From: Bhargavaea beijingensis
GTDB taxonomy: Bacteria; Bacillota; Bacilli; Bacillales_A; Planococcaceae
Direction: 5' to 3'
DNA: 64,000 nucleotides
Assembly: GCF_900101985.1 (NCBI RefSeq)
Contig: NZ_FNAR01000008.1
Coordinates: forward strand, 1-64,000
Below are positions 1 to 64,000 of the stretch, piece by piece (within the stretch, counting starts at the first letter, position 1; each line of letters opens with the position of its first letter). The notes below the pieces were generated by a model. It did not search any database. It was not told the origin of the DNA and was given only the letters and a program-made list of their open reading frames with translations. The position numbers and the translations under genes were made by a program.

Positions 1-442
1 ATGGCCTTCGGATTTGCCTCAAGGGTTCGCCATTTGCAACATGGCCTGCGGATTTGCCTCAAGGGTCGGCCATTTGCAATATGGCCTTCGGATTTGCCTC
101 AAGGGTTCACCTTTTGCAATATGGCCATCGAATTTGCCTCAAGGGTCGGCCATTTGCAATATGGCCGACGAATTTGCCTCAAGGGTTCGCCATTTGCAAT
201 ATGGCCTTCGGATTTGCCGCAAGTGCCCCGTCATTTGCAACATGGCCTTCGGATTTGCCGCAAGGGTTCACCGTTTGCAACATGGCCGGCAGATTTGCCT
301 CAAGGGTTCGCCATTTGCAACATGGCCTGCGGATTTGCCTCAAGGGTCGGCTATTTGCAATATGGCCTGCGGATTTGCCGTAAGGGTTCGCCATTTGCAA
401 CATGGCCATCGAATTTGCCGCAAGTGCCCCGTCATTTGCAAT
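1..442. repeat. Tandem array of 11 units of 40-41 bp
   Basis: Eleven head-to-tail units start at 1, 41, 81, 121, 161, 201, 242, 282, 322, 362 and 402. Nine are 40 bp and two (201 and 402) are 41 bp with the variant AAGTGCCCCGTC. Each unit carries ATTTGC twice, about 20 bp apart, so the underlying period is 20-21 bp. The unit junction reads GCCAT-TTGCAA(C/T)-ATGGC, an interrupted palindrome. The array may continue left of the window. Because 40 is not a multiple of 3, the long reading frames across it are by-products of the repeat and are not genes. Confidence 0.95.
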
Positions 443-500
443 AAGGCCCTTGACGCCCCCCAAATCTCTCAACAAATTATCATCAGCCCGCTCCCTCCTA

Positions 501-508
501 CATATGAT
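501..508 (+). promoter_or_regulatory. Possible sigma-E type -10 element upstream of spoIVFA
   Basis: CATATGAT resembles the -10 of mother-cell sigma-E promoters and lies 32 bp before the chosen spoIVFA start. The spoIVF operon is sigma-E dependent in Bacillus subtilis. I see no convincing -35 element, so this is tentative. Confidence 0.3.
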
Positions 509-539
509 AGAGAAAACATTTTGCAGGGGTGTGGTGCTG

Positions 540-1100
540 ATGAGGTGGAGGGAGAAGTGGGTGGCGGCGCTGCTCGTGACGGCGGTGCTGTTCGGGGTGG
601 CAAAACTGGAGGAGCACCAGGTGATGAAGACGCAGATTACGCATCTGGTACGGTCGGGGGAGGAGCTCACTGTACTGAAGAAGTGGGTGATGTCGTTCGT
701 GGATCAGGGGCGTCCGGAGACAGTGGTGCCGGTGACGGCGGACGGCGCGACACCGGCGATGGCGGAGTTTTCGTCTCTGCAGCCATTCCGGGAAGGGGTG
801 GTGCTGTCGTATGATGCGACCATCCCGGTGACGGCGAAGGGTGACGGGCTGGTCATCTATACCGGACATACCCGCCAGACGGGGAAGACGGTGACTGTCC
901 AGTATGATGACGGCGATACGGTGACTTATGGGTTCGTCGGAAAGTTTCTGACCTTGCCTTATACGACGGTAGGCACAGGTGAACCGATTGCGGAGCTGGA
1001 AACCGGGGCGATGTTTCTCGGTGTGCAGCGCAATGGCGACCTGATGGACGCGGAAGGTGTGAAAAATTGGCTGGCGTCATTGAGGGGGACGGGGGAATGA
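540..1100 (+). CDS. spoIVFA: Stage IV sporulation protein FA (SpoIVFA)-like
   Basis: This 186-residue protein has one N-terminal membrane segment (about residues 8-22) followed by an outer domain. Residues about 95-165 resemble a LytM/M23 peptidase fold but lack the metal-binding His residues, as in SpoIVFA. In the family it tethers and regulates the SpoIVFB protease in the outer forespore membrane and is itself cleaved by a forespore signal. It is shorter than Bacillus homologues. The assignment rests mainly on position directly before spoIVFB plus this topology. The ATG at 540 was chosen because AGGGGTG lies just upstream; an upstream ATG at 504 lacks a ribosome site. Confidence 0.75.
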   Translation: MRWREKWVAALLVTAVLFGVAKLEEHQVMKTQITHLVRSGEELTVLKKWVMSFVDQGRPETVVPVTADGATPAMAEFSSLQPFREGVVLSYDATIPVTAKGDGLVIYTGHTRQTGKTVTVQYDDGDTVTYGFVGKFLTLPYTTVGTGEPIAELETGAMFLGVQRNGDLMDAEGVKNWLASLRGTGE

Positions 1101-1119
1101 CAACCGGAGTCCTCTCTAA

Positions 1120-1743
1120 ATGAAGTACCGGATGCATCCGGTCATGATCCCGTTCCTGCTTGCCATCATTGCGAGCGGGAATGTCTCGTTCTACGCCATC
1201 GTACTCGGCTCGCTCCTGTTCCATGAAGCCGGCCATCTGCTGGCCGCAAAATGGACGGGCGCTCCCGTTAGGCAATGCGTCATCATGCCTTATGGCGGGG
1301 AAATCGTGATTCCCCGTTTTTCCCGTTTGCCGAAATCGGACAGGCTCATCATCATCGCGGGCGGACCTGCGGCGACAACCTTATTGCTGTCCGCGTCATT
1401 TTTAATCCACACCCCCGGCCGCGACCAGCTGATTGCGACACAGCTTGCCCTGCTCGGACTGAATCTGTTGCCGTTTTTACCGTTGGATGGCGGGCGGGCA
1501 GCGCTTATTTTCCTCCCAAAGCATAAACTCCCGCTCATTCTGCTCTCCATTTCCGTATCGGCTGCCGCTGCCGTCTTTTTCATACTCTTTTTGCCGCAAT
1601 CGGCACCTTACCTGTTCCTCTCCCTGTTCCTGCTGCTGCAAAACATTCTTCACTGGCGGTACAGAAAATATGAGCGTGTGCTGGAGCGCGTTTATTCCGG
1701 AAGTTTTCCAAGGCCGGCAGTTGACCGGCAGTCCGGTCTGTGA
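1120..1743 (+). CDS. spoIVFB: SpoIVFB, site-2-type intramembrane metalloprotease
   Basis: This 207-residue, multi-pass M50 family protease carries the zinc motif HEAGH at residues 35-39 and the second metal-ligand motif PLDGG (Asp about 123). In sporulating cells SpoIVFB cuts the N-terminal pro-sequence of sigma-K inside the membrane. Its substrate gene, sigK, is also in this window (50220-50951). It starts 20 bp after spoIVFA, with GGAG about 11 bp upstream, and is probably co-transcribed with it. BofA, the usual partner, is not in the window. Confidence 0.93.
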
Positions 1744-1754
1744 TAGTATTTTCA

Positions 1755-1859
1755 TGTTGGTTTGTAGCGCACCCGTGCTACTACAACCGCACTGACAAGG
1801 TCCTAAGCACCGCGAGGTCACCTTGGAGGGCGAGTCTTAGTCTAAGAGGAGGTGCAAGC
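1755..1859 (+). promoter_or_regulatory. L21 ribosomal protein leader
   Basis: The roughly 100-nt untranslated stretch before rplU is rich in short complementary segments and sits where Firmicutes carry the L21 leader, a structured autoregulatory mRNA element. It ends with the ribosome site AAGAGGAGGTG directly before the rplU ATG. The call rests on position and general layout; I did not fold it. Confidence 0.65.
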
Positions 1860-2168
1860 ATGTACGCAATCATTGAAACAGGCGGCAAGCAAGTTAAAGT
1901 TGAAGCGGGCCAGGAGATCTACATCGAAAAGCTCGCAGGTGACGTCGAGGAGACGATCACTTTCGATAAAGTATTGTTCGTCGGCGGCGACGACGTGAAA
2001 GTCGGAGCTCCATACGTGGAAGGCGCAACCGTTACAGGTAAGATCGCCAAGCACGGCCGCGGCAAGAAAATCGTTGTCTTCAAATACAAGCGCCGTAAAA
2101 ACTACCGCAAGAAGCAGGGTCACCGTCAGCCTTACACAAAAGTCGTTATCGACGGCATCAACCTGTAA
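1860..2168 (+). CDS. rplU: 50S ribosomal protein L21
   Basis: This 102-residue protein is a full-length L21, beginning [11 protein letters not shown] and containing the basic RNA-binding stretch [17 protein letters not shown] near the C-terminus. L21 binds 23S rRNA in the large subunit. The ATG at 1860 is preceded by an optimal AGGAGGTG. It heads the conserved trio rplU-prp-rpmA and is probably controlled by the leader before it. Confidence 0.98.
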
Positions 2169-2171
2169 GCC

Positions 2172-2495
2172 GTGATCCGGGTAATTGTGGATGAAACATC
2201 AGATGGCCGCATCACCTCATTCGAGATGACCGGCCATGCGGACTTCGCGGAACACGGAAAGGATCTTGTCTGCGCCGCGGCCTCGGCCGTGTCGTTCGGC
2301 GCCGTGAACTCGGTGTATGCACTGACGGAAACGGAGCCGAAGGTGGATCTTGGCGATGATGGCGGCTATTTGTCCGTCAAAGTGCCGGATCCCGAAGACG
2401 AATCCGTCCAGCTGATCCTGAAGTCCATGATCGTTTCATTGCAGACCATTGAGCGGGACTATGGTGAACATATTAAAGTGACTATTAACCGATAG
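2172..2495 (+). CDS. prp: Prp, ribosomal-processing cysteine protease (YsxB)
   Basis: This 107-residue protein starts with GTG three bases after rplU. It has the catalytic pair His22 (in GHADFAEHG) and Cys34 (in DLVCAAAS) that defines Prp. In Firmicutes Prp removes the N-terminal extension of ribosomal protein L27. The neighbouring L27 here keeps that extension with the LQFFA cleavage motif, so enzyme and substrate are encoded together. The prp stop codon TAG overlaps the ribosome site of rpmA. Confidence 0.95.
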   Translation: MIRVIVDETSDGRITSFEMTGHADFAEHGKDLVCAAASAVSFGAVNSVYALTETEPKVDLGDDGGYLSVKVPDPEDESVQLILKSMIVSLQTIERDYGEHIKVTINR

Positions 2496-2792
<297 letters not shown>

Positions 2793-2809
2793 GCAACAGA
2801 TGGATGAAG

Positions 2810-2843
2810 GCGGGCTGCATGATTCTCATGCGGCCCGCTTTTT
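2810..2843 (+). terminator. Rho-independent terminator after rpmA
   Basis: A 13-bp stem (2810-2822 with 2826-2838, one G-U pair) with a TTC loop is followed by TTTTT. It separates the ribosomal-protein operon from spo0B. Confidence 0.93.
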
Positions 2844-2871
2844 CTTTGGCGGAATTTTTACCCCCTCTGCA

Positions 2872-2901
2872 TTGAAACAGGCTCGTCCTGTAGTGTTATA
2901 C
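2872..2901 (+). promoter_or_regulatory. Sigma-A type promoter of spo0B-obg
   Basis: TTGAAA (2872-2877) and TTATAC (2896-2901) are separated by 18 bp, lying just after the rpmA terminator and about 40 bp before spo0B. Confidence 0.6.
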
Positions 2902-2941
2902 TGTACGTACGGGATGAACACGAACTCTAGGGAGACGGGAA

Positions 2942-4776
<1,835 letters not shown>

Positions 4777-4837
4777 GACCTGCCCATAAGGGGGCCTGCC
4801 GGCGAGGACGGCAGGAAGAGAAAAGAGGGCTGAAACA

Positions 4838-5293
4838 ATGAAAGATGTTTCGGATGAAAATTACTATCTGGTCAGGGAAGACGTCCTGACGGAATCGATG
4901 CAGAAAACGCTCGAAGCAAAGCGCCTCCTGCAGAACGGTGAGGAGACGACCATCTGGGATGCGGTAAAACGGGTCGGCCTGTCACGGAGCGCATTTTATA
5001 AATATCGCGACACGGTCTTTCCGTTCCATTCAGTCGTCCAGGAGCGGATCCTCACGATCTTCCTGCAACTGGAGGATCGGGAAGGGGCACTTGCGGAACT
5101 GCTGCGCACCGTGGCTGAGACGGAGTGCAATGTGCTGACGATCCATCAGACAATTCCGATCCAGGGACGCGCGAATGTCACATTGTCCCTGGACGTGACC
5201 GCAATGACGATGGAATTGAACACGTTTCTGCAGACGCTCAAGCGTCTGCCGTTCATCGAATCGGCAGATGTCGTCAGCTCGGGCGCTTATTGA
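4838..5293 (+). CDS. pheB: ACT-domain protein PheB
   Basis: This 151-residue protein has an N-terminal helical, helix-turn-helix-like region (WDAVKRVGLSRSAFYKYRD) and a C-terminal ACT domain from about residue 75. PheB proteins sit next to prephenate dehydratase in Bacillales and are thought to sense an aromatic amino acid; the exact role is not settled. It starts 61 bp after obg with AGAGGG upstream and is followed 13 bp later by pheA. Confidence 0.88.
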   Translation: MKDVSDENYYLVREDVLTESMQKTLEAKRLLQNGEETTIWDAVKRVGLSRSAFYKYRDTVFPFHSVVQERILTIFLQLEDREGALAELLRTVAETECNVLTIHQTIPIQGRANVTLSLDVTAMTMELNTFLQTLKRLPFIESADVVSSGAY

Positions 5294-5306
5294 GGGGGAG
5301 AACGGT

Positions 5307-6191
5307 TTGGAAAAAGCAGTGACACGGGTGGCTTATCTCGGACCGGAGGCGTCGTTCACCCATCTGGCGGCGGATGGCCTGTTCCGCGGAGACTGGCTTA
5401 TGCCTTATACGACAATTCCGGAAGCGATCGAAGCCGTATCGGAAGACCGTGCAGACTATGCAGTCGTCCCGATTGAAAATGCGCTGGAAGGGGCCGTCTC
5501 CCTGACGGTCGATTACCTTTATCATGAAGTGGAGCTTTATATTAATGCGGAGATCCTGCAGCCCATCGATCAGCATCTCATGGTCCATCCAAAGCAGGCG
5601 GACAGGTGGGAAGAGGTGGAATCAATCCATTCCCACCCGCAGGCGCTGGCACAGTGCCATAAATTCCTGCACTACCGGTTCCGCGGCGTGCCACTGATTC
5701 AGGCAACCTCGACTGCGGGTGCGGCGAAATATGCATCCGATAATCCGGATCTGAACATTGCAGCCATCGGCAACCGGTTTGCGGCAGAAAAATATGGACT
5801 GAAAATCGTGCAGGACAGCATCAATGATTTCCACTTTAACCGGACGCGGTTTGTCGTCCTTTCAAAGCGAGATGAAGAGATCGGCAAAGACGGATGCGGG
5901 GACAAGGTCAAATCAACACTGATGATCAATCTTCCGAAGGACAACCGCTCCGGAGCGCTTCATCAGGTGCTGTCCGTTTTCGCCTGGAGGCGGCTCAACC
6001 TGACCAAAATCGAATCTCGGCCGATGAAAACGGGGCTCGGCGATTATTTCTTTATCGTCGACGTCGACGCCGGGAAAGAAGAGCAGATGATGAAAGGCGC
6101 CTTGGAAGAACTCGAAGCCCTCGGCTGCATCGTCAAGCCGCTCGGCACTTACAGGACATATGAAATCAAACCGGCACCGCGCGAACATTAA
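5307..6191 (+). CDS. pheA: Prephenate dehydratase
   Basis: This 294-residue enzyme converts prephenate to phenylpyruvate for phenylalanine synthesis. The catalytic domain (about 1-185) has GPEASFTH at the start and the catalytic TRF motif in NRTRFVVLS. The ACT domain that follows carries ESRP, the phenylalanine-feedback motif. The start is TTG at 5307 with GGGGAG 8 bp upstream; no in-frame ATG is near. The stop codon lies inside the loop of the terminator hairpin. Confidence 0.95.
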   Translation: MEKAVTRVAYLGPEASFTHLAADGLFRGDWLMPYTTIPEAIEAVSEDRADYAVVPIENALEGAVSLTVDYLYHEVELYINAEILQPIDQHLMVHPKQADRWEEVESIHSHPQALAQCHKFLHYRFRGVPLIQATSTAGAAKYASDNPDLNIAAIGNRFAAEKYGLKIVQDSINDFHFNRTRFVVLSKRDEEIGKDGCGDKVKSTLMINLPKDNRSGALHQVLSVFAWRRLNLTKIESRPMKTGLGDYFFIVDVDAGKEEQMMKGALEELEALGCIVKPLGTYRTYEIKPAPREH

Positions 6192-6209
6192 GCGCGATGC
6201 CGGTTTTTA
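6171..6209 (+). terminator. Terminator overlapping the 3' end of pheA
   Basis: A 12-bp stem with one mismatch (6171-6182 with 6192-6203) encloses the pheA stop codon and is followed by TTTTT. It ends the pheBA operon. Confidence 0.85.
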
Positions 6210-6253
6210 TATGGGGGAGCTGTTTCTCTGTTAGGCAATAACCGCGCTTCCCG

Positions 6254-6793
6254 TCACGCCTCGTCAGTCAACAGGCCATGCTCCCTTAGCGCCTGCTCTG
6301 CACGGTCCAATATTTCTTCGCTGTCCGCGGAGATGGTGTGCAGATGCGGGCCGCCGGTCAGCTCCAGCAGGAAAGGCGATCCGGTCTCGTTTACGCGGGA
6401 GATAAATTGGCCCACGTCATGCCGGTTATTGACCATGATGGCGGCGGTCAGTTCTCCATAAACCGGATGCTCAACGGTGACATCACGGACAGAAGCGCCT
6501 GCGTCGACGATCAGGTTCAGCTCGCCCTCCGTCTGGTCAGGAGTGTGCGTACAGGCGACTTTTCTCGACAAAACGCCTTTTCGCTGCGGTGCTTCACTAC
6601 CCAGGTGGACATATCCTGAACTCGTCGCCACGATGGACTCGCCGTGCGCCTTCAGTAACGTAATATCCCCGACGATGACCTGGCGGCTCACTCCGCATAA
6701 TTTTGCCAGGTCGGCCCCTTTGATCGGCCGCCTGCTTTCTTTTAGTTTGCTGAGGATCAGCTCTCTCCGCTCGTTTCCCTTCAACTTTTCCAT
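6254..6793 (-). CDS. niaR: NiaR/YrxA transcriptional repressor of NAD synthesis
   Basis: This 179-residue protein has an N-terminal winged helix (about 6-60, with LAKLCGVSRQVIVGDI as recognition helix) and a C-terminal 3H domain, named for three conserved His; candidates are in ACTHTPD, VEHPVYGEL and GGPHLHTI. Family members bind nicotinic acid and repress NAD biosynthesis or niacin uptake genes. The ATG at 6793 is chosen because AAGGAG lies 8 bp upstream. No nad biosynthesis genes adjoin it, unlike Bacillus subtilis, so its targets must be elsewhere. It converges on pheA and diverges from safA. Confidence 0.92.
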   Translation of the reverse strand: MEKLKGNERRELILSKLKESRRPIKGADLAKLCGVSRQVIVGDITLLKAHGESIVATSSGYVHLGSEAPQRKGVLSRKVACTHTPDQTEGELNLIVDAGASVRDVTVEHPVYGELTAAIMVNNRHDVGQFISRVNETGSPFLLELTGGPHLHTISADSEEILDRAEQALREHGLLTDEA

Positions 6794-6842
6794 GAGCTTC
6801 GACTCCTTCCCGTCATAACTGCTGTTCGTTTTCTCATAGCTT

Positions 6843-6871
6843 ATTGTGAAGACGTCCTCGGAGTCTGTCAA
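6843..6871 (-). promoter_or_regulatory. Sigma-A type promoter of niaR
   Basis: On the minus strand TTGACA (6871-6866) and CACAAT (6848-6843) are spaced by exactly 17 bp, about 50 bp before the niaR start. An operator may overlap but I cannot define one. Confidence 0.65.
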
Positions 6872-6900
6872 AGTTTCAGTGTCATCGCCCAGCGCGGGGT

Positions 6901-6909
6901 CATACGCTA
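6901..6909 (+). promoter_or_regulatory. Possible sigma-E/sigma-K -10 element of safA
   Basis: CATACGCTA matches the -10 consensus of late mother-cell sigma factors (CATA followed by a spaced TA). It would place the transcript start about 15 bp before the safA start codon, agreeing with mother-cell expression of coat genes. The -35 region is not clear. Confidence 0.45.
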
Positions 6910-6932
6910 TACCGATGGAAGGGGGAGAAGCA

Positions 6933-7961
6933 ATGCACGTGCACATTGTGCAGAAAGGGGATACCCTCTGGAAAATCTCCAGGCAGTACGGGGTTCCCTT
7001 TGAAGAAGTCAAACGGCTCAACGCCCATCTGGCAAATCCGGACTATATCGTGCCGGGGATGAAGATCTTCCTGCCGGATCATGCAAAGAAGGGGAAAGGC
7101 AAGCCGCCCGCCGAACATCCGTATAAAGACGGACGGCCGAAAAAACCGGTGAAAGAAAAACAGGAAATGGAATCGTCGGAGCTGACTCCGGTTCCGCCAC
7201 CACCGCCGCCGATGGAAAAGCCGGCACCGCCAAAGCCGGCACCGCCAAAGCCGGCACCGCCAAAGCCGGCACCGTTGCCGGTTCCGCCACCACCGCCGAT
7301 GGAAGAAGAGTCGCCGATGGCACCGCCACCGGTCATGCCGGAAATGGAGATGCCCCCGATGCCTCATCCATGTCCACCAGAGAAGGAGGCGGCCATCCCG
7401 ATGATGCCGATGCCGTTCTGTTGTATGCCGGTGTTTGATATGAGCTGCATGTGCGGCCATATGCCGTACCATCACTACCCTCAAATGATGCACCCTTATC
7501 CTCAGATGCCGATGCAGCCATACCCAGAAGCACATCCGTATCCGGCCATGCCGCAAATGCCGGCAGCACCGGGCTACACGCTGCCTGTTGCGGAGGGGAT
7601 GCCGGAATACGCCATGCCGGCTGAGCAAGAATCGCCGGATCGTGGTTGGAAAATGAGCGAATCGAGTTCTTATTCCTCTTCGCTGGACGTGTATATGGGC
7701 AATCGTCACGAACAGGAGTCACCGATGGCTGACGACCTCCATGTGCCTCAGGCCCCGATGCACATGTATCCGGCAGAGTCTCCTGGCGGCTGCGGATGTG
7801 GCGATGGGCCGTCCGTGCCGTACCCCGTCCAGGCCGCCGCGTGGCCTTACTGGCCGCAGCCGGGCTTCCAGCCTTATCCGGGCCACGGCCACCATCATGG
7901 CCATCACCAAGGGCAATGCTGCCATGTATGCGGATCTCCGTTCGGATACGGCGGCTACTGA
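6933..7961 (+). CDS. safA: SafA-like LysM spore coat assembly protein
   Basis: This 342-residue protein has one LysM peptidoglycan-binding domain at residues 2-47 (VQKGDTLWKISRQYGVP, IVPGMKIFLP). A lysine/proline-rich linker follows with three tandem PPKPA repeats, then a long Pro/Met/Tyr-rich tail ending in a His/Cys-rich segment (HGHHHGHHQGQCCHVC). SafA directs the inner spore coat onto the cortex surface. The ATG at 6933 is chosen because GAAGGGGGAG precedes it and it places LysM at the N-terminus. The tail composition differs strongly from neighbours and contains several Cys pairs that could crosslink or bind metal. Confidence 0.82.
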   Translation: MHVHIVQKGDTLWKISRQYGVPFEEVKRLNAHLANPDYIVPGMKIFLPDHAKKGKGKPPAEHPYKDGRPKKPVKEKQEMESSELTPVPPPPPPMEKPAPPKPAPPKPAPPKPAPLPVPPPPPMEEESPMAPPPVMPEMEMPPMPHPCPPEKEAAIPMMPMPFCCMPVFDMSCMCGHMPYHHYPQMMHPYPQMPMQPYPEAHPYPAMPQMPAAPGYTLPVAEGMPEYAMPAEQESPDRGWKMSESSSYSSSLDVYMGNRHEQESPMADDLHVPQAPMHMYPAESPGGCGCGDGPSVPYPVQAAAWPYWPQPGFQPYPGHGHHHGHHQGQCCHVCGSPFGYGGY

Positions 7962-7967
7962 TCAACC

Positions 7968-8840
7968 ATGACTGCCGGGGGCAACATCCGACAGATTAAA
8001 CAGAATGTATGGAAATGGGACGTCGGCGGCAAACGCTATTCGCTGAAGAAATATGATTCCGTCCAACAGGCACGCAAGGTGAGGCGGATCCATGACGAGC
8101 TCCAGAATATCGGGTTCCCGCACATCCTGCCGATCATCGGTTCGGCGGATGAACGGGCGGTCATCCAGCCGTGGCTAGACCGTGCCAGACCCGCCGACTA
8201 TTCGACGAGGGAAGGGCGGGAGCGGACACTTTCAGTACTCAGCCTGCTCCATGAGACTTCGGGCCACGTGAGTTGGGAAAGTACCGGTGTGCTTTACAGG
8301 TATCCGCTCATCGCAAAATGGGAAGACCGGCTTGAAAAGTTCCGCAGCCAGAAAAAGAAGCTGGTGCAGCTGATGGGAAGCCAGCACTACGGTGCCATCG
8401 TCTATCATTCCGAGCAAGCGCTCCGGACGATCCGGAAAACATATGATCCCGAGGAACACTGCACACTACTGCATGGAGACGTCGTTCATCATAATTTTCT
8501 GAAGGGCCCGGATGGCAAATACGTGATGATCGATTTTGACCTGGCTTGCATCGGTCCGTCCGGCACGGAGACCGCCCTGTGGATCCACCGCGTCCTGTCG
8601 CATGTCGACTTTAACCTGGATTACCTGTGCGGCGAGCAGCCAGGACTCGCTTCGCTTTCCGCGTCGTCTTTCAATCTGCTTCTTTATCCGAATGAATTGC
8701 TGAGGGAATGGCTGTACTTGCTGTCCCTTGACGATGACAAACAGAAAATCATGAAAGTGAAGCTGGACCGGTTCACGGATAAAGCGATGTCCGCCTGGAT
8801 TCCGCTGTGCTATCAAGTATCGAAACGTGCGAACCATTGA
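7968..8840 (+). CDS. CotS/YsxE-family spore coat kinase-like protein
   Basis: This 290-residue protein has an aminoglycoside-phosphotransferase/choline-kinase fold: HGDVVHHN at residues 169-176 (catalytic-loop type) and IDFD at 188-191 (metal-binding type). Spore coat proteins CotS, CotI, YutH and YsxE belong to this family and depend on inner-coat or SpoVID/SafA-type scaffolds. It lies 6 bp after safA, so the pair is probably one mother-cell operon. The start has only a weak ribosome site, which suggests coupling to safA translation. Which coat kinase-like paralogue it corresponds to cannot be told from sequence alone. Confidence 0.8.
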   Translation: MTAGGNIRQIKQNVWKWDVGGKRYSLKKYDSVQQARKVRRIHDELQNIGFPHILPIIGSADERAVIQPWLDRARPADYSTREGRERTLSVLSLLHETSGHVSWESTGVLYRYPLIAKWEDRLEKFRSQKKKLVQLMGSQHYGAIVYHSEQALRTIRKTYDPEEHCTLLHGDVVHHNFLKGPDGKYVMIDFDLACIGPSGTETALWIHRVLSHVDFNLDYLCGEQPGLASLSASSFNLLLYPNELLREWLYLLSLDDDKQKIMKVKLDRFTDKAMSAWIPLCYQVSKRANH

Positions 8841-8850
8841 TTGTTTCTTG

Positions 8851-8894
8851 CCCCGGATCTCTCAAAGCCAAGAGAGATCCGGGGTACTTTTTTT
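8851..8894 (+). terminator. Terminator after the CotS-family gene
   Basis: A perfect 13-bp stem (8851-8863 with 8872-8884), an 8-nt loop and a run of seven T. It marks the end of the conserved chromosome before the island. Confidence 0.95.
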
Positions 8895-8936
8895 GATGGT
8901 TAAAAACTATACAATTGGGAGGGTTCGGAGGAGGAC

Positions 8937-8954
8937 CTCCCCCAAAACCTCCCC
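8937..8954. repeat. Candidate left attachment site
   Basis: CTCCCCCAAAACCTCCCC occurs here and again at 11304-11321, on both sides of the island. Here it forms the right arm of an imperfect inverted repeat reaching back to about 8912, centred on GGAGGACCTCC. It lies 3 bp from the integrase stop codon. Confidence 0.65.
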
Positions 8955-8957
8955 AAT

Positions 8958-9884
8958 TCATAGATTAAGGGCGTTCGCGAAGAGGGTAACCGACTCAACT
9001 TTGAGGTCATCAATGGCGTATCCATAGACCTTCATGACCATATCCGCAGTATTGCCCAATCGTTCGGCGACATCGTGGACAGGCAGTCCCTGAGACAGCA
9101 GCAGAGCAGCATGGGAATGGCGCAGGGCGTGCGGAGTGATCTTCGGTATGTCCAAGTCGTTCCGCCTGATAAAACACCTCAGATAGTCGCGTACGGCGCT
9201 ATATGTGATGGCCGTTCCTCGACTGGATATAAACGCGAAATCTTTTTCAGAGTGTCTGATTCCATGTCGCAGCTTTTGGGCTTTCGTCCAGGTCTTATAG
9301 GACATCAGCATGTCAATTACTTGCTGGTCAATCAGCACGGTCCGGTAGCTGTTAAGTGTCTTGGGTTCTCGTATGCCCCTGGCATCGCGTGTTCGAAGGA
9401 CAGTTACTGTTTTGTTCTGCGGATCGATCTCTTCCCAGGTCAGTCCTAAGACTTCACCAACACGAAGACCGGTGTATGCCAGCAGATGGAGAATGACATT
9501 ATGAGTCGGCATTGCTTTTTCCTTTACCGCCGACAGTAAGACATTCAGTTGCTTGGCAGTCAAGAAGGGAGGGTCATTCTTTCCGGTCTCCACCGACATA
9601 CCGCTGAATCGGTTTCTGGTGATGTATTCGTCCTGGACGGCTGCATTGACGGCAATCATGAACGTCTGATGGTAGAGGTTCACCGTTCTTGGCTTTAACT
9701 TCTGGAGCATGACATTGATAAATTCCCGCTCATACGTGGTCCGGTCGAGGGTTGCCAGCTTGTACCGGCCGATCAGCGGCTTGACGTAATTTGTCATAAT
9801 CCCTTTCCGGTGATCCCTCGTAGGTTTTTTCCATTTCCCTGACTTTGTTTCAAACCAGATGTCAATCCATTCACTTACCGTCAT
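8958..9884 (-). CDS. Tyrosine site-specific integrase, N-terminally truncated
   Basis: This 308-residue phage/ICE-type integrase has a core-binding domain (about 1-105) and catalytic domain (about 108-308). Visible active-site residues are Arg141 (TGLRVGEVLGL), Lys175, His252-Arg255 (HALRHSHAALLL) and the Tyr287 nucleophile (KVYGYA); the second His position is Asn278. Relatives are usually about 370-390 residues with a DNA-arm-binding domain before the core-binding domain. That domain is missing: the frame continues about 15 codons upstream of the ATG as integrase-like KRIENSN, then runs into a stop inside unrelated AT-rich DNA. The protein is probably defective or altered in site recognition. 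Confidence 0.88.
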   Translation of the reverse strand: MTVSEWIDIWFETKSGKWKKPTRDHRKGIMTNYVKPLIGRYKLATLDRTTYEREFINVMLQKLKPRTVNLYHQTFMIAVNAAVQDEYITRNRFSGMSVETGKNDPPFLTAKQLNVLLSAVKEKAMPTHNVILHLLAYTGLRVGEVLGLTWEEIDPQNKTVTVLRTRDARGIREPKTLNSYRTVLIDQQVIDMLMSYKTWTKAQKLRHGIRHSEKDFAFISSRGTAITYSAVRDYLRCFIRRNDLDIPKITPHALRHSHAALLLSQGLPVHDVAERLGNTADMVMKVYGYAIDDLKVESVTLFANALNL

Positions 9885-9919
9885 GTTTGAATTCTCAATC
9901 CGTTTTACTTTTAGTAGTA

Positions 9920-10588
9920 ATGATTTTGGCTATGTTCAGTTTAAATTTAACGCCTGCTGCGAACGTTACTGCGCAAGGTGATAGTAGTCAAGATATTGTT
10001 GTAGTTACAGGTGATGAGGCTGAGGAGTTTGTAAATGCAACGTCACATGCTGTGGAGAATGGTGATATTGAGAATATAGCTCCTGTATCTGCATTTGATT
10101 TAGAGGCGTCGACTGTATACACTGTCGGGGGAGGAGTTACGGTTGTTACGGTTCCTTTACATGGGGATTATAGTATTCCTAGTAACATAACTGTATTCTT
10201 CGATGAGGATAATACTGTATTACAGACAAATGAAATGTTAGTGACCAAAAACGAGATAGAAAACTTCCAAGTTGAAACGTATCTGGACGGATCGCTTGTT
10301 AAATCTGAGGACACTGGGATCTCCTATATCACAGATGAAGAAATGCTTGCAGAAAAGCCGGTTGAATCTGAAATTCAGCCAATGGGTGTAGGTGCAGTGG
10401 CAGCTTGTCTTGCAGCAGTGCTTGGTATTGGTGGTACGGCTGCTTACATTATTGCTGTTGCATGCGGCGGGTCGTGTGCAACACCGACACCAGTGACTGC
10501 TACGATATGTGCTGCATGTATTGGTGCATATGCAGTGATTGGTGGTGGTGCTATCGGTGGAGCTGTAGCTTGCTTTAATAACTTGTAA
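9920..10588 (+). CDS. Secreted bacteriocin-like precursor with Cys-rich C-terminus, 5' end probably lost
   Basis: The frame from ATG 9920 gives 222 residues but the hydrophobic leader LLLVVMILAMFSLNL begins upstream of it, so the true N-terminus appears lost at the junction with the integrase. The leader ends near ANVTAQG, a plausible signal-peptidase site. A soluble, acidic middle of about 135 residues follows, then QPMG and a hydrophobic, Gly/Ala-rich final segment of 67 residues with six Cys (AACLAAV, ACGGSC, ICAAC, ACFNNL). Signal peptide, spacer and Cys-rich hydrophobic C-terminal peptide is the layout of halocin C8-type precursors. I recognise no exact family; geobacillin-type proteins are another possibility. 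No ribosome site is seen at 9920. Codon use is AT-rich compared with neighbours. Confidence 0.6.
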   Translation: MILAMFSLNLTPAANVTAQGDSSQDIVVVTGDEAEEFVNATSHAVENGDIENIAPVSAFDLEASTVYTVGGGVTVVTVPLHGDYSIPSNITVFFDEDNTVLQTNEMLVTKNEIENFQVETYLDGSLVKSEDTGISYITDEEMLAEKPVESEIQPMGVGAVAACLAAVLGIGGTAAYIIAVACGGSCATPTPVTATICAACIGAYAVIGGGAIGGAVACFNNL

Positions 10589-10608
10589 GTATTGGTGAGG
10601 TGGTTTAA

Positions 10609-10815
10609 ATGAACAAGGTATTGGCAATCTCAATTTTAGGAACCGGTTTAACTGGTGCCATTTTAATCATCTCTGTCGCATTGTTATTTGAATCTCCAAT
10701 AGGGAATACGTTGAAGATGGTTACCGCTGCTTCAGCAGTAGCTTTTGTTATATTCGCTGTGTCGGCTGTAGTATTTCGACGAAGATTAGATGAACAAAGA
10801 GATAACATGATTTAA
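10609..10815 (+). CDS. Two-helix membrane protein, candidate immunity protein
   Basis: This 68-residue protein has two membrane segments (about 4-27 and 36-58) and a short charged tail (RRRLDEQRDN). The ATG at 10609 has GTGAGGTGG about 7 bp upstream. It begins 20 bp after the bacteriocin-like gene and shares its AT-rich composition, so the two are probably co-transcribed and a terminator follows. Small two-helix membrane proteins next to bacteriocin genes often protect the producer; that role here is inference, as I recognise no family. Confidence 0.65.
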   Translation: MNKVLAISILGTGLTGAILIISVALLFESPIGNTLKMVTAASAVAFVIFAVSAVVFRRRLDEQRDNMI

Positions 10816-10829
10816 ATCTTGGTCGGTAC

Positions 10830-10868
10830 AAAGGAGTAGATAAATTTATCTGCTCCTTTAGTTTATTT
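10830..10868 (+). terminator. Terminator after the candidate immunity gene
   Basis: A 13-bp stem with one wobble or mismatch (10830-10842 with 10847-10859), a 4-nt loop, then AGTTTATTTTT. It closes the two-gene cargo operon. Confidence 0.85.
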
Positions 10869-10961
10869 TTCATGAATAATGAGTGTGGATACACACCGGA
10901 TATAGGATGTTGTTAAGTAATAGAAAAACAGCACACTGAATTTTATAATTCCGTTTGAACT

Positions 10962-11005
10962 GACCCCCGAACTATAGGCACTTCAAAAAGTCCTGGTTCG
11001 GGGTC
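10962..11005. repeat. Inverted repeat, possible insertion-sequence end
   Basis: GACCCCCGAAC (10962-10972) and GTTCGGGGTC (10996-11005) are inverted copies around a 23-bp loop. The left arm is preceded by TTGAAC, and TGAACTGACCCCC resembles terminal sequences of IS3-family elements. Together with the transposase-like relic downstream it may mark a decayed insertion sequence. Confidence 0.4.
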
Positions 11006-11146
11006 TTTGCGTTGTCAAAAACCCCGCTGTATTGACCACAAAGATAAGCAGAGAAATTTATATGAGCCGCCACCCCATAAGTGAACCATTCGCCGACTGA
11101 CCGACGACAACCCGAATGTTTTTATGTGACGGATAAGTACATCTAA

Positions 11147-11218
11147 TATGCTCATGAATTTAAGCTGAAGGCGTTGATGGACTGTCAGGAAGGGAAGACG
11201 TCTTATGCAATCTTTTGA
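11147..11218 (+). pseudogene. Relic of an IS3-family OrfA transposase N-terminus
   Basis: The frame from 11147 reads YAHEFKLKALMDCQEGK and continues for six codons to a TGA at 11216. This resembles the first helix-turn-helix of IS3-family OrfA (Y-x-x-EFKL-x-V-x-x-Y-x-EG-K-S-Y). There is no start codon or continuation, so it can only be a fragment. Nothing else is recognised between 10870 and 11300. Confidence 0.45.
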
Positions 11219-11303
11219 GGGGGTTAGGTAGTTGGAATTAAAACCCGCCGTAACGAAGTACGACGATCATCGTCTGTCCACTGATTTATAACGTCCCCCA
11301 GAG

Positions 11304-11321
11304 CTCCCCCAAAACCTCCCC
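11304..11321. repeat. Candidate right attachment site
   Basis: Second copy of CTCCCCCAAAACCTCCCC. The last bases overlap a short hairpin, CTCCCCC (11316-11322) with GGGGGAG (11331-11337). It lies about 120 bp before the ruvA promoter region. Confidence 0.65.
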
Positions 11322-11439
11322 CAGATGCTTGGGGGAGAATACATTCTTTTGGAAGGCCGGCCGGCAGTCCAATCCTTATAAAACGCGGTCAACGTCTTAC
11401 GTCTCTCAAAACATCGTCCCGGAACGCGGTCGGACTATA

Positions 11440-11448
11440 TGCTATAAT
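11440..11448 (+). promoter_or_regulatory. Extended -10 promoter of ruvA
   Basis: TGCTATAAT is an extended -10 element 30 bp before the ruvA start. No clear -35 is needed for this class. It lies outside the island, so ruvAB keep their own promoter despite the insertion. Confidence 0.6.
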
Positions 11449-11478
11449 CTACTCAATGTGACAGAGGGGGAACATGGT

Positions 11479-12084
11479 TTGTACGATTACATAAAAGGGC
11501 GCATCACCCGGGTGACGCCCGAGTATATCACGGTTGAGCAGGGCGGCATCGGCTATCAGGTGATCACGCCCAATCCGTATGCCTTCCATGCGGATGAGGA
11601 AAAGCAGGTTTTTACGCATCTCCATGTCAGGGAAGACGTGATGCAGCTGATTGGTTTCCAGGCGCCGGAGCAGCGGGAATTGTTCAGGAAACTGATCACC
11701 GTCTCCGGCATCGGGCCGAAAGGTGCGCTGGCGATCTTGGCCGGCGGGATGACCGCGCAGGTTGTGGCGGCCATCGAGGCGGAAGATGAAAAATTCCTCG
11801 TGAAATTCCCGGGTGTCGGCAAAAAGACCGCCCGTCAGATCATTCTCGATCTGAAAGGGAAGCTTGACGGCGTGACCGATGAAGTCGTCTTCATGATGGA
11901 AAACGAACCGGAGCCGGCTTTGGGTTCAAATCACGACCTTGACGAAGCGATGCTTGCGCTCACCGCACTCGGCTATTCGGAGCGGGAGCTCGGCAAGATC
12001 CGGCAGAAACTCGAAAACGAAACGCTTGAAAATACGGAAGCTTACATGAAGCGGGCGCTCGCGCTTTTGCTTAAGCAGGGTTAA
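11479..12084 (+). CDS. ruvA: Holliday junction DNA helicase subunit RuvA
   Basis: This 201-residue protein starts LYDYIKGRIT with a TTG codon, preceded by AGAGGGGGAA; the alignment to other RuvA N-termini (short residue run, then KG-I) and the ribosome site fix this start. Domain I is an OB fold, domain II has the helix-hairpin-helix motifs (VSGIGPKGALAIL and FPGVGKKTARQIILDLK), and domain III (about 150-201) contacts RuvB. RuvA tetramers hold the four-way junction while RuvB drives branch migration. Confidence 0.96.
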   Translation: MYDYIKGRITRVTPEYITVEQGGIGYQVITPNPYAFHADEEKQVFTHLHVREDVMQLIGFQAPEQRELFRKLITVSGIGPKGALAILAGGMTAQVVAAIEAEDEKFLVKFPGVGKKTARQIILDLKGKLDGVTDEVVFMMENEPEPALGSNHDLDEAMLALTALGYSERELGKIRQKLENETLENTEAYMKRALALLLKQG

Positions 12085-12128
12085 ATGGTGAACCGCTTTG
12101 AACAACCTGATGGAAAGGGGGGGCACTG

Positions 12129-13144
12129 ATGGAAGAACGGGTCATTTCCGGTGAAGCTTCGGCATTTGACGACGGCTTTGAGCAGTCGCTGCGGCCTCAG
12201 CGGCTCGGACAGTACATCGGCCAGGAGCGGGTCAAGCATAATCTCGGCATTTTCATCGAAGCGGCCAAGCAGCGGGAGGAAAGCCTGGACCATGTGCTTC
12301 TCTATGGGCCGCCGGGTCTCGGCAAGACGACACTCGCCTCGGTCATCGCAAATGAGATGGGTGTCAATTTCCGGACGACGAGCGGGCCGGCAATCGAACG
12401 TCCCGGGGACTTGGCAGCCATCGTCAGCTCACTGGAACCGGGAGATGTGCTGTTCATCGACGAAATCCACCGTCTGAGCCGTGCGGTCGAAGAAGTGCTT
12501 TATCCGGCGATGGAGGACTTTTGCCTCGATATCGTCGTCGGCAAGGGGCCGGAGGCCAGATCGATCCGATTTGATCTGCCTCCGTTCACACTGATCGGAG
12601 CGACCACGAGGGCCGGGGCTTTATCGGCACCGCTCCGGGACCGGTTCGGCGTGCCGCTCCGGCTCGACTACTATGACCGGGAAGCACTGGCGGAGATCGT
12701 GGTCCGGAGCGCCGACATTTTCGGCGCACCCATCACCCGGGAGGCGGCGGAGGAGATGGCAATGCGTTCACGAGGAACGCCGCGGATCGCCAACCGGCTG
12801 CTCCGGCGCGTCCGGGACTTTGCACAAGTGCGCGGCAACGGGCAGATCACGCTCCCGACCGCGCAGGAAGCCCTGGAGCTGCTTCAGGTCGACTCACACG
12901 GACTGGACAGCATTGATCACAAGCTTCTCCTCTCCATGATCGAACGGTTCAGGGGCGGGCCGGTCGGCCTTGATACGATCGCCGCAAGCATCGGCGAAGA
13001 ATCGGCAACGATCGAAGATGTTTACGAACCTTATCTGCTGCAGGCCGGATTCCTGCAGCGCACACCACGCGGGCGTGTGGTCACACCGCACGCCTATGAA
13101 CATTTCGGCATGGACATGCCGGACGACGGAAGAAGGAACCAACC

Positions 13145-13148
<4 letters not shown>
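12129..13148 (+). CDS. ruvB: Holliday junction branch-migration ATPase RuvB
   Basis: This 339-residue AAA+ motor has Walker A GPPGLGKT (60-67), Walker B DEIH (111-114), sensor I GATTRAG and the arginine-finger region LRDRFG, followed by the C-terminal winged helix. It powers branch migration with RuvA encoded 44 bp upstream. GGGGGG precedes the ATG. The last codons overlap queA by 4 bp (ATGA). ruvC is absent, as usual in Bacillales, where RecU resolves junctions. Confidence 0.97.
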
Positions 13149-15336
<2,188 letters not shown>

Positions 15337-15375
15337 AGCTTGTATACTTGTACCATACAGAAAGGGGGAAAATAA

Positions 15376-15636
15376 TTGGAAACATTAGTAGCCTTGGCGC
15401 CGCTGATCCTGATGTTCGCTGTGATGTGGTTCTTCTTGATCCGCCCGGCGCAGAAGCGGCAGAAAGCCACTCAAAAAATGCAAAATGAACTCCAGCGCGG
15501 TGACAAAGTCGTAACAATCGGAGGCCTCCACGGCACGATCGATGCAGTGGATGACGCAACCGTATTCTTGAAATGCTCTGACGGATCCCGTCTACAATTC
15601 GAACGTGCGGCAGTCGGCCGTGTTCTCGACAACTGA
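15376..15636 (+). CDS. yajC: Preprotein translocase accessory subunit YajC (YrbF)
   Basis: This 86-residue protein has one N-terminal membrane helix (about 4-22, ending in FFLIRPAQKRQK) and a small soluble domain, the YajC pattern. YajC associates with SecDF, which is encoded 2.9 kb downstream. The start is TTG at 15376 with AAAGGGGG upstream. A terminator follows. Confidence 0.94.
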   Translation: METLVALAPLILMFAVMWFFLIRPAQKRQKATQKMQNELQRGDKVVTIGGLHGTIDAVDDATVFLKCSDGSRLQFERAAVGRVLDN

Positions 15637-15648
15637 TCCGTTTCAATG

Positions 15649-15691
15649 ACCGCAGGCACAGTGGGATTTTCTCCCGTGCCTGCGGTTTTTC
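15649..15691 (+). terminator. Terminator after yajC
   Basis: An 11-bp perfect outer stem (15649-15659 with 15676-15686) with further inner pairing is followed by TTTTTC. It ends the ruvAB-queA-tgt-yajC operon. Confidence 0.92.
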
Positions 15692-15775
15692 TTATTCCAC
15701 GTAGATGCAGCTGCCGAAAACCGGGTGAATGTTTCCCATCTTGATGTCCATACTGAGCAGGAAAAGAGGTGCATC

Positions 15776-16417
15776 ATGGAAGATTTGCTGACAGTGATAT
15801 GGCGGACGGTTTTCCTGTATGTGCTCATCATCGTCGTGCTCCGGCTGATGGGGAAGCGGGAGCTCGGGGAATTGAGTGTGGTCGACCTTGTCATTTCCGT
15901 CCTGATGGCCGAAGTGGCCGCCTTCGCACTTGATGACCCTGACAGTTCGCTGTTCATGGCGATAACGCCGATTTTGATGCTCTTGCTTATTCAGGTCACG
16001 GCTTCCTACTTTTCGCTGAAAAACAAAAAGTTCCGGGATGTCGTCGAAGGGGATCCATCGGTCATCATCCGGAACGGTGTGATTGAAGAACAGAATATGA
16101 GACAGCAGCGCTACAACATTGACGACCTGCTTCAGCAGTTGCGCGAGCAGCAGGTGGCTTCTGTACGCAATGTCGCCTATGCATTCCTGGAGCCGAGCGG
16201 AAACTTGGCGGTCTTCGAAAAAAACGGTGACAAGCCGATACTTCCGCTCATTTCGGACGGTGTGATCCAGAAGGAGCACTTGCCGCTGATCGGAAAAGAT
16301 TTGGAGTGGCTGATGGATGAAATCCAGGCCGCCGGATACAGCGGCCCAGAGCAAATCTTTTTTTGTGCGTTCGATAAGGATGGGATGCACATCCAGGAAA
16401 AAGGCCGGACAGGGTGA
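15776..16417 (+). CDS. DUF421 (YrbG/YetF-type) membrane protein
   Basis: This 213-residue protein has three N-terminal membrane segments (about 8-25, 35-52, 60-78) and a cytoplasmic domain containing RYNIDDLLQQLREQQV and NGxLAVFEK, characteristic of DUF421. The family includes YetF-like spore-associated proteins; the biochemical function is not established. The ATG at 15776 has AAGAGGTG upstream, which rules out the longer frame. It occupies the yrbG position after yajC and converges with spoVB with only 3 bp between them. Confidence 0.88.
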   Translation: MEDLLTVIWRTVFLYVLIIVVLRLMGKRELGELSVVDLVISVLMAEVAAFALDDPDSSLFMAITPILMLLLIQVTASYFSLKNKKFRDVVEGDPSVIIRNGVIEEQNMRQQRYNIDDLLQQLREQQVASVRNVAYAFLEPSGNLAVFEKNGDKPILPLISDGVIQKEHLPLIGKDLEWLMDEIQAAGYSGPEQIFFCAFDKDGMHIQEKGRTG

Positions 16418-16420
16418 TGA

Positions 16421-17932
16421 TCAAAAGCGCTTGGCAAGCTTGCGGACCATCTGCAGGTCGGACAACCGGAAATAGCGGAACAGGAACAGAAGCACAAGAA
16501 GGAAAGCAGAAGTGACAATGATGTCTCCTAGCATTCCGAATGGCACTTTTTCAATCAGAAGCGGCCGGGCGACGACCGTCAGGATAAAAGAAAGATACGG
16601 GATGATGAACATCGTGAAGCCTGTGGAAGCATCCCGTTTTTTGCGCAGTGTCGCAATATGAAGAAATGAAGTTACCAGCACCCCGAAGCCGATGGCCATG
16701 ACGGCGCCCGCTTCCTGGAGACCTGGCTGTGAGGCCAGGACGAACATGACGAGGAGCTTGCCGATGCCGCCGTATACGGAGTTCATCATGGCGGCCTTTG
16801 CCTCCTGCATCGCCTGAAGGATGGAATGGAGCGGGCCCTGAATGTAATAGAAGAAGAAAATCGGTGCTAGCATCAGCATATAGGCACCGCCATCCGAGAT
16901 ATGGAACAGCTTGACCGCCATTTCCTCTCCGTGTAGAAAGAATACGGCGGCGGCGACGCTCCCCGTGATCGCGGAAATTCGGAGCGACAGATGGATCCGT
17001 TCCCGCAGAAGCCGGACATCGTTAAGGGCAGCGGCGCTTGAGACCGCCGGCACGAGGACAACAGCAAGAGCGTGGGAGATGAAGGCGGGGAACAAAAGCA
17101 ACGGAATCAAAACGCCTGAAATGACGCCATACAGCGAGGTCGCCGCCGTCACCCCGATTCCGGCCATGCCGAGCGCGCGGATAAAGACGATCGGCTCCAG
17201 GAACCAGGTGAACGAACCGAACAGGCGGCTTCCGGAAGACGGAAGGGATACGGATAAAATCGGCCGGAGCGGGTACAGCCCTTTCGGCTTTTCGGTTTTG
17301 CTCCGTTTGACCTGACGATACTTGATGTACAGGTAAAGCAAGGTCGCGACTTCGGCCGCTCCGGTGATTCCCATTGCATACCCTGCCGTCATCGCGGGAC
17401 GGGACGGGTCGGCGAACATCGGCAGAAGAAAGCTGATGAGGGCGATACGAACCGTCTGTTCGAGAATCTGTGACCATGCGGTTTCCTCAATCCGCGCGAT
17501 GCCCTGGAAATAACCCCGGATCAGCCCTGAGGCGGTGGCAATCGGCAGTGCGGCCAGCGAGATGTATAGCACGACCGAAGTTTCCGGATTGCCGAGAAGC
17601 GTCCCGGACAAATAAGGGATGCCGAGGATGAACAGCGGGAGAAGGACAACAGAAGCGGCAACAGACAGGATGACCGAAGTGCGCATCACCTGATGGAGGC
17701 CGTTCCGTTCGCCTTTTGCATGAAGTTCCGCGACAACCTTGGCGACACCGATCGGGAGGCCGAGCTGGATCAAGGCAAGGAAAAAGATGAACGCCGGATA
17801 GGCGGTCATGTAAGTGCCGACCGCTTCTTCCCCCGCAACCCGCATAAACTGCATCCTGTAGATGAAGCCGAAAAACTTGGACAGGAATACCGCGCCCATC
17901 AGAATGATGGTGCCCCGGAAAAATGTCGACAC
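16421..17932 (-). CDS. spoVB: Stage V sporulation protein B, MOP-family flippase
   Basis: This protein of 503 residues has about 14 hydrophobic segments and the polysaccharide-flippase (MVF/MOP) pattern, starting STFFRGTIILMGAVFLSKFFGFIYR. SpoVB is needed for spore cortex synthesis and is related to lipid II flippases. Two GTG starts are possible: 17932 places AGAAGGA about 10 bp upstream and fits SpoVB N-termini; 17941 is too close to that site. The gene runs opposite to its neighbours on both sides. Confidence 0.9.
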   Translation of the reverse strand: MSTFFRGTIILMGAVFLSKFFGFIYRMQFMRVAGEEAVGTYMTAYPAFIFFLALIQLGLPIGVAKVVAELHAKGERNGLHQVMRTSVILSVAASVVLLPLFILGIPYLSGTLLGNPETSVVLYISLAALPIATASGLIRGYFQGIARIEETAWSQILEQTVRIALISFLLPMFADPSRPAMTAGYAMGITGAAEVATLLYLYIKYRQVKRSKTEKPKGLYPLRPILSVSLPSSGSRLFGSFTWFLEPIVFIRALGMAGIGVTAATSLYGVISGVLIPLLLFPAFISHALAVVLVPAVSSAAALNDVRLLRERIHLSLRISAITGSVAAAVFFLHGEEMAVKLFHISDGGAYMLMLAPIFFFYYIQGPLHSILQAMQEAKAAMMNSVYGGIGKLLVMFVLASQPGLQEAGAVMAIGFGVLVTSFLHIATLRKKRDASTGFTMFIIPYLSFILTVVARPLLIEKVPFGMLGDIIVTSAFLLVLLFLFRYFRLSDLQMVRKLAKRF

Positions 17933-18026
17933 ATTGAACACTTCCTTCTCATGGTGGCCGAAATCTTATACAATATCCGTATGCGGGAGCAAGGGCCCGT
18001 ACGACTCAAGGAGAGGATGTGACAGC

Positions 18027-18380
18027 ATGGTTCAGCAAGACACCGGAGATCTGTTTGAACGGGTACGGCCGGCGCTTTTCAACAAAGCCGATGAGTTCAG
18101 CTTCTACGGTTACGGTTCCGTCACGGAAGAGGATTTATGGACGTATTGCGTGACGAAACTGTGGCGCAAAAAAGACCTGCCGGCTATTCCGGTCCATGAG
18201 GCAGTGGGCGACATTCTGTCCATTTCTCCGTCACGCTACATGACCCATACGCAAGTGGAAGGGTTTAAAAAGGCGGCGGGAAACAGCAGTTTCGGAGGGT
18301 TGGATGAGGAAGAATTCCGTGAGCTCCTTGCTCCGAAAAACCGTACAGGAGCCCCCGGCACAGCCCAAAAGCCGAATTGA
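18027..18380 (+). CDS. comN: ComN-like post-transcriptional regulator (YrzD)
   Basis: This 117-residue protein matches the ComN pattern: an N-terminal helical part, YGYGSVTEEDLWTYC, then the conserved segment IHEAVGDILSISPSRYMTHTQVE-like near residues 60-80. In Bacillus subtilis ComN acts after transcription on the comE mRNA; the comE operon is at 56141-59679 here. The ATG at 18027 has GGAGAGG upstream. The C-terminal 25 residues are low in complexity. Confidence 0.85.
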   Translation: MVQQDTGDLFERVRPALFNKADEFSFYGYGSVTEEDLWTYCVTKLWRKKDLPAIPVHEAVGDILSISPSRYMTHTQVEGFKKAAGNSSFGGLDEEEFRELLAPKNRTGAPGTAQKPN

Positions 18381-18385
18381 CACGA

Positions 18386-18424
18386 AAGGCAACGTATTCC
18401 ATAATGGAACTGTTGCTTTTTTTG
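18386..18424 (+). terminator. Terminator after comN
   Basis: A stem built from GCAAC...GTTGC with inner pairing TTCCA/TGGAA is followed by a run of seven T. Confidence 0.85.
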
Positions 18425-18495
18425 TACGTCTATAATAGGTGCCCGTAAGCAAAAGGGCGCTGTCTTTTGCTGCGAATTGAATAGGGGGAACACAT

Positions 18496-20763
18496 ATGAA
18501 AACTCGAGGGCGCATAGTTGCTTTTCTCTTGCTCCTGGTGCTGTTTGCCACAACGATTGGCGGTACAGGCAAGCAGATCGCCAATGAAGTCAACCTCGGA
18601 CTGGACCTTCAGGGCGGTTTCGAAGTGCTTTACCAGGTTGAACCGCTCCGTGACGGACAGAAGATCACCGAGGAGGTCGTGGCCGACACTGCCCGGGCGC
18701 TGACCGACCGGATCGATGTGCTGGGGGTAAGCGAGCCGAGCATCCAGATCGAGTCGGGAAATCGGATCCGTGTGCAGCTGGCGGGTGTCGAGGATCAGGA
18801 ATCGGCGCGGGAACTTTTATCCACGCAAGCCAACCTGACGTTCCGGGACACCAATGACCGTCTCATGCTCGATGGAGATGACCTGGTCGAGGGCGGCGCC
18901 AAGTCGACCTTTAGTGACCAGGGACAGCCGATTGTGACGCTTAAGCTGAAGAGTGCGGAGAAGTTCGGGGAAGTAACCTCAGAAATCGCTTCGATGGCGC
19001 CGAACAACCAGCTTGTCATCTGGCTCGACTTTACGGAGGGCGAAGATTCTTTTGCCGAGGAAGTAAAGAAACCGGATCCGAAATTCATTTCCGCCCCGAA
19101 CGTTTCCAAGCCGATCCTTTCATCTGACGTCGAGATTTCCGGATCGTTTACGGTGGATGAGACCAAACATCTGGCCGGAATCCTGAATGCCGGTGCGCTT
19201 CCGGTCAATCTGGAAGAGATCTACTCGACATCGGTCGGGGCCCAGTTCGGTGAGCAGGCACTTGATCAGACCGTCATTGCCGCGGCAATCGGCATCGGGC
19301 TTGTCCTGATCTTCATGCTCGTTTACTACCGGGTGGCAGGCTTTGTCGCACTGGTCACATTGTCCGTCTATGTGTATCTGGTGCTGCTTGTCTTCAACCT
19401 CCTCAATGGTGTACTTACGCTCCCGGGTATCGCGGCGCTTGTGCTCGGTGTCGGGATGGCGGTCGATGCCAACATCCTCACATACGAGCGGATCCGCGAG
19501 GAGCTCAGGATTGGCGGCACGGTGAAGGAAGCCTTCAAGGCAGGGGCGAAATCGTCCTTCACGGCCATCCTCGACGCGAATATCACCACTCTTATCGCGG
19601 CAGGTGTCCTGTTTGTCTTCGGGACAAGCTCCGTCAAAGGATTTGCTACGATGCTCATCCTTTCGATCCTGCTCAGCTTCATCACAGCGGTTTGGGGCTC
19701 CCGGCTGCTGCTCGGGTTGCTCGTCCACAGCGGAACGCTTGATGGTAAGCCTGGTGCTTTCGGCCTATCAAGAAAGTATATCCATACCAAAGAAGAAAAG
19801 ATGGATGTCCTCGACCTGACGACAAGATTTGACCGATTCGATTTCGCGGGAAACCGGAAGAAGTTCTTTACAGCTTCGATCCTTTTCCTCGTGGCCGGTG
19901 CAATCGTACTCGGAGTCTTCAGGCTCAACCTCGGCATCGACTTCTCCAGCGGTACCCGGGTGGAAGTGCTCTCCGGTGAGCCGCTTACGCAGGAAGAGGT
20001 TGCCGCCACACTTGAAGAGGCAGGCCATCCGACTGAAGACATCCTGATTTCCGGAGAAAACAAGGAAATGGCTGTTTTCCGCTACAAGGATGACTTGACT
20101 CAGGGTGAAATCAACCAGCTCAAGGCAGATCTCGGAGGAATTTATGGTCATGAGCCGAATGTCAGCACCGTTTCTCCGACTGTCGGGCGGGAACTGGCTG
20201 AAAACGCCGTTAAGGCGCTGGCCATTGCCATGCTGGGCATCATCATTTACGTGGCCTTCCGATTTGAGTGGAGGATGGGCGTGGCGTCCATCGTTTCGCT
20301 CTTACACGATGCGTTCTTTATGATCGCGCTATTCAGCCTCCTGAGGCTTGAGGTCGATATCACTTTCATCGCTGCAATCCTGACGATTGTCGGCTACTCG
20401 ATCAACGACACGATTGTCACCTTTGACCGGATCCGTGAGAACCTTCACAAGATGAAGAAGATCGAGACGGAGGAAGACCTTAAAAACGTGGTCAACAAAT
20501 CACTCCGGCAAACGCTCGGACGCTCGGTCAACACCGTGCTCACTGTTGTGCTTGTTGTCTTGGCACTGATTTTCTTCGGATCGGAATCGATCCGCAACTT
20601 CTCGCTCGCGCTGTTGTTCGGCCTGGTTGCGGGGACCTATTCGTCCATCTTCATCGCCGCACAGCTCTGGCTGCAGTTGAAGAAGAGGGAGATCAACAAA
20701 AAAGGGACACTCGATGTCCAGAAAAAAGAGAAAAACTGGGGCTCCGACGAACCGGTCGTCTGA
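18496..20763 (+). CDS. secDF: Fused protein translocase subunit SecDF
   Basis: This 755-residue protein joins SecD (about 1-430) and SecF (about 440-755), as in Bacillales. Each half has six membrane segments of the RND type. Signatures seen are LGLDLQGGFEVLYQV at the N-terminus, GVGMAVDANILTYERIREE in the SecD half, and GIDFSSGTRVEV and GYSINDTIVTFDRIREN in the SecF half. It uses proton motive force to assist late steps of Sec export. ATG 18496 follows AGGGGGAA. Confidence 0.97.
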   Translation: MKTRGRIVAFLLLLVLFATTIGGTGKQIANEVNLGLDLQGGFEVLYQVEPLRDGQKITEEVVADTARALTDRIDVLGVSEPSIQIESGNRIRVQLAGVEDQESARELLSTQANLTFRDTNDRLMLDGDDLVEGGAKSTFSDQGQPIVTLKLKSAEKFGEVTSEIASMAPNNQLVIWLDFTEGEDSFAEEVKKPDPKFISAPNVSKPILSSDVEISGSFTVDETKHLAGILNAGALPVNLEEIYSTSVGAQFGEQALDQTVIAAAIGIGLVLIFMLVYYRVAGFVALVTLSVYVYLVLLVFNLLNGVLTLPGIAALVLGVGMAVDANILTYERIREELRIGGTVKEAFKAGAKSSFTAILDANITTLIAAGVLFVFGTSSVKGFATMLILSILLSFITAVWGSRLLLGLLVHSGTLDGKPGAFGLSRKYIHTKEEKMDVLDLTTRFDRFDFAGNRKKFFTASILFLVAGAIVLGVFRLNLGIDFSSGTRVEVLSGEPLTQEEVAATLEEAGHPTEDILISGENKEMAVFRYKDDLTQGEINQLKADLGGIYGHEPNVSTVSPTVGRELAENAVKALAIAMLGIIIYVAFRFEWRMGVASIVSLLHDAFFMIALFSLLRLEVDITFIAAILTIVGYSINDTIVTFDRIRENLHKMKKIETEEDLKNVVNKSLRQTLGRSVNTVLTVVLVVLALIFFGSESIRNFSLALLFGLVAGTYSSIFIAAQLWLQLKKREINKKGTLDVQKKEKNWGSDEPVV

Positions 20764-20784
20764 CCAGGTTTCCGCTCCGGAAGG

Positions 20785-20817
20785 GACAGGGTATACATTT
20801 GTATGCCCTGTCTTTTC
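20785..20817 (+). terminator. Terminator after secDF
   Basis: A 12-bp stem with one wobble (20785-20796 with 20801-20812), an ATTT loop, then TTTTC. Confidence 0.88.
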
Positions 20818-20839
20818 TTGTGCGGAAAGGAGGAAACGA

Positions 20840-21205
20840 ATGAAATTCCAGTGGACACTGCTTTTGGGACTGATCTTTGCTCTTGTCGTTGCCTGGTTCG
20901 CGATCGTCAACGTGGAACAGGTGCCTGTAAACTATGTGTTCGGAACGGCTGAATGGCCGCTGATTATCGTCATCCTCGCGTCGGCTTTGCTCGGTGCGGC
21001 GGTAAGCGGATCCGTGTCGATGTTCCGCTCTCTGATGCAACAGCGGAAAATCAAGCGGCTCGAACGCGAGGTGAACGAGAAGGAAGTCCAGATTGCGGAT
21101 CAGCAAAATGAAATTGCCACTTTGCAGCATGCGGCTTCTGCATTTTCTTCGGTATCCGAACCTGAACCGCGCAACAGCAATCTCGGCGGCGACCCCGGCT
21201 CCTGA
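20840..21205 (+). CDS. LapA-domain membrane protein (YrvD-like)
   Basis: This 121-residue protein has two membrane helices (about 5-22 and 38-60) with the NVEQVPVNYVFG segment between them, then a coiled coil (about 65-100, RKIKRLEREVNEKEVQIADQQNEI broken by heptads). This is the LapA/DUF1049 pattern; the family is linked to lipopolysaccharide assembly in Gram-negatives but its role in Bacillales is unknown. AAAGGAGG precedes ATG 20840. It sits between secDF and recJ, as yrvD does in Bacillus. Confidence 0.85.
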   Translation: MKFQWTLLLGLIFALVVAWFAIVNVEQVPVNYVFGTAEWPLIIVILASALLGAAVSGSVSMFRSLMQQRKIKRLEREVNEKEVQIADQQNEIATLQHAASAFSSVSEPEPRNSNLGGDPGS

Positions 21206-21225
21206 TAAATGTCAGGAGCTTTTTT
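21198..21225 (+). terminator. Terminator overlapping the end of the LapA-like gene
   Basis: An 8-bp stem (21198-21205 with 21212-21219) contains the stop codon and is followed by TTTTTTC. Confidence 0.85.
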
Positions 21226-21348
21226 CTGTTTGGCAACAATTCGTCCGCAGTGTCCAGTCAGCCACGAAATTCCAAGTATCCCCCTGCCCATTCGAGTCGG
21301 GTGCTGCGGAGTGTTCTCATGTATAATAGTCTTCAAGGAAGTGATGGA

Positions 21349-23697
21349 ATGATAGAATCGATGAAGCGCTGGCGGACTCAGGAAAGCGATGCCGGGGTGG
21401 CGGAAAAGCTCCGCCAGGCCCTGGGTCTTTCGCCGATTGCAGCAAAGGTTCTGGCGTCGCGTGGGTTCACGGACCCGGAAAAAGCGTCCGCCTTTATCGG
21501 GATCGGCCAGGAAAGCTGGCACGATCCGTTTCTCATGAAAGACATGGACAGGGCGGTTGAACTGATCCATAAGCATATCCGTTCGGGCAGCCGAATCGCT
21601 GTCTATGGTGATTACGATGCGGACGGTGTGACGAGCACGACCGTCCTCATGAAGGCACTTCTATCGCTTGGCGCGGATGCCTTCTATGTCATCCCTGACC
21701 GGTTCAAACACGGTTACGGTCCGAATACCGATCTGTTCCGCGAAACTTACGAGCGCGGCGCCTCGCTGATCGTGACAGTCGACAACGGGATATCCGGCAA
21801 TGTGCAAGTGGCCGCGGCAAAGGAAATGGGCATGGATGTGATTGTCACGGATCACCACGAGCCGGGCGAAGTCCTGCCGGTGGCGGATGCCATCATCCAT
21901 CCGCGCCATCCGGAAGGGAACTACCCGTTCGGTGAGCTGGCCGGTGTCGGGGTGGTCCTCAAGGTCGCCCATGCACTGACCGGCGAATTCCCGGCAGATT
22001 CGCTGATTTTCGGGGCGATCGGGACGGTTGCCGACCTTGTCCCGCTGCATGATGAGAACCGGCTCATCGTCAAGGCGGGCATCGGAAAATTGAGGCAAAC
22101 ATCCAATCCGGCCGTTCGGGCGCTTTGCGGCGTCTCGGATGTGCGTCAGCAGGATATCAATGAAGAAACGATCGGCTTTGCATTCGGTCCGAGAATCAAT
22201 GCGCTCGGACGGCTGGGTGATGCAGAGCCGGCTGTCCGCATGTTCCTGACGGATGATGCTGCTGAAGCATCGTTGCTTGCCGCCCAACTGAATGACCGGA
22301 ACAAAGAAAGGCAGAAGATGGTCGCCTCCATCGCCGACGAAGCGATCGCACAGATCGAGGATACATACGGTGATGCAGTCCCTCATGTGCTGACAGTGGC
22401 TGGAGAGGGATGGAATCCGGGCGTCGTCGGAATCGTCTCATCCAGAATCACGGAAAAGTATTACCGTCCGTCGATTGTGCTCGCGCTCGACCAGGAAAAA
22501 GGGATCGCGAAAGGGTCTGCTCGGAGTATCGAAGGCTTCCATATGTACAGGGAGCTTAAGAAAAATGCGGACCTCGTCCCGCATTTCGGTGGACACCCGA
22601 TGGCAGCGGGGCTGACCATGCCGATCGAACATGTCGGGAATCTACGGGAAAATCTCATCAGGCAGGGGGAGGAAGCCCTGACGGAGGAGGACCTGATTCC
22701 GACATTGGACGTCGATGTGCAGCTGACACTGGATGAAGTCGATATCGCATCGATCGAATCCCTGGCCGAACTCGGCCCATACGGTGTCGGATTTGCCAAG
22801 CCTGTTTATTGCCTGCCGGACCTGAGCGTGGAATCCAGCCGGAAAATCGGTTCGATGAAAAATCATCTGAAGCTAAGTGTATCGGACGGTGCCAACACGC
22901 TGGACGTGGTCGGGTTCGGGCTTGGCCATCTTGAAGATGAGCTGACACCGGACGCCCGGATCAGCCTTGCAGGCGACCTTCAGATCAATGAATGGAACGG
23001 CAGGAAAAAGCCTCAGCTGTTGCTGACGGACCTGAAGTCGGACGGCTGGCAGCTGTTTGATGTCCGCGGGGAGCGCCTGCTGTCCAGGTGGCTCCCTTCC
23101 ATCCCGGATGAAGCGGTATTTGTTGCTTTCAGAAAAGAGAGCGTACGGAAATTCCGTGCAGACACAGGGAAGGAAATCGTTCAGGCTGCGGATGTCGATC
23201 CCGCCCGTTCGCGGACACTTGTCCTCCTGGATCTGCCCGACTCGCTTGATGAACTTGAGGCGCTGCTCGGTTCATGCGCGCCGACCCGGATCTATGCGCA
23301 TTTCCATGTGCCGGAATCCCGCTATTTCATGGGGATACCCGACCGGAAGCAGTTCGGCTGGTATTATACCTTCCTGAAGCAGCAGGGGAGCTTCCACGTG
23401 ATGCGTGAAGGGGAACGGCTCGCGAAACATAAAGGTTGGAGCCGGGATACGGTGATTTTCATGACAAAGGTGTTTTTTGAGCTCGGATTTGTTACAATGG
23501 AGAACGGACTTGCTGCAGTCACGGGCAACCCGCCAAAGCGGGATCTGTCCGAGTCTGAAACCTATTCAGGGCTGGAGCGGCGGATCAATATCGAAGAGAC
23601 TTTACTCTATTCGCCCTATCAGGAATTACGGCGGGTCATCGGCAGCATTCTGGATGCGCCTGAGACTGCCCGGGAGGAGCAACAACTATGGATTTAA
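21349..23697 (+). CDS. recJ: Single-stranded-DNA exonuclease RecJ
   Basis: This 782-residue protein of the DHH family has [16 protein letters not shown] near residue 85, DNGISG and VTDHHEPG, and the DHHA1 part with GGHPMAAG near residue 420. A C-terminal extension typical of Firmicute RecJ follows. RecJ degrades single-stranded DNA 5' to 3' in recombinational repair. ATG 21349 is preceded by AAGGAAGTG. TATAAT at about 21320 could be its -10. The 3' end overlaps apt by 10 bp. Confidence 0.96.
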
Positions 23698-24206
23698 AGC
23701 AATATGTAACGATTGTCGATAACTATCCGAAGGAAGGCATCAGTTTCAAGGATATTACGACAATCATGGACAATGGTCCTGTTTATAAATACGCGACCGA
23801 CCAAATCGTCGAGTACGCAAAAAAAGTGGGGGCAGAGATCATTGTCGGCCCGGAAGCGCGCGGGTTTATCATCGGATGCCCGGTCGCCTATGCACTCAAC
23901 ATCGGTTTTGCGCCCGTGCGCAAGGAAGGCAAGCTTCCGCGCGAAACGATCAAGGTCGAGTACGGCCTTGAGTATGGCAAGGATGTCCTGACCATCCATC
24001 GCGATGCGATCAAGCCGGGCCAGAAAGTGCTGATCGTCGATGACCTTCTGGCAACCGGCGGCACCGTCGAAGCGACGGTCAAGCTGGTCGAGGAACTCGG
24101 CGGCGAAGTGGCAGGCTGTGCCTTCCTCATCGAGCTGTCCTACCTGGACGGACGCGAGCGCCTCAAAGGCTACGATGTCCATGCCCTCATGCAATATGAA
24201 GACTGA
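23688..24206 (+). CDS. apt: Adenine phosphoribosyltransferase
   Basis: This 172-residue enzyme salvages adenine to AMP using PRPP. The PRPP-binding motif [13 protein letters not shown] lies near residues 110-122, and VGPEARGFI near 50. The ATG lies within the last codons of recJ, with GGGAGGAG upstream. Two hairpins follow. Its place between recJ and relA is conserved in Bacillales. Confidence 0.97.
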
Positions 24207-24242
24207 TTCGGCCCCCGGCGGAAGCCGGGGGTCTGATTCGAG

Positions 24243-24271
24243 AGCGCGTTTTTGCAAAAACGCGCTTTTTT
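24243..24271 (+). terminator. Terminator between apt and relA
   Basis: An almost unbroken inverted repeat (24243-24266, AGCGCGTTTTTG with its complement) is followed by six T. A second GC-rich hairpin without T-run lies just before it at 24211-24230. Confidence 0.88.
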
Positions 24272-24324
24272 GATAAAATAGTCTTACTTTATATCAAAAA
24301 AGTAATCGAAAGGCGGTGGACGGA

Positions 24325-26520
24325 ATGGCGAAAAATACAGTGATGACGGTAGAGGATGTTTTCGCATCCGTCTCCTCCTATATGAATGAAGAACATGTCC
24401 AGTTTGTGAAAGAGGCCTATGAAGTGGCAGAAAAGGCTCATGAGGGCCAGACCCGCAGCTCGGGAGAGGCGTATATTACGCATCCCGTACAGGTTGCGGG
24501 CATCCTTGCCAACCTCCAGATGGACCCGGAGACGGTGGCGGCAGGCTTCCTTCATGATGTCGTGGAAGACACCGCGGTGACCAGGGAGGAATTGGTCTCC
24601 CGGTTCGGCGAGGAAGTGGCCGGGCTTGTCGACGGCGTCACCAAACTGGACAAGCTGAAGTACAAGTCGAAAGAAGAAAAGCAGGCGGAGAACCACCGGA
24701 AGATGTTTCTCGCAATGGCACAGGACATCCGGGTCATCCTGATCAAGCTGGCTGACCGCCTGCACAATATGCGAACCTTGAAATTCACGAGCCCCGAAAA
24801 GCAGCGGCGCGTATCGGCGGAGACGCTCGAAATCTTTGCGCCGCTTGCACACCGCCTCGGAATTTCCACCATCAAATGGGAACTGGAAGACACGGCGCTG
24901 CGCTATCTGAATCCGCAGCAGTACTACCGGATTGTCAATCTGATGAAGCGAAAGCGGACCGAGCGTGAAAATTACCTCAAGAAAGTCATGGACCAGATCC
25001 GTGACGAACTCAATCAGGTAAATATCAAATCCGAGCTTTCAGGCCGCCCTAAACATATTTACAGCATCTACCGCAAGATGGTCCTGCAGAACAAACAGTT
25101 CAACGAAATCTATGACCTTCTCGCCATCCGGGTCCAGGTCTCGAGCATCAAAGACTGCTATGCCGTCCTCGGGATTATCCATACGCTCTGGAAGCCGATG
25201 CCGGGGCGGTTCAAGGACTACATCGCCATGCCGAAGCAAAACCTGTACCAGTCCATTCATACGACGGTCGTCGGGCCGAATGGCGAGCCGCTCGAGGTTC
25301 AGATCCGGACAGATGAGATGCACCGGATTGCCGAGTACGGGGTGGCGGCCCACTGGGCGTACAAAGAAGGAAAGAACCTGCAGGAAAATCAGGACAGCCT
25401 GGATTCCAAGCTGACTTGGTTCCGTGAGATTCTTGACTTCCAGAATGAGTCGTCAAACGCGGAAGAATTCATGGAATCATTAAAGTACGATCTGTTCTCC
25501 GACATGGTCTACGTTTTCACGCCGAACGGCGATGTGCTGGAGCTCCGGTCAGGGTCCGTGCCGATCGACTTTGCCTACAGGGTCCACTCGGAAGTCGGGA
25601 ACAAGATGATCGGTGCCAAAGTCAACGGCAAGATCGTCCCGCTCGACACTGAGCTCAGCACAGGGGATATCGTCGAGATCCTCACGTCCAAGCAGTCGTT
25701 CGGACCGAGCCGGGACTGGCTCAAAATCGCAAACACCTCCCAGGCAAAAAACAAGATCAAGCAGTTCTTCAAAAAACAGCTGCGTGATGAAAACATCATC
25801 AAAGGCCGCGAGATGATCGAGCAAGAGCTCAAGGATCGCGGGTTGGCGAAAAAGGATGTACTCACTGAAGAAAACATCAAGCGGGTATGTGACAAGTTTA
25901 ACTTCGCGAACGAAGAAGACATGCATGCTGCGATCGGTTTTAACGGCATCACTGTCCAGCAGGTCGTCAACCGGCTGACTGAAAAGCTCCGCAAAGAGAA
26001 AGAAGCCGAATTGCAACTCGAAAAAATCACCAAGGAAATGGCGGCGCCACAACAAAAGAAAGAAACCGAATCCGGCGTCATCGTTCCGGGAATCGACAAC
26101 CTGCTCATCCGCCTTTCCCGCTGCTGCAGCCCGGTACCGGGTGATGAAATCGTCGGTTATATCACAAAAGGGCGCGGTGTTTCGGTCCACCGCGCGGATT
26201 GCCCGAATGTTTCGCCGGACGATTCAGAAAGCCGGCTGATCGATGTGGAATGGGCGGGAACCCCTGCCGGCAAGCAGAAAGAATATCAGGTAGATATCGA
26301 AATCTCAGGTTTTGACCGTCCCGGCCTCCTGAATGAAGTGATGCACATTGTAAATGAACTCAAGACGGTGATCACGGCGGTCAGCGCCAAAAGTGATAAA
26401 AACAAAATCGCGACCATCCATATGACGCTCCTGATCACGAACATCACCCACCTTCACCGGATCGTTGAGCGCATCAAGCAAATCCGCGACATTTATTATG
26501 TCCAGCGGGTCACGAACTGA
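24325..26520 (+). CDS. relA: Bifunctional (p)ppGpp synthetase/hydrolase RelA
   Basis: This 731-residue Rel protein has the HD hydrolase domain (about 45-150, HDVVED), the synthetase domain (about 230-345, [21 protein letters not shown]), TGS (about 390-450), a zinc-finger region with [13 protein letters not shown] and a C-terminal ACT domain. It makes and degrades the stringent-response alarmone. ATG 24325 is used rather than GTG 24316, because the GGCGGTG ribosome site covers the latter. dtd follows in the same operon. Confidence 0.97.
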
Positions 26521-26539
26521 GAAAAGGGGAGAGGTTTAA

Positions 26540-26983
26540 ATGAGAGTGATCATCCAGAGGAGCGGGAAAGCGTCCGTAACCGTCGGCGGGAAAGTGACCG
26601 GTGCCATTGACAGCGGCTATGTGCTTCTGGTCGGACTCACACACTCCGACACGGTCGGAGATGTCCGTTATGTGGCCAATAAAGTCGCCAACCTCCGCCT
26701 GTTTGAAGATGCCGACGGAAAGATGAATCTATCGATCCTGGATGCAGGCGGCGCCATTTTATCTGTCTCCCAGTTTACGCTGTATGCGGATACGGCGAGG
26801 GGACGGCGTCCCGGATTCTCGGAAGCTGCCAGGCCCGAACAGGCCCGGCAGCTCTATGAACACTTCAACGAAGAGCTCCGTAAACTCGGGCTCCATGTGG
26901 AAACCGGCATCTTCGGCGCCATGATGGACGTCAGCCTCACCAACGAAGGCCCCGTCACGGTCATTGTGGAATCAAAGAAATGA
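26540..26983 (+). CDS. dtd: D-aminoacyl-tRNA deacylase
   Basis: This 147-residue enzyme removes D-amino acids and mischarged glycine from tRNA. Both active-site motifs are present: [10 protein letters not shown] near residues 75-84 and [11 protein letters not shown] near the C-terminus. It begins 19 bp after relA, an arrangement kept across Bacillales, with GGGGAGAGG as ribosome site. Confidence 0.97.
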
Positions 26984-27018
26984 CAGACGAACCAGCAGAT
27001 CCTGCGCTTCTACACAAG

Positions 27019-27062
27019 CTGCAGACAAAGTGAGTTTATCGCTCCTTTGTCTGCAGTTTTTT
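27019..27062 (+). terminator. Terminator after dtd
   Basis: A perfect 12-bp stem (27019-27030 with 27045-27056) and six T. It ends the apt/relA/dtd group before the convergent amidase gene. Confidence 0.93.
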
Positions 27063-27171
27063 GATTTTTATCATGTTGAAGTGGTGTGCAGAGCTTTCCG
27101 CCACGGGTGGGCGCAATTTGCGGAGAAGGCCATGATCAGGCGCCAGAGATGTCAATCGGGAGGGATATAAA

Positions 27172-27218
27172 TTAAAAAACTGCAGACCACGGAGCAATTT
27201 TGCTCTCCTGATCTGCAG
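27172..27218 (-). terminator. Terminator of the amidase gene
   Basis: On the minus strand a long stem (27218-27200 with 27197-27180, one bulge) is followed by a T-run (27179-27173). A second short hairpin at 27224-27245 lies between it and the amidase stop codon. Confidence 0.88.
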
Positions 27219-27248
27219 TCTTGGCAGAATCCATCACGATTCTGCTTT

Positions 27249-28799
27249 TTATCGTCCCAATTGGGAATCAAAGTATTTGATGATGCCTCTGTAGATGCCG
27301 TCTGTCGCCTGTTCCCGGTATTCCGGATTGGTGACGCGGCGTTCTTCGGACAAGTTGCTGAGGAAGCCGAGTTCGACGAGGATGGACGGCTGCCGGTTTT
27401 CGCGCAGCACAAGGTAATTCCCTTTCTGGACTCCCCGGTCTTTCAGATTCACTGATTTTCCGAGGTAAATGTTGACGTACTCAGCAAAAGGGTGCTCGAT
27501 CGACTTCTGGTAATAAGTGGTGAACCCCCGGACGGAGTGGTCGGTCGTCGCGTCGTAGTGGAGGCTGATGAATGCGTCGGCCCCCGCCTGATTGCTGAGC
27601 GAAACCCGCTTTCTCAAGCCGACATACTCATCGGTTTCCCTGGTCAGAATCACTTCGGCCCCGGCTGCCCTCAGCTTGGACGCCAGGAGTTCTGCAGTGG
27701 GGAGGGTAAGGTCTTTTTCATTCGTTCCCCTCAAGCCGGTCGTTCCGCCGTCATTGCCGCCATGTCCCGGATCGATCACAAGGGTGATCCCATTCAGTGT
27801 GCCCGCCTTGCGGTCGGCTTTTTTCTTCTGGTCTTTCAGTTCTGCCGCTTCGCCGATTGACACGACCCAGCTCGCCACATAGGCTTCCGAGCCGTCGTTC
27901 AGCGAAATACGGAACCAGTCACCTTCCCGTACACCGCTGAAGTTTTCTCCGGCAGACGCCCGTTTTACCACATCGGATGAAGTGGAAGCGCTGCTTCGCA
28001 GGTTCGTGCCATCATAAAGAATGGTGACCGATTCGGATGGTTTGTCCGACTCCGATCCTGTTTTTCCAACGGAGTTGCCGGCAGCAGCGCCGCCGGAAGA
28101 ACGGACGCCATGGAAGGAGTACACCCAGCCCTCTTTGCCGCCGATAGAAAGTTTGACCCAGTTGCCGTGGGATTCGGTGACCGGGTAACTTTCCCCCTGT
28201 CTGACCACTGTGACTTTGGCGGCGGTCAAGTCCGGTTTTTCCCGGACGTTAAGCGCAGATACGGCAACTGTGAACGTTCCGCTTTCCGCTTTCGCCCCTT
28301 TAGCATCAGGCGAGGCTGAGGAAGCGGTTATGTATTGACTGGAGACCCAGCCGCGCGTGCCGTTCACAGTCACTTCCGTCCATCCGCCGGAAGAACCGTG
28401 GGAAGTGGCCTGGTCACCGCGGTTCATCTTCAGAAGAACGGCGGATGACGTGGTTGGCTGGGCGCGCACGTTCAGCCTGTCCACCTGTGAGATGATGCTG
28501 TCCGATCCGGATGCCGGGGCAGCCGACGATTTGGTCAGATAAGCGGCGATATACCCTTTGGAAGAACCGGTATCCACATACAGCCAGTCGCCTTCGGATC
28601 CGAGGATTTTGACGGTGTCACCGCGTTTCAGGGAACCGGTCACGCTGTGGGCGAGGCCCGGTCCGGAACGGACATTGATCGAATCCGTATCGACCGTCAC
28701 TGTGCCTGCTGCGCGGACAGAGCCGGATGTTCCATTGAATCCGAGCAACAGCCCGCACACCAAAAGGATGGATAATGCGATTTTTCGTTTGTTCCTCAT
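27249..28799 (-). CDS. N-acetylmuramoyl-L-alanine amidase with four SH3b domains (YrvJ-like)
   Basis: This 516-residue secreted cell-wall hydrolase has a signal peptide (about 1-31, cut after VRAA). Four bacterial SH3 domains follow (about 33-90, 100-160, 172-232, 250-315), each with an N-V-R or N-L-R core. The Amidase_3 catalytic domain (about 335-512) has zinc-ligand motifs VIDPGHGGNDGG, the Glu in EKDLTL, ISLHYDA and the catalytic Glu in LVELGFLSN. It cleaves the MurNAc-L-Ala bond of peptidoglycan. ATG 28799 has GGAGGGGG upstream. It lies between dtd and hisS on the opposite strand. Confidence 0.93.
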   Translation of the reverse strand: MRNKRKIALSILLVCGLLLGFNGTSGSVRAAGTVTVDTDSINVRSGPGLAHSVTGSLKRGDTVKILGSEGDWLYVDTGSSKGYIAAYLTKSSAAPASGSDSIISQVDRLNVRAQPTTSSAVLLKMNRGDQATSHGSSGGWTEVTVNGTRGWVSSQYITASSASPDAKGAKAESGTFTVAVSALNVREKPDLTAAKVTVVRQGESYPVTESHGNWVKLSIGGKEGWVYSFHGVRSSGGAAAGNSVGKTGSESDKPSESVTILYDGTNLRSSASTSSDVVKRASAGENFSGVREGDWFRISLNDGSEAYVASWVVSIGEAAELKDQKKKADRKAGTLNGITLVIDPGHGGNDGGTTGLRGTNEKDLTLPTAELLASKLRAAGAEVILTRETDEYVGLRKRVSLSNQAGADAFISLHYDATTDHSVRGFTTYYQKSIEHPFAEYVNIYLGKSVNLKDRGVQKGNYLVLRENRQPSILVELGFLSNLSEERRVTNPEYREQATDGIYRGIIKYFDSQLGR

Positions 28800-28867
28800 T
28801 CATCCCCCTCCTCATGGATTAGTTTACGGGGAAGTCACGGAGAATTCTATACCTTTTTCTAAAACGG

Positions 28868-28896
28868 TTGACAGTTGATTCTTAAGTCATTAAGAT
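28868..28896 (+). promoter_or_regulatory. Promoter of the hisS-aspS T-box transcript
   Basis: TTGACA (28868-28873) and TAAGAT (28891-28896) with 17-bp spacing lie just before the T-box leader. Confidence 0.6.
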
Positions 28897-28904
28897 AATG
28901 GTTA

Positions 28905-29190
28905 ATTGATACTGGAATGGACGCCACTGACCGGAAAAGTAGCGGCCCATTGTCCTGAAAAGAGAGGGTGGGACCCGGGCTGAAATCCCATCCGCAGGAC
29001 ACGGGCCGTGAACAACACCCGAGAGGCTCTTCTTCGAAAAGGGAGGATTTCCCCGCGTAGGAGAAGACGGACCCGGCCGTTACCCGGACCGAGTGGGTAC
29101 AGCTGTGCTGTGCCAATCAGGGTGGAACCGCGGTGGCTAAAATAAGCCTTCGTCCCTTGCAGAGATGCAGGGGACGGGGGCTTTTTTCAT
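28905..29190 (+). promoter_or_regulatory. T-box riboswitch of hisS-aspS
   Basis: The T-box motif AGGGTGGAACCGCGG is at 29119-29133, and the terminator stem (about 29146-29161 with 29166-29181) ends in six T at 29182-29187. The antiterminator forms when uncharged tRNA pairs with the TGGA bulge, letting transcription into hisS. The long stem I region lies upstream. I could not fix the specifier codon by eye; His (CAC) is expected from the first gene and CAC triplets are present near 29014. Confidence 0.92.
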
Positions 29191-29213
29191 TTCATTGGAA
29201 GGATGGGAAACCT

Positions 29214-30482
29214 ATGATGTTCAAAGTGCCAAGAGGAACAAAGGATCTGCTCCCGGAAGAGACAGGGAACTGGCAGGCGATCGAGTCGCTGATCCGGGAC
29301 ACATGCCGTCTTTACCGGTACGAAGAAATCAGGACACCGGTTTTCGAGCAGACTGAACTGTTCACAAGAAGTGTCGGGGATACGACCGATATCGTCCAGA
29401 AGGAGATGTACACATTCGAAGACCGCGGCGGGCGTTCTCTGACGCTCCGTCCGGAAGGCACCGCGCCGGTGGTTCGTGCTTTTGTCGAAAACAAGATGTT
29501 CGGCTCGCCGGATCAGCCCGTGAAGCTTTACTACATGGGGCCAATGTTCCGCTATGAACGTCAGCAGGCCGGACGTTACCGCCAGTTTGTGCAGTTCGGT
29601 GTCGAAGCGATCGGCAGCGATTCGCCGGCAATCGATGCGGAAGTCATCTCCCTCGCGATGGATGTATATCAGCGTGCCGGGCTTCGGGATTTGCGCCTTG
29701 TGATCAATTCGCTCGGCGACAAGGAAAGCCGGAACAAACACCGCGAAGCGCTGATCCGCCACTTTGAACCGTCGATCGGTGAGTTCTGCAGTGACTGCCG
29801 GAACAGGCTTGAGAAAAATCCGCTCCGGATCCTGGATTGCAAGGTCGACCGCGAACACCCGCTGATGAACACCGCACCGGCGCTTACCGACTACCTGAAT
29901 GAAGAGTCCGCTGCCTATTTTGAAGAGGTGAAGACGGCGCTGGACGCACTCGGAATCGACTATGTGGTCGATCCGAACCTTGTCAGGGGCCTGGATTACT
30001 ATAACCACACCGCATTCGAAATCATGAGCACATCGGATGGATTCGGCGCGATCACTACGCTGTGCGGAGGCGGGCGCTATAACGGGCTATCGGAAGACAT
30101 CGGCGGCCCGGAAGCGCCCGGAATCGGATTTGCCATGAGCATCGAGCGTTTCCTGATGGCGCTCGAGGCCGAAGGCAAAATGCCGGAGACCGAAAGCAGG
30201 CTGGATGCATTTATCGTCGCGCTGGACGAAGAGTCCCGGAAAGAAGCGGTCAGGATCCTCGGCACCCTCCGGCGGGATGGGATAGCGGCCGACATGGACT
30301 ATATGGGCCGGAAAATGAAAGCACAGATGAAAGCGGCAGATCGCCAAAAAGCCAGACATGTCGTTGTCATCGGCGAAGATGAGCTGAAAAACGGAGCTGC
30401 CGGCGTGAAAAATATGGCGGACGGCACACAGAAGACGGTGGAATTCGCCCGTCTTGCGGAAACCCTGAAAAGCAGATCTTGA
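29214..30482 (+). CDS. hisS: Histidyl-tRNA synthetase
   Basis: This 422-residue class II synthetase has [14 protein letters not shown] at the N-terminus, motif 2 with [16 protein letters not shown], the histidine-specific [14 protein letters not shown] and GGGRYNGL, motif 3 [13 protein letters not shown], and the C-terminal anticodon-binding domain from about 325. Two adjacent ATGs (29214, 29217) follow GGAAGGATGG; the first has the better spacing. The T-box leader controls it together with aspS. Confidence 0.97.
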
Positions 30483-30503
30483 GTGTAGGAAGGAAGAGCT
30501 GAC

Positions 30504-32297
30504 ATGAAGAGAACGAACTATTGCGGTGAAGTCACCGATGCACAAATCGGACAGAAAGTAGTCTTGAAAGGATGGGTGCAGCGGCGCCGTGACCTTGGCG
30601 GCCTGATTTTCGTGGATCTCCGTGATCGGACGGGAATCGTCCAGGTCGTCTTTAATCCGGACTTTTCCGGTGAAGCCATGAAGACGGGCGACCGCCTGCG
30701 CAATGAATTTGTCGTCGAGGTGCGCGGCACGGTTATCGGGCGCGAGGAAAATCAGGTAAACCCTAACCTCCAGACCGGCAGGATCGAAGTCCAGGCGGAA
30801 GAGATCGACATCATCAACGAAGCGAAAAATCCGCCGTTCGTCATTGAAGATGCCAATCATGTAGGTGAGGAAACGCGACTGAAATACCGCTACCTTGATC
30901 TGCGTCGCCCTGAAATGTACCGGACGTTCAAAATGCGCTCGGACATCATGAAAACCGTGCGGAACTTTTTGGACGATAACGGATTCATGGAAGTTGAGAC
31001 GCCGTACCTTACAAAGTCGACGCCGGAAGGAGCCCGTGACTACCTGGTTCCGAGCCGCGTCCATGATGGTGAATTCTATGCGCTTCCGCAGTCACCGCAG
31101 CTTTTCAAACAGCTGCTCATGGTATCGGGATTCGATAAGTATTATCAGATTGTCCGCTGCTTCCGCGATGAGGACCTGAGGGCGGACCGGCAGCCGGAGT
31201 TTACCCAGATCGACATGGAGATGAGCTTTGTCGAAATGGAAGATGTCATCGAACTGAACGAAACCCTTATGCAAAAAGTCATGCGGGATGTCAAAGGCGT
31301 TGAGGTACCCGTGCCGTTCCAGCGCATGACCTATGACGAAGCGATGGCCCGTTACGGTTCCGACAAACCCGATGTGCGATTCGGCCTTGAACTTCAGGAT
31401 GTTTCCGAAGTGGTGGCAGACTCCTCCTTCAAAGTGTTCGCCGGTGCGGTTTCCTCCGGAGGACAGGTCAAGGCGATCAATGCCAAAGGTGCTGCGGGTG
31501 ATTATTCCCGCAAAGACATCGACGCGCTCGGGGAATTTGCAGGCCGTTACGGTGCCAAGGGACTTGCCTGGATGAAAGTCGAAGAAGACGGCCTGAAGGG
31601 TCCGATCGCCAAGTTCTTCGAAGGCGAAACAGCAGAGCGGCTGAAGGCTGCTCTCGAAGCGGAGCCCGGTGACCTTCTGCTATTCGTTGCCGACAAAAAA
31701 CAGGTCGTTGCAGACGCGCTGGGCGCTCTCCGTCTGAAGCTCGGCAAGGAGAGGGGCCTGATCGACGAGTCCCGCTACGCTTTCCTCTGGGTGACCGACT
31801 GGCCGCTGTTTGAGTACGACGAGGAAGAAGGCCGCTATTACGCAGCCCATCATCCGTTTACAATGCCGGTCCGCGAAGATATTGAAATGCTCGGCACAGA
31901 GCCTCAGGAAGTCAGGGCGATGGCCTATGATATGGTGCTGAACGGCTTTGAGCTCGGCGGGGGATCCCTTCGGATTTATGAACGCGATATCCAGGAAAAA
32001 ATGTTCAAGGCGCTCGGATTTACCGAGGACGAGGCAAAGGCCCAGTTCGGGTTCCTGCTGGATGCCTTTGACTACGGCACGCCTCCTCACGGCGGGATCG
32101 CCTTCGGGCTTGACCGCCTGGCGATGCTTCTTGCGGGCGCAACTAGCCTGCGCGACGTGATTGCATTCCCGAAAACGGCAAGCGCGAGCGACCTCATGGT
32201 AGAAGCGCCGTCCGGTGTGTCCGATGCACAACTCCGGGAACTGGGCATAAAGCTGCGGAATGAAAATAAGGCGGAAGCCACAAACATTCAGCGTTGA
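30504..32297 (+). CDS. aspS: Aspartyl-tRNA synthetase
   Basis: This 597-residue bacterial-type enzyme has an N-terminal OB-fold anticodon domain (1-110, [19 protein letters not shown]), the class II core with motif 2 [18 protein letters not shown], the GAD insertion (about 290-410) and motif 3 [11 protein letters not shown]. It begins 21 bp after hisS in the same T-box-controlled operon, with GGAAGGAAGAG upstream. Confidence 0.97.
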
Positions 32298-32334
32298 TTC
32301 CAAGATTCACATATGTTACTATGATACCAATACA

Positions 32335-32528
32335 GATCCTGATGTGTTCGTTATTTGTCTATCAGTTTTGACCGAACATTCAAATCGTAGGGAGTCCGAA
32401 TACCGGCATTGCTGGCATGCCCCTCAGAGGGAAGTCAAACGTGCCGGTGAGGGCACCCACCTGCCTGGTGCGGGTTCAAAACGATTACCCAAAGACGGCA
32501 CAATCGGGATCTGTCCCGTTTTGACTGA
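32335..32528 (+). ncRNA. ssrS: 6S RNA (bsrA/6S-1 type)
   Basis: This roughly 195-nt non-coding stretch sits between aspS and tcdA, the bsrA position in Bacillus subtilis. It shares recognisable segments with bsrA: TCCTGATGTGTT near the 5' end, CGTGCCGGTGAGGGCACCCA in the middle and GCGGGTTCAAAACGA after it. The two ends pair into a long rod. 6S RNA mimics an open promoter and sequesters sigma-A RNA polymerase in stationary phase. A -10-like TATGAT lies at 32320-32325. The ends are estimated. Confidence 0.88.
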
Positions 32529-32530
32529 CC

Positions 32531-32558
32531 GCCTCCCGCTTGAGCGGGAGGCTTTTAT
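32531..32558 (+). terminator. Terminator of 6S RNA
   Basis: A 9-bp GC-rich stem (GCCTCCCGC with GCGGGAGGC, 32531-32552) with a 4-nt loop is followed by TTTTATTTT. Confidence 0.92.
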
Positions 32559-32585
32559 TTTGATTTGCGAAAGGAAGGAACCCCC

Positions 32586-33350
32586 ATGCTGCATCAGTTT
32601 TCCAGAAATGAGCTTTCTATAGGAAAAGAGGGGCTGGACCGTTACAGGCAGACGACCGTTGCCGTTCTCGGCGTCGGCGGAGTCGGCTCATTTGCGGCTG
32701 AAGCATGTGCGCGGACGGGAATCGGGCGGATCATACTGATCGACAAGGACGAAGTCGATATCACAAACGTCAACCGCCAGCTTGTCGCTTATCTGTCCAC
32801 AGTCGGGCGGAAAAAGGCCGAAGTGATGAAAGAGCGGATTGCGGATATCAATCCCGACTGTGAAGTGATCACACTCAATATGTTTTACACGGAAGAAACG
32901 GCAGACCAGCTGTTTGATCTGAAACCGGACTATGTGATCGATGCATCCGACACGATCGCCTACAAGATCCATCTGATCAAAGAATGTGTGAAGCGTGGCG
33001 TGAACGTCATTTCCTGCATGGGGGTCGCCCGCAAGACTGATCCGACACGTCTTCAGATTGTGGACATTTCGAAAACCCACACCGATCCGCTTGCCAAAGT
33101 GATCCGGACGACGCTTCGCAAGGCCGGCATCCGGAAAGGCGTCCCTGTCGTTTTCTCCGATGAGAGCCCGATCATATCTAAAGATGAAGTCAACGAGGTG
33201 GTGGGGAAGCCGGATGCAAAAATCCGCAAGGCGAAAATGCCTCCTGCCTCCAACGCATTCGTCCCATCGACGGCCGGGTTGTTTTGCGCCTCCTGGGTGC
33301 TGAATGATATCGTGCAAGATATCGAGATCAAGCGCGTCAAAGATGAATAA
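32586..33350 (+). CDS. tcdA: tRNA threonylcarbamoyladenosine dehydratase TcdA
   Basis: This 254-residue E1/MoeB-like protein has the nucleotide-binding motif VLGVGGVGSFAAEAC near residues 27-41 and DKDEVDITNVNRQ, which includes the E1-type Arg. It cyclises t6A37 in tRNA to ct6A using ATP. ATG 32586 has AAAGGAAGGA upstream. It equals YrvM of Bacillus subtilis in position. The known sulfur partner is a cysteine desulfurase; iscS lies 2 kb downstream but serves MnmA more obviously. Confidence 0.93.
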   Translation: MLHQFSRNELSIGKEGLDRYRQTTVAVLGVGGVGSFAAEACARTGIGRIILIDKDEVDITNVNRQLVAYLSTVGRKKAEVMKERIADINPDCEVITLNMFYTEETADQLFDLKPDYVIDASDTIAYKIHLIKECVKRGVNVISCMGVARKTDPTRLQIVDISKTHTDPLAKVIRTTLRKAGIRKGVPVVFSDESPIISKDEVNEVVGKPDAKIRKAKMPPASNAFVPSTAGLFCASWVLNDIVQDIEIKRVKDE

Positions 33351-33353
33351 GCA

Positions 33354-33388
33354 AAGCCCGTTCCCGCATGTGGGGAACAGGCTTTTGA
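33354..33388 (+). terminator. Terminator after tcdA
   Basis: A 12-bp stem with one mismatch (33354-33365 with 33373-33384) is followed by TTTT. Confidence 0.85.
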
Positions 33389-33418
33389 TTGGCCTGGGGG
33401 CTTTTGGCCGCTGTCCGG

Positions 33419-33552
33419 TTTCGTCATTTGTCCGTCAGGTTTCGTCATTGGGCCCGGAAGTTTCGTCATTCATCCGGTGAATGACGAAATCGGCGCCTCG
33501 AATGACGAAACTGTGTCATGGAACGCTGAAAGCGGACGCTTGAATGACGAAA
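33419..33552. repeat. Phased cluster of a 10-bp repeat, three direct and three inverted
   Basis: TTTCGTCATT occurs exactly at 33419, 33440 and 33461, a strict 21-bp period. Its reverse complement AATGACGAAA occurs exactly at 33480, 33501 and 33543. The missing phase at 33522 has a 7-of-10 match (AACGCTGAAA), so the right half is also on a 21-bp grid. Spacers of 11 bp are not conserved. The cluster lies in the non-coding gap between the convergent genes tcdA and rarA. No further gene is seen in 33351-33647; an AT-rich patch follows at 33570-33600. Confidence 0.93.
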
Positions 33553-33647
33553 CCTCACGGATGCATGGTTCGTTGTTAATTATATTATTATTATGTTAAC
33601 CCCAAAATTGTTTCGCGAAAGATCCGTTTCCGGAATCTTACTGAGCA

Positions 33648-33676
33648 AAAGAAGCCGCCCAATGCGGGCGGCTTCT
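33648..33676 (-). terminator. Terminator of rarA
   Basis: On the minus strand GAAGCCGCCC and its complement form a perfect stem of about 12 bp directly after the rarA stop codon, followed by TTTTGCT. Confidence 0.85.
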
Positions 33677-34963
33677 TTACGGTTGCTTCATAAATTGCTT
33701 GAGTTTCCTGTGGATACCGGCCATCTTTTTCTCCTTGCCGGCGATGACAGGTTCGTAAAACTGCTCGTCCGCAATTTTGTCGGGGAGGTATTGCTGGCTG
33801 GCCCAGCCGCCGAATTCGCCGAGCGGGGTATCGTGCGGATATTGGTACCCGGTATGTCCGAGAGCGGCGGCACCGGCGTAGTGGGCGTCTTTGAGATGCG
33901 GAGGGATTTCCCCGGTATCACCTGCATGGATCCTGGATGCCGCAGCATCAAAGGCGCGGTAGGCCGAGTTTGATTTTTCGGAGAGGCACATCTCGATGAC
34001 AGCGACACTCAGGGGGATCCTGGCTTCCGGCATTCCGAGGCGCTCCGCGGACTGTGTCGCCGCCAGCACATGCGCGCCGACTTCCGGATTGGCCAGTCCG
34101 ATGTCCTCATAGGCCATGACCAGGAGACGCCGGCATACCGCGGTCAGGTCGCCCGATTCCAGAAGATGCGCAAGGTAAAAGACGGCGGCATCCGCGTCGC
34201 TTCCGCGAACGGATTTTTGGAGGGCGGACAGGAGATTATAAAAGTGGGAACCGTTTTTGTCCCCGAATACTCCGGTACGCCCGATGAGGCTCTTGATCAC
34301 TGCATCTTCCACGATGGTCATGCCGTCTTCCTCGTCAGAAGCGAGCACGGCCGATTCCAGAAGTGTCAGTGCCTTCCGGGCATCTCCGCCGGCGCCCTCC
34401 GCCAAACGGACGATCTGGTCGTCGGTGATCCGGATGTCCATCCGGCCGAGGCCACGGTCTTTGTCGGAGAGCGCTCTCAGGATCAGTTCCGTAATGTCTT
34501 CCGTTTCCAGCCCTTTTAGCTGAAGGATTTCCCCGCATCTTGACCGGATGGCGGGATTCACATCATGGTACGGGTTTTCGGTCGTGGCACCGATCAGGAC
34601 GATCGATCCGTTTTCGACATGAGGGAGCAGCGCGTCCTGCTGTAATTTATTGAACCGGTGGATTTCATCCAAAAAGAGAATGACCTTGCCGGTGACCCGG
34701 GCCTCGTCTACGACCCGCTCCACATCTTTTTTTCCGGAGACGGTGGCATTCAGCGCGATGAACGGCAGGCCGCTCGTTCCCGCTATCGCATGTGCGAGCG
34801 ATGTCTTGCCGACACCGGGGCGTCCATACAGGAGCATGGACGGCACATGTCCGTTTTTGATCATCCGGTACAGCGCAGTTCCTTTCCCGATGATGTGCCG
34901 CTGGCCGGCAATCTCGTCGATCGTTCCCGGCCTCATCCGATAGGCGAGCGGTTCGTTCTGCAT
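33677..34963 (-). CDS. rarA: Replication-associated recombination ATPase RarA (MgsA/YrvN)
   Basis: This 428-residue AAA+ ATPase has Walker A GRPGVGKTS near residue 48 and Walker B LFLDEIHRF, with the RarA tetramerisation region in the C-terminal half (HYAGAAALGHTGYQYPHD). It acts at stalled replication forks and gaps. ATG 34963 is preceded by AAAGGGC; the longer frame to 35002 lacks a ribosome site. A -10-like TGTATAAT lies upstream on the minus strand near 34993. It diverges from cymR. Confidence 0.94.
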   Translation of the reverse strand: MQNEPLAYRMRPGTIDEIAGQRHIIGKGTALYRMIKNGHVPSMLLYGRPGVGKTSLAHAIAGTSGLPFIALNATVSGKKDVERVVDEARVTGKVILFLDEIHRFNKLQQDALLPHVENGSIVLIGATTENPYHDVNPAIRSRCGEILQLKGLETEDITELILRALSDKDRGLGRMDIRITDDQIVRLAEGAGGDARKALTLLESAVLASDEEDGMTIVEDAVIKSLIGRTGVFGDKNGSHFYNLLSALQKSVRGSDADAAVFYLAHLLESGDLTAVCRRLLVMAYEDIGLANPEVGAHVLAATQSAERLGMPEARIPLSVAVIEMCLSEKSNSAYRAFDAAASRIHAGDTGEIPPHLKDAHYAGAAALGHTGYQYPHDTPLGEFGGWASQQYLPDKIADEQFYEPVIAGKEKKMAGIHRKLKQFMKQP

Positions 34964-35043
34964 GAAATCAGCCCTTTCTTCATCCATCCTTCCATTATAC
35001 ATTTCCTTTCGGGACTCTTCATGCGCGGGGGCGGTAATCGTTA

Positions 35044-35052
35044 TGCTATAAT
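35044..35052 (+). promoter_or_regulatory. Extended -10 promoter of cymR
   Basis: TGCTATAAT, identical to the ruvA element, lies 35 bp before cymR. Confidence 0.6.
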
Positions 35053-35086
35053 GGCGGATAGAAAAGCGCAGGGTAGAGGTGTACTG

Positions 35087-35506
35087 ATGAAAATATCAAC
35101 CAGGGGCCGTTACGGGCTGGCGATCATGATCGAGCTCGGACGGCAATACGGCAGCGGGCCGGTTCCGCTCCGTAAAATTGCAGAAATCAATGACCTTTCC
35201 GAGGCTTACCTCGAACAGCTCGTTCCGCCGCTCCGCAATTCGGGGCTTGTCAAAAGTGTCCGGGGCGCGCACGGTGGATATAAACTGGCCAAGCCGCCGC
35301 ATCAGATTTCGGCCGGAGATGTGATCCGTGTCCTTGAAGGGCCGATCCAGCCTGTCGAGGGGATCGAAGAAGAGCCGCAGCCCCAGCGCCTGCTGTGGGG
35401 ACGCATCCGCGACGCTGTAAAAGAAGTGCTTGACACAGTCACGATCGAAGACCTGATCAATATGAAATCTGACAGCGAAGACGAAGGCTACATGTTTTAC
35501 ATCTGA
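35087..35506 (+). CDS. cymR: Rrf2-family cysteine metabolism repressor CymR
   Basis: This 139-residue protein has the Rrf2 winged-helix signature MKISTRGRYGLAIMIEL and the recognition region LSEAYLEQLVPPLRNSGLVKSVRGAHGGYKLA. It has no Cys, so it does not hold an Fe-S cluster as IscR does; this fits CymR, which pairs with CysK to repress sulfur uptake and cysteine synthesis. It lies directly before the cysteine desulfurase gene. AGGTG precedes ATG 35087. Confidence 0.93.
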   Translation: MKISTRGRYGLAIMIELGRQYGSGPVPLRKIAEINDLSEAYLEQLVPPLRNSGLVKSVRGAHGGYKLAKPPHQISAGDVIRVLEGPIQPVEGIEEEPQPQRLLWGRIRDAVKEVLDTVTIEDLINMKSDSEDEGYMFYI

Positions 35507-35519
35507 CAGCCGGACGTAA

Positions 35520-35550
35520 CGGCCGTTCCGGAAAATCGGTGGAACGGCCG
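35520..35550. repeat. Perfect 10-bp hairpin between cymR and iscS
   Basis: CGGCCGTTCC (35520-35529) and GGAACGGCCG (35541-35550) form a stem with an 11-nt loop. There is no T-run, so it is not a standard terminator; it could be an mRNA processing or stability site or an operator. Confidence 0.7.
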
Positions 35551-35578
35551 GCATCTCTGCTGGGAAAGGATTTTGGAT

Positions 35579-37859
<2,281 letters not shown>

Positions 37860-37872
37860 GGAGTGATGGAAA

Positions 37873-38541
37873 ATGGATCATAATACCGAGGGGATCCAAG
37901 CGATCCGAAACGAAGACTATGAAGAAGCCGTGAAAGCATTCACGGAAGCGATCGATGCCAATCCGGACGATCCGATCGGTTATATCAATTTCGGTAATCT
38001 GCTTGCATCGATCGGGCGGGAAGAGGAAGCACTGAAAGCGGAAAAGTTTTTCCAGAAGGCGCTGGCTCTTGATCCGGGCTCCATGACAGCCGTCTACGGG
38101 CTTGCGGGCCTCTACTATAATCTTGACCGTTACGAGGAAGCGGCCAGGCTTTATGAAAAGGCGATCCGTGGCGGCATTGAGGGAGCGGACGCCCCTTACA
38201 TGCTGGGCAAATCACTCGAACGCACCGGCAAGCTGAAGCTGGCGCTTCCGTATATGCAGCGTGCCAGAGAGCTTTCTCCGGACGATCTGCAGATCCGGCT
38301 GTCCTATGGCATCCTTCTGGCTTCTCTGGAAATGTTCCACCAGGCAATGGATGAGCTCACATTCGTTGCGGAACATGACCCGGACAATGCGGACGCCCAC
38401 TACAACCTCGGTGTGCTGTACGCTGTGTCCACGCAGCAGCGTGGTCATGCGCTCAGCCACCTGGAAAAAGCGTTCACGATCAGCCCGGACCACATCCAGG
38501 CACGTGAAGTCTACAATATGATCTCCCAATCGGAGGAGTAA
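37873..38541 (+). CDS. TPR-repeat protein (YrrB-like)
   Basis: This 222-residue protein consists almost entirely of tetratricopeptide repeats (about six, e.g. EAVKAFTEAIDANPDDPIGY and EEAARLYEKAIRGG), with no signal peptide or membrane segment. YrrB of Bacillus subtilis, in the same position between mnmA and recD2, folds as a TPR solenoid with unknown partner; a link to tRNA thiolation has been suggested from its neighbours. Confidence 0.9.
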   Translation: MDHNTEGIQAIRNEDYEEAVKAFTEAIDANPDDPIGYINFGNLLASIGREEEALKAEKFFQKALALDPGSMTAVYGLAGLYYNLDRYEEAARLYEKAIRGGIEGADAPYMLGKSLERTGKLKLALPYMQRARELSPDDLQIRLSYGILLASLEMFHQAMDELTFVAEHDPDNADAHYNLGVLYAVSTQQRGHALSHLEKAFTISPDHIQAREVYNMISQSEE

Positions 38542-38545
38542 GGTA

Positions 38546-41053
38546 ATGGAGGGAAGCCGGATGGCCGGGCAGCTGGATTTATTCAAAGAAGATGAACACT
38601 ATCTATCGGGCCGTCCGGTCGCAACAGTCTTCCATAACCCGCAGAACCTTTTTTCAATTATCCGCGTCAAGGTCACGGCGACCGATTCGGGCTACGCCGG
38701 AAAAGAGATTGTCGTGACGGGCTATTTCCCTCCCCTCGATGGGGAGGATACATACAAGTTCCAGGGGAGTCTTGTCGAGCATCCGAAATATGGCACCCAG
38801 TTCAAGGCGTCCGTGTTCACGAAAGAGCTTCCTGACACCGAAACGGGACTGATCCATTACCTGTCTTCCGACCTCTTTCCCGGAATCGGCCAGAAAACGG
38901 CCAAGGCGGTCGTAAAAGAACTTGGGAAAGAGACGATCAGCCTCATCCTGAACGACCCGTCCGCCCTGGACCGGGTGCCGAGGCTGTCGGATGAGAGAAA
39001 AGAGACGATCGTTTCTGTCCTGCAGGAGAATATGGGGCTTGAACGGATCATGATCGCGCTGAACGAATGGGGTTTCGGGCCGCAGCTGGCGATGCGCATC
39101 TACCAGACGTACCGCGAGGAGACAGTCAGCGTGCTCCAGACGAATCCGTACCGGCTGATCGGGGAGATCGAGGGGGTCGGCTTCCAGCGGGCGGATGAGC
39201 TCGGAGCCAAGCTCGGCATCACAGGCGATCACAGGGACCGTGTAAAGGCGGCGGTGTTGCATCTCCTGAATACTGCGGCACTTTCGGAAGGCCATGTGTT
39301 TATGGAAGCAGAAGCGCTCCTGCCGGAAGCCAAGCGGATGCTCGAAGCGAGCCAGCCGCACAAAATCAGCTTCGAATCAATCACGCAGGCGATCATCGAG
39401 CTTGGGGAAGAAAGCAAGATTGTCGTTGAACAGCAACGCTGCTACCTGCCGTCCCTTTACTTCTCTGAAATCGGCATTGCCGCAAAGGCCGTTTCGCTGC
39501 TTGAGGACGAATCCCATAAGGATGCGTTTCCGCAGTCGGAAATCCGGAAGGCTCTCGGAGATATCGAGGAACGCCTCGGGGTCACATATGCCAAAACACA
39601 GGTGGAAGCGATCGAGCTCGCGCTCCATTCGTCGTTCATGATCCTGACGGGCGGTCCCGGGACGGGAAAAACGACGGTTATCCGGGGGCTGGTCGAACTG
39701 TACGCCGAGCTTCACGGGCTGTCGCTCGAACCGAAGGACTATGCAAAGAAGGAAGAGGCTTTCCCGATCGTGCTCGCGGCACCGACAGGACGCGCGGCCA
39801 AGCGGATGAGCGAATCGACCGAACTGCCTGCCATGACGATCCACCGGCTGCTCGGTTTTACGGGAACGGAGCGGGAAGAAGAGACGGAGCGGGAACTGTC
39901 CGGCCGGCTTTTCATCATCGATGAAGTGTCGATGGTCGACACATGGCTTGCACATCAGCTCATGAAGGCGATCCCGGACGAGGCCCAGGTCATTTTCGTC
40001 GGTGACCAGGATCAGCTGCCTCCGGTCGGACCGGGTCAGGTGCTGAAGGACCTTCTTGCCTCAAAGCAGGTGCCTGCAGTCGAGCTGACCGATATTTATC
40101 GCCAGAGCAGCGGTTCGTCGATCATTGAACTGGCCCATAAAGTGAAAAAGGGCGGGGTCACCGATGATCTCGGAAAAAAGACCTCCGACCGGTCCTTTAT
40201 CAAAGCCGGCACGCCGCAGATTCCGGAAGCGGTCGAGAAAGTGCTGAATAGCGCCATTTCAAAAGGCCAGTCCATCCATGACGTACAGGTGCTGGCCCCG
40301 ATGTACAAGGGGCCGGCAGGCATCGACAACCTCAACAAACTGATCCAGGAAATCGTCAATCCGGCCAAAGAAGGCCGGAAAGAGACCGTGTTCGGCGACA
40401 TCACCTACCGGATCGGCGACAAAGTGCTCCAGCTGGTCAATCAGCCCGAAAGCAATGTATTCAACGGTGACATCGGCGAAGTGGTCGCAATCATGAAGCC
40501 GAACGAGACGGTCGACAAAAAGGAAATGATCGTCGTCTCTTTTGACGGACTTGAGGTGACATACGAGCGGAAAGACCTGAGCCAGCTGACACTGGCCTAC
40601 TGTATCTCGATCCATAAATCCCAGGGCAGTGAATTCGGGACGGTCATCATGCCCGTCGTCCGGACCTACCGCCGGATGCTGCGCAGGAATCTGTTGTACA
40701 CCGGACTGACGCGCGCGAAAAATTTCCTGATCCTTATCGGAGAGCCGGATGTTTTCAGGGAAGGCATCGCCCGGGCCGACGACCTCAGCAGGAGGACGAC
40801 GCTCATGGAGCGGGTGACAGGCGGTGAGGCGCCTTCTGCCGATACGGCCCGACCGGCAGCGGAGCAGGAAGTTCCCGGCGCGGCAACCCGGCAGGAAGCA
40901 GTCCCTGGATCAGCCCCCCCCGCAACCGGCGCAGAACCGGGGCAGGAGCGGCCGTCCGCTCCGCCTTCACTGAACCTGACCAATCACCAGGCCATCGATC
41001 CGATGGTCGGCATGGACGGGATGACGCCGTATGACTTTATGGACAGCCGTTGA
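38546..41053 (+). CDS. recD2: RecD2-type SF1B helicase (YrrC)
   Basis: This 835-residue protein has an N-terminal OB-like and helix-hairpin-helix extension (PGIGQKTAKAVVKELG; GVGFQRADELGAKLG), Walker A LTGGPGTGKTTVIRG near 369-382, Walker B LFIIDEVSM and late motifs YCISIHKSQGSEF and NLLYTGLTRAK. RecD2 unwinds DNA 5' to 3' and is active in repair without RecBC. About 80 C-terminal residues (roughly 755-835) are Pro/Ala/Glu-rich and look disordered. ATG 38561 with GGAGGG upstream is an alternative start. The stop codon overlaps the -35 box of the alaS promoter. Confidence 0.95.
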   Translation: MEGSRMAGQLDLFKEDEHYLSGRPVATVFHNPQNLFSIIRVKVTATDSGYAGKEIVVTGYFPPLDGEDTYKFQGSLVEHPKYGTQFKASVFTKELPDTETGLIHYLSSDLFPGIGQKTAKAVVKELGKETISLILNDPSALDRVPRLSDERKETIVSVLQENMGLERIMIALNEWGFGPQLAMRIYQTYREETVSVLQTNPYRLIGEIEGVGFQRADELGAKLGITGDHRDRVKAAVLHLLNTAALSEGHVFMEAEALLPEAKRMLEASQPHKISFESITQAIIELGEESKIVVEQQRCYLPSLYFSEIGIAAKAVSLLEDESHKDAFPQSEIRKALGDIEERLGVTYAKTQVEAIELALHSSFMILTGGPGTGKTTVIRGLVELYAELHGLSLEPKDYAKKEEAFPIVLAAPTGRAAKRMSESTELPAMTIHRLLGFTGTEREEETERELSGRLFIIDEVSMVDTWLAHQLMKAIPDEAQVIFVGDQDQLPPVGPGQVLKDLLASKQVPAVELTDIYRQSSGSSIIELAHKVKKGGVTDDLGKKTSDRSFIKAGTPQIPEAVEKVLNSAISKGQSIHDVQVLAPMYKGPAGIDNLNKLIQEIVNPAKEGRKETVFGDITYRIGDKVLQLVNQPESNVFNGDIGEVVAIMKPNETVDKKEMIVVSFDGLEVTYERKDLSQLTLAYCISIHKSQGSEFGTVIMPVVRTYRRMLRRNLLYTGLTRAKNFLILIGEPDVFREGIARADDLSRRTTLMERVTGGEAPSADTARPAAEQEVPGAATRQEAVPGSAPPATGAEPGQERPSAPPSLNLTNHQAIDPMVGMDGMTPYDFMDSR

Positions 41054-41079
41054 CAAGGTGCCTCCCTTTTCACTATAAT
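41050..41079 (+). promoter_or_regulatory. Sigma-A promoter of alaS
   Basis: Consensus TTGACA (41050-41055) and consensus TATAAT (41074-41079) with an 18-bp spacer. It overlaps the recD2 stop codon. Confidence 0.85.
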
Positions 41080-41084
41080 GCGGG

Positions 41085-41320
41085 ATATAAGACAATTCGA
41101 TGACGGAGAAAGTACGCACTGCGCCGGCACAGGAAGGATTCCCCCGACTGAAAGGGATCCCACAGGCAAGGATGCGGAAAGCTACTCCAGAGTGCAGCTC
41201 ATCCCTGCCGTCCGCCGCGTTAAGGCGTTTGAGAGACAGCGGCGGATGCTGCTGTAATCAGGGTGGTACCGCGAACAGATCCTTCGTCCCTATGTATAGG
41301 GGATGAAGGGTTTTTTTATT
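41085..41320 (+). promoter_or_regulatory. T-box riboswitch of alaS
   Basis: The T-box motif AGGGTGGTACCGCG is at 41260-41273 and the terminator stem (41281-41292 with 41297-41309) is followed by seven T (41311-41317). It occupies the whole gap between the promoter and alaS. The specifier should be an Ala codon; GCT near 41182 is a candidate but was not verified by folding. Confidence 0.93.
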
Positions 41321-41354
41321 GCCGCACCGCCCGACCAATAAGGAGGAGAACCTA

Positions 41355-43988
41355 ATGAAAGCATTGACATCTGCGAAAATCAGAGAGATGTACCTGAAGT
41401 TCTTCGAAGAAAAGGGCCACTCGGTAGAGCCGAGCGCCTCGCTCGTCCCGGTTGACGATGCTTCGCTGCTATGGATCAACAGCGGCGTCGCGACACTCAA
41501 GAAATACTTTGACGGACGCGTTGTGCCGGACAACCCGCGCATCGTGAACGCCCAGAAAGCGATCCGGACAAACGACATCGAGAATGTCGGAAAGACCGCA
41601 CGCCATCACACGTTTTTTGAGATGCTGGGCAATTTCTCGATCGGTGATTACTTTAAGCGCGATTCCATCCACTGGGCATGGGAATTTCTGACCCATGCTG
41701 ATTGGATGGGCCTTGATCCCGAAAAACTGTCGGTGACGGTCCATCCGGAAGATGAGGAAGCCCTGAAGATCTGGCGTGATGAAGTCGGTGTTCCCGAAGA
41801 AAGGATCATCCGTCTGGAGGGGAACTACTGGGATATCGGGGAAGGGCCTTCCGGTCCGAACTCTGAGATTTTCTATGATCGCGGTCCGTCATACGGTGAT
41901 GACTTCTCCGATCCCGAGCTTTATCCGGGCGGGGAAAACGAGCGCTATCTGGAAATCTGGAACCTCGTCTTTTCCCAGTTCAATCATAATCCTGACCACA
42001 CCTACACGCCGCTGCCGAACAAAAACATCGATACCGGCATGGGGCTGGAGCGGATGGCTTCCGTCGTCCAAGATGCTCCGACAAACTTCGACACCGATCT
42101 GTTTATCCCGATCATCCATGAGATCGAGAAGATTTCCGGGGCTTCCTACGGCAAGGATCCGGAAAAGGACAGTGCATTCAAGGTGATTGCAGATCATATC
42201 CGCACCGTGGCATTTGCGGTCGGCGACGGGGCCTTCCCGTCCAACGAAGGCCGCGGCTACGTGCTCCGGCGCCTGTTGCGCCGCGCGGTACGGTATGCCA
42301 AGCAGATCGGCATCGGCGAGCCGTTCATGTACCGTCTCGTGCCGGTTGTCGGAAGCATCATGGAAAGCTATTATCCGGAGGTCACCGAAAAGGCCGAATT
42401 CATCCAGCGGGTCATCAAAAACGAGGAAGACCGGTTCCATGAGACGCTCAATGAAGGTCTGTCGATTTTGTCCGGCATCATCCGGCAGGTGAAAGAAAAA
42501 GGCGGCAATGAGATTTCTGGTGAGGATGCGTTCAGGCTGTATGACACGTTCGGGTTCCCGGAAGAGCTGACTGCGGAATATGCGGAAGAACATGGGCTTA
42601 CAATCGACGAGGAAGGGTTCCGCCGCGAGATGGAGGCCCAGAGGGAGCGTGCCCGTGCAGCTCGCCAGGATGTCGGCTCAATGCAGGTGCAGTCCGGCGC
42701 GCTCGGCGGATTCCACGGGGAAAGTGAATTTATCGGATATGACCATCTGGTTGCCGGCGCGAAGATTATCGCAATCGTCAAAGGCGGAGAATTTGTGGAA
42801 TCTGCGGAAGAAGGCGAAGATGTGCAAGTGATCCTCGACCGCACACCGTTTTACGCGGAAAGCGGAGGACAGATCGCTGACCGGGGATCGCTGGACGGCG
42901 ATGCTTTCCGCGCATCCGTGCAGGACGTGCGCAAAGCGCCGAACGGACAAAATCTCCACTCGGTCAAAGTGGAAGCCGGCACGATGACAAAAGGCGATAC
43001 GGTGAAAGCGGAAGTCGATGCGGCACAGCGGCAGCTGACCGTGAAAAACCACACAGCTACGCACCTCCTTCATCAGGCCCTCAAAGATGTCCTCGGCGGG
43101 CATGTCAATCAGGCGGGCTCCTATGTCGGACCTGACCGCCTCCGTTTCGACTTCAGCCACTTCGGTGCGATGACAGAAGAGGAAATCGAGAAAGTGGAGC
43201 AGAACGTCAACGAACGGATCTGGGAAGGCATCGGCGTCGGCACCGCCTACCACCCGATTGAGGAAGCGAAGAAAATGGGCGCGATGGCCCTGTTCGGAGA
43301 AAAATACGGTGATGTTGTGCGTGTTGTTTCGATCGGAGATTACTCGCTTGAGCTGTGCGGCGGCTGCCATGTCCGCGACACGGCGGAGATCGGACTCTTC
43401 AAGATTGTGTCGGAAGGCGGCATCGGTGCCGGCACAAGGCGGATTGAAGCGCTGACGGGCAAGGAAGCCTTCCTCTCTATGAAGGAAGAGGAAGAGATTC
43501 TGGCTCAGGCCGCTTCAATGCTCAAAGCCAATCCGAAGGACTTTCTCAAGAAATTGTCCGCCCTGCAGACCGAGCAGAAAGAACTCAAGCGCGAGCTTGA
43601 GTCGCTTTCCGCACAAAAGGCCCAGGGCCAGCTTGGGGCGATTTTGGAATCCGCCCGTGATATCGGAGGCGTATCGGTCGTGGCGGCACGTGTGGAAGGT
43701 GCGGACGGCAACCAGCTCCGCACCATGATGGACGAGCTGAAACAAAAGCTGGACAGCGGCGTCATCGTACTCGGTTCCGCTGATGGAAACAAGGTGACAC
43801 TTGCTGCCGGCGTAACCAAAAATATTGCCGGCAAGGAGTATCATGCGGGCAATATCGTCCGCCACGTCGCGGAAATCTGCGGAGGCAAGGGCGGCGGCCG
43901 GCCGGATATGGCAATGGCCGGAGGAAAAGACCCATCCAAACTTGATGAAGCGCTCCAATCCGTGTATGATTTAGTCAAATCCGTATAA
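41355..43988 (+). CDS. alaS: Alanyl-tRNA synthetase
   Basis: This 877-residue class II synthetase has the catalytic core (about 1-440, [28 protein letters not shown]), the editing domain with its metal site ([11 protein letters not shown] near 568 and CGGCHVRDT near 670) and the C-Ala domain ending [15 protein letters not shown] 41355 follows AAGGAGGAG. Expression is under the T-box leader. Confidence 0.98.
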
Positions 43989-44058
43989 TTGCGGATCTGT
44001 ACGTTTATAATGGGATGCGAGGTTCCGAAGCGTCCCAAGGGAAAGCGGGGTGCTGACC

Positions 44059-44331
44059 ATGGATTCATTCGACAAAACGATGAAGTTCAACTTTCCGGAA
44101 GAGCCGATGGAGGATGAGGTACGGACAGTTCTGCTGAAAGTCCATACCGCGCTGAAAGAAAAGGGATACAGCCCCATCAACCAGATTGTCGGCTACCTCC
44201 TATCGGGAGATCCGGCGTACATCCCGAGGCATGATGATGCACGCAACATGATCCGGAAGCTTGAGCGGGACGAGATCATCGAGGAGCTCGTGAAATTTTA
44301 TATTGCCGGTCATGACGGGGGCCGTTCATGA
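44059..44331 (+). CDS. ireB: IreB family regulator (YrzL, UPF0297)
   Basis: This 90-residue protein shows the family pattern: an N-terminal TMKFNF (phospho-Thr region), [33 protein letters not shown] and [10 protein letters not shown]. In Enterococcus IreB is a substrate of the PASTA kinase IreK and tunes cephalosporin resistance. ATG 44059 is chosen because the GAAAGCGGGG ribosome site covers the GTG at 44050. It overlaps ruvX by 4 bp. Confidence 0.94.
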
Positions 44332-44747
44332 GGGCAATGGGATTTGACGTCGGCACCAAAACGGTCGGTGTCGCCGTGAGTGACGGACTCGGCTGGACGG
44401 CCCAGGGAGTCGAGACGATCAAGATCGACGAGGAGGCCGGGGAGTTCGGCATCGGACGGATCCGCGAACTGGTCGCGGAGTATGGTGTAACTTCATTCGT
44501 TGTCGGGTACCCAAAGAATATGAACAACACAGTGGGTCCGCGCGCGGAAGCATCCGAGCGCTTTGCAGACCTGCTGAGGGATGAATTTTCCCTTCCTGTG
44601 GAACTCTATGACGAGCGCCTGACAACGATGGCCGCGGAGCGGATGCTCATCAGCGCTGATGTCAGCCGCAAAAAGCGCAAGAGCGTCATCGACAAGATGG
44701 CTGCCGTCATGATTCTGCAGGGCTGGCTGGACAGAAAAAACGGATGA
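44328..44747 (+). CDS. ruvX: Holliday junction resolvase-like RuvX (YqgF/YrrK)
   Basis: This 139-residue RNase H-fold protein has [16 protein letters not shown] at the N-terminus, [17 protein letters not shown] in the middle and [12 protein letters not shown] with the acidic cluster near the C-terminus. The family is involved in rRNA 5' processing (YqgF) and possibly junction resolution. It overlaps ireB by ATGA and is followed 10 bp later by yrzB, the usual trio. Confidence 0.95.
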
Positions 44748-44757
44748 GGTGATTTGA

Positions 44758-45057
44758 ATGGAACACGGAGATGCGCACATCACGGTTGTAGACGAAGAAG
44801 GCAACGAGCAGCTTTGCGAAGTGCTTTTCACATTTGAAGCGGAGCAGTTCAGCAAATCGTATGTCCTTTACTACCCGGTGGGAGCCGAAGAGGACGAGAA
44901 TGAGGAAATCGAGATCATGGCTTCTTCCTTTACCCCGGGTGAAGAGGGCGAACAGGGAGAACTGAAGCCGATCGAAACCGACGAAGAGTGGGACATGATC
45001 GAAGAAATGCTCAATACGTTCCTCGCTGAAGAAGACGAAGAGAACGAAGAAGAATAA
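44758..45057 (+). CDS. DUF1292 protein (YrzB)
   Basis: This 99-residue acidic protein has the DUF1292 core [20 protein letters not shown] and KSYVLYYPV near residues 40-47, and ends in a long Glu/Asp tail (about 80-99). Function is unknown. It always follows ireB-ruvX in Firmicutes. The ribosome site is GAGGTGA. A GC-rich structured region without a clear T-run follows to about 45150. Confidence 0.92.
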
Positions 45058-45258
45058 GAGATTTGGCATCACCCGGCGATGATCCGCCGGACAGCTCTCC
45101 GGGCCAGCCGCATTTTCCGTGCGGTGTGATCCGGGGGGCCTTTTCGTATGTCTTTTTCCGTGTAAGCCGCACCCGCCATCCGCCCTTCCGGCAACGCCTT
45201 TCCTGTTGCTGTTGTTTCATGTATAATAGCCTCGAAATGCAGAGGGGGAACGCGGTTT

Positions 45259-46386
45259 ATGAGTGACCGATCCAAAAAACAGGTCATGCTTGAACGCATG
45301 AATGAAAAAAAGAAAGAAGTGAAGACAATCCGGCGAATCGTCCTGATCGTCTTCCTCTCCGTGCTGCTCCTCATGGCCATAGGAGGCACCATCCTCTACT
45401 CCTACGTGACGGGAGCGCTTAAACCGGTTGATCCGGATGCCGAGGACACGGTCACCGTAGAGATTCCGATCGGCTCCAACCTGGATTCAATTGCGCTGAA
45501 GCTCGAGGACGCCGGTGTCATCAAAAATGACCGGATCTTCAAGTATTACGCCAAATTCAACAATGAAAGCGACTTCCAGGCAGGCACCTATGAAATGAGC
45601 AAGGCCATGACTCCGGACGAGCTGCTCAAGAGCCTGAAGACAGGCAAGGTCTACAGGGAACCGGTTTTCCAGTATACCATTCCGGAAGGCATGAACCTTG
45701 CACAGATTTCCGAGGTGATCGAGAAAAACACGGAATTCACGGCAGATGAATTCATGGAACTGGTCACGGATGAGACATACATCAATGAGCTGATTTCCAA
45801 GTTCCCGAACCTTCTCACCGAAGAGATCCTGGACGAACAGATCAAGTTTCCGCTGGAAGGCTATCTGTTCCCGGCAACCTATCCGGTCTTCGAAGAGAAG
45901 CCGACATTGAAAACGCTCATCGAGCAGATGGTCGGAGCGACGGATGAGAACATCACGCCTTACCGCGAAGCGATTGCAGAAGAAAAACGAACCATCCATC
46001 AGGTGCTGACAATGGCTTCGCTCGTCGAGAAAGAGGCCCGTACGCCGGAGGACCGGAAATCGATTGCCAGCGTCTTCGAAAATCGCATGGAGGAAGGCAT
46101 GCCGCTCCAGACGGACCCGACAGTCGCATACGCTCACGGGAAGCACCTGGAACGGACCATGTATAGCGACCTGGAGATTGACGACGCCTACAACACCTAC
46201 CAGAACGAGGGGCTGCCGCCCGGACCGATCTCGAATGCGGGAAGTTCATCGATTGATGCTGCACTCAACCCGTCCGAAACGGATTACCTCTACTTCCTGG
46301 CGGACCCTTCAGGCGCCAACCATTTCGCTAAAACGTATGAAGAACATCTGAAGAACAGGGACAAGTATTTGAAGAGCGGGGAATGA
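45259..46386 (+). CDS. mltG: Endolytic peptidoglycan transglycosylase MltG (YrrL)
   Basis: This 375-residue protein has a basic cytoplasmic tail, one membrane helix (about 25-47), a LysM-like subdomain and the YceG catalytic domain with the active-site Glu in MASLVEKEARTPED and the motif LPPGPISNAGSSSIDAALNP. MltG cuts nascent glycan strands and helps set their length. GGGGGAA precedes ATG 45259 and TATAAT near 45223 is a likely -10. Confidence 0.95.
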   Translation: MSDRSKKQVMLERMNEKKKEVKTIRRIVLIVFLSVLLLMAIGGTILYSYVTGALKPVDPDAEDTVTVEIPIGSNLDSIALKLEDAGVIKNDRIFKYYAKFNNESDFQAGTYEMSKAMTPDELLKSLKTGKVYREPVFQYTIPEGMNLAQISEVIEKNTEFTADEFMELVTDETYINELISKFPNLLTEEILDEQIKFPLEGYLFPATYPVFEEKPTLKTLIEQMVGATDENITPYREAIAEEKRTIHQVLTMASLVEKEARTPEDRKSIASVFENRMEEGMPLQTDPTVAYAHGKHLERTMYSDLEIDDAYNTYQNEGLPPGPISNAGSSSIDAALNPSETDYLYFLADPSGANHFAKTYEEHLKNRDKYLKSGE

Positions 46387-46390
46387 CTTG

Positions 46391-46423
46391 GAGAAGGAGG
46401 GCTTCCGCTTTCCTTCTCTTTTC
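46391..46423 (+). terminator. Terminator after mltG
   Basis: GAGAAGGA (46391-46398) pairs with TCCTTCTC (46411-46418), followed by TTTTC. Moderate strength. Confidence 0.65.
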
Positions 46424-46477
46424 ATGTGAATAGTGCTATGATAAACGGGTATTTTTTTGGATAAGCAGGTGTGGTTG

Positions 46478-47140
46478 ATGGAACATGAATATAGCCGGTA
46501 TTCGGAGGGGCTGATTCTTCCCCGTCCGGATCGGATCATGGCGATGGAGCAGTACGCCCGCGATAACCGGGTGCCGATCATGCAGCTGGAGGGGATGGAA
46601 GCGCTGCTCCAGCTCCTCCGCATGCAGCGCCCCGGAAGGATCCTTGAAATCGGTACGGCCATCGGATACTCTGCAATCCGTATGGCAGAAGCACTTCCCG
46701 GCACCGAAGTGGTGACGATCGAGCGGGAACCGGCCATGCAGCAAAAGGCCGAGGAAAATATCGGGCGATCTGCGGCCAAAGGGCGGATACGGCTTGTCCG
46801 GGGGGACGCGCTGGAACTGGAAGACGGGCTTCCCGAGGGGCCGTTCGATGCTCTGTTCATCGATGCCGCAAAAGGGCAATACAGAAGATTTTTTGACATT
46901 TACGAGCCGCTTCTTTCCGGCCGCGGTGTGATTTATTGTGACAACATGTTCATGCATGGGCTGGCCGCCGAGGACCCGAAGGACATTCCGAGGAAAAACC
47001 GGACGATGATCCGCAAACTCAAGGCGTTCACGGAATGGCTCATGACGCATCCCGGCTATGATTCGGCTCTTTTGCCGGTGGGCGATGGACTCATGATCAG
47101 TACGAAAAAAGAACCAACCGAAGAAGGTGCAGCATTATGA
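46478..47140 (+). CDS. trmR: tRNA 5-hydroxyuridine methyltransferase TrmR (YrrM)
   Basis: This 220-residue SAM-dependent O-methyltransferase has motif [17 protein letters not shown] near residues 55-70, IEREP, and [13 protein letters not shown] near 125. In Bacillus subtilis YrrM/TrmR converts 5-hydroxyuridine-34 to 5-methoxyuridine in tRNA. ATG 46478 has AGGTG upstream. In Bacillus the peptidase-like hydroxylation genes trhP1/trhP2 (yrrN/yrrO) follow; here udk follows directly, overlapping by 4 bp. Confidence 0.9.
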
Positions 47141-47775
47141 CGACAAAACGGCCCCTCATCATCGGGATTGCCGGCGGCTCGGGTTCCGGCAAGACGAGCG
47201 TGACGCGTTCGATCTATGACGTCGTGAAGGAACATTCCGTTGTCGTGATTGAACACGATTACTATTACAAAGACCAGTCGGAACTGGCGTTTGAGGAACG
47301 GCTCAAAACCAATTACGACCACCCGCTCGCATTTGACACGGACCTTCTCATCGAGCATATTCAGGAATTGCTCAAGGGCCGTCCGGTCAATCGGCCGGTG
47401 TATGACTATGCACTTCATACACGCTCTGACAAGACCGTGGAAATCGAGCCGAAGGACGTCATCATCATCGAGGGAATTCTGGTGCTGGACGACGCAAGGC
47501 TGCGCGAACTGATGGATATCAAGCTTTTTGTCGACACCGATGCGGATCTCCGCATTATCCGGCGCATCCAGCGGGATATTGAAGAGCGGGGCAGATCGAT
47601 CAGTTCGGTGATCGGGCAGTATCTGTCAGTCGTCCGCCCGATGCACAACCAGTTCATCGAGCCGACAAAGCGCTACGCGGATCTCATCATCCCCGAAGGC
47701 GGCGAAAACAAGGTCGCAATCGATCTTATGGTGACGAAAATAAAAACAATTCTTGAATCTCCACAAAAACTGTAA
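47137..47775 (+). CDS. udk: Uridine kinase
   Basis: This 212-residue kinase phosphorylates uridine and cytidine in pyrimidine salvage. The P-loop [13 protein letters not shown] is at about residues 9-21, EHDYYYKDQ binds substrate, and [16 protein letters not shown] follows in the lid region. The ATG overlaps the trmR stop codon (ATGA). Confidence 0.96.
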
Positions 47776-47809
47776 TATACTCTTGTCAGTTAAAACCATT
47801 ACATTTCCG

Positions 47810-47851
47810 CTATGTCGCATTCCCGGCCACGGGGCGGCATAGTATTCTTTT
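47810..47851 (+). terminator. Terminator between udk and greA
   Basis: CTATGTCGC and GCGGCATAG (one wobble) form the outer stem with inner CCC/GGG pairing, followed by TATTCTTTTT. Confidence 0.8.
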
Positions 47852-47883
47852 TATGAAGGAAAGACGCGAAGGAGAGATTGTTT

Positions 47884-48357
47884 ATGTCTACAGAGAAAAA
47901 ATTTCCGATGACACAGGCGGGAAAAGAGAAGCTGATTGAGGAACTGGAGTATTTGAAAACGGTTAAACGAAAAGAGGTTGTCGAGCGCATCAAAGTGGCC
48001 CGCAGCTTCGGGGACCTGTCCGAGAACTCCGAATACGACTCCGCCAAAGAAGACCAGGCCTTTATTGAGGGCCGCATTTCAACGCTTGAGTCCATGATCC
48101 GCAATGCTGAGATCATCGAAGACAACGGGGATGATGACCGTGTGCAGCTCGGAAAGACCGTGACTTTCAAGGAAGTGCCGGATGGCGATGAGGAGTCTTA
48201 CACTATTGTCGGTTCCGCAGAGGCAGATCCGTTCGAAGGCCGCATCTCGAACGACTCGCCGATTGCCAGAGGGCTTCTTGGCCGCACCGTCGGAGACCGC
48301 GTCAAAATCATGACACCGGGCGGCGAGATGGATGTCGAGATTGTTTCCATCAGCTGA
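47884..48357 (+). CDS. greA: Transcription elongation factor GreA
   Basis: This 157-residue factor has the N-terminal coiled coil with acidic tip ([18 protein letters not shown] near 40-57) and the C-terminal FKBP-like domain ([14 protein letters not shown]). It stimulates cleavage of backtracked transcripts by RNA polymerase. ATG 47884 lies 8 bp after AAGGAGA. Confidence 0.97.
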
Positions 48358-48400
48358 TTGCTGACGGACAAAATCCATACCTGCAGGAACTAACCAAAAG

Positions 48401-48464
48401 GCTGATTCAAGCAGAAGGCTCCGGAAACTTCGGCAACCGAGTCTCTGCAGGAATCAGCTTTTTT
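48401..48464 (+). terminator. Terminator after greA
   Basis: The outer stem GCTGATTC (48401-48408) with GAATCAGC (48451-48458) encloses inner pairing (GCAGA/TCTGC) and is followed by TTTTTT. The remaining gap to yrrS (48465-48672) shows no gene. Confidence 0.85.
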
Positions 48465-48672
48465 CGTAGGTTTGGTGGGTCGGCCGGTGGACGGTTCCCT
48501 GAACACCCGGGAGGCTTTTCTTATCATTCAGAGCGCTTTGCTCAACACCAGCGGGACTTGATCATCAGAGGCTGCCTGAAATTCCTTTTCATGAAACTGA
48601 AACAAACCGGTAATCATTTCGTCAAATAAGCGGAAATCGTTTATGATAGAGTTACCGGGGGGAGGAGATGGC

Positions 48673-49362
48673 ATGGAAGAACAGAATTTTTCCAGGGTAG
48701 CGCGGAACCGCCAAAAGTCAAACCGGATCCTCAACATCTTGATCGGCGTCGTCTTCGTCCTGATTGTGATCACTGCGGCAAGCATCTTCACCGGCGGAGA
48801 CGACCGGGCTGCCGACAGAGGGAATGAGGCAGGGACAGAACAGACGGGAGGCGGCAGCGGACCGGATGGCGGAAAAGCGCTGGCTGATGAAGGCGGGGAA
48901 GATTCCGATGCAGCCGGTGACGACAAGTCCGAAGACGGGGAAACAGCAGCCGAAGAAAAAGATTCCGGTGCGGACAAAGGCGGGGATGAACCCCAAGAAT
49001 CCGACCAGCCGGGCAAAGTAATCCGGACACCTTCAGAAAGTGGCGTTGTCGATGAGACGATTGTTGACACGTCCTGGAAACCGATCGGCACCAAACAATC
49101 GGGCGAACACGTCTCGGTCTACGAAAAAGGACATATCGACTGGCAGGAAAAGGTCAAAGCCATGTCGTATGCCACTGGAATTCCTGAAAGTGACATGATT
49201 GTATGGTATGTGAAAAACGGCGGCGGTCCGCAAAAATCGATCGGGACCGTATCGACCGGTGATAAGAGCGAAAAGTATAACGTCCACCTGGAATGGGTGG
49301 ACGGCGAAGGCTGGATGCCGGTGCGGCTCGACAAGCTGAACAAACTTGAAGGGGCCTATTGA
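48673..49362 (+). CDS. DUF1510 membrane protein (YrrS-like)
   Basis: This 229-residue protein has a short basic cytoplasmic tail, one membrane helix (about 22-43), an acidic, Gly/Asp/Glu-rich low-complexity linker of about 80 residues and a C-terminal DUF1510 domain (about 135-229, QSGEHVSVYEKGHIDWQEK, WYVKNGGGPQ). YrrS function is unknown; in Bacillus subtilis it neighbours a penicillin-binding protein gene (yrrR) that is absent here. GGGGAGGAG precedes ATG 48673. Confidence 0.88.
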   Translation: MEEQNFSRVARNRQKSNRILNILIGVVFVLIVITAASIFTGGDDRAADRGNEAGTEQTGGGSGPDGGKALADEGGEDSDAAGDDKSEDGETAAEEKDSGADKGGDEPQESDQPGKVIRTPSESGVVDETIVDTSWKPIGTKQSGEHVSVYEKGHIDWQEKVKAMSYATGIPESDMIVWYVKNGGGPQKSIGTVSTGDKSEKYNVHLEWVDGEGWMPVRLDKLNKLEGAY

Positions 49363-49387
49363 CCGGCGCGGAACGGAGGATTTACGT

Positions 49388-50104
49388 ATGAAAATAGCCA
49401 TTATCGGTGCGATGGAAGAAGAAGTCGAACTTCTGCGCAGCCGGATCGAAGAAAAAGAGACGACGATGGCCGGGAACAGCGAGTACACTTCCGGTAAGCT
49501 TAATGGCGCGGACGTCATGTTGCTTAAAAGCGGAATCGGAAAAGTGAACGCGGCCATGTCCACGGCGGTACTGCTGGACCGCTTCAATCCGGATGCCGTG
49601 ATCAACACCGGTTCTGCAGGCGGCTTCGACAGTGACCATGAAATCGGCACGGTCGTCATTTCGTCCGAAGTGAGGCACCATGATGTGGATGCGACGGTAT
49701 TCGGCTACGAATACGGCCAGGTGCCGCAGCTTCCGCCCGCATTCATGGCGGACAGCAGGCTCATGGAAGCGGCACGCAAGGCCGTGGAGGATATCGGTGA
49801 ACATGCATCGGCAGAAGGGCTGATCGTCACCGGCGACACCTTTATGTCCGATGCAGATCGTGTGGCCCGAGTGCGTGAACTCTTCCCGGATGCACTTGCA
49901 TCCGAAATGGAGGCGGCTGCGGTTGCCCAGGTATGTCACCAATTCGGCGTGCCGTTTGTGGTCATCCGGGCGCTTTCTGACATCGCCGGCAAGGAGTCGG
50001 CCATGTCGTTTGACGAATTTCTGCCGAAGGCGGCAAAGCATTCGGCGGAAGCGGTCATGCGCGCGGTCTCGAATCTTCAGGATTCACATGGTATAATCGG
50101 ATAA
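49388..50104 (+). CDS. mtnN: 5'-methylthioadenosine/S-adenosylhomocysteine nucleosidase
   Basis: This 238-residue enzyme hydrolyses methylthioadenosine and S-adenosylhomocysteine, the by-product of the many SAM enzymes encoded around it. Catalytic residues fall in GAMEEEVELL (Glu12), SEMEAAAVAQV (Glu near 175) and RALSDIAG (Asp near 198). ATG 49388 has GGAGGA upstream. Confidence 0.97.
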   Translation: MKIAIIGAMEEEVELLRSRIEEKETTMAGNSEYTSGKLNGADVMLLKSGIGKVNAAMSTAVLLDRFNPDAVINTGSAGGFDSDHEIGTVVISSEVRHHDVDATVFGYEYGQVPQLPPAFMADSRLMEAARKAVEDIGEHASAEGLIVTGDTFMSDADRVARVRELFPDALASEMEAAAVAQVCHQFGVPFVVIRALSDIAGKESAMSFDEFLPKAAKHSAEAVMRAVSNLQDSHGIIG

Positions 50105-50134
50105 GAATCACCTTTTGGACAGGGAGTGAACAAT

Positions 50135-50218
50135 GTGCTTTATCTGATGGCAGGTTCGTTTATTTTGACCGGTATCCTCGCTGGCGTCATGATGGTCCAG
50201 CTCGGCTCCGAAAAGTGA
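50135..50218 (+). CDS. 27-residue membrane peptide
   Basis: A GTG start at 50135 lies 8 bp after GGGAG and opens 27 codons: LYLMAGSFILTGILAG, then VMMVQLGSEK. Nearly the whole peptide is one membrane helix with a short charged C-terminus. It begins 30 bp after mtnN and is followed by a terminator that also covers the end of sigK. I recognise no family. The good ribosome site and the coherent helix argue for a real small gene. Confidence 0.6.
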   Translation: MLYLMAGSFILTGILAGVMMVQLGSEK

Positions 50219-50219
50219 T

Positions 50220-50951
50220 TTAGTCTGCCCTTCCTCCGCGCTCGGCGGGGGAAGGGCTTTTTTCGTGTTTAAATTGCTGATAAAGCTTGACGAGGGCACG
50301 TTTCTCGATTCTTGACACATAGCTGCGTGAAATGTTCAGCTGCGCGGCAATTTCTTTCTGGGTCATCGGATTGTCATCCAGCAGGCCATAGCGTCTCTGG
50401 ATAATTTCCAGCTCGCGCTCATCGAGCTTGGTGAGATGCCGGTACAGCCTGTCGAAGCGTTCCTTGCGCTCCAGCCGGTCATCGGCAGTTGACTCATCGA
50501 CTTTCAGGACATCCGTGATCTGGAGGGAATACCCGTCTTTGTCAATACCGATCGGCTCATAAAGGGATACATCTTTCTGGACTTTTTTCTGTGCCCGGAG
50601 ATGCATGAGGATTTCATTCTCGATGCATCGTGCGGCGAATGTGGAGAACTTGGTCTTTTTATCGGGTGTAAAGCTGCCGACCGCCTTCATAAGGCCGATC
50701 GTGCCGATTGAGATGTAGTCGTCCAGTTGCTCGTGCCGTGGATGGAATTTCTTCACGATATGCGCGACCAGCCGCATATTGCGCTCGATCAGCTCATCTC
50801 TTGCGCTTTCTTCGCCCTCGGCCACCCGCCTCAGACAGTCCGCTTCTTCCTCCGCATTCATCGGTTTCTGGAACGCCTGGCCCTTCAGGTAGCCGACCAG
50901 TGCGGGGATGTCCGCCCACAGCTGAAGCAGAGCAGTGAAAATCCCGCTCAC
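50220..50951 (-). CDS. sigK: RNA polymerase sporulation sigma factor SigK (pro-sigma-K)
   Basis: This 243-residue late mother-cell sigma factor is one continuous gene, with no skin-type element splitting it. The hydrophobic N-terminus (SGIFTALLQLWADIPALVGYL) is the pro-sequence cut by SpoIVFB, also encoded here. Region 2 has ERNMRLVAHIVKKF and DDYISIGTIGLMKAV; region 4 has LDERELEIIQRRYGL and KEIAAQLNISRSYVSRIEKRAL. The GTG at 50951 follows an ideal AGGAGGTG. SigK controls late coat genes such as the safA group. Confidence 0.96.
   Translation of the reverse strand: MSGIFTALLQLWADIPALVGYLKGQAFQKPMNAEEEADCLRRVAEGEESARDELIERNMRLVAHIVKKFHPRHEQLDDYISIGTIGLMKAVGSFTPDKKTKFSTFAARCIENEILMHLRAQKKVQKDVSLYEPIGIDKDGYSLQITDVLKVDESTADDRLERKERFDRLYRHLTKLDERELEIIQRRYGLLDDNPMTQKEIAAQLNISRSYVSRIEKRALVKLYQQFKHEKSPSPAERGGRAD
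50227..50263 (+). terminator. Terminator after the small peptide gene, within the sigK 3' end
   Basis: GCCCTTCCTCCGC and GCGGGGGAAGGGC (about one mismatch) around a short loop, followed by TTTTTT on the plus strand. It lies inside the last sigK codons on the other strand. Confidence 0.85.
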
Positions 50952-51088
50952 GCAAACACCTCCTAAGTTGTTTCTGCCACCATATGTCACAATGTGGGGA
51001 ATCATGAGAATGACGGCTCGCGGGATGTGGGACGGAGCGGCGCTATGGTATAATCGGGAAAGAATTCAGAGCCAATGGAGTGAATCGG

Positions 51089-51610
51089 GTGTATCGTCTT
51101 TTTTTGCCGAATGAATATGTGAAGGACATTTTCCGTATGACACCGGAAAAACTGAAAAACAAAGGAATCCGGGGAGTCATCACCGACCTGGACAACACGC
51201 TTGTGGAGTGGGACCGGCCCGACGCGACCGCGGAAATCATCGAATGGATGAGGGACATGCGCGAAGCGGGCATCCATGTGACAATCGTGTCGAACAATAA
51301 CGAGGAACGAGTCAAGGCGTTTTCAGAACCGCTGGGCATTCCGTTTATCCACCGGGCACGCAAGCCGATGGGCAAAGCATTCCGCCAGGCGGTCCGCCAG
51401 ATGGGCATTCCGAAGGAACAGGTTGTCGTGATCGGCGACCAGCTGCTGACGGACATTTTTGGAGGGAACCGCAGCGGGCTGCATACTGTCCTTGTCGTTC
51501 CGGTCGCCAGTTCGGACGGATTGGCAACCCGGTTTAACCGGAAAGTCGAGCGCATGATCATGCGAAAGCTCGAACGCCAAGGTCTCATCGATTGGGAGGA
51601 AGTAAAGTGA
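51089..51610 (+). CDS. yqeG: HAD-type phosphatase YqeG
   Basis: This 173-residue protein has HAD motif I ITDLDNTLVEW, motif II VSNNNEERV, the motif III Lys in ARKPMGKAF and motif IV IGDQLLTDIFGGN. The family (YqeG, PGPP-like) dephosphorylates small phosphoesters such as phosphatidylglycerol phosphate in some species. The GTG at 51089 sits 8 bp after GGAG; GTG 51080 overlaps that site. It heads the conserved yqeG-to-yqeM operon. Confidence 0.93.
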   Translation: MYRLFLPNEYVKDIFRMTPEKLKNKGIRGVITDLDNTLVEWDRPDATAEIIEWMRDMREAGIHVTIVSNNNEERVKAFSEPLGIPFIHRARKPMGKAFRQAVRQMGIPKEQVVVIGDQLLTDIFGGNRSGLHTVLVVPVASSDGLATRFNRKVERMIMRKLERQGLIDWEEVK

Positions 51611-52707
51611 CCGAAGTAAAGACCTGTATCGGCTGCGGGGCTGTCCTGCAGACCGATGACGAAAAAGCGCCGGGTTATGCCCCGGCGGTGACACTGGAAA
51701 AGGAGATGCCGCTTTGCAGGCGCTGTTTCCGGCTCAGGAACTATAATGAACTGGAGCCTGTGCCACTTACGGATGACGATTTCCTGAAAATCCTGAATAC
51801 AATCGGCGCCAAGGATGCGCTTGTCGTCTACATCGTCGACATTTTCGACTTTAACGGAAGTTGGATTCCGGGGATGCACCGGTTTGCCGGTTCCAATCCC
51901 GTGCTTCTTGTCGGCAACAAAGCAGACCTGCTTCCGAAATCGGTAAAGGAAAACAAGCTCATCCATTGGATGACGTCCGAATCCAGGAAGCTCGGTCTGC
52001 AGCCGGAGGACATCCTGCTCGTGAGTGCCGATAAGGGAACGGGCATCGACTCTGCGATCCGCCGCGTCGAAGAGCTTCGCGCGGGACGGGATGTCTATGT
52101 GGTCGGCTGTACGAATGTCGGGAAGTCGACATTCATCAATCGGATCATCAAGCAGGTTGCAGGCGGTGACGATGTCATTACGACGTCCCATTTCCCGGGG
52201 ACTACATTGGATATGATCGATATCCCGCTGGATGACGGGCATTCCATGTATGACACGCCGGGCATCATCAATCATCATCAGATGGCACACCTCCTCGATG
52301 CAAAAGACCTTAAGGTGATCACCCCGAAAAAAGAGATCAAGCCGAAGGTCTTCCAGCTGAATGAGGAACAGACACTATTCCTCGGGGGGCTGGCGCGATT
52401 CGATTATCTGAAAGGCGGACGCACGGCGTTTACCGTGCATGTCTCGAATGCGCTTGACATCCACCGGACCAAGCTTGAAAAGGCGGACGACCTGTATGCC
52501 CGGCAGAAGGGCGGCCTGCTCACCCCGCCGTCCGAGGATACGGATGCATTCCCGGGGCTTGTGCGCCATGAATTTTCGATCAGGGAAGATAAGACGGATA
52601 TTGTCATTTCGGGCCTTGGCTGGATTACGGTCCAGCAGGCAGGAAAAGTCGTTGCAGTCCACGCGCCCGAAGGGGTCGCGGTTATGCTCCGGCCTTCCCT
52701 GATCTGA
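51607..52707 (+). CDS. yqeH: Circularly permuted GTPase YqeH
   Basis: This 366-residue protein has an N-terminal treble-clef zinc finger (CIGCG ... CRRC), then GTPase motifs in permuted order: NKAD (G4), SADKG (G5), GCTNVGKST (G1) and DTPG (G3), followed by a C-terminal domain. YqeH is needed for 30S subunit assembly. The GTG start overlaps the yqeG stop (GTGA), with GGAGGAAG upstream. Confidence 0.96.
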   Translation: MTEVKTCIGCGAVLQTDDEKAPGYAPAVTLEKEMPLCRRCFRLRNYNELEPVPLTDDDFLKILNTIGAKDALVVYIVDIFDFNGSWIPGMHRFAGSNPVLLVGNKADLLPKSVKENKLIHWMTSESRKLGLQPEDILLVSADKGTGIDSAIRRVEELRAGRDVYVVGCTNVGKSTFINRIIKQVAGGDDVITTSHFPGTTLDMIDIPLDDGHSMYDTPGIINHHQMAHLLDAKDLKVITPKKEIKPKVFQLNEEQTLFLGGLARFDYLKGGRTAFTVHVSNALDIHRTKLEKADDLYARQKGGLLTPPSEDTDAFPGLVRHEFSIREDKTDIVISGLGWITVQQAGKVVAVHAPEGVAVMLRPSLI

Positions 52708-52720
52708 GGGGGAAGATAAA

Positions 52721-53554
52721 ATGAAAAAATGGTATGCAGTCATCGGTGACCCGATTTCCCATTCAAAGTCGCCGGCGATGCATGAGGCGTGGTTTGCGGA
52801 AAATGACATCGATGCCGCTTATATCCCGATACATGTCCCGTCCGGAACGGTGGCCGGGGCTGTCGATGCATTGCGCCGGCTGGGTGCTTCCGGATGGAAT
52901 GTGACCATCCCCCACAAGCAGGCGATCATTCCTTACCTGGACGAAGTAGATCCGCTTGCCGCGGCGATGCAGGCGGTGAATACCGTCAAAGTGCTTCCGG
53001 ATGGGCGGTTGCTCGGGATGAACACGGATGGTCCCGGGTTTGTCCGGTCGCTCGAGGAGCGCATCGGCAGCTTCAGGAAAAAGGAACGGGTGCTGGTGAT
53101 CGGTGCCGGCGGCGCGGCAAATGGAATTGCACTTGCGATGAACCAGGCAGGCTACGGGAAAATCTCGGTATGCAACCGTACCGTTCAAAAGGCGGAGGCG
53201 CTCTGCGGCCGCATCGGCGGTGAGGCGCTCAGCCTGGAAGACGCAGCAGAGAAGCTGGACGAGTTCGGAGTCATCATCCAGACGACGCCGGTCGGCATGT
53301 CGACCGCGACAGGCGGCCTGCCAATCGCAATCGAACGCTTGGATCCGGGGGCTGTTGTTGCGGATATTGTCTACAGCCCCCTGCATACCGACTTCCTGAA
53401 AGCAGCAATGAAAAACGGAAATGAAATTGTGGATGGTCTCGGAATGTTCATCTGGCAAGGAGCGCTTGCCTTTCATGAATGGACAGGGCGGATGCCGGAC
53501 ACGCTTGGAACAAGACAACGGCTGATTGCAGAAATGGAGGAATCAACATGCTGA
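52721..53554 (+). CDS. aroE: Shikimate dehydrogenase
   Basis: This 277-residue enzyme reduces 3-dehydroshikimate with NADPH. The shikimate-binding DPISHSKSPAMH is at 8-19, the catalytic Lys lies in NVTIPHKQAIIP, and the nucleotide-binding loop is VIGAGGAANGIA. It starts 13 bp after yqeH and its end overlaps yqeI by 7 bp. Confidence 0.97.
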   Translation: MKKWYAVIGDPISHSKSPAMHEAWFAENDIDAAYIPIHVPSGTVAGAVDALRRLGASGWNVTIPHKQAIIPYLDEVDPLAAAMQAVNTVKVLPDGRLLGMNTDGPGFVRSLEERIGSFRKKERVLVIGAGGAANGIALAMNQAGYGKISVCNRTVQKAEALCGRIGGEALSLEDAAEKLDEFGVIIQTTPVGMSTATGGLPIAIERLDPGAVVADIVYSPLHTDFLKAAMKNGNEIVDGLGMFIWQGALAFHEWTGRMPDTLGTRQRLIAEMEESTC

Positions 53555-53844
53555 CCGGAAAACAAAAACGGTTCCTGAGAAGCGAGGCGCATCATCTGCA
53601 GCCCGTCTTCCAGGTGGGGAAACAGGGTGTCAATGATGAACTGATCAGCGGCATTTCCGAAGCATTGGAGAAACGCGAACTGATCAAGGTGGCCATTCTA
53701 CAAAATGCGCCAGAAGAAAAAGAGGACGTCGCACAAAGGCTCTCAGAAAGGACCCGCGCGGAGCTCGTGCAGGTGATCGGCAAGACAATCGTGCTTTACC
53801 GGGAGTCGAGGGACAACAAGCGCCTCGTGCTTCCGGGTGAGTGA
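53548..53844 (+). CDS. yqeI: CRM-domain RNA-binding protein YqeI (YhbY)
   Basis: This 98-residue protein is a single CRM domain: LTGKQKRFLRSEAHHLQP, VGKQGVNDELISGI and the late IGKTIVLYRES. YhbY proteins bind pre-50S ribosomal particles. The start ATG lies within the last codons of aroE, with GGAGGA upstream, and the stop overlaps nadD. Confidence 0.95.
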   Translation: MLTGKQKRFLRSEAHHLQPVFQVGKQGVNDELISGISEALEKRELIKVAILQNAPEEKEDVAQRLSERTRAELVQVIGKTIVLYRESRDNKRLVLPGE

Positions 53845-54415
53845 GCGGAAGAAAGTCGGGATATTGGGCGGAACGTTCAATCCGCCCCATATCGGCCATC
53901 TGATGATTGCTGAAGGCGTCCGTGACATCGCGGGCCTTGAGGAAATCCGTTTTATGCCGAACGCCATTCCTCCCCACAAAGTGAAGGAAGGCGATGCGGC
54001 CGCCTGGCAGCGGCTGGAGATGACCAGGCTTGCCGTACGCGAAAATCCGGATTTTACGGTTGAGCCGATCGAGGTGGATTCGGGAGGCGTTTCCTATACG
54101 TCCAGGACGATGGACCTTCTCCGTGAACGGGAGCCCGGGTCGGATTTCTCGTTCATCATCGGCGGTGACAGCATTGATCATCTGCATACCTGGTATGACA
54201 TCGATGCGCTCGTGGAAAAAGTGGAATTTATCGGTGTGCCCCGGCCGGGCAGCGGTGCGTCGGGCCGGTATCCGGTCAAAATGGTCGGCATCCCGCAGAT
54301 TGATTTGTCTTCGACCCTTTTGAGGGAAAAGCTGAAAGCGGGCCGTTCAGTCAAGTACTTGATTCCCGACCCGGTCATCCGCTTTATTCGCGAGGAGGGG
54401 TTGTATGGAGTCTGA
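53837..54415 (+). CDS. nadD: Nicotinate-nucleotide adenylyltransferase
   Basis: This 192-residue enzyme makes nicotinate adenine dinucleotide. The nucleotidyltransferase motif GGTFNPPHIGH is at about 10-20 and the second motif LSSTLLREKL near 160. It starts with GTG inside the yqeI stop region, so the genes are coupled. yqeK overlaps its 3' end by 11 bp. It could be one of the NAD genes relevant to NiaR but no operator is seen here. Confidence 0.96.
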   Translation: MSERKKVGILGGTFNPPHIGHLMIAEGVRDIAGLEEIRFMPNAIPPHKVKEGDAAAWQRLEMTRLAVRENPDFTVEPIEVDSGGVSYTSRTMDLLREREPGSDFSFIIGGDSIDHLHTWYDIDALVEKVEFIGVPRPGSGASGRYPVKMVGIPQIDLSSTLLREKLKAGRSVKYLIPDPVIRFIREEGLYGV

Positions 54416-54959
54416 ACAACTGAAAAACGAAGTGGGGCGGCGCCTTCCCTCAGGCAGATACCAACATGTTCTTAGAGTTACCGGAACAGCGATGATTCTT
54501 GCTGACCGTTTCGGGGAAGATAAAGAAAAAGCGGAGACTGCGGCGCTCCTTCATGACGTGGCCAAAGCCATGACAAAAGAGGAGCTGAAGCGGATCGTGG
54601 AATCAGAAGGGGATCCCGCCGGCGTACTCGGATTTCATCATGAATTGTGGCACGGACCAGCCGGGGCGGCCATCGCCCGTGAAGAATTCGGAATCCGGGA
54701 TGCCGATATCCTGGCAGCCGTCCGTTTCCACACGACGGGCCGGGCCGGCATGTCGTGCCTTGAAAAAATTATTTTTGTTGCGGACATGATTGAGCCGGGC
54801 AGGGCTTTTCCGGGGATCGAAGGACTGAGGGCTGAGGCGGAGCGGTCGCTTGACTCGGCGCTCGTTGCGTGCAGTGCCCACAATCTGCAGTACCTGGCCT
54901 CCGTCCGGACCGCCATTCATCCGGACACGCTCCGATGCTACAATGACAGTCTCTCGTAA
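54405..54959 (+). CDS. yqeK: HD-domain Ap4A hydrolase YqeK
   Basis: This 184-residue HD-superfamily hydrolase has H-HD-D residues in YQHVLRV, ALLHDVAKAM, HHELWHGPAGA and ADMIEPGR. YqeK symmetrically splits diadenosine tetraphosphate to two ADP. The ATG overlaps nadD. Confidence 0.95.
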   Translation: MESEQLKNEVGRRLPSGRYQHVLRVTGTAMILADRFGEDKEKAETAALLHDVAKAMTKEELKRIVESEGDPAGVLGFHHELWHGPAGAAIAREEFGIRDADILAAVRFHTTGRAGMSCLEKIIFVADMIEPGRAFPGIEGLRAEAERSLDSALVACSAHNLQYLASVRTAIHPDTLRCYNDSLS

Positions 54960-54978
54960 GGAAAGGGTGCTTGAACCG

Positions 54979-55326
54979 ATGACAAACCAGACATTGCTTA
55001 AAACGGTATACCATGCCGCAGACGATAAAAAAGCGGCCGATGTGGTCGTCCTGAACATGCAGGGCGTTTCGCTTCTTGCTGATTACTTCCTGATCTGCCA
55101 CGGAAATTCCGACCGGCAGGTGCAGTCGATCGCCCGTGAAATCAAGGACAAGGCCGAAGAAGCGGGCTTTGGCGTCAGACGCCTTGAGGGCTTCGACTCC
55201 GCGCGCTGGATCCTCGTCGATCTCGGCGATGTGGTCGCGCACATTTTCCATAAGGATGAGCGGGCTTATTACAACCTGGAACGACTATGGGGAGATGCGC
55301 CGGAATTGGAAATGGAAGGGCGATGA
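54979..55326 (+). CDS. rsfS: Ribosomal silencing factor RsfS
   Basis: This 115-residue protein matches RsfS over its whole length: ADYFLICHGNSDRQVQSI, GFDSARWILVDLGDVVAHIFHKDERAYYNLERLW (given here in part). It binds L14 and blocks subunit joining when nutrients fall. ATG 54979 fits the family N-terminus; the AAGGAAAGG site is about 12 bp upstream, slightly long. Confidence 0.95.
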   Translation: MTNQTLLKTVYHAADDKKAADVVVLNMQGVSLLADYFLICHGNSDRQVQSIAREIKDKAEEAGFGVRRLEGFDSARWILVDLGDVVAHIFHKDERAYYNLERLWGDAPELEMEGR

Positions 55327-56066
55327 ACGGGGAGTCCTACCGCGCATTCGCTTCGGTTTATGATCTCCTCATGGAGGACATCCCCTACGGCCGGTATGCC
55401 GAATGGGTACGTCATGCGGCAGGGGATGCAAGCGGGCTGAAGCTGCTGGATATCGGCTGCGGCACAGGGGTGCTGACAGAATGCTTTGCCCGTGAAGGCT
55501 TCAGGGTAACGGGGATTGACCTGTCCGGCGATATGCTCGCGGTCGCAAAAGAACGTTTTGAAGCGGCCGGCCTGGATGGGGCATTTTTTGAACAGCCGAT
55601 GCAGGAAATGGAAGGGCATTCCGGTTACGATCTGGCGGTGATTGCCATCGACTCTCTGAATTACGTGACAGATGACGAGGAAGTGTCCGCCGTCTTCAGG
55701 AACGTTTATGATGCCCTGAATCCGGGGGGGCGGCTGCTGTTTGACGTCCACTCCCCCTACAAGATGACCGAACTGTTCCTTGACGGGCCGTTCACTGCAG
55801 ACCTGGAAGAGGTATCATACATCTGGCATACGTATCCGGGAGAGGAGCCGCTATCCGTGGAATCGGAGATCAGCTTTTTCATCCGGCGGCCGGACGGGCT
55901 TTACATGCGTCAGGAGGAGTTCCACCTGCAACGGACGTTCACGCCGGATACTTATCTCCGTCTATTGATTGAGGCGGGATTTGACGTCTGTTCGGTCACT
56001 GCTGACTGGACCGGCAATCCGCCTGCAGAAAACAGTGAACGGATCTTTTTCTCCGCTGAAAAATGA
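55323..56066 (+). CDS. yqeM: SAM-dependent methyltransferase YqeM
   Basis: This 247-residue class I methyltransferase has motif I LLDIGCGTGVLTECFA near 40-55 and GIDLSGDMLAVA. Substrate unknown. It overlaps rsfS by ATGA and closes the yqeG operon. In Bacillus subtilis comER lies next on the other strand; it is missing here and comEA follows after 74 bp. Confidence 0.93.
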   Translation: MNGESYRAFASVYDLLMEDIPYGRYAEWVRHAAGDASGLKLLDIGCGTGVLTECFAREGFRVTGIDLSGDMLAVAKERFEAAGLDGAFFEQPMQEMEGHSGYDLAVIAIDSLNYVTDDEEVSAVFRNVYDALNPGGRLLFDVHSPYKMTELFLDGPFTADLEEVSYIWHTYPGEEPLSVESEISFFIRRPDGLYMRQEEFHLQRTFTPDTYLRLLIEAGFDVCSVTADWTGNPPAENSERIFFSAEK

Positions 56067-56140
56067 AGCTTTCCAAATAGTCGGATATCATGTATAGTAA
56101 AAGTGTCTCCATGATCCGCCATCCGGGAGGGAACGCTTTC

Positions 56141-56758
56141 TTGGAATGGCTGAAGATGAACTGGAGGAAGCTGATCCCCCCGATCGCAGCTTCCGTCCTG
56201 ATCCTGACGTTTATCCTGTATACGAAGAGCCATACCGCGGGTGTGCCCGCGGATTCATTCATACCAGTTTCTGACGGGTTGGACCCGATCAGTGCCGATG
56301 ACCGTGCGGATCCGTCCGCAGCGGTCATTTTTGTAGATGTAAAGGGAGCTGTGGAAAAGCCGGGTGTGTATAAGGCGGAGGAAGGGGACCGTGTGATCGA
56401 TGCTGTCGCCAGGGCCGGCGGTTTTCTTCGGGATGCGATGCCGGATGCGATCAACCATGCGGAACGCGTTCGGGATGAGATGGTCATCTACGTGCCGTAC
56501 ATCACAAACGAGGACGGCGGGGAGGACGGCGTCATCCCTCCGCCTGTCTACGGAGCGGATGAAGGCAAAGTGAATCTCAATACCGCCGAGGCGGAAGAAC
56601 TCATGACCCTTCCGGGAATCGGCCCTGCAAAAGCCGAAGCAATCATCGCCCACCGGACCGAGCACGGGCCGTTCGCCGAGCCGGCTGGCATGATGGAAGT
56701 GAGCGGGATCGGCGAAAAGACCTTCGCGGCACTTGAAGAGCTGGTCACCGCAAAATGA
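56141..56758 (+). CDS. comEA: Competence DNA receptor ComEA
   Basis: This 205-residue protein has one N-terminal membrane anchor (about 11-29), an SLBB-type domain (about 68-125, VDVKGAVEKPGVYKAEEGDRV) and two C-terminal helix-hairpin-helix motifs (VNLNTAEAEELMTLPGIGPAKAEAI and later SGIGEKTFAALEEL). It binds incoming double-stranded DNA at the cell surface. The start is TTG at 56141, with GGGAGG 10 bp upstream; ATG 56156 is possible. Confidence 0.94.
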   Translation: MEWLKMNWRKLIPPIAASVLILTFILYTKSHTAGVPADSFIPVSDGLDPISADDRADPSAAVIFVDVKGAVEKPGVYKAEEGDRVIDAVARAGGFLRDAMPDAINHAERVRDEMVIYVPYITNEDGGEDGVIPPPVYGADEGKVNLNTAEAEELMTLPGIGPAKAEAIIAHRTEHGPFAEPAGMMEVSGIGEKTFAALEELVTAK

Positions 56759-56827
56759 CATTGAATCCAGGCGCGCACACCGATAAACTGATGATAGTGA
56801 TTTGCAAAGTTACAGGAGGCGGACTTC

Positions 56828-57388
56828 ATGGAGCGGATTAGTTGGGATCAATTTTTCATGGCGCAAAGCCATTTGCTGGCACTTCGGAGTACCTGCACGA
56901 GACTGTCTGTCGGTGCGACGATTGTCCGCGACAACCGGATTGTCGCCGGCGGCTACAACGGGTCGATATCCGGAGGTGACCACTGCATCGACAAAGGGTG
57001 CTATGTCGTCGACGGTCATTGCATCAGGACTATCCATGCCGAGATGAACGCGCTTTTGCAGTGCGCAAAATACGGGGCACCGGTTGCGGGTGCCGAAATT
57101 TATGTCACCCATTTCCCGTGTCTTCAGTGTACGAAAGCCATCATTCAGGGCGGGATCTCCAAGATTGTCTATGCGTCGGATTATAAAAATAACGAGTATG
57201 CCCAGGAACTTCTCCGGCAGGCCGGTGTCCAGGTGCTTAAAGTTCCATTCGAGGAGCGTGAAGTCGATTTTCTCGCAGAAGAGAAGCTCGGGCTCTACGA
57301 AGAATTGCTGGTCAGGCTAAAGGAAGCCGGAGCACCCCAGGATGAACTTGAGGAATACGGCAGGAAGGTGAGCGCGTTATTCGGCTGA
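56828..57388 (+). CDS. comEB: ComE operon protein 2, dCMP deaminase
   Basis: This 186-residue zinc deaminase has the HAE catalytic motif (TIHAEMNALLQCA near 71) and PCLQC near 98, plus the upstream Cys/His residues of the dCMP deaminase family. Despite its place between comEA and comEC it is not required for DNA uptake in Bacillus subtilis. ATG 56828 has AGGAGG upstream. Confidence 0.95.
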   Translation: MERISWDQFFMAQSHLLALRSTCTRLSVGATIVRDNRIVAGGYNGSISGGDHCIDKGCYVVDGHCIRTIHAEMNALLQCAKYGAPVAGAEIYVTHFPCLQCTKAIIQGGISKIVYASDYKNNEYAQELLRQAGVQVLKVPFEEREVDFLAEEKLGLYEELLVRLKEAGAPQDELEEYGRKVSALFG

Positions 57389-57408
57389 GGCTGATTGAGA
57401 ATCCTATT

Positions 57409-59679
57409 ATGTATCTGGCGTTACCTGTACTTGCGGCAGCTGCCGCAAGTACAGTCTCCACTCTGTTTATGGCCCTGCTGCTTCCTTCCGTTGCGGCTGC
57501 AGCCGTGAAGAGGGAACCTCCGCCGGTCTGGATGGCAGTGATTGGCATTGCTGCTGCGTCATTTGCCTGGTTCAGCTCAGGTGAAAACCCGGATCCTTTT
57601 CTGTCCGTGCCCGAAGAAATTATCTGGACGGACAAGGTATCTGCATCCGGTGGCCTGCTGAGGGGATTTGCAGAAGATCCGTCAGGCAACAGATGGTATG
57701 TCAATTACCGGTTCCGCTCTGTAACAGAACGGGACCGGTTTTTTCGGGAGGGCATTGCCGGCCACCGGTTCCTCATCCGGGCAGAGAGGGAAGAACCGGA
57801 TCCTGCCGCCCATTCTTATGCTTTCGACATGGCTAAGTGGCTGCGATCGGAAGGGGCAGCAGGCATTTTGAAACTCCGGGATGCCGAGCCGGCGGGGGAG
57901 GCCCCCGGAATGGCCGCTGCGCTCAGAAGGTGGAGAGCGGCTCTCGGCAGCCATATCCGGGCGCACTTCCCGGAATCGGTCGCCGCGGAGGCGGAAGCGC
58001 TCGTCATCGGCGAGCGCTCAGCCACCGCGCCGGATGATGAGCGGGCCTACAAAAGACTCGGGATCACCCATCTGTTTGCCATTTCAGGGCTCCATGTCGG
58101 CATCCTGATTTATCTTCTTCGCGAGGTCCTGCTCAGAGTCGGTGTCAGGACCCATATCGTTAGGACGGGACTGATGCTTTTCCTGCCCGTCTATGCCATG
58201 CTTGCCGGCGGCGCACCGCCCGTCTGGCGGGCTGTCCTCATTTCGGTTATGCTGCTCGTTCCGGAATCCAAATCCGGGAAACGGAGGCTGGATCTCCTTC
58301 TTGCCGCCGGCATGATTTTGTTTTTGCTCGTCCACCCCCAATCCGTTTCTAAGCCCGGATTCCAGATGAGCTACCTTGCAGCGTTTGCGCTGATCCATTC
58401 TTCTGCCATTCTTTCAACAGCACGCAGCGGGCTTCATCAGGCATGGCTGGTCACGGTCATCTGCCAGGTGGCAGTCACCCCGGTGCTCCTCTTTCATTTC
58501 TTCGAGACATCCCTTTCTTCTTTTGTTGCCAATTTGCTGTTCGTCCCGCTTTTTTCGGTTCTCATCCTTCCTGCCAACCTGGTTTTGCTTGCGCTGTCTT
58601 TTATCCTGCCTCAAGCAGCCGGTTTATTGTTTACCGTATATGTGCCGCTCCGCGAAGCTCTGGCACGGTTTATTCTGGTGTGCGGGGAACTGCCGCTCAG
58701 TGTCTGGACACCGGGGAGGCCTGATTTGCCTTTACTTTTGTTGCTGATCACTGCTGTTTTCCTGTTCTTTTTGCTTTTGGAAAGACGAAAAGGACTGGCA
58801 GCTGGTACTGTTCTCGGTGTTGTATGCTGCATTGTCCATGCCGTCCCCTATACCGAACCATCGGTTCGTGTCACATTCATCGATGTTGGACAAGGCGATT
58901 CGGCATTGGTGGAACTTCCGTACAGGCGTGGCATTATCCTCATTGATACCGGCGGCAGGCTCTTGTTTGATGGGACGAAAGAGGAAGGAAGAGGCGGGTA
59001 CGGAGTCGGAGAACGGGTGGTCGTGCCATTTTTGAAAGGACGGGGAATCACAAAGGTGGACAAACTGATTTTGTCGCATCCGGATGCCGATCACGCAGAA
59101 GCGGCGGACGAGGTATTAAGGGAGATCCGGGCAGGAGAAATTCATATCGGTCCCGGGACTATCGGAAATGCGGGATATGCGGATGTAATGGAAACGGCCA
59201 AGGTAAAAGGCATCCCGGTAAAAGAGAGGGTTTCGGGGATGGGTTGGCAGGAGGGCGAGACGCTTTTCAGGTACTTAAGCCCGGCTGACACAGAATACCG
59301 GGGAAACAACGATTCGCTTGTGCTCCATATGGAACACGGAGAGCTGCGCGCGCTATTCACCGGTGACCTGGAGGAAGAAGGGGAAAAACGGGTCATCCGG
59401 GAATACGGAAACCTCTTTCCGGTGACGATTCTCAAGGCGGGCCACCATGGCAGCAAGACTTCCAGCAGTGCACCTTTCTTGGATGCGGCCAGCCCTTCGA
59501 TTACGATCTTCTCCGCCGGCCGGAATAACCGGTATGGCCATCCCCATCCGGACGTCACCGGGCGGCTCATGGAAGCGGGTCTGCCCGCCGTTTCCACTGC
59601 AGACTACGGGACGATGACGTATTCGTTCCGCATAGGGCAAAGCATGATGATCACCCATAGCCGGACAAATGGAGAATAA
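57409..59679 (+). CDS. comEC: DNA uptake channel protein ComEC
   Basis: This 756-residue protein has an N-terminal hydrophobic part, an OB-like domain (about 60-160), the competence membrane domain with many helices (about 190-450; AISGLHVGILIYLL) and a C-terminal metallo-beta-lactamase-type domain (VGQGDSALVEL, SHPDADHAEA, LKAGHHGSKTSSS) thought to degrade the non-transported strand. There is no good ribosome site before ATG 57409; the gene may depend on comEB translation 20 bp upstream. A perfect 30-bp palindrome lies at codons 6-16. Confidence 0.94.
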   Translation: MYLALPVLAAAAASTVSTLFMALLLPSVAAAAVKREPPPVWMAVIGIAAASFAWFSSGENPDPFLSVPEEIIWTDKVSASGGLLRGFAEDPSGNRWYVNYRFRSVTERDRFFREGIAGHRFLIRAEREEPDPAAHSYAFDMAKWLRSEGAAGILKLRDAEPAGEAPGMAAALRRWRAALGSHIRAHFPESVAAEAEALVIGERSATAPDDERAYKRLGITHLFAISGLHVGILIYLLREVLLRVGVRTHIVRTGLMLFLPVYAMLAGGAPPVWRAVLISVMLLVPESKSGKRRLDLLLAAGMILFLLVHPQSVSKPGFQMSYLAAFALIHSSAILSTARSGLHQAWLVTVICQVAVTPVLLFHFFETSLSSFVANLLFVPLFSVLILPANLVLLALSFILPQAAGLLFTVYVPLREALARFILVCGELPLSVWTPGRPDLPLLLLLITAVFLFFLLLERRKGLAAGTVLGVVCCIVHAVPYTEPSVRVTFIDVGQGDSALVELPYRRGIILIDTGGRLLFDGTKEEGRGGYGVGERVVVPFLKGRGITKVDKLILSHPDADHAEAADEVLREIRAGEIHIGPGTIGNAGYADVMETAKVKGIPVKERVSGMGWQEGETLFRYLSPADTEYRGNNDSLVLHMEHGELRALFTGDLEEEGEKRVIREYGNLFPVTILKAGHHGSKTSSSAPFLDAASPSITIFSAGRNNRYGHPHPDVTGRLMEAGLPAVSTADYGTMTYSFRIGQSMMITHSRTNGE
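57425..57454. repeat. Perfect 30-bp palindrome in the comEC start
   Basis: CTGTACTTGCGGCAG is followed at once by its exact reverse complement, with no spacer. In mRNA the arms would pair into a strong hairpin starting 16 nt after the comEC start codon. It is in frame and encodes a run of Ala in the hydrophobic N-terminus. Confidence 0.97.
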
Positions 59680-59683
59680 AAAA

Positions 59684-59711
59684 CGGAGGCTCCGGTTACC
59701 GGAAGCCTCCG
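59684..59711 (-). terminator. Terminator of yqzM
   Basis: CGGAGGCT and AGCCTCCG with inner CCGG pairing; the T-run is on the minus strand (59683-59678). It may also slow transcripts from comEC but has no T-run on the plus strand. Confidence 0.82.
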
Positions 59712-59717
59712 CCCTGA

Positions 59718-59852
59718 TCAGCGTGCAACGAGTTCAATAACTGTCGCAATGACGAAGATCAGTGAAAAGAATACAAAGGATACGATGAAGCCCACGCCCG
59801 AGTCGATGACGTCGTTGCGCTTCGTCTGCGGGTTCTGTTCAAATTCGTTCAT
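59718..59852 (-). CDS. yqzM: YqzM family small membrane protein
   Basis: This 44-residue protein begins MNEFEQNPQTKRNDVIDSGV and continues into one membrane helix (about 20-40) ending IELVAR. The N-terminal signature and the position between comEC and holA match YqzM of Bacillus subtilis. Function unknown. GGAGGGG precedes the ATG. Confidence 0.92.
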   Translation of the reverse strand: MNEFEQNPQTKRNDVIDSGVGFIVSFVFFSLIFVIATVIELVAR

Positions 59853-60026
59853 TGCTACCCCTCCTATGGTTCCCCCATATTATAAGGGATGATGCAGAAA
59901 AAAGCTATAACGCATGGGCCGAACCGTTTGCGAACCCAAGAGGTTCATGAAACGTTCACAAACGGCGGCACGGCCGGGCTTCATGTATAATGGATGAACA
60001 GGCTCAAGTGAAACGGAGTGTTCAAG

Positions 60027-61049
60027 ATGTTTACGGATAGTTGGAGAAACATGGCCAAAGGGAATATCGCCCCGGTTTACCTGGTCAGCGGCCCAGAAAT
60101 GTATTTTTTCGATGAAACAGAAAAGAGGCTGAAGGACGCCATGCCCGATGCGGCGGCATCGGAACTGACCACGTTCGACTTGGATGAAACTCCGGTAGAA
60201 GCGGTGATTGAGGAAGCGGATACGTTCCCTTTTTTCTGTGACCGGAAGCTGATCATCGCAAGAAATGCATCGTTTCTGAAAGCTGCCGACAAGGGAAAGG
60301 ATAAAGTGGAGCATGACTTGGACAAGCTGATGGACTGGCTTGCCCATCCGCCGGAAAGCGCGGTCGTCCTGTTTCTCGCACCATACGAAAAGCTGGATGC
60401 CCGGAAAAAGGTGGTCAAGGCATTCCGCAAGCATGCGGTCTGCCTGGAAGCGGAATCCCTCAAAACCCATGATGTCGAAACGTGGATCAAGCAGGAAGCG
60501 GCCCGTCTTGGGAGCAGCGTATCGGACAGCGCCGCGCGTCTGCTGATTGAAACAGCAGGGGAGGACCTGGTCCGTCTCCGGTCGGAGCTGGAGAAGCTGT
60601 CGCTTTATACCGGGGAAGGCAAAGAAGTCGGCGAAGACGCCGTCAGCCTGCTCGTGGCTAAAACGCCTGAAGACGATGCCTTTAAGTTGCTTGACGCCTA
60701 TATGCAGGGAGACTCAGCCAGGGCACTTCAGATCTACAGGGATCTCCTGCACAACAAAGAAGAGCCGATCCGCCTGAATGCCCTTCTGGCAAACCAGGTC
60801 AGGCTCATCATACAAGTAAACGCCCTGAAGAAGAAAGGGTACCAGCAGCACCAGATCGCCAAGCAGCTTAGAGTCCACCCGTACCGGATCAAGCTGATTA
60901 TGGAAAACCGGAAACTGGCAGACGACGCCCGTCTGCTCGGAACCCTGGCGCGTCTTGCGGATGCCGATCTCCGGCTCAAAACCGTGTCCGGCAACAGGGA
61001 ACGCGTCCTCGAGCTGGTCCTGATGCAAAAAGTAAGTGGGATAAAATGA
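60027..61049 (+). CDS. holA: DNA polymerase III delta subunit
   Basis: This 340-residue clamp-loader subunit has the delta pattern: APVYLVSGPEMYFFDET near 15-30 (degenerate ATP site), domain II, and the C-terminal collar helices with NQVRLIIQ and LRVHPYRIK. It opens the beta clamp during loading. ATG 60027 lies 8 bp after GGAG; GTG 60018 is too close to it. Confidence 0.95.
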   Translation: MFTDSWRNMAKGNIAPVYLVSGPEMYFFDETEKRLKDAMPDAAASELTTFDLDETPVEAVIEEADTFPFFCDRKLIIARNASFLKAADKGKDKVEHDLDKLMDWLAHPPESAVVLFLAPYEKLDARKKVVKAFRKHAVCLEAESLKTHDVETWIKQEAARLGSSVSDSAARLLIETAGEDLVRLRSELEKLSLYTGEGKEVGEDAVSLLVAKTPEDDAFKLLDAYMQGDSARALQIYRDLLHNKEEPIRLNALLANQVRLIIQVNALKKKGYQQHQIAKQLRVHPYRIKLIMENRKLADDARLLGTLARLADADLRLKTVSGNRERVLELVLMQKVSGIK

Positions 61050-61053
61050 ATCA

Positions 61054-61101
61054 AACTGCAGCACTGTGCTTAAAGCTTAAGACATGGTGCCGCAGTTTTT
61101 T
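61054..61101 (+). terminator. Terminator after holA
   Basis: AAACTGC(A)GCAC and GTGC-CGCAGTTT pair as the outer stem, with inner CTTAA/TTAAG pairing, followed by six T. Confidence 0.82.
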
Positions 61102-61393
61102 GTGGTTAAGTCACGGTTGAACCAAAACCACTTCCAAGCTTCCCCGACAACTTCACATGAGGTGATCGAAGGATGGATGACGGATTCACGGCTTGCTCAG
61201 GAGAGAATACAAATGTCCAGTCACGCCACCGTTGCTGTTTGCACGGACGAACCCGAAAAAGTCAGCTATTGTCGTGAACTCTTTCAAACAGAAAAAATCA
61301 GATGCCATTCAACCGGGTTCTGTAAATCTTATATTCAAGTCAGAAAAGGACCGGAGTGCAAAACTGAAGGATGAAGAGAAAACTTTGAAATGC
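61102..61393. other. Intergenic stretch without recognisable features
   Basis: The gap between holA and rpsT (together with its terminators about 400 bp) contains only short frames without ribosome sites. I see no RNA motif, repeat or recognisable gene remnant in it. Confidence 0.6.
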
Positions 61394-61434
61394 AAAAAAA
61401 CCGCCCTTTGTCCGGATGGCCGGATTGGGGCGGT
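61394..61434 (-). terminator. Terminator of rpsT
   Basis: On the minus strand CCGCCC and GGGCGG enclose an inner CCGG-rich hairpin and are followed by a seven-T run. Confidence 0.88.
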
Positions 61435-61451
61435 CGGAAAGCCGAGTAGGA

Positions 61452-61703
61452 TTACTGGGCTTTTTTCGTGAGGCGGGATTTCTGGCGGGCAGCCGTGTTC
61501 TTGTGGATCAGCCCTTTGTTCGCCGCTTTGTCGAGTTTTTGGATCGCGTCTTTCAGAAGCGCGTTTGCATTCTCGTCGTTGTTGGCAATCGCCGTTTCTG
61601 CTTTTTTCATCGCCGTACGCATCGCAGATTTCTGCGTGACGTTTTGTGCGCTGACTGCTTCATTCTGGCGGATTCGTTTAATCGCTTGTTTGCTGTTTGC
61701 CAA
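61452..61703 (-). CDS. rpsT: 30S ribosomal protein S20
   Basis: This 83-residue basic helical protein matches S20: ANSKQAIKRIRQNE at the N-terminus and HKNTAARQKSRLTKK at the C-terminus. It binds 16S rRNA at the bottom of the 30S subunit. The start is TTG at 61703, 6 bp after GGAGGTG; a longer frame from 61718 would begin inside the ribosome site. S20 genes often use weak start codons linked to autoregulation. Confidence 0.95.
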   Translation of the reverse strand: MANSKQAIKRIRQNEAVSAQNVTQKSAMRTAMKKAETAIANNDENANALLKDAIQKLDKAANKGLIHKNTAARQKSRLTKKAQ

Positions 61704-61776
61704 TGGATTCACCTCCATTCAGGGTCGGATCAGGAAGCGGCCCGCTTGCCGGACCTGCCTTTATGCAACAGACAAT

Positions 61777-61805
61777 ATTCTATCAAAACTGAAGGTTGAT
61801 TGCAA
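61777..61805 (-). promoter_or_regulatory. Sigma-A promoter of rpsT
   Basis: On the minus strand TTGCAA (61805-61800) and TAGAAT (61782-61777) have exactly 17-bp spacing, about 75 bp before the rpsT start. Confidence 0.6.
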
Positions 61806-61818
61806 TCATGAAACGCAA

Positions 61819-61847
61819 AGAATATTCCCTTGACACCCGGGCATACT
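61819..61847 (+). promoter_or_regulatory. Sigma-G/sigma-F type promoter of gpr
   Basis: AGAATA (61819-61824) and CATACT (61842-61847) with a 17-bp spacer match the forespore promoter consensus (TGAATA, CATACTA). gpr is forespore-expressed in Bacillus subtilis. The transcript would start about 12 bp before the start codon, so the ribosome site is near its 5' end. Confidence 0.6.
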
Positions 61848-61865
61848 GATCTGGAGGTGAGCGAC

Positions 61866-62921
61866 ATGATGCAATTCGGCAGAACGGACCTGCTTGATGA
61901 AACGGAAGAGATGGTCAGGCACCGGAGCGAAAAGGACAAAGAAACGTTAAAAGAATCCAGCGGCATCGATTTTCGTGAAAAGCGAAAAGGACGCTTTATC
62001 GTGACGGAAATCCGGGTGGACGAAAAAGGCGCCGAGAACATCGGCAGAAAACCCGGGACATACATCACCCTTACCGCGCCGGGCCTGACTGCAGATGATT
62101 CGCAGGGCTTCGTGGAACTGGAACAGCTCCTTGCCGACAAACTTAGAGAAATGCATGCACCGCTCGGACTGCCGGAAACCCCGAAAGTCCTTGTCGTCGG
62201 ACTCGGCAACCGCTCGGTCACGCCGGACGCTGTCGGCCCGTATGCCATCGACCGCCTTCAGGAAGCCGTCCCGGCATTTTACTCGGAGGACCCCGGACTC
62301 ATCGCCTATGCAGCAGGTGTGACCGGCCAGACAGGTTTCGAGACCAGTGATTTTGTGCATGCGCTGGCGGACAAAGTCAGTCCGGACCTGATCATTGTCA
62401 TCGACGCCCTGGCTGCAAGGGACAGTACGAGGCTGTGCCGGACCATCCAGCTGACGGATACGGGCATCCATCCGGGGTCGGGCGTCGGCAACGAACGGAA
62501 AGAAATCTCCAAGGAAGTGCTCGGAATCCCGGTGACCGCTATCGGCATTCCGACAGTTGTCGACGGGCCGGTCATGGTATCGGATGCCATTGAATCCGTG
62601 TTCAACTATATCGCAGCAAAGATTGAAGAGAAAAATTCACCTTCGTCGGCGCTGGCCGTCACGCCCTGGCTTCATGACAAAACAAAAGGAACCGACAAAA
62701 AGGTGTTAAAACCGATTTTCGGCGAATGGTCACAGTGGTCAAAGGAAGACAAGCAGCGGTTGTTCGAGGAGGTTCTTTCGTCCGACGAGCAAAGCATGTT
62801 CGTCACACCAAAGGAGACCGATACGTGGATTCTGCAGTATGCAACGCTCGTATCATCAGGCGTGGTGAAGTGGCTGTCACCCGCAACGCCCGGTTCTGAA
62901 TCCCCTGCTTCCGCCATATAG
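61866..62921 (+). CDS. gpr: Germination protease Gpr
   Basis: This 351-residue protease degrades small acid-soluble spore proteins at germination; it is made in the forespore as an inactive zymogen whose first residues are removed. Family stretches include VVGLGNRSVTPDAVGP near 120, DLIIVIDALAARDSTRLCRTIQLTDTGIHPGSGVGN in the core (given in part here: TDTGIHPGSGVGN) and IGIPTVVDGP. ATG 61866 follows GGAGGTG. spoIIP follows 22 bp later, as in other Bacillales. Confidence 0.94.
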   Translation: MMQFGRTDLLDETEEMVRHRSEKDKETLKESSGIDFREKRKGRFIVTEIRVDEKGAENIGRKPGTYITLTAPGLTADDSQGFVELEQLLADKLREMHAPLGLPETPKVLVVGLGNRSVTPDAVGPYAIDRLQEAVPAFYSEDPGLIAYAAGVTGQTGFETSDFVHALADKVSPDLIIVIDALAARDSTRLCRTIQLTDTGIHPGSGVGNERKEISKEVLGIPVTAIGIPTVVDGPVMVSDAIESVFNYIAAKIEEKNSPSSALAVTPWLHDKTKGTDKKVLKPIFGEWSQWSKEDKQRLFEEVLSSDEQSMFVTPKETDTWILQYATLVSSGVVKWLSPATPGSESPASAI

Positions 62922-62943
62922 TGCGGGAGGGGGGATTCTTTTT

Positions 62944-63762
62944 ATGAAGAAAAAGTGGCAGTTCTATACATGGCTGATCCTATTCTTGTTCTTGATGCCG
63001 TTCATCACGGTCAAGATCCCCGGCCTGAACCCGGAAGTGCGGGAGGCCGTCCCTGAATCGGGCAGGCTCGTCTATGCCGCCAACCTGTTCGACTTCGAGG
63101 TGGAAGAGGACGGGGAGCCTGCTGAACCGGGCGGGACCGGACGGGCTCTGATGTACTTTACCCATTCCCACGAAGCGTTTGCGCCGATTCTGCAGGCAAA
63201 GGGAGGCAAGGCCGCCGTCTCGCACAGCAAGGAGAATATCATGAACCTCGGTGAGGCGTTTAATTCCCACTTTGGCATGAATGGGATTGAGCTTGACGTC
63301 CTGAACTATGACAATGCGGGCCAGATGAGCCAAAAAGGCGTCCCGCACAGCCGTGCCTATAAGGCGATCCGGCCCCAAGTGGCAAAGCAGATGGAGGCAG
63401 AAAAGTATGACCTTGTCCTGGATGTCCACCGGGATTCTCTCGGCAGAAACAAAACCACCCTGGATTATAAAGGCGGGCCGTATGCCAAAGTATATTTTGT
63501 CATAGGCGAGGATCATCGGGGCCACAAGGCCAATCGGCAGCTGGCAGAGAAGATCTCAGCGAGGATGAACGAACTGGTGCCCGGGATTTCCAAGGGGATC
63601 TTCAGAAAAAGCGGCCATGGCGTCGACGGCATTTATAACCAGGATCTCGGCCCGCATGTGTTGCTGATCGAGATGGGCGGGACGGAAAATACGGAAGAAG
63701 AGCTTAACCGAACTGCGGCGATTGTCGCAAAAGCTTCGGCAGAAGTGCTTGCAGGAAGATAA
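62944..63762 (+). CDS. spoIIP: Stage II sporulation protein P, engulfment amidase/endopeptidase
   Basis: This 272-residue protein has an N-terminal membrane anchor (about 6-24) and the SpoIIP catalytic domain with zinc ligands in YFTHSHEAFAPI, the Glu in NIMNLGEAF, VLDVHRDSLGR and LLIEMGGTENTEEE. SpoIIP acts with SpoIID and SpoIIM to thin septal peptidoglycan during engulfment. It is about 130 residues shorter than the Bacillus subtilis protein, lacking most of the linker between anchor and enzyme domain. Confidence 0.92.
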   Translation: MKKKWQFYTWLILFLFLMPFITVKIPGLNPEVREAVPESGRLVYAANLFDFEVEEDGEPAEPGGTGRALMYFTHSHEAFAPILQAKGGKAAVSHSKENIMNLGEAFNSHFGMNGIELDVLNYDNAGQMSQKGVPHSRAYKAIRPQVAKQMEAEKYDLVLDVHRDSLGRNKTTLDYKGGPYAKVYFVIGEDHRGHKANRQLAEKISARMNELVPGISKGIFRKSGHGVDGIYNQDLGPHVLLIEMGGTENTEEELNRTAAIVAKASAEVLAGR

Positions 63763-63800
63763 CGGTCCGCAAAAACAATGATTTTCCCATAGGGCCCTAA

Positions 63801-63829
63801 TTGAATCATGTTTTGTCCACTGTTATAAT
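63801..63829 (+). promoter_or_regulatory. Sigma-A promoter of lepA
   Basis: TTGAAT (63801-63806) and consensus TATAAT (63824-63829) with 17-bp spacing, 30 bp before lepA. Confidence 0.78.
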
Positions 63830-63858
63830 TCAAACTAGTTTACAGAGGAGTGGACAAC

Positions 63859-64000
63859 ATGAATCGCGAAGAACGACTTGCACGTCGGGACCACATCCGG
63901 AATTTCTCGATCATCGCCCATATCGATCACGGAAAATCCACGCTGGCCGACCGGATATTGGAGAAAACGGAAACCCTGACATCACGGGAAATGAAAGAAC
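63859..64000 (+). CDS. lepA: Elongation factor 4 (LepA), 5' part only
   Basis: The first 47 codons are present: after [16 protein letters not shown] comes the GTP-binding loop [14 protein letters not shown], then [11 protein letters not shown]. This is the LepA/EF4 N-terminus, a translational GTPase active on stalled or incorrectly moved ribosomes. GAGGAGTGG precedes the ATG. The gene is cut by the end of the window, not broken. Confidence 0.94.

Follow-up and report, generated by a model that had tools for sequence, protein, structure and literature searches.

What kind of protein does the open reading frame at 9920-10588 of the window specify, and can this copy still be expressed? The window, i.e. 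the whole 64,000-nucleotide stretch of Bhargavaea beijingensis DNA that we analysed, had been described in an earlier note as holding at this place a gene for a secreted, bacteriocin-like precursor on a small mobile island (features in Table 1).

Table 1. Features of the island and of the precursor locus, in window coordinates
Feature	Position	Strand	Remarks
Mobile island, about 2.4 kb	8937..11321		between CotS/APH-like kinase gene and ruvA
Left 18-bp direct repeat, att-like	8937..8954	+	CTCCCCCAAAACCTCCCC
Tyrosine integrase without N-terminal domain	8958..9884	-	PF00589 E 6.6e-24; homology continues to about 9908
Junction fusing two 5'-truncated genes head to head	9908..9913		end of integrase homology versus start of precursor DNA homology
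Six-Cys precursor gene, 5'-truncated	9920..10588	+	222 aa; remaining ATG at 9920
Acidic spacer domain, residues 20-155 (136 aa)	9977..10384	+	28 D/E and 3 K/R; kept in relatives
Gly/Ala-rich six-Cys module, 67 aa, presumed mature bacteriocin	10385..10585	+	
Two-helix membrane protein, 68 aa, presumed immunity protein	10609..10815	+	ribosome-binding-like site, 6 of 7 positions
Right 18-bp direct repeat, att-like	11304..11321	+	CTCCCCCAAAACCTCCCC

Anatomy and conservation of the precursor

All three parts that had been claimed were recovered, namely a hydrophobic leader, an acidic middle and a Gly/Ala-rich end with six cysteines. The tail contains no Asp or Glu, no Lys or Arg and 31 Gly or Ala residues besides its six Cys, which include the motifs CGGSC (C-x3-C) and CAAC (C-x2-C). 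The description as a secreted-type precursor whose C-terminus is a Cys-rich peptide is likewise borne out by this anatomy, the complete leader being seen in relatives. At 43% for the precursor and 38% for the two-helix gene, G+C content lies below the 55% of the whole window.

The precursor is 62-78% identical to its close relatives. In seven pairwise comparisons with relatives, dN/dS was 0.21-0.37 for the precursor and 0.21-0.38 for the two-helix gene; the tail of the precursor taken separately gave 0.14-0.53. These values are averages over the whole divergence, from which the timing of the window copy's death cannot be read and in which a recent loss would be invisible. An alignment of 13 members, termed A6 (window included; 18-74% identity to its first row), holds eight columns invariant in 13/13 sequences: six Cys, one Glu and one Gly. 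Since dN/dS is low and the six Cys are invariant in all aligned members, the reading frame is real and chance is excluded as its origin; absence of the six Cys from homologues, which the earlier note had named as a finding that would tell against it, did not occur. A6 leaves out three sequences whose six to eight Cys are spaced differently. These distant Cys-rich precursors lie at L103 1228-1722, L104 1222-1770 and L108 916-1713 (the latter two on the match strand), and that of L108 is followed by an 86-aa membrane reading frame.

Structure prediction had likewise been proposed by the earlier note. AlphaFold2 returned four helices for the tail (six rows) at a low-confidence pLDDT of 66, and we claim no fold; the whole precursor (7 rows) reached a pLDDT of 40 and gave no usable model. 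Foldseek with the tail model yielded 8 matches at E<=10 and none at E<=0.001, and the best hit of the precursor in a PDB sequence search had an E-value of 0.69.

The island and its head-to-head junction

That the locus lies on a small mobile island is supported by the tyrosine integrase gene, the 18-bp direct repeats and the absence of the island from the kinase/ruvA locus in 7/7 same-genus genomes. The repeat, CTCCCCCAAAACCTCCCC, is perfect, occurs in the window at 8937 and 11304 only, and is absent from the loci of the 7 relatives. In blastn comparisons of window positions 7900-12200 with the seven same-genus kinase loci, only the kinase and ruvA sides aligned; the aligned ends, about 2.5 kb apart in the window, are separated by 89-130 nt in five relatives, by about 500 nt in L044 and by about 1.2 kb in L042, and no copy of the precursor turned up elsewhere in the seven genomes. 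In L042 this same junction is occupied by a different insertion, ~1.2 kb long, in which a polysaccharide-deacetylase-like frame can be recognised by eye. The second insertion suggests that the place is a hot spot for integration. On the kinase side, a LysM protein (6846-7961) comes near the SafA/ExsA spore-coat model (64.8 bits versus a cut-off of 67.85) and the CotS/APH-like kinase gene (7968-8840) adjoins the island, which likely sits in a spore-coat gene neighbourhood.

Inside the island, the alignment of the integrase to its 384-aa counterpart in Psychrobacillus phage Spoks starts at residue 71 of the latter. On the precursor side, the Gracilibacillus and Paenibacillus copies and two further genomes resemble the window DNA from 9913-9914 onward, a position nine to ten codons into the genes of those relatives, and similarity to other Lysinibacillus-type copies starts only at about 9994-9996. 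Because integrase homology ends at about 9908 and precursor homology begins at 9913-9914, we infer that one junction cut both 5' ends; its exact base is uncertain, as a profile carries the precursor-side similarity to 9896. The leader agrees with the earlier description in having its hydrophobic stretch, but is incomplete, a point which that description missed: the lysine-containing start of close relatives (e.g. MSKAKK, MLKAKK) is absent. Whereas seven relatives with an ATG start match the Shine-Dalgarno sequence AGGAGGT at 6-7 of 7 positions, the window does so at 4 of 7 before ATG 9920 and at 2 of 7 before TTG 9845, an in-frame codon which the frame reaches without a stop and which falls inside antisense integrase sequence. 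With its start, ribosome-binding site and charged leader part lost at the junction, the window precursor is most likely a remnant next to an intact putative immunity gene, and the earlier assumption of an expressible gene is very probably wrong, because the 5' end is missing. What is new here is this damage to the window copy and its fusion to a 5'-truncated integrase gene.

One could instead take the window copy for a complete gene that is expressed from 9920 or from TTG 9845. Its frame is indeed open and its cysteines are intact, which could mean translation from some unrecognised start, and its dN/dS relative to other members is low; however, these ratios are blind to recent loss, neither start codon has a Shine-Dalgarno match of the quality seen in relatives, the leader begins without their lysines, and from about 9908 outward the homology is to the integrase, on the opposite strand. 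We therefore consider expression of a complete gene distinctly improbable and retain the interpretation as a remnant. A sister copy in genome G189 has stops in the precursor frame, yet its 68-aa two-helix reading frame is intact and 65% identical, the picture to be expected if an immunity gene outlived its toxin.

Distribution of the family and its two-helix partner gene

A contig search with the single window sequence found six loci, in Gracilibacillus boraciitolerans, Lysinibacillus sphaericus 2362 and, four times, in Paenibacillus (two of these in one genome, Paenibacillus sp. PCH8). Among 250 genomes of the same family, 14 match at E<=0.01, the window's own included; seven of these matches cover nearly the full query (six at 65-100% identity, G114 at 30%), and the others are partial, weak or broken. 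Counting the window's own genome each time, a first profile (A2) matched 13/261 genomes of the order and 2/398 of the phylum, a second (A4) 13/398 Bacilli genomes, and the A6 profile 20/396 Bacilli genomes in 17/146 genera. Three of these 20 (L105, L106, L107) match in the leader and spacer only (E 4e-4 to 1e-3) and look like false matches, and G503 contributes a spacer fragment only.

Besides, members are found on the small Bacillus plasmids pFL5 of B. licheniformis, pBP6000 of B. pumilus and plaBV1 of B. velezensis and on plasmids of Arthrobacter agilis (pAAG24-152), Terribacillus (pDMT04), one Streptomyces and one Levilactobacillus brevis, the last with a split precursor; the member frame on the B. 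subtilis plasmid unnamed2 has no leader. The SPbeta-like phages Goe11, Goe13 and Goe14 came up with a distant member as query, and the window protein matched no phage. Among viral contigs, 30 stretches fitted a pattern and none was a relative. Searched against plasmids, the Arthrobacter protein retrieved itself only, and the Streptomyces protein itself and the Terribacillus member. In the open-licence PMC literature we recognised no paper that treats the six-Cys precursor family. The gene for lysinicin OF of Lysinibacillus is not known according to PMC10191383, so this bacteriocin cannot be tied to the family.

The earlier note had also proposed to look in other Bacillales for the precursor together with the two-helix gene, and the pair was found there; a homologue of the two-helix gene comes after the precursor in 11/11 close members. 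An all-against-all comparison of 14 neighbourhoods revealed that close copies across genera share only these two genes; more is shared by the near-identical genomes L023/L025 and by the Paenibacillus copies among themselves. The latter (L003 7509-9199, L005 7508-9202, L004 7609-9096 and L006) have longer flanks in common with one another than with other genera, the excess reaching about 450 nt on the upstream and 280 nt on the downstream side, and a short upstream leader-like frame that starts near L003 7702 is interrupted by a stop in L003, L004 and L005 and is deleted in L006. We then counted as partner any reading frame that is 45-90 aa long, has two or more hydrophobic stretches and is located at -30 to +200 nt; 167 reading frames with a length of 150 aa or more, taken from 15 of the loci, served as controls. 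Such a partner follows 23 of the 32 members (11/11 close, 12/21 distant) versus 4 of the 167 controls, i.e. the small membrane gene beside the precursor that is a general trait of two-gene toxin-immunity systems is present. Fisher's p was 5e-19 for all and 2e-10 for the distant members, in a set of 32 that includes near-duplicates (L003-L005; L082 and L109) and, among the distant ones, L076 with the same sequence as the Terribacillus plasmid gene; it was 7e-9 for the distant members minus two near-duplicates.

Within -30 to +200 nt, no qualifying reading frame follows the precursor in the remaining nine members (L077, L014, L101, L103, L104, L080, L083, L085, L086). L085 has an 86-aa hydrophobic reading frame upstream of the precursor instead, L086 a thioredoxin gene in the partner position, and L080 a 124-aa membrane reading frame further on. 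In the parts of Goe11 and Goe14 that were read, precursor and partner overlap by 4 nt. The Arthrobacter partner, at L037 6505-6711, is missing from the PLSDB gene table, which is incomplete. Four partners (that of L037, L002, L109 and L085, one close and three distant) matched no Pfam family at E<=0.01, and the two-helix protein found nothing at E<=0.1 on plasmids; the window's own partner frame has sub-threshold matches to membrane transporters (mtlA, 20 bits versus a cut-off of 468).

At three loci, genes for thioredoxin, DsbB or glutaredoxin adjoin the precursor. On pFL5, a thioredoxin gene (PF00085 E 1.3e-13) and a DsbB gene (PF02600 E 1.3e-14) lie just upstream, the split precursor of the L. 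brevis plasmid has a thioredoxin-family gene downstream of it, and G834 has a glutaredoxin-like reading frame (PF00462 E 5.1e-12) about 105 nt upstream. Since none of 24 other neighbourhoods yielded a relative (E<=0.01) of the thioredoxin and DsbB proteins of pFL5 and L. brevis, dedicated disulfide enzymes are the exception. Near the L077/L133 precursor we observed a subtilase-like reading frame (L133 4550-5458; motif IAVIDTGI, by eye), whose product could be a maturation protease, and, on the opposite strand, a small membrane protein (L133 5776-6153).

Proposed function, alternatives and known systems

Taken together, we consider it probable that the family is a two-gene bacteriocin system, composed of a secreted six-Cys precursor and a two-helix immunity protein, of which the window holds a beheaded remnant. 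The assignment of the six-Cys tail as a bacteriocin is well supported, while killing itself is what we infer from sequence. The precursor would be exported by the Sec route, which we propose because no transporter gene is conserved beside it, and the acidic spacer would probably hold the hydrophobic tail soluble and inactive. Outside the cell, disulfides would staple the helical six-Cys tail and an extracellular protease would release it, after which the uncharged helical peptide could attack the membranes of competing Gram-positive bacteria, with the two-helix protein from the next gene presumably shielding the producer within its own membrane. Islands, small plasmids and phages may spread the pair horizontally.

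Two other readings of the pair have to be weighed. The six-Cys end might never be released and instead anchor a secreted or membrane-inserted surface protein, with the two-helix protein as its membrane partner or chaperone. Its hydrophobicity, the helices of the low-confidence model and the presence on the Arthrobacter plasmid of a gene for a 'TasA family protein' ~2 kb and one for signal peptidase I ~3 kb downstream are compatible with such a role; six invariant Cys and the lack of any charged residue would be unusual for a plain anchor, though, and plasmids, phages and unrelated neighbourhoods carry the pair by itself; no surface-protein family reached cut-off. We thus hold an anchor to be unlikely. 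Carriage on plasmids, SPbeta-like phages and an island, together with a small membrane partner, would also suit a phage or plasmid maintenance or exclusion module, in which an exported membrane-active toxin is paired with an antitoxin-like membrane partner and does not serve as a weapon. That the pair also occurs at unrelated chromosomal places argues against this, and with its signal peptide and long acidic spacer the precursor looks like an exported proform, so we give a maintenance module little probability. Either way, weapon and maintenance or exclusion are not exclusive, as both roles are described for the sublancin of SPbeta in PMC8270828.

On the bacteriocin interpretation, we lean slightly towards a broader proposal, namely a widespread class of Sec-secreted, six-Cys helical bacteriocins with two-helix immunity proteins of their own and, occasionally, private disulfide-forming enzymes, which would travel as two-gene cassettes on islands, small mobilizable plasmids and SPbeta-like phages through Bacillota and Actinomycetota, without a match in Pfam or NCBIfam. 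Close copies lack neighbouring modification enzymes or a transporter and therefore move as two genes, about 0.9 kb. If the proposal holds, a whole class of antibacterial peptides is hidden in plasmid and phage records as 'hypothetical protein', and phages and small plasmids gain a second kind of weapon besides sublancin. Killing and immunity are directly testable, given the six invariant Cys and the association with the two-helix gene, and the window would offer a view of a cassette in decay, its toxin gene beheaded and its putative immunity gene intact.

How does the family relate to what is known? No Pfam or NCBIfam model reached its cut-off with the window precursor, with the relatives scanned or with the window's two-helix partner. 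The whole protein was thereby rejected as a member of a known non-bacteriocin family in these libraries, and the confident match of this kind that would have spoken against the earlier note was not encountered. The best sub-threshold model for the window is Phage_holin_3_6 (E 0.0015-0.0032); among relatives, we observed NF047613 LIC11625 (L077, E 0.00037; L056, E 0.0018), NF041262 'colicin Z C-terminal domain-related' over the spacer (L083, E 0.0031; L080, E 0.0077) and the SAR2788 putative toxin model NF038340 (L077, E 0.34). The 274-aa protein of G114 (L032 8281-9105), whose C-terminal part is Cys-rich in another pattern and whose gene has, by eye, an HTH-like and a membrane protein gene in front of it, matched no NCBIfam model at cut-off and is possibly another Cys-rich bacteriocin type. 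The family phrog_33667, of unknown function in its library, is matched by 9/13 members at E<=0.1; the best E is 2.4e-71, and L007, which was scanned first, matches only weakly (E 0.068).

The earlier note had considered a distant relation to halocin C8; membership in that family was not supported. TIGR04449 (24-bit cut-off) has no match in the window's genome at E<=10, the window protein has no halocin match in NCBIfam at E<=1, and membership is rejected on these results and on the different Cys spacing. The order of parts (signal peptide, long spacer, C-terminal Cys-rich peptide), as seen in the halocin C8-like proteins L111 and L123, is shared by the six-Cys family, with the complete leader in relatives and not in the window copy; in contrast, these two Bacilli proteins, on which the comparison rests, have no C-x3-C/C-x2-C core. 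A profile-profile comparison gave 54% probability over 41 spacer columns only, outside the Cys part. Halocin C8-like proteins do occur in Bacilli (L111, L112, L113 and L123, from genomes G769, G708 and G696); the TIGR04449 cut-off is exceeded in 3/274 genomes, and the Bacilli form NF040679 matches L111 (E 3.8e-125) and L123 (E 3.4e-121), which are not members of the six-Cys family. Pfam and NCBIfam gave no match to a geobacillin 26-type model at E<=1, so far as these libraries include one.

NCBIfam describes TIGR04450, Gpos_C8_like (cut-off 27 bits, length 240), as a 'putative immunity/bacteriocin fusion bifunctional protein', a label which suggests that architectures of this kind are already classed as bacteriocins by NCBI curators. 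Below the cut-off, three distant members can be aligned with it, and every alignment extends into the C-terminal part of the model: residues 77-221 of L085 to 88-235 of 240 (E 0.051, 13.2 bits), L102 to 202-233 (E 0.31, 10.6 bits) and residues 92-223 of L081 to 110-239 (E 1.8, 8.1 bits). No tested member attained 27 bits, the window protein had no match at E<=1, and in 6 genomes nothing exceeded the cut-off. TIGR04450 may represent the true superfamily of the six-Cys precursors, which differ from it in having a separate two-helix gene for the likely immunity protein.

Sublancin 168 offers another parallel as a phage-borne weapon with disulfide enzymes: its disulfides are made by BdbA/BdbB and its immunity protein is SunI (PMC8270828), and pFL5 pairs the precursor with thioredoxin and DsbB genes. 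Beside close copies across genera no third gene is conserved, and thus no glycosyltransferase or peptidase transporter of the sublancin type. The six-Cys precursor is also much longer than that of sublancin. No NCBIfam match to the SdpC family was obtained at E<=1. Nonetheless, the SdpC/SdpI system works alike, in that a Sec-secreted precursor with a hydrophobic C-terminal toxin is accompanied by a membrane immunity protein; the SdpC toxin has two Cys, whereas the tail of the present family has six.
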